From: Natrinema soli
GTDB lineage: Archaea; Halobacteriota; Halobacteria; Halobacteriales; Natrialbaceae
DNA length: 15,459 nt
Direction of reading: 5' to 3'
Assembly: GCF_028618695.1 (NCBI RefSeq)
Contig: NZ_JAQIVI010000609.1
Location: 1-15,459, forward strand
Notes under the pieces: model-generated
Database searches by the model: none
The model's input: only the letters and a program-made list of their open reading frames with translations
Told to the model about the DNA's origin: nothing
Shown: piece after piece, positions 1 to 15,459 of the stretch
Numbering within the stretch: the first letter of the stretch is position 1
How the letters are laid out: every line of letters begins with the position of its first letter
Program-made: the position numbers and the translations under genes

Positions 1-209
1 CTGGCGACGGTGACGGCGAGCCGATCGAGCGCTACGACGAGGCCCTCGCGACGCCGGCTGTCGACGGCGACATCGAGGACATGGCGCTGTTCGCCGGCCA
101 GAGCGTCGGGCTAACCGATAACGTTCGGCCGGCGGGAGCGTTGCTCGAGGAACTCGTCGCGGAGACGATCGAGACGCTCTCGGGGTTGCCGGCGGCCCGT
201 CACGGCTGA
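1..209 (+). CDS. Nitronate monooxygenase-like protein, C-terminal end (partial)
   Basis: The reading frame enters from the left edge (first whole codon at base 3) and ends at TGA 207-209, leaving about 68 residues. The peptide contains FAGQSVGLTDNV followed by PAGALLEELVAETI. This resembles the C-terminal end of nitronate monooxygenase / 2-nitropropane dioxygenase family FMN enzymes, in which an AGQ-x-x-G segment and a terminal helix close the TIM barrel. Family members oxidise alkyl nitronates using FMN and O2; none of the catalytic part is inside the window. Codon use is GC-rich and normal for a haloarchaeal chromosome or large replicon. The assignment rests on a short tail and could change once the upstream part is seen. 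Confidence 0.6.
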   Translation, partial: GDGDGEPIERYDEALATPAVDGDIEDMALFAGQSVGLTDNVRPAGALLEELVAETIETLSGLPAARHG

Positions 210-273
210 TCGGTGGCCGCGAGTGTGCGCCGTGTTTCTGCTTCTCGAGAAGTAGATGTCACACGATAGTCAG

Positions 274-684
274 CTAAAACGACGTCCAGTCGACGACGGA
301 AACGTCGTCCATCCGCTCGAAGTGATCGGCGTTCGCGGTCAGTACCGGGAGCCGTTCGACCGCTGCAGTCGCGCCGACGTAGACATCGTGGAGATCGTGT
401 AACGGCTTTCCGCGCCGCTGAAGATCGGTGATGATATCCGCCGCCGCGGTTGCGACCGCTCGATCGATCTCGACGAGTTCGAATCGGGCAAGGAGTCGGT
501 CGAGGTCCTCCGGAGCGCTCCTCTGTGACGAATCGTCTTCATACCGTTTGTTAACGCCGTGGCGGAGTTCGGTGACCGTGACGCTACTGATCGCGTGGCG
601 GCCCTCGCCGTCGAGTTTCGTCACTCGATCGGCGACGCCACCGCGATCAATATCGACGAGGACGGACGTGTCACAGAGTTTCAT
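274..684 (-). CDS. vapC: VapC-type PIN-domain ribonuclease toxin
   Basis: A 136-residue protein with the complete PIN-domain layout: an N-terminal strand with Asp5 (KLCDTSVLVD), a conserved acidic Glu39 in SSVTVTELRHG, a helix with D97/D100 before VYVGATAAVE, and the C-terminal LTANADHF motif (Asn118/Asp120). PIN toxins of VapBC systems are Mg-dependent RNases that cleave tRNA, rRNA or mRNA when freed from the antitoxin. Length is normal for the family. Its ATG (682-684) lies inside the 3' end of the upstream antitoxin gene, a 14-nt overlap that implies one transcript and translational coupling. The acidic residues are all present, so the toxin looks functional. The RNA target cannot be read from sequence. 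Confidence 0.88.
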   Translation of the reverse strand: MKLCDTSVLVDIDRGGVADRVTKLDGEGRHAISSVTVTELRHGVNKRYEDDSSQRSAPEDLDRLLARFELVEIDRAVATAAADIITDLQRRGKPLHDLHDVYVGATAAVERLPVLTANADHFERMDDVSVVDWTSF

Positions 685-898
685 CGTCCATTCTCGAGAT
701 CGTCCCGCGGCTCAACTGCTCGATATCGTCTTTCACGTCGTCGTGCGTCTCCCGGTCGAGGACTCCGGTCCCCGTGACGTCGGCCAGTTTCCGGCGCTCC
801 TCGAGGTGATCCCGAATGACGTCGCTGAAACTCCGGTCGCCTTTCTCTCGTTTTAGCTCCCGATAGACATCGTCGGAGATCGAGATGTTCTTGCTCAT
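671..898 (-). CDS. vapB: VapB-family antitoxin
   Basis: A 75-residue protein beginning MSKNISISDDVYREL, with the next segment RSFSDVIRDHL. This is the DNA-binding N-terminus typical of the archaeal VapB family (DUF217/UPF0330). The acidic C-terminal tail would wrap the toxin. I chose the ATG at 896-898 because the family starts with this motif; the frame stays open nine codons further upstream (ATG at 923-925), but that extension runs through a palindrome that looks regulatory. It precedes and overlaps vapC by 14 nt. By family analogy the complex represses its own promoter, and a 16-bp inverted repeat sits 8 bp upstream of this start. Confidence 0.82.
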   Translation of the reverse strand: MSKNISISDDVYRELKREKGDRSFSDVIRDHLEERRKLADVTGTGVLDRETHDDVKDDIEQLSRGTISRMDDETL

Positions 899-905
899 AG
901 TAGAT

Positions 906-921
906 GTATGGGCACCCATAC
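906..921. promoter_or_regulatory. Palindromic candidate operator of vapBC
   Basis: The bases GTATGGG-CA-CCCATAC form two perfect 7-bp arms around a 2-bp centre. The palindrome lies 8 to 23 bp upstream of the vapB ATG, within the expected core promoter. VapB proteins commonly bind short palindromes over their own promoter, so autoregulation is the simplest reading. The placement and symmetry are seen directly; the binding role is inferred. Confidence 0.55.
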
Positions 922-1112
922 GCAAGTCGTTTGCGGGACACAGAGATCGCCAACGACGGATCGACGAGCGGTCGCAGTTCGCCAGTCGGAGAATCAGACC
1001 GACCCACGACGTTCAGTCGGCAGGAACACTCCTCGAGATCGAGTATCCGATCGTCTAGACACCGGTCGGCAGCGTGACGATCTTCGAGCTCGCGCTCCGC
1101 TCGCCGACTCGC

Positions 1113-1254
1113 TCAAGTACCCGTCAGTGAGAGTATATCGACGTCGAGTGCATCGGTGAGTCCGGGGTCGTCAAAATCAACGTCAGCAACTACCAGGCTC
1201 ACCGATCGCCAGTGCGGTCCCCGCGATAAATGTCTCATACGAAGGAGTAGGCGG
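1113..1254 (-). pseudogene. PIN-domain toxin relic, frameshifted C-terminal part
   Basis: On the minus strand one frame reads PSYETFIAGTALAIGEP. About 1191-1200 the frame changes and continues VVADVDFDDPGLTDALDV, ending at a stop at 1113-1115. Together these match the C-terminal half of PIN toxins: the (D/E)-x-FIAGTA-LA-GE-P helix, then the V-x-AD-x-DF strand. One frame change, such as a net loss of two bases, joins them. The usual Asp of the third motif is Glu here. The N-terminal half and any antitoxin were not found. This is a decayed second toxin close to an intact VapBC pair. It is too short and broken to be expressed as a toxin. Confidence 0.55.
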
Positions 1255-1390
1255 GGACACACTATCTCTTTCGAAAAGGACTCTCTCGGCCGATCTAATC
1301 GTTTTATCGTGTATATAGTTATTCAGCAGTGGCCTCATTGTATATCTGACGGGGAGGGGATTTCCGTTCCCGATCGTCGATATCGTGACA

Positions 1391-1498
1391 TTGCAGTCAC
1401 CCCCGTCGCCAATAGAGATCGTTCCGATCGTCGATCTCTATTTCACCCCTACCCATTGACACACCACCTTTTGAGTAGGGGCCGACGTCAGCCTCAAG
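1391..1498. repeat. Diverged repeat, uninterrupted copy A (with palindrome)
   Basis: This stretch matches the sequence obtained by joining 4755-4786 to 6511-6600, i.e. the flanks of the IS5-type element with one target duplication removed. Shared blocks include CCAATAGAGATCGTT, GTTCCGA, CGATCTCT, TTCACCCC and GCCGACG/CAGCCTC. Inside it, AATAGAGATCG (1411-1421) and CGATCTCTATT (1432-1442) form a perfect 11-bp inverted repeat with a 10-nt loop. A second 7-bp inverted repeat, CCCCTAC / GTAGGGG, lies at 1446-1452 and 1475-1481. No protein can be assigned. It may be a small non-autonomous element or a shared regulatory/RNA segment. Confidence 0.5.
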
Positions 1499-1542
1499 GA
1501 GATATTTTCAACCGAAATCACTGGTGCTGGCATTGTTTGCCG

Positions 1543-1592
1543 TCATACCATCTTCCCCGCCGTGAACGGCGGGGCTTCCCCTACGAGGGGAA
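1543..1592 (-). mobile_element. TnpB-type (IS200/IS605) terminal hairpin relic
   Basis: CCCCGCCG (1555-1562), a TGAA loop and CGGCGGGG (1567-1574) form a perfect 8-bp stem. Read on the minus strand, the context is GGGGAAGCCCCGCC...GGCGGGGAAGATGG. This is the hairpin familiar from the 3' (guide-RNA/right-end) side of haloarchaeal TnpB elements, whose usual form ends in GGGGAGGATGTCA. A minus-strand frame stops at 1609-1611 just upstream, with a tail ending MTLAAYQD. That could be the last residues of a lost tnpB, but no zinc ribbon or RuvC motif remains, so I treat it only as an end relic. Confidence 0.45.
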
Positions 1593-1784
1593 TCCACTCC
1601 GGCAGGGTTCAGTCCTGATAAGCCGCGAGCGTCATCTGTGAGGATTTCTCGCTCGTCTCGCGGTGGACTGCGGCGCTGTCACTGGCGCCCCCCGTCCGAG
1701 GCGAGTCATCGCGTTCCGGTTCCCAAGGAATGCTCTCTCCCCGCGGATCTACAGACGGAGCAGGCCGAGTACCGCGGGGTCGTT

Positions 1785-1883
1785 CGGAAGATCTTCGATC
1801 TTCCGTAACTGAGCGAAGCGAAGCTTCGCGATGTCCGCGAAACCGTCGGTTTCGCTTGATGACGAGAGAGCGTCGCTCTCTCG
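1785..1883. repeat. Array of four tandem short hairpins
   Basis: Four perfect inverted repeats follow one another within 99 bp, each with a 3-nt loop. They are CGGAAGATC-TTC-GATCTTCCG (1785-1805, 9-bp stem), GCGAAGC-GAA-GCTTCGC (1813-1829, 7 bp), GCGAAACC-GTC-GGTTTCGC (1837-1855, 8 bp) and CGAGAGAGC-GTC-GCTCTCTCG (1863-1883, 9 bp). The stems differ in sequence but share the architecture, and two share the loop GTC. No gene overlaps convincingly. They could be a structured RNA, a protein-binding array or debris from mobile-element ends. Confidence 0.6.
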
Positions 1884-2139
1884 ACCCACTTAAGCCAAGG
1901 CGGTTCACAGTCGCCGAGACCGATGGACGGCACCCGTTTCGATTCTGCTTGCAGGCGGTGCCCGATCGCTCACACAGCGTCGACGGCAGCGATCGCTCGA
2001 GATGGCGTCCCCAGTACGGGACGATGTTGAGTGGTCGAGACTCGTCGGATACACCTCGGAAACGTCTCATCCGCTCCTCGACGCAAGACGGCGAGTCTCG
2101 AGAACAAACTGACGACTAACCGGCTGCTCACCCTCTCGG

Positions 2140-2322
2140 TCAGTGAGAGCCCACGTCCCAGAGCTGAACCTGTGGCGTCTCGCATGCCGGACAGACGACG
2201 GCGACGTTATCCTTGTACGTGCCACGCTCGAGCGTCCCCGCGGTGCACTGCGGACACGAATTCCCCTCGAGGCGTGACAGAAGCGTTTCTCCGTCCGAAC
2301 GAATGTCTTCCATTCCTTTCAT
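2140..2322 (-). CDS. Small zinc-finger protein (HVO_A0556-like family)
   Basis: A 60-residue protein with two zinc-binding knuckles: CPQC near residue 23 and CPAC near residue 44, separated by a short strand (GTLERGTYKDNVAVV). The whole chain is therefore one zinc ribbon plus a helical N-terminus (IRSDGETLLSRLEG). The layout resembles the HVO_A0556-type haloarchaeal micro-proteins, whose function is not established; protein or nucleic-acid binding is usual for such ribbons. Starts at ATG 2320-2322 or at 2311-2313 are both possible. A further TTG at 2332-2334 is less likely. I chose the longer ATG because a purine-rich GAGGTGGT lies upstream. It stands alone, with no clear operon partner. Confidence 0.7.
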   Translation of the reverse strand: MKGMEDIRSDGETLLSRLEGNSCPQCTAGTLERGTYKDNVAVVCPACETPQVQLWDVGSH

Positions 2323-2662
2323 TCCGTGGGGCAACTACCACCTCTCAGATGGTTAATCTTTTGGGTGGCGGTACACTTCGGTAGTGCGATTGCATTCAAC
2401 GATCGATTCGGGACCAACAGCGCGTCAATCGGGGCTGGCCATCGACAGACAGTATACCAGTTGTCAATTCGAGACAGCGTCTGGGAGGGTGCCTGCCTCT
2501 GTCGCGTATCTGGATGGTTGTTGGTGGGTATATCAGTCGGTGCTAATCCAATAGTTATTACCAATATATATGATAAATCAGGAATAGAGAACTATTAAGT
2601 GATCCGGAAATCATACCCGTAGTAGAGCCAGAGCAGCTGGACCGAATGAGGGAGGGGAACCT

Positions 2663-2785
2663 GTGAGCAAGAACACGACAACGAAGACAGCTTACTGTCC
2701 GAACTGTGGCACCGAACGAGAGGTACAGATCACCGTCCCCTGGCAAGACGATCTCTGTATCCAGTGCGGTGAGAACGTCGACTAG
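2663..2785 (+). CDS. 40-residue CPxCG zinc-finger micro-protein, GTG start
   Basis: A short frame from GTG 2663-2665 to TAG 2783-2785 encodes 40 residues starting MSKNTTTKTAYCPNCG and containing a second knuckle CIQCG near the end. Two Cys pairs about 20 residues apart make one treble-clef or ribbon-like zinc site. This is the pattern of haloarchaeal CPxCG micro-proteins. GGAGGGG (2651-2657) sits 5 nt before the GTG, a strong Shine-Dalgarno match, and no ATG in frame is available. An AT-rich stretch with TATATAT (about 2564-2572) lies about 90 bp upstream and could hold the promoter. Function is unknown. Intact spacing and the SD make this a believable gene despite its size. Confidence 0.68.
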   Translation: MSKNTTTKTAYCPNCGTEREVQITVPWQDDLCIQCGENVD

Positions 2786-3600
2786 CGTCGATTATACTCT
2801 GAACCGCACCACCCCGGTCTCCCGTACGATATCCTTGAGAAAGCCGGCCTCGCGGCACGGACAACAGTCGTCTCCGAACAGTCACTCGAGGCTATTCCTC
2901 TCTGAACTGCGAAGGCTGCTCGAAGAGAGAAGACCCACAGTTACTCCTGTTCGCTGGCTGCTGGCATCGTTTTTGATAGTCTCGTCACTAAGTGGGAGCG
3001 TCGCTCCCGCAAGGTCGTCGGCGCTGTGGTCCCAAGAACCCCCCATTCTCGGACGATCCGAGGCACTCTGCCTGCTCATGGAGTATTACTATCCATCAAC
3101 AATTGTTCATCGAGACTAGTCGGATGCACGCGGCTGCACCCCATGAGACTCTCGTCACGCCCGTGCTAAGAGATCCCTTAGCGGAGTCTCACCGACAACA
3201 GCCCATTCTCGGCAGAGTCGCCGTTCGGCGATATCCTTCGCATATCCAGTACGGATTATACCACGGTCACAATAGCTCTCCCATGCACGGTCATCGCCAC
3301 CTGTCTCCTTCTCGAACAGGTAATATTCCTTCCGAGCAATTCTCTTCCATCGGAAGCAACATAATTGTTTTTGGTGATGGTCTGGCGCCGGAAGTGGTAC
3401 AATCCACCCTCATGGTCTCAGAGAGGATGTTCGTTGGCGATCGGAGATGACCTCCTCGCTACGACGTGGATTACCCAGCGCACAGCGCTGAGCCACGTCG
3501 TTGACAATACCCACATCATACGAACCGCGTTAACGGCAGCCCTATTCGTCAGTGCTTCCCTGGGTAGCAGTGAAGATCTGTTCGCTCTCGGCATAGAAAC
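2786..3600. other. 815-bp stretch without a convincing gene
   Basis: No frame here shows a recognisable family or steady haloarchaeal codon use. A hairpin GGGAGC-GTC-GCTCCC occurs at 2994-3008, with the same GTC loop as two hairpins near 1.85 kb. One plus-strand frame (about 2788-2904) reads smoothly as PYDILEKAGLAARTTVV before a stop and might be a scrap of an old gene. I could not assign it. The right end serves as the TFB upstream region. Confidence 0.4.
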
Positions 3601-3601
3601 A

Positions 3602-3611
3602 AGGTCTTAAG
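3602..3611 (+). promoter_or_regulatory. Probable TATA element of the tfb gene
   Basis: GGTCTTAAGC, preceded by the A-rich GAAACAA (a plausible BRE), ends 25 bp before the TFB start codon. This is the spacing expected of an archaeal TATA box for a leaderless or very short-leader transcript. No strong Shine-Dalgarno sequence precedes the ATG, which agrees with leaderless translation. Confidence 0.45.
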
Positions 3612-3636
3612 CAACTCTATCCATGGATTACATATC

Positions 3637-4599
3637 ATGGAGCGCCCGACTCGCCAGCGTGAGCGTGACTCGAAGGCGGATCAACAAATCGAGGAGAGTA
3701 CCAGTGAACAAACCTGCGATGAATGCGGCTCGAACGCTCTCGTCACAAGCGAGGATCAGGGAGAGCTCGTCTGTGAGGACTGTGGCTTAATTATCGAAGC
3801 GACGAACATCGACCGGGGACCAGAATGGCGCGCGTTCGATCACTCCGAACGGAAGAGTAAATCCCGTGTCGGGGCACCCACCACGCAGACGATGCACGAC
3901 AAGGGGCTCACGACGCAGATTGACTGGAAAAACAAGGATGCCTACGGCCGCTCGCTGTCCTCGAAAAAGCGAAACCAGATGAACCGCCTCCGCAAGTGGC
4001 AAGAACGTATCCGAACGAAGGATGCCGGCGAGCGAAACCTCCAGTTCGCGCTCAGTGAGATCGATCGGATGGCCTCTGCGCTGGGCGTGCCGCGCTCGGT
4101 CCGCGAGGTCGCCAGCGTGATCTATCGGCGGGCATTGGACGAGGACCTCATCCGCGGGCGCTCGATCGAAGGCGTCTCGACGAGCTGTCTCTATGCGGCG
4201 TGCCGTCGAGAGGGGATCCCACGCAGCTTAGAGGAGATCGCCGACGTCTCACGGGTCGGACGGAAAGAAATCGGGCGCACGTATCGATATATCGCTCAAG
4301 AGCTGTCGCTTGCGATGGAACCGGTCGATCCAAAGGAGTACGTTCCACGGTTTTGTTCTGAACTCAACTCGAGCGAGGAGGTCCAGGCCAAAGCCAACGA
4401 GATCATCGATGTCACTGCAGAGCAGGGACTGCTGTCCGGGAAATCCCCAACAGGGTTTGCCGCCGCTGCAATCTATGCGGCCTCGCTCCTGTGTAACGAT
4501 AAGAGAACGCAAAAGGAAGTTGCAGCCGTCGCGCAAGTCACCGAAGTCACCATCCGGAACCGATATCAAGAACAGATCAAGGCGATGGGGCTCCACTAA
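3637..4599 (+). CDS. tfb: Transcription initiation factor B (TFB, TFIIB homologue)
   Basis: A 320-residue full-length TFB. The N-terminal zinc ribbon has C27-x2-C30 and C46-x2-C49. It is followed by the B-reader/linker segment [19 protein letters not shown] and a conserved stretch up to about residue 120. Two cyclin-like repeats follow, at about 125-210 (including [14 protein letters not shown] and [15 protein letters not shown]) and 220-315 (including [16 protein letters not shown] and the recognition helix [11 protein letters not shown]). TFB recruits RNA polymerase to the TBP-TATA complex and reads the BRE. Haloarchaea typically have several TFBs; one next to mobile elements and far from housekeeping genes suggests a niche-specific paralogue. 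It is monocistronic, with 187 bp to the IS-type element. Nothing essential is missing. Confidence 0.95.
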
Positions 4600-4754
4600 C
4601 ACTCTCTGCGGTCCGTAGTCACTGCCCGCCAACAAGCGGCTGGCGACGGTGGGACGTCGATTCCACGTGACTCAGTAATAGAGAACTGAAAGGCGCTCAT
4701 CTCATGTTGTCTGCCGCATGCGCCAGCTAGATCCCCGCTCGAGATTTTGTTGCC

Positions 4755-4786
4755 CTGCAGCTACCCCGTCACCAATAGAGATCGTT
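4755..4786. repeat. Diverged repeat copy B, left part, with target duplication
   Basis: Matches the left third of the repeat at 1391-1498 (CTGCAG, CCCCGTC, CCAATAGAGATCGTT) and stops exactly where the IS-type inverted repeat begins. The last 8 bases, AGATCGTT (4779-4786), recur immediately after the element at 6503-6510. The rest of copy B continues from 6511. Confidence 0.6.
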
Positions 4787-4806
4787 GGCCTTGTTGAAAC
4801 CCTCAG
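4787..4806 (+). repeat. Left terminal inverted repeat
   Basis: GGCCTTGTTGAAACCCTCAG, directly after the target duplication AGATCGTT. It pairs with 6483-6502 with three mismatches (positions 4, 5 and 14 from the tip). Confidence 0.7.
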
Positions 4807-4958
4807 TAGGTGATCGGTTTCGAGAGTTGAGCTGCATAGAGGGCGCATATCTCAAATCGGAACGATCACGAAGTACTCCGGCGGTATCAACCTGCGTGCG
4901 GGTCACCGTCGGGGAGGCTCGCATCGCCGACATCCGCGAGGGTAATGGGCCAGACCAG

Positions 4959-4989
4959 CATATTTACCAAAACTCAACCCGTATTGAGT
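4959..4989 (+). promoter_or_regulatory. TATA box and overlapping dyad upstream of the cargo operon
   Basis: CATATTTACC (4959-4968) is an archaeal TATA-like element about 25-30 bp before the ATG at 4993, suggesting a leaderless transcript. Between it and the start, ACTCAA (4972-4977) and TTGAGT (4984-4989) form a 6-bp inverted repeat around CCCGTA. An operator here would block polymerase at the transcription start. The positions are seen; regulation is inferred and no cognate repressor is encoded inside the element. Confidence 0.45.
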
Positions 4990-4992
4990 AAA

Positions 4993-5187
4993 ATGTCCAG
5001 ATTTCCGAGCGTCGGGACTATCGCCGTCGTTGGATCCGTACTGGTAGCGCTCCTCACCGTCCGACCGATACTAGCGACCGTTGGAGCGCACTTGATGATG
5101 GTGTGGCTCTTGGTCGAGGCCGTAAGGGCTCCCGGAACGGCGACGGAGTCGACGAGCACGTTGCCAGGAACGAGCGGCCAGCGATGA
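4993..5187 (+). CDS. Small membrane protein, coupled to the oxidoreductase
   Basis: A 64-residue protein starting MSRFPSVGTIAVVGSVLV. A hydrophobic stretch at about residues 8-27 and a second weaker one (HLMMVWLLVEAV, about 33-44) suggest one or two membrane helices. The tail (TATESTSTLPGTSGQR) is polar. The ATG at 4993 was chosen over the in-frame ATG at 4945 because a TATA element and dyad lie between them. Its stop overlaps the next gene's start as ATGA (5184-5187), so the two are translated from one message. No family was recognised. It might anchor or assist the oxidoreductase, but that is guesswork from the coupling. Confidence 0.55.
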   Translation: MSRFPSVGTIAVVGSVLVALLTVRPILATVGAHLMMVWLLVEAVRAPGTATESTSTLPGTSGQR

Positions 5188-6173
5188 TCGAAACCGGAGA
5201 GATGCCGGCCGTCGTAATGCGTGGCTTCGGCTCGCCCGATGTGCTCGAGCTCGCAATGGTCGAGAAGCCGACACCCGTGGACGACGAGGTGCTGATACGG
5301 ACCCGTGCGACGACCGTGACCGCAGGCGACTGTGAGTTCCGACGGCTCGACCTCCCGCTTTCCTTTCGGCTTCCAGTCTGGCTCTACGTGAAGCTCTGGA
5401 AGGGAAATCAGGTCGTCCCCGGGCAGGAGGTCGCCGGGGAGATCGAATCGGTCGGCGACGACGTGACGCGATTCGTGCCGGGCGACGAGGTGTTCGCCGC
5501 GACGTCGTTCCGGTTCGGCGGGGCTGCCGAGTACGTCTGTCTCTCCGAGTCGTATCCCATCGCGAGGATACCAGAACCCATGACCGTCGAGGAGGCCGCC
5601 ACGCTGCCGACGGGCGGACTGAACGCGATGCATTTCCTGCGGAGCGCAAACGTGGAGGACGGCGACGCGGTCCTGATCAACGGGGCCGGTGGCAGCATCG
5701 GCACGTACGCCGTCCAAATCGCTACGACCTGGGGAGCCGACGTGACGTGTGTCGATAGCGGAGAGAAACTGGACGTGCTGTGCTCGCTCGGGGCGAACTC
5801 CGTCGTCGATTACACGCGAGAAGAGTTCACCGACCGCGGCGAGCGCTACGACGTCGTCATCGACGTGGTGGGTACGAGTCCGTTTTCGCGCACATTGCGC
5901 TGTCTGTCGCCCGGTGGTCGCTACGTTCTGGGCAATCCAACGCTGCTCGGGCGAATCAGGGGCGGTTGGGCGAACTTGACCGGCGAGAGAACCGTCATCT
6001 CGTCCCTCGCCGGGTACGCGCCCGAGGACGTGGAAGCCCTCGTCGAACTCGTCGAAGCCGGCGAAGTGCGAGCGGTCGTCGACAGGCGATATCCGCTCGA
6101 CGAGATCGCCGACGCCCATCGATTCGTCGAGAGCGGACGGAAAACGGGTAACGTAGTCATCGACGTGGCGTGA
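5184..6173 (+). CDS. MDR-family NAD(P)-dependent oxidoreductase (quinone oxidoreductase-like)
   Basis: A 329-residue medium-chain dehydrogenase/reductase. The N-terminal GroES-like domain holds GQEVAGEIESVGDDV and PGDEVFA. The Rossmann domain has INGAGGSIGTYAVQIA, a nucleotide-binding AxxGxxG-like turn, then an acidic-strand region VTCVDSGEKLD. The C-terminus ends with the usual HRFVESGRKTGNVVIDV. The GHE motif of zinc alcohol dehydrogenases is GQE here and no structural-zinc Cys cluster is present, so it belongs with zinc-free quinone/enone reductases that move hydride from NAD(P)H. The substrate is unknown. I chose ATG 5184 because it overlaps the stop of the preceding gene; the frame is open to 5103 but that region codes for the small membrane protein. 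The gene lies entirely within the IS5-type element. Confidence 0.88.
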   Translation: MIETGEMPAVVMRGFGSPDVLELAMVEKPTPVDDEVLIRTRATTVTAGDCEFRRLDLPLSFRLPVWLYVKLWKGNQVVPGQEVAGEIESVGDDVTRFVPGDEVFAATSFRFGGAAEYVCLSESYPIARIPEPMTVEEAATLPTGGLNAMHFLRSANVEDGDAVLINGAGGSIGTYAVQIATTWGADVTCVDSGEKLDVLCSLGANSVVDYTREEFTDRGERYDVVIDVVGTSPFSRTLRCLSPGGRYVLGNPTLLGRIRGGWANLTGERTVISSLAGYAPEDVEALVELVEAGEVRAVVDRRYPLDEIADAHRFVESGRKTGNVVIDVA

Positions 6174-6219
6174 TACGATCCGATTGGACACCCGACTGGA
6201 AGTGTTGGTCGACCGACTC

Positions 6220-6450
6220 CTACTCCAGGGGATCGATGGCTCTCCGAATACGGGGCATCTCGATGAGTTCGTCAGGAAGTGTCCGATAGGTCGTGTTCTT
6301 CCGAACTTTGAGGCAGAGCAAGACAATGTGTTGATGGAGTGTGTATCGCTGTTTCGAGAACTTCGAAGAGTAGCGAGCGACAGCTCGTCGGGCCAAGTGA
6401 AATGCCTGTTCAACAAACTGGAGTAGCCGCGATTTTGGGAGGGCCTGCAT
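6220..6450 (-). pseudogene. IS5-family transposase, N-terminal fragment
   Basis: From ATG 6448-6450 the minus strand encodes MQALPKSRLLQFVEQAF, then ARRAVARYSSKFSKQRYTLH and VRKNTTYRTLPDELIEMPRI, ending RRAIDPLE-stop. This is the N-terminal domain of a common haloarchaeal IS5-family transposase, about a quarter of the usual 270 or so residues. Similarity is lost just before the stop, and the DDE catalytic core is absent. Only 52 bp separate the start from the element's right terminus, the normal arrangement. The fragment cannot catalyse transposition. The element would need a related transposase in trans. Confidence 0.82.
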
Positions 6451-6482
6451 CTGGTCAGACTAGCGGGCGAACCTGTAACTCT

Positions 6483-6502
6483 CTGAGGATTTCAACAGAG
6501 CC
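6483..6502 (-). repeat. Right terminal inverted repeat
   Basis: Reads inward on the minus strand as GGCTCTGTTGAAATCCTCAG and is followed outward by the target duplicate AGATCGTT at 6503-6510. Confidence 0.7.
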
Positions 6503-6600
6503 AGATCGTTTCATTGTCATCTCGTTCCGACAATCGATCTCTGCTTCACCCCCATCCAGTGATACATCACCGGTTGAGGAGGCCCGACGCCAGCCTCGAG
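6503..6600. repeat. Diverged repeat copy B, right part, with target duplication
   Basis: Begins with the duplicated AGATCGTT and continues with blocks matching copy A: GTTCCGA, CGATCTCT, CTTCACCCCC, CCCGACG and CAGCCTC. Relative to copy A it carries about 16 extra bases (TCATTGTCATCTCGTT), which look like a small local duplication. With 4755-4786 it reconstitutes the pre-insertion sequence, including both arms of the copy A palindrome (9 of 11 positions). The IS-type element therefore landed in the left arm and loop of that stem. Confidence 0.55.
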
Positions 6601-6609
6601 TTGGCGGCT

Positions 6610-6696
6610 TACGTGTCCGAGCGGGGCATCAGCAAACCGTGTTGTGTCTGCGGGAGAGAAGCCGAGAGTCAGCGTGTTGAGCGTGGCCTGTACGTC
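6610..6696 (+). pseudogene. TnpB zinc-ribbon fragment (IS200/IS605)
   Basis: This reads YVSERGISKPCCVCG then REAESQRVERGLYV. It corresponds to the C-terminal zinc ribbon of haloarchaeal TnpB nucleases, where the standard text is DTSK-x-C-x2-CGR...RVERGLYVC followed by a second Cys pair. Here only the first CxxC remains: the expected Cys after LYV is Ser and the similarity stops there. It is about 29 codons long, so it is a scrap and not a working nuclease. It lies in the frame of the downstream transporter, so gene finders may wrongly fuse the two. Confidence 0.65.
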
Positions 6697-6740
6697 TCCA
6701 CGATTGCTACAACACCTGTAGCAACTATATCAATGAACTG

Positions 6741-6746
6741 TTATAT
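6741..6746 (+). promoter_or_regulatory. TATA box of the MFS transporter gene
   Basis: TTATAT ends 25 bp before the GTG codon at 6772, the spacing for a leaderless haloarchaeal transcript. It also argues against starts upstream of 6746. Confidence 0.5.
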
Positions 6747-6771
6747 GCGGGCAGATTGTTCCGTTCTTGAT

Positions 6772-7983
6772 GTGACCAACCAACCGTCGAATATCTCCCA
6801 ATCCTCTGACGGCATCCCCCGTAAAGTCCGGTCAGCACGCGTCGCGAACAGTATTGCGTTTGTCATCCTTGGTGCTATCTTCGCGACGTGGGCGGTCCGC
6901 ATCCCAGCCATCGAGTCACTCTTCCACCTCACTAAGACAGACATCAGTATCGCGCTCCTTGGACTCGCTGTTGGAAGCATCCTAGGCCTGATCGCCAGCG
7001 GTGCTCTCGTCGCCCGCTACAGTGCCAAGGCGGTTGTCCGCCTCGCGATCATCACCTACTGTCTTCTCCTCCCAGTCATCTCCTTCTCGGGCGGCCTGTA
7101 TACCCTCCTCATCATTCTGGTCGGATTCGGATTCGGAAAGGGTCTCCTCGACGTCGCCGCAAACACGCAAGCGCTTCACATCGAACAGGCCTATTCCCGA
7201 CAGATTATGGGTAGCTTCCATGCGCTCTACAGCGCCGGTGCGCTCCTCGGTTCGCTCATCGGTGCTCTCTTCACTAGCCTCGGACTATCAGCACAGAGTC
7301 ACTTTCTCATCCTCGCCGCTACGTTCCTCAGTATCGGTCTCACGGCAAGCGTATGGCTCCTCCCCTCGGAAGAAGATGAGAGCGAGGACACGAATTCCGA
7401 ACTCGCACTCCCTTCCAGAGAGATACTCGGGTTCTGCCTCATCGGGTTCTGCGCGCTGCTTATCGAAGGGATCGCAAACGACTGGAGTGCCGTCTTCTTG
7501 ACGGGGGCGGCTGGTGCACGTCCAGCGGTCGCCGCACTCGGATTCGCCGCGTTCGCGCTGGCGATGACGCTCGGTCGGTTTGCCGCCGACCGTGCCGTCG
7601 ATACGGTCGGTCCTCGCCGATTCATTCAGCTGACGGCAGCTATCGCCGCCCTTGGAGTCATCGTCACGCTCGTCCCGATCCCACCGGTCACGCTTTTCGG
7701 CTTCGGGATCCTCGGCTTCGGGATCGGTGGCGTTGCCCCAGTCAATGTCAGTCTCGTCGGCCAAGCCGACCTCAACCGGTCGGCGGAATCAGCCGTCGCT
7801 GCCGTCTCTACCTCGAGCTACGCTGGCTTCGCGGCCGGCCCAGTCGCAATCGGACTCCTAGCGGATGCCACCTCACTCCGGGTCGCCTTCCTCCCGGCAA
7901 TCGGCGTCGCCGCCGTCATCGCGACACTTACGTTCACACTCCCCACGAGCGGCAACACAGCCTCAGCAGTAGGCTCGGACTAA
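6772..7983 (+). CDS. MFS transporter (YbjJ-like), GTG start
   Basis: A 403-residue protein with about 12 predicted hydrophobic segments. The first is near residues 24-45 (ANSIAFVILGAIFATWAVRI). An acidic loop (SEEDESEDTNSE) separates the two six-helix halves. The second half opens with EGIANDWSAVFL, close to the EG-x2-DWS-x2-(Y/F)L pattern of YbjJ-type major facilitator proteins. Substrate and direction are unknown. The open frame extends to 6514 but that part is repeat and TnpB remnant. The GTG at 6772 was chosen for its distance from TTATAT; an ATG at 6733 lies upstream of that box and one at 6745 overlaps it. The 3' end overlaps the convergent TrmB gene by 4 bp. Confidence 0.85.
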   Translation: MTNQPSNISQSSDGIPRKVRSARVANSIAFVILGAIFATWAVRIPAIESLFHLTKTDISIALLGLAVGSILGLIASGALVARYSAKAVVRLAIITYCLLLPVISFSGGLYTLLIILVGFGFGKGLLDVAANTQALHIEQAYSRQIMGSFHALYSAGALLGSLIGALFTSLGLSAQSHFLILAATFLSIGLTASVWLLPSEEDESEDTNSELALPSREILGFCLIGFCALLIEGIANDWSAVFLTGAAGARPAVAALGFAAFALAMTLGRFAADRAVDTVGPRRFIQLTAAIAALGVIVTLVPIPPVTLFGFGILGFGIGGVAPVNVSLVGQADLNRSAESAVAAVSTSSYAGFAAGPVAIGLLADATSLRVAFLPAIGVAAVIATLTFTLPTSGNTASAVGSD

Positions 7984-9068
7984 GAGGGGCGGAGATCCAT
8001 CGGCTCGGAGAGCTCTTCGATGGTGAGGCGGTCGGCCGCGATATCCTCGATTGCCGCACCAGGCCCCCCGACGGTGTATTGGGTATCGTTGGCTTCGAAG
8101 ACGACGGTGGCCTTCGCTGCGAGTTCGAGCAGCGTCGCCGGTGTCTCGTCGCGGACACCCGTGTACTCGACGGCGTTGAACTCACCAGAAAGGGAGACCT
8201 GCCGTCCGTCCGCTCTCGACGTCCCGATTACGTGGCCCCGGATCGTCGCGTCGGCATCAAGCGCGGGTTCGATGCCACGTACGCAGTCGGTTATTTCGAC
8301 GAACGTGAACGGGGCATCAGAACTGCGAGCATCGTAGACAATGTCGTAGACCTCACGTAGCCGAGTGAGGAAGTACCAGTGGAAAACATAGGCTGTCGCG
8401 TAGTCGTCGACGAGGACACCGTATTCGTTCGTCTGACGGCCGCGAGTCGAGTAACACGCTTGCTGCCGGTCTGCCAATAAGAGAAATGGACCAGGGAGTG
8501 TCCGTCGTCGCACCTCGTGACAGAGCCCCTGAAGCTCCGCGGGAGCTGGCGGTGTCTCATCGGGCGGAACGAACAGGGACAGATGAATTCGGACGCCGCG
8601 CTCGTAGGCCGCTCGAAGCACGGAGCGGAGCCGCTCAACCTGTGTGTCCGTCGCAGCGAGCTGAAGGTGGTTCTCGGCATCCGAGATGACCGTTCGGGCG
8701 TGATCGAAGACGGTGCGAAATCGCCGAACGACACTTACCTCGCCCTCTATTTCGTCGGGGGCGTCATAGCGGTCCTCGATGGCGGTAATCGCGTTCTCGA
8801 ACCGACTGACAGTCGACCGAAGCGAGGCGAGCGCGTCGCTTGGGTTGACGGGATGAGCGGTGAGGGTCTCTTGATCGTAGAGCGTAACATAGCCCCCGTC
8901 TTCGAGGGATCGCAGAACGTCGTAGATACGCGCCCGTGGCACGGTGCTGGCCGTCGCGAGTTCGCTCGCCGCTGACGGCCCCATCTCCAATAGCATGACG
9001 TACGCGTCAGCCTCGTACGGCGAAAACTCAGCTTTTTCCAATATTCTGCAAAGCTCATCTGACTCCAT
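7980..9068 (-). CDS. TrmB-family transcriptional regulator
   Basis: A 362-residue protein with the three-part TrmB layout. The N-terminal winged helix (residues 1-75) contains FSPYEADAYVMLLEMGPSAA, ATASTVPRARIYDVL and the wing GGYVTLYDQ. A short coiled coil follows (SRFENAITAIEDRYD), then a phospholipase-D-like middle domain (ENHLQLAATDTQVERLRSVL, YERGVRIHLSLFV) and the C-terminal effector domain (RGHVIGTSRADGRQVSL). TrmB proteins sense sugars and switch transport or metabolic genes. The neighbour is a transporter but the genes converge, so control of it would have to act at the distant promoter near 6.74 kb. No operator pair was found to support this. The start is ATG 9066-9068. Confidence 0.9.
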   Translation of the reverse strand: MESDELCRILEKAEFSPYEADAYVMLLEMGPSAASELATASTVPRARIYDVLRSLEDGGYVTLYDQETLTAHPVNPSDALASLRSTVSRFENAITAIEDRYDAPDEIEGEVSVVRRFRTVFDHARTVISDAENHLQLAATDTQVERLRSVLRAAYERGVRIHLSLFVPPDETPPAPAELQGLCHEVRRRTLPGPFLLLADRQQACYSTRGRQTNEYGVLVDDYATAYVFHWYFLTRLREVYDIVYDARSSDAPFTFVEITDCVRGIEPALDADATIRGHVIGTSRADGRQVSLSGEFNAVEYTGVRDETPATLLELAAKATVVFEANDTQYTVGGPGAAIEDIAADRLTIEELSEPMDLRPS

Positions 9069-9110
9069 TCATGCTGCATTCCGTTGTCCAGTCGCCTAAC
9101 TCTTGGTGAC

Positions 9111-9141
9111 ATCCTCCCCGGCCTAAACGCCGGGGCTTCCC
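9111..9141 (-). mobile_element. Second TnpB-type terminal hairpin relic
   Basis: CCCCGGC (9116-9122), a 6-nt loop and GCCGGGG (9129-9135) lie in the context GTGACATCCTC...CTTCCCA. On the minus strand this is GGGAAGCCCCGGC...GCCGGGGAGGATGTCAC, essentially the standard end of haloarchaeal IS200/IS605 TnpB elements, closer to it than the 1555-1574 copy. No tnpB frame survives upstream (9142-9344 on the minus strand). It lies about 45 bp upstream of the trmB start, so it sits in that gene's promoter region. Confidence 0.5.
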
Positions 9142-9344
9142 ACGCCCACCAATGCGCGGATCGTTGAATCACTGCTGAAGAACCATCTCAGGTCACTAGT
9201 CGAGGAGAGGGTTCACTTCGGTAAACGCTCTCAAGGGTATCTATCGGTTCGTCCGCGCGCTACACGCCGGTTTTCGGTTGATACTCGGTGATAGGAAACA
9301 GCCCGCGAACCCCGGTCCACTTGAATCGGAGTTATGCGATCGTA

Positions 9345-9677
9345 TCACGCATCCCCGTTTCGCTTATCGAGAACACGGTATTGACGAGGTTGTTCGCCTT
9401 CCGGATAGATCTGAACGTATCCGGTTGGACAGTACGGTTGGGTCATGAAGTCGGGGGTATCCGGGAAGGTGTTCGCGAGTCTTGTGTCTTCATCGATCCC
9501 TCCAATATCGGTTACCAATTTGAGATATGACGGCAGTTTCACAACGAGACTTCCTTCGTATCCAATAAACTCGGCTGGGGTCTCGAGTCCAGCCTCATCG
9601 AACGTGAGCTCTCCAGCATCGATGACCTCGGTTGTCTCATTTTCACTGGTCGCACCCCGATTGAATAAGCCCCACAT
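9345..9677 (-). CDS. Hypothetical acidic protein
   Basis: A 110-residue, strongly acidic soluble protein starting MWGLFNRGATSENETTE, with a central PAEFIGYEGSLVVKLPSYL and later YCPTGYVQIYPEGEQPRQY. No domain was recognised and there is no membrane segment or signal peptide. Codon choice and acidity suit a haloarchaeal gene. An AT-rich TATA-like CAATAAATT lies about 30 bp upstream on the same strand, with the palindrome ATGATATCAT between it and the start. It seems to be a single-gene unit. Confidence 0.55.
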   Translation of the reverse strand: MWGLFNRGATSENETTEVIDAGELTFDEAGLETPAEFIGYEGSLVVKLPSYLKLVTDIGGIDEDTRLANTFPDTPDFMTQPYCPTGYVQIYPEGEQPRQYRVLDKRNGDA

Positions 9678-9689
9678 TCTGGTCTACCC

Positions 9690-9713
9690 ATGATATCATT
9701 TGAGGAATTTATT
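9690..9713 (-). promoter_or_regulatory. TATA-like element and palindrome upstream of the 110-aa gene
   Basis: ATGATATCAT (9690-9699) is a perfect 10-bp palindrome between the AT-rich element near 9705-9713 and the start at 9677. The position fits an operator or initiator-region site. A 10-bp palindrome in AT-rich DNA can also arise by chance. Confidence 0.3.
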
Positions 9714-9808
9714 GAATATTTTGTGGTCTCAGTACATTGCCGGTTTTGTTCGAAATTGACAGCCTCCGTCGAGAGACCTCTTCTAGATTTAGCTGAGCCG
9801 AAGCGCTA

Positions 9809-9949
9809 ATGCCCCTTTCTCAAGGACCAAAGGTCCGGCGGCGGACGCTTGACAACCTCGCGGCGGATGTCGCGGTCCTTGCACACTACCACCCGGCGTT
9901 ACTCGCCGAGGTCCGGGCGATTCTCTGTGACGAGGCCGACCCAGAGTAA
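9809..9949 (+). CDS. Hypothetical 46-residue protein
   Basis: ATG 9809 to TAA 9947-9949 encodes MPLSQGPKVRRRTLDNLAAD and then HYHPALLAEVRAILCDEADPE. Third positions are mostly G or C and the second half looks like an amphipathic helix with an acidic end, unlike the surrounding non-coding frames. No family was recognised. It could be a complete small protein or a scrap of a larger plasmid gene. An AT-rich region (9690-9760) lies upstream and could supply a promoter. Confidence 0.42.
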   Translation: MPLSQGPKVRRRTLDNLAADVAVLAHYHPALLAEVRAILCDEADPE

Positions 9950-10670
9950 GCGGCTGGTGGGGCCACCAGTCCCGTCTGTCTGCGTCTCGTCCGTCCCTGC
10001 TCGACCCGCACTCCCATCCCTCGAGTCGTGCGCTGTGCCGGCCTCGGTGCTGCCAGTTGGCTCCCGGAGGGGAGAGTACAGATACACTCGTAGTTCCGCT
10101 GGAGCAATGCCCTGTCCAGAGGTCACGGAACGATCCCGCCGCTCTCCCCCGAGACGTGGGGAGCCACCGCTGATCCACCACCTCCTCCGGCAAGGACCGA
10201 CGATGGCCGCCCGGCCATGCCCAACACCGTCGTCGATTCGGCTCCCCCGAATGAGCAGCCAACTCACCAGACGCCGGCGTGCCATCTCGGTGCCCGCGGA
10301 CCGACTGCCGTGACGGTTAGTGGCCCTACAGATGCGAGCCCCCGCCTGACTCGTCTCGCTTCGTTCGTCGCACCTGTCGCGATCACAGCTGAACCGCCGG
10401 CAACTGCCGCAGGGATCGAGACGTGGGTTACTTACATCCTGGGACAATCCCCATATTTCCGATAGGAATAACCTAGATGGGAATTTGAGCCGATCGGGCC
10501 GGCTGTGTGGGACCTGACAGAGACGTGGCCGTCGAACGCGTCACCCCTTCTTGCAGGCCAGACCGGCTCCCGGGCACACACCCGCGGCCGTGACTGAGCG
10601 CATCAGGGCCAGAAGACGAGCGGTCCCTGTCACCCGTAGTGTTGCAGATCATGCGACTAGCTAGCAAGCA
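9950..10670. other. 720-bp GC-rich stretch without a convincing gene
   Basis: Several frames stay open because stops are rare in this GC-rich DNA. None shows a known motif or clear preference over the others. A plus-strand frame at 10217-10465 (82 codons, ending TWVTYILGQSPYFR) is the most gene-like but rich in Pro, Ala and Thr, and unassigned. An imperfect inverted repeat (AATCCCCAT / ATGGGAATT) flanks the AT-rich patch near 10446-10485. No origin-recognition boxes were seen. Confidence 0.35.
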
Positions 10671-10710
10671 TTATACTCTCGGCGTCCAATAGGAGTCGTG
10701 ACGGAGACCC

Positions 10711-11058
10711 ATGCCAGCACTATCCCCAGACACCGTAGCGCTCGCCCTTCCACGTGATGACCTGTGGGTGCTCCACCATGTGTTGCTCGAGCGTCTTGAC
10801 GCGGAACGGACCGCCCCAGCGCCCGCCTCGATCGATCCGCCACCACTGGCGGTGTACCGGGTATTCGACACTCTTGAGGCCGGCGAGACCTCCGTTCGGA
10901 TCACGGATCTCGAGGCGGTCACGGACGTGTTGCGCCACGACGGCGCCTGCCCGCCGTGGTGTCTCGGCTGCGCTCGCCTCGCAGCGCTACGCCAACGGCT
11001 CATGCAGTTGTCTGAGCGCCAGCAACCGTCGGACACGTACGAGATCGCAGACGATTGA
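10711..11058 (+). CDS. Conserved-looking hypothetical protein (possible DUF7853-like)
   Basis: A 115-residue soluble protein beginning MPALSPDTVALALPRDDLW, followed by VLHHVLLERLD. The central part (PLAVYRVFDTLEAGETSVRI) and LEAVTDVLRHD read as alternating helices. A Cys-rich stretch CPPWCLGCARL near residue 80 could bind metal. The opening pattern of a DDLWVLHHVLLERL helix is like short haloarchaeal DUF7853-type proteins, an uncertain match. A TTATAC element is at about 10671-10676 and GGAG occurs just before the ATG. It precedes the truncated orc1 copy on the same strand with 345 bp between. Confidence 0.6.
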   Translation: MPALSPDTVALALPRDDLWVLHHVLLERLDAERTAPAPASIDPPPLAVYRVFDTLEAGETSVRITDLEAVTDVLRHDGACPPWCLGCARLAALRQRLMQLSERQQPSDTYEIADD

Positions 11059-11350
11059 GGCCGCAACTCGTCCCACTGGGGCTGCGAGGGGTGGCGAGTC
11101 GCCGGGCCGACTCGGGGCGTGGAGACAACAGGGCAACAACTGCGTCACCGAGACCGTCTGTACCGACTGCGTCGGTGCTGACACCACATTCAGGAGCCCC
11201 ACACGCCACAGTCACGGGAGGACGTACTGGCAAAGAGACTCGAGGTTCTTTCATGGGCGGACACGCGCTACATGCCGCCCATTTCCTGTCAGTCCAACTA
11301 TCGCAAGCCACACGCGGATCGCAGTACCCACCAGCGGCCAGGTGAGCAGC
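11059..11350. other. Spacer upstream of the truncated orc1 copy
   Basis: About 290 bp without a supported gene. No iterons or origin-recognition boxes of the known haloarchaeal type (G-rich tail next to a GAAAC-like core) were found by eye. Similarity to the other orc1 copy's upstream region begins only at 11351. Confidence 0.35.
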
Positions 11351-11713
11351 CGGGCGATACGTTCATCGGTCACACGCGACTACCACAGCCACCCCCGATT
11401 CGTATGAGCAAGTACGACGATCTCTTCGCCGAGACCGCGCCTACCGATAGCGTCTTCGCCGACAAGGGCGCGCTCGATCCCCTCGCGGAGCCCGCGGAGA
11501 TCCACGCCCGCAACGCCCAGGAACGCGAGCTCGCCAGGATCCTCACCGGCGTCGATGACGGCTCCCACCCGCCGACGGTCTCGGTGGACGGCCCGCCCGG
11601 CACGGGCAAGACGCTCACGACGCGGCGGGAGTTCGCCGCCCGCCACGATGCCGTTATGGTGGAGTACGTGACTCTCACGGAGTGTCGCACGCTGTTCAGT
11701 GCGGCCAACGAGA
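11351..11713 (+). repeat. Direct repeat containing the orc1 5' region, copy 1
   Basis: Aligns with 14683-15054 over its whole length: 53 bp of upstream DNA ending CGATTCGT plus the first 310 bp of the orc1 frame. Identity is roughly 85% by eye and nearly complete over the first 80 coding bases. The 363/372-bp length difference is exactly the 9-bp in-frame deletion in this copy. Similarity ends inside the codon after AACGAG. Confidence 0.8.
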
Positions 11714-11721
11714 ATGTATAA
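11404..11721 (+). pseudogene. orc1: Orc1/Cdc6 replication initiator, truncated copy
   Basis: Encodes 105 residues from MSKYDDLFAETAPTDSVFAD through the Walker A motif GPPGTGKT and ends ECRTLFSAANENV-stop, where the longer copy continues ILVELTGEKK. The Walker B, sensor and winged-helix domains of a roughly 400-residue Orc1 are absent. Three residues (VCQ) after Walker A are deleted relative to the other copy, and GYLPP is GSHPP. It cannot act as an initiator. It could be expressed as a short peptide, but it more likely marks a recombination junction with the AT-richer amidase block that follows. Confidence 0.82.
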
Positions 11722-11743
11722 CGAATTCTAGCTGGTAATATAT

Positions 11744-11751
11744 GTATTATA
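11744..11751 (+). promoter_or_regulatory. TATA-like element upstream of the amidase gene
   Basis: TATTATAC within an AT-rich patch ends 38 bp before the ATG at 11790, implying a short leader of about 10-15 nt. The patch begins right after the truncated orc1 stop, so the promoter came with the amidase segment. Confidence 0.42.
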
Positions 11752-11789
11752 CAAACAGTTAACATTGGTGATATCGTTGGACAAATTGT

Positions 11790-13631
11790 ATGTCAGAAGA
11801 CGAAAGGGACACGAATCGTAGTAGAAATCCCACATATAGTGGTGGTAGTGGATATAGAATAAACAGACGATTGATTCTTCGGTCAGCTGGGGCACTGAGC
11901 GGTGCAAGCCTCATCTCAGGTATAGCAGGTGCACGTGGCCCGCCGGATGGGAAGCCTGAAGGTCCGCCCGACGACAAACCAGCGAGTCCGTCAAAGTTCG
12001 ATCCAATTGAGGCTACGGCATCTGAACTCCGTAAGTTATACAGAACAAATCAGATCTCGGTCAGTGCCGTCGTCAAACAATATCTGGAGCGGATCCGAGC
12101 ATACGAGGATGAACTCGGCGCCATCATTCGCGTTAATCCAGATGTCATGGAACGAGCAGCCGAGTTAGACGCTGCACTTGAATCAAATGAGCTAGTCGGA
12201 CCCCTTCACGGAATCCCAGTGCTACTCAAGGATAACCACGACACTGCAGATATCCCGACTACGGCCGGATCAGTCTCGCTAAAGGATTCGACGCCATCCG
12301 ACAATGCCACAATCGTATCGTGGATCCGCGAAGCTGGCGGTATTGTCCTCGCTAAGACCAACCTGAGCGAGTTCGCATTCTCGTATAATACAGTCAGTTC
12401 ACTCGGTGGCGTAACGTACAACGCGTACGAGCTAACGCACTCCGCTGGTGGATCAAGTGGTGGGACAGGAGCCGGTATCGCAGCAGGTCTTGGCGTCCTA
12501 GGAACTGGCTCAGATACAGGAGGATCTGTCCGAGTACCGGCAGCAGCCAACAGTCTCGTCGGTCTCCGTCCTTCGACTGGGCTCATTAGTCGAGACGGAA
12601 TCGTCCCGCTAGCGCTCACTGAGGACACGTCTGGTCCAATGGCTCGTACAGTCACCGACACAGCGCTGCTAACCGATGTGATGGTCGGCTACGATTCCGC
12701 TGACCCTGAGACAGCCGAGAGTGTTCGGCGGACGCCCCACGCTGAAGGGAAGAGCTATACGGACTACCTGAATGAAGATGGTCTTGAGGGTGCCCGGATT
12801 GGTGTATTTCGTGACTGGGTCGGTCCGACGGACGACGAAGAGGATGAAGAGGTAGTTGCAGACGCAGAAGCGGTTGCTGGAGTGTTCAACGACGCCCTTG
12901 ACGATCTCAGGGATGCAGGTGCTGCCCTTGTCGATCCGGTTACACCACCCTCTTGGGACTTCATCAACGAGGCAAACGTATCCACAAGTGACGAGTTCAA
13001 CCGGGATATCAACGGATATCTTGAGGACCTCGACGACGAAGATGCTCCCGACTCACTGAAAGAGATTGTTGAGTCCGGTGAATACGCACCCGAGATCTGT
13101 TCTATCCGCTCTCGGGAAGAGGTAGATGAAGATGCACTTGACGAGAACACCGACTACCTATACGGCCTGAGCCAGCGTGATGATCTCCAACAGGCCGTTC
13201 TCAGCACGATGGCTGAACACGATCTTGATGCAATCGTGTACCCGCCACTCAGACACACCCCGCCCCAACTCGATACGGACGAACCGTGGGGTTCAAACGC
13301 GCAGTTCTCCCCGGCACTGGAGTTCCCGTCGATGACCGTTCCAGCCGGCTTCACTGAGGACTATTCGCTACCAGTCGGGATCGAATTCCTGGCTCGAGAG
13401 TACCAAGAAGAACTGCTCTTTGAGCTAGCCTACGCGTATGAACAGGTGAGTTCAGGACGACGTCCTCCAGAGAACTTCGGGCCAGTCGAACAGTCGATCG
13501 ACGAGTGGTCACCGGAGACAATCAAGTCGTGGAACGAGAGCCAGCATCGGAACCGGACGGCGAAACTCCTCGGCTGCGACGATGATCCGCCAGATCTGAA
13601 GACAATCGGCGGCGGGTCTGAATCTGGATAA
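11790..13631 (+). CDS. Amidase-signature family hydrolase, probable Tat substrate
   Basis: A 613-residue amidase-signature enzyme. The Ser-cisSer-Lys triad can be placed at Lys147 (GIPVLLKDN), Ser222 (SAGGSSGGTGAG) and Ser246 (GSDTGGSVRVPAA), with the usual 24-residue gap between the serines. Such enzymes hydrolyse carboxamides through an acyl-Ser intermediate; the substrate is not readable here. The N-terminus holds a twin-arginine pair in INRRLILRSAGALSGASLIS, followed by a Pro/Gly/Asp linker (residues 49-68). This suggests Tat export, common in haloarchaea, with the motif slightly off consensus. It is longer than many amidases because of the leader and an acidic insertion (about 350-440). 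The gene is visibly less GC-rich than the orc1 copies flanking it, suggesting separate origin. It has no operon partner. Confidence 0.9.
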   Translation: MSEDERDTNRSRNPTYSGGSGYRINRRLILRSAGALSGASLISGIAGARGPPDGKPEGPPDDKPASPSKFDPIEATASELRKLYRTNQISVSAVVKQYLERIRAYEDELGAIIRVNPDVMERAAELDAALESNELVGPLHGIPVLLKDNHDTADIPTTAGSVSLKDSTPSDNATIVSWIREAGGIVLAKTNLSEFAFSYNTVSSLGGVTYNAYELTHSAGGSSGGTGAGIAAGLGVLGTGSDTGGSVRVPAAANSLVGLRPSTGLISRDGIVPLALTEDTSGPMARTVTDTALLTDVMVGYDSADPETAESVRRTPHAEGKSYTDYLNEDGLEGARIGVFRDWVGPTDDEEDEEVVADAEAVAGVFNDALDDLRDAGAALVDPVTPPSWDFINEANVSTSDEFNRDINGYLEDLDDEDAPDSLKEIVESGEYAPEICSIRSREEVDEDALDENTDYLYGLSQRDDLQQAVLSTMAEHDLDAIVYPPLRHTPPQLDTDEPWGSNAQFSPALEFPSMTVPAGFTEDYSLPVGIEFLAREYQEELLFELAYAYEQVSSGRRPPENFGPVEQSIDEWSPETIKSWNESQHRNRTAKLLGCDDDPPDLKTIGGGSESG

Positions 13632-13724
13632 CCTCACAATGGCAGAAGTCGGCTAGTTGGTTTTCTCATGCACGACTGGTGACGAAATCTGTTTCGGTAG
13701 TCTAAATTTCGAAGGTGGCTATGC

Positions 13725-13922
13725 ATGATAAATCTGCCTGACCGGCCTCTGGACAAGTGGGCCATGATGTCGCGTAACAAACGCGAAGGACCTCCCCCTT
13801 TCCGCTGGATAATTGAACCCATTGCCGAACCGGTCGAACTCCCACTGAAGGGCGAAAGGAACCAGTGGATGACGGGACGGCCGAGAGGGGCGCGGATGGC
13901 GACACACAGACCGCGTGACTAG
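13725..13922 (+). CDS. Hypothetical small protein (doubtful)
   Basis: A 65-codon frame starting MINLPDRPLDKWAMM, with a smooth middle section REGPPPFRWIIEPIAEPVEL and a basic tail (GRPRGARMATHRPRD). No family was recognised and a competing minus-strand frame is equally long. Internal ATGs at 13764 and 13767 are alternative starts. The run of proline, glutamate and hydrophobic residues looks protein-like, so it may be a small gene or a leftover from a longer one. Confidence 0.3.
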   Translation: MINLPDRPLDKWAMMSRNKREGPPPFRWIIEPIAEPVELPLKGERNQWMTGRPRGARMATHRPRD

Positions 13923-13935
13923 CCATACCATCCCA

Positions 13936-14049
13936 TTATTCTGCGTATGCCTCATGCTCCGGGTTCCACTCCTCTCGCGGGAGTTCCTTCCAAAAGTAAT
14001 CCTCCGGGGTGGAATATCGTCAGCGGCGGCAGGATCGACCTCATACAGG
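13936..14049 (-). pseudogene. C-terminal relic of an unidentified protein
   Basis: On the minus strand the peptide RYSTPEDYFWKELPREEWN followed by PEHEAYAE ends at a stop at 13936-13938. It is aromatic- and acid-rich and looks like genuine protein. An in-frame stop lies directly upstream. In an adjacent frame the text continues as GDLYEVDPAAAD, so a frameshift near 14010 would join them. Nothing else of the gene was found. I do not recognise the family. The relic is antisense to the start of the antitoxin region. Confidence 0.3.
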
Positions 14050-14093
14050 TCACCAGACGCGATTCCTCAATGACTTCGTTCATAATCGTGCTG

Positions 14094-14285
14094 ATGACAG
14101 TCACGAGCCTCCCATTTGCTGCGTTCCCCGAAGACCTCTGGATCGAGGTCGTCCTGTCGCGATACGTGAACGACGAAATCGACCGAGAGACGGCGATCGA
14201 ACTCGTCGGTCGGGACCGAGTCAAACGTGCAGAACGCGAACTGCAGGCAGTTTCCGACGATGTGCAGTGGGGGCTCGATGCGTGA
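14094..14285 (+). CDS. Antitoxin, UPF0175-like
   Basis: A 63-residue protein ending in an extended helical region: WIEVVLSRYVNDEIDRETA, then IELVGRDRVKRAEREL. This is like the haloarchaeal UPF0175 antitoxins, in which a short helix carrying (L/V)-x-x-Y-V-x-(G/D)-E-(V/I)-x-x-x-x-A-x-E-L-x-G precedes a helix-turn-helix. Its stop overlaps the downstream toxin GTG as GTGA (14282-14285), the normal coupling of such pairs. The start is uncertain: ATG 14094 (used) or 14070, the latter adding eight residues. The partner toxin is broken, so this antitoxin is an orphan. Confidence 0.5.
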   Translation: MTVTSLPFAAFPEDLWIEVVLSRYVNDEIDRETAIELVGRDRVKRAERELQAVSDDVQWGLDA

Positions 14286-14460
14286 CTCTCGCGGTCGCTG
14301 ACGCGGGCCCATTATTCATCTCGACGAGATCGGTGCGCTCCACGTGCTCTCGACCATCGATCACGTTCTGCTTCCACAGACGGTGCACGATGAACTCGCG
14401 GCGGGCACGGTTCCGCCTGCGCTCGGCGATATCGAGTACGAGATCGAACGCGTGCGATGA
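14282..14460 (+). pseudogene. PIN-domain toxin (DUF3368-like), frameshifted and truncated
   Basis: From GTG 14282 the frame reads MTLAVADAGPL, the first PIN strand with its catalytic Asp. It then loses sense at the sequence CCATTATTCATC (14308-14319). One base shifted, the text continues HLDEIGALHVLSTIDHVLLP, then QTVHDELAAGTVPPAL, ending at TGA 14458-14460. That is the DUF3368-type PIN N-terminal half with its conserved Glu in HDEL. The C-terminal half and last acidic motifs are missing, replaced by the spacer before orc1. Both the frameshift and the truncation inactivate it. Confidence 0.68.
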
Positions 14461-14682
14461 GGATTCAACCGAGCACCACCAGTGTGGCTATCGGGCCGGT
14501 GTGCGAGACGGTCGTTGCTGGCACGCCACTCCCACGGGTACTCCCGACCGCGCTGCGACACGGGCTCCAGCAGTCCGACGAGCGCCTGCCCCAGTATGCG
14601 GCAGGCGGCTCGCAGTCGCGTGGGCCCGTCGCCAGCTGTCGCGCCGACCACCGACATCGGTCCGACCGGCGCCAGTCGCACA
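14461..14682. other. Spacer upstream of the longer orc1 copy
   Basis: No gene is supported. The motif GGCACGCCACTCCCAC (14519-14534) recurs as GGCACGCCACTACCAC at 14702-14717 just before the orc1 start, a direct repeat about 180 bp apart with one mismatch. It could be a binding site near an origin but does not resemble known haloarchaeal origin-recognition boxes. Confidence 0.35.
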
Positions 14683-15054
14683 CGGGCGACACGTTCATTG
14701 GTGGCACGCCACTACCACTGGCAACCGCGATTCGTATGAGCAAGTACGACGACCTCTTCGCCGAGACCGCGCCTACCGATAGCGTCTTCGCCGACAAGGG
14801 GGCGCTGGATCCCCTCGCGGAGCCCGCCGAGGTCCATGCCCGCGACGCTCAGGAACGCGAGCTCGCGACGATTCTCACTGGCGTCGATGACGGCTATCTC
14901 CCGCCGACGGTGTCGGTGTACGGTCCGCCGGGGACCGGCAAGACGCTGACGACGCGGCGGGTCTGTCAGGAGTTCGCCGCCCGCCACGACGACGTCGCGG
15001 TGGAGTACGTCAACCTCAAGGAGTGTCGCACGCTCTTTAGCGCGGCCAACGAGA
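14683..15054 (+). repeat. Direct repeat containing the orc1 5' region, copy 2
   Basis: Counterpart of 11351-11713, including the upstream stretch CGGGCGACACGTTCATTGG and the first part of the orc1 frame. It brackets, with copy 1, a segment of just under 3 kb that carries the amidase and the decayed toxin-antitoxin pair. Confidence 0.8.
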
Positions 15055-15459
15055 TCCTCGTCGAACTCACTGGCGAAAAGAAGGGTGCCTACGAGGGGTT
15101 GGACGGCGTCTTCACCGGAATCTGGGCGGCGCTGGCTGACTACCCCGAGTGGACGGTGCTCATCCTCGACGAGATCGATCACGTCCAACACGACACGAAC
15201 TACGATCCCAGCGAGTTCTTCTACCGGCTGCTCCGCGGCGAGGGGAAGCTCTCGCGGGGGATCGACCTGTCGGTCTGGCTGGTGAGCAACGAACTGCTGG
15301 AGGTCGACCTGCGGCTCGATAGCCGCGTCGCAAGCGCGATGAGCGACGAAGCCGTCTTCTTCCCGCCGTACGGGGCCGCCGAGCTCGAGGCGCTGCTCGC
15401 CCCCCGGCTCGCACGCGCGTTTCACGGTGGAGCCGTGCCAGACGAGGTGTGCGCCCACG
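14736..15459 (+). CDS. orc1: Orc1/Cdc6-type replication initiator (partial, runs off the right edge)
   Basis: The frame is open from ATG 14736 to the window end (241 codons). It has the AAA+ ATPase core of archaeal Orc1/Cdc6: Walker A GPPGTGKT (63-70), Walker B VLILDEID (141-148), sensor-1 Asn185 in VWLVSNE and the conserved acidic-aromatic PSEFFYRLLRGE between them. A later segment has DSRVASAM. Orc1/Cdc6 binds origin-recognition boxes and loads MCM. Haloarchaeal plasmids and megaplasmids often carry their own copy beside their origin. The C-terminal winged helix is outside the window, so intactness downstream is unknown. The short N-terminus (MSKYDDLFAETAPTDSVFAD) is as in a plasmid-type subgroup. 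Confidence 0.92.
   Translation, partial: MSKYDDLFAETAPTDSVFADKGALDPLAEPAEVHARDAQERELATILTGVDDGYLPPTVSVYGPPGTGKTLTTRRVCQEFAARHDDVAVEYVNLKECRTLFSAANEILVELTGEKKGAYEGLDGVFTGIWAALADYPEWTVLILDEIDHVQHDTNYDPSEFFYRLLRGEGKLSRGIDLSVWLVSNELLEVDLRLDSRVASAMSDEAVFFPPYGAAELEALLAPRLARAFHGGAVPDEVCAH

Follow-up and report, generated by a model that had tools for sequence, protein, structure and literature searches.

A transposase-truncated, oxidoreductase-carrying element of Natrinema soli and its passenger-carrying haloarchaeal IS5 lineage

Main finding

The mobile element of Natrinema soli analysed here is very probably a non-autonomous, cargo-bearing derivative, of the mobile insertion cassette (MIC) type, of a widespread passenger-carrying IS5 lineage of haloarchaea. 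In this lineage, the space from a left end of about 60–70 bp to the 3' end of the transposase gene is occupied by passenger DNA. Within its lineage the element is nothing out of the ordinary; the interest lies with the lineage.

The element in the Natrinema soli window

The window is the whole 15,459-bp stretch of N. soli DNA that was analysed, and the features assigned to the element are listed in Table 1. When the end-and-duplication rule was applied to the window by script, exactly one pair was returned, which was the element at 4787–6502. The IS5-type element of the preliminary description, with its inverted ends and perfect duplication, was therefore recovered as the only such pair in the window. 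Terminal inverted repeats combined with an 8-bp target duplication, a feature of IS5 elements, were found both in the window element and in the lineage. An 8-bp target duplication is a feature of the ISH1 subgroup of the IS5 family.

Table 1. Positions of the element, its parts and its insertion site in the window
Feature	Position	Strand	Remarks
Mobile element	4787–6502		1,716 bp; bounded by ends and 8-bp target duplication
Target duplication, left copy	4779–4786		AGATCGTT; 8 bp, perfect
Target duplication, right copy	6503–6510		AGATCGTT; 8 bp, perfect
Left terminal inverted repeat	4787–4806	+	17/20 match to right repeat
Right terminal inverted repeat	6483–6502	-	17/20 match to left repeat
Left-end module (flavour B)	4787–4853	+	About 60–67 bp; also in solo ends and transposase-complete relatives
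Linker, left-end module to cargo	4854–4936		Source not matched
Cargo block	4937–6236	+	89–91% identical to three haloarchaeal loci without adjoining IS5 match
64-aa ORF	4993–5187	+	Upstream of the MDR start and overlapping it (ATGA)
MDR-superfamily oxidoreductase	5184–6173	+	329 aa; Pfam ADH_zinc_N_2 (96.8 bits) and ADH_N (44.7 bits)
Truncated IS5 transposase	6220–6450	-	First 76 of about 273 codons, cut at the cargo
Junction of cargo and transposase gene	6231–6236		6-bp microhomology GAYCGA

The transposase fragment, whose 76 codons span 6223–6450, was 89% identical to that of an intact relative (L021), and the earlier reading of a gene cut to about 76 codons was upheld. Its family was recognised through this relative. 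The model NF033579 (transpos_IS5_2, cut-off 140) gave 217 bits for L021 and 24.9 bits, below the cut-off, for the window fragment. With PF01609, L021 scored 53.1 bits; both matches mark its transposase as an IS5-type DDE enzyme.

At the other end of the element, 14 of 17 matches between the left-end module and the collected loci ended 60–67 bp from the tip, and three ended at 34–36. Beyond position 67 from the tip, the linker gave no match in the collected loci (E up to 1e-6). The left end proved unlike that of the first relatives, which raised the idea that the element combines two unrelated types; this was rejected since flavour-B left ends were present on transposase-complete elements, e.g. 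L104, L105, and L123.

The MDR oxidoreductase inside the element, as first described, was confirmed by its two Pfam domains. Its best NCBIfam match was the PIG3-type quinone oxidoreductase, with a score below the cut-off of that family. A small membrane protein gene had been described in front of it. The 64-aa ORF exists; the membrane-protein label is weak, as the ORF had no Pfam match (scan from 4945) and its relative in Natronosalvus (L017) was frameshifted.

Several other genes of the window were noted. A TFIIB-type transcription factor gene lies just left of the insertion (3637–4599), and its DNA was 88% identical to a copy on a Natrinema salinisoli plasmid. On the right, an MFS transporter and a convergent TrmB-type regulator (6718–9068) have the same order on a Natrinema zhouii plasmid, which was 94% identical to the window over 6697–9169. 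A VapB-like antitoxin and PIN-domain gene pair was recognised by Pfam at 274–925. Two similar N-terminal ATPase pieces, the first cut short, were found at about 11404–11721 and about 14740–15459. Similar Natrinema plasmid DNA was annotated as AAA family ATPase, and both pieces look Orc1/Cdc6-like.

Census of the lineage

The lineage was searched with the right end of the element (window 6231–6510) as query in 391 haloarchaeal genomes, with two candidates scored per genome. Of these, 231 gave a match to the right end at E up to 0.001. From the best 150 matches listed, 113 loci were examined (80 mostly top-ranked and 33 others). The census input was 120 loci, namely these 113, the window, L019, L025, L027, and L053, together with L172 and L178. 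The census elements came from 52 genomes and the window by hand count, in a sample that leans to close relatives of the window right end.

Among 121 distinct right ends, 58 were paired with a left tip showing an exact 8-bp duplication, seven had one mismatch in the duplication, and 56 had neither. When the duplications were permuted among the right ends as a control, 0.03 exact matches were obtained on average, compared to the 58 observed. For 23 of the 121 right ends, all among the 56, the search gave no left candidate at up to 2 mismatches.

The 58 elements with exact duplications were 1,195–6,117 bp long, and the transposase with both ends needs about 950 bp. For none of the 121 right ends was there a left end (at most 2 mismatches) closer than 1,195 bp. 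Thus, no passenger-free element was seen, because the shortest pair exceeds the length that is needed. There were 63 distinct configurations, two of which overlap at L178, where two inverted IS copies lie face to face and do not form a simple element. An intact transposase ORF was present in 45 of the 63, and the stretch to its left was never shorter than 321 bp. The expectation that intact relatives among haloarchaeal IS5 elements contain nothing but the transposase is contradicted by these 45 configurations and by the lack of any left end nearer than 1,195 bp. At two more distant IS5 copies, L035 and L056, no end pairs were detected.

Passenger genes and cargo turnover

A Pfam scan was performed on 40 ORFs from 34 elements (E of 1e-5 or better). 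Pfam families were matched by 30 ORFs and the other ten had none. One of the 30 matches (HD_4) was under the gathering score, and three were transposases of other kinds or TnpB proteins. Counted per element, 21 of the 34 carried one or more non-transposase families that reached the gathering score; for the remaining 13, what is shown is extra DNA. The passenger families included TehB-type and O-methyltransferases, acyl-CoA dehydrogenase, formate/nitrite transporter, RibD_C (twice), periplasmic binding protein, glutathione S-transferase, a hydrolase with HTH_10, PAS-histidine kinase, a PLP enzyme, GNAT, redoxin (twice), pilin, and BCCT transporter. An oxidoreductase operon as cargo had been thought unusual for this IS type; given that every bounded relative carries extra DNA and that 21 of the 34 scanned carry a recognisable non-transposase gene, this judgement was not supported.

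ORF length was also tried as evidence for passengers. It was rejected because the antisense ORF of 405 aa that the ORF chooser took in the window is spurious, and Pfam matches were used instead. A close analogue of the window element was found at L198, which has transposase homology of 81 aa, an exact duplication, and the BCCT transporter.

The cargo of closely related elements was compared among 61 elements, with L178 and identical copies left out. In 34 of 35 pairs whose right modules were at least 90% identical over at least 800 bp, no common cargo of 100 bp or more was detected at the DNA level (blastn). The exception was L201/L208, with redoxin. L104 and L105 were 99.8% identical over the right 939 bp and 100% identical over the left 60 bp. 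Their cargo was unrelated (766 vs 2,326 bp between the modules) and their duplications differed. The same pattern was observed for L116 and L134 (right 97.4%, left 98.5%).

Distal and solo left ends

Such cargo swapping might come from homologous recombination between element copies, through the left module of about 60 bp and the transposase module, without the use of distal ends. The retention of both end modules at 97–100% with different cargo in L104/L105 and L116/L134 agrees with recombination, as does the use of the nearest left candidate in 55 of the 58 exact pairs. However, L142, L172, L181, and ISHxa2 (L212) each skip an end for a distal one with an exact duplication. The skipped ends of L142, L172, and L181 (position 1309) have changes in the conserved tip, and ISHxa2 holds a changed end-like sequence inside its bounds. 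Furthermore, L172 and L104 have left ends with 99% identity over 69 bp, and their transposase regions have about 82%, so left ends and transposases travel apart and the ends are modular. Recombination as the source of cargo swapping is thus possible, and we lean somewhat against it.

That cargo is captured by a switch to a farther left end is suggested by three of the 58 exact pairs and by ISHxa2, which skip a nearer end copy. New cargo would enter the lineage when a right end is paired by its transposase with a compatible left end farther away. In ISEcp1-type capture, one end is likewise paired with a more distant end and neighbouring genes are taken along. The distal ends of ISEcp1-type capture are cryptic sites, whereas those of this lineage belong to a conserved left-end family.

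Two further arrangements of ends speak against a simple rule of end use. In the first 156 bp of L181, the left end is tandemly duplicated, with the copies 90 bp apart and identical at 66 of 66 bp, and the inner copy is passed over although undamaged. At L089, two end-like sequences are in opposite orientation.

In the Haladaptatus halobius genome, flavour-B left ends were present in at least 19 places (40 candidates scored). Among the 17 of these 19 regions that were examined, only that of L046 pairs with another end, with a duplication of 7/8 bases. The L046 unit (2725–3750) is 1,026 bp long and has end-like sequences on both sides with this 7/8 target duplication. No transposase was seen in the unit, and its 291-aa ORF had no Pfam match; a provisional label of 'ATP-grasp' for this cargo was dropped when Pfam found no family. 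At five other loci of this genome (L033, L037, L040, L042, and L043), the flavour-B ends were alike for about 220–450 bp outside the tip, which is the reverse of the expectation for an element end. Inside the tip, four of the five differ past the end module, and L037 and L040 match over 1.4 kb.

Origin of the oxidoreductase cargo

At E up to 1e-60, three of the 391 haloarchaeal genomes contained relatives of the MDR block, which lie on a Haladaptatus halobius plasmid, in Haloferax prahovense, and on a Natronosalvus halobius plasmid. In these three, the block is followed by an HTH-gene sequence common to them instead of IS5. This gene has an HTH_10 domain in L017 and is shortened in Haladaptatus. 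No IS5 match was detected around the three blocks within stretches of 9–13 kb. Outside haloarchaea, the closest proteins in a genome-contig scan were of Chloroflexi-type MAGs (54–56%).

Between the window protein and its three relatives, 19, 19, and 30 of the 329 residues differed. The dN/dS values of 0.22–0.27 indicate that the MDR gene is under purifying selection, and the enzyme may still be functional.

In H. halobius, a flavour-B left end with an intact tip lies 87 bp before the MDR block. Neither a right end nor a duplication was found there, and the locus was rejected as a complete cassette. Neither in the 391 haloarchaeal genomes nor in the plasmid collection was the MDR element found again between the same ends.

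On the right side of the cargo, the match to the cargo loci ends at 6236 and the IS5 match starts at about 6231. The junction reads GGGGACCGAACTCG in the cargo loci, AGACCGATGGC in an IS relative, and GGGGATCGATGGC in the window. By this alignment, the right junction is a microhomology join of 6 bp inside the transposase gene.

We propose that the MDR locus would have lain beside a flavour-B left end, as it does in H. halobius today. A deletion at the microhomology would have joined it to the 5' part and the right end of a nearby IS5. The transposase of a full-length relative, acting in trans on this right end and the flavour-B left end, would then have moved the 1,716-bp unit into AGATCGTT.

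The insertion site and movement as a unit

When the flanks of the element were joined by script, 134 bp across the junction aligned to an uninterrupted target on the N. zhouii plasmid, with 111 of 134 positions identical. This empty target holds one copy of the duplicated sequence, reading GGGTCGTT. Since the target belongs to a repeated sequence and about 2.9 kb separates it in N. zhouii from the DNA matching the MFS flank of the window, it is homologous and not proven orthologous. The repeated sequence is seen in the window itself, where 1237–1498 is a partial copy of the target. One N. zhouii plasmid locus matches both this copy (79%) and the element flanks (82–88%).

The target duplication and the single copy in the empty target make it most likely that the window element moved as one unit. 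Within the lineage, an identical 1,304-bp element occurred at three sites (L021, L107, and L109) with the duplications ACCACGTC, ACTCAGAA, and GTCATTCT. Two sites of a single genome (L165 and L193) likewise hold one and the same 1,412-bp element, with the duplications GGTTCTCA and GAGAGATT. Copies with the same cargo between the same ends and different duplications had been proposed as proof of movement as a unit; they were found for these other cargos of the lineage and not for the MDR cargo.

Another history would be that a passenger-free IS5 was inserted at AGATCGTT first, and that the MDR block later replaced most of its transposase gene in place, so that the duplication would date from the older insertion and the composite never moved. 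In favour of this, the right junction is an illegitimate join within the transposase gene and could have arisen in situ. However, the left end is of flavour B and lies near the cargo as in Haladaptatus, and replacement in place needs a double joining with both ends retained. A passenger-free ancestor was moreover not observed (0/121), because no left end was near enough at any of the right ends. We therefore regard replacement in place as unlikely. A composite transposon, to which an operon between two IS-type ends might point, is highly improbable, as two IS copies flanking the cargo were not found: transposase sequence is on the right side only, the left side matches known elements over about 67 bp only, and the duplication is at the outer ends of one unit.

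Comparison with known systems

Among the described elements compared was ISHxa2 (IS5 family) of Halopiger xanaduensis pHALXA01. It belongs to the same transposase lineage, and the window right end was 79% identical to it. We located ISHxa2 as a 2,490-bp unit that is flanked by an exact duplication, AGACGGTG, and holds two passenger genes, one annotated as RDD family and the other as hypothetical. Unlike the window element, its transposase gene is annotated as full length, and it carries other cargo.

MICs consist of a gene between IS-type ends without a functional transposase. The window element, with coding cargo between IS-type ends and a transposase of 76 codons, has this structure, and the likeness to transposase-less mobile insertion cassettes pointed out in the preliminary description is borne out. 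Examples are MIC231 of Bacillus cereus (cited in PMC6542083) and the qnrS2 MIC (PMC5444012). The window element is unlike these two in its IS5-type ends, its archaeal host, its metabolic oxidoreductase, and the 76 transposase codons that it kept.

Transporter IS (tIS) are defined, in the accessible portions of three papers, as IS with passenger genes unrelated to transposition (PMC3129680, PMC7986276, and PMC9330008). The lineage of the window element has the features of tIS. Movement as a unit with the passenger is indicated in the window by the duplication and the empty target, and in the lineage by identical units with different duplications. A transposase of functional length beside the passengers is lacking in the window element (76 codons). 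A single tIS member of the IS6 family is named in the part of an IS6 review available to us. Unlike the IS6 case, extra DNA was present in 58 of 58 bounded copies of this lineage, and near-identical backbones carry different cargo.

For Halorubrum lacusprofundi, a transposon with the passenger gene Hlac_3088 is described in the accessible part of the report (PMC10544981). It is likewise haloarchaeal with a passenger gene, and it is set beside the window element by this description only; its family is not named there, and the main text does not use the term IS5. The Haloquadratum genome paper, in its available portion, describes transposons, MITEs, and other repeats, and not passenger genes (PMC3119063). 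Among the titles and abstract openings listed in searches of the open literature, no report of passengers as the rule in haloarchaeal IS5 was seen.

Significance

An insertion sequence is commonly taken to hold a transposase gene alone, with passenger genes as exceptions. The lineage offers a testable model for cargo capture by end switching. Whether it acts as an obligate gene shuttle, with a modular left end of about 65 bp, a cargo slot, turnover driven by distal ends, and crippled cassettes, appears to us evenly balanced. If it does, cargo would turn over faster than the transposase through any compatible distal left end, and many such compatible ends would be the solo ends in haloarchaeal genomes. 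Transposase-crippled versions like the window element would then spread single operons as gene cassettes. Since every bounded copy contains DNA besides the transposase, in many cases with a recognisable gene, and since the cargo of near-identical backbones is unrelated, a common IS is a plausible route of gene exchange among haloarchaea.
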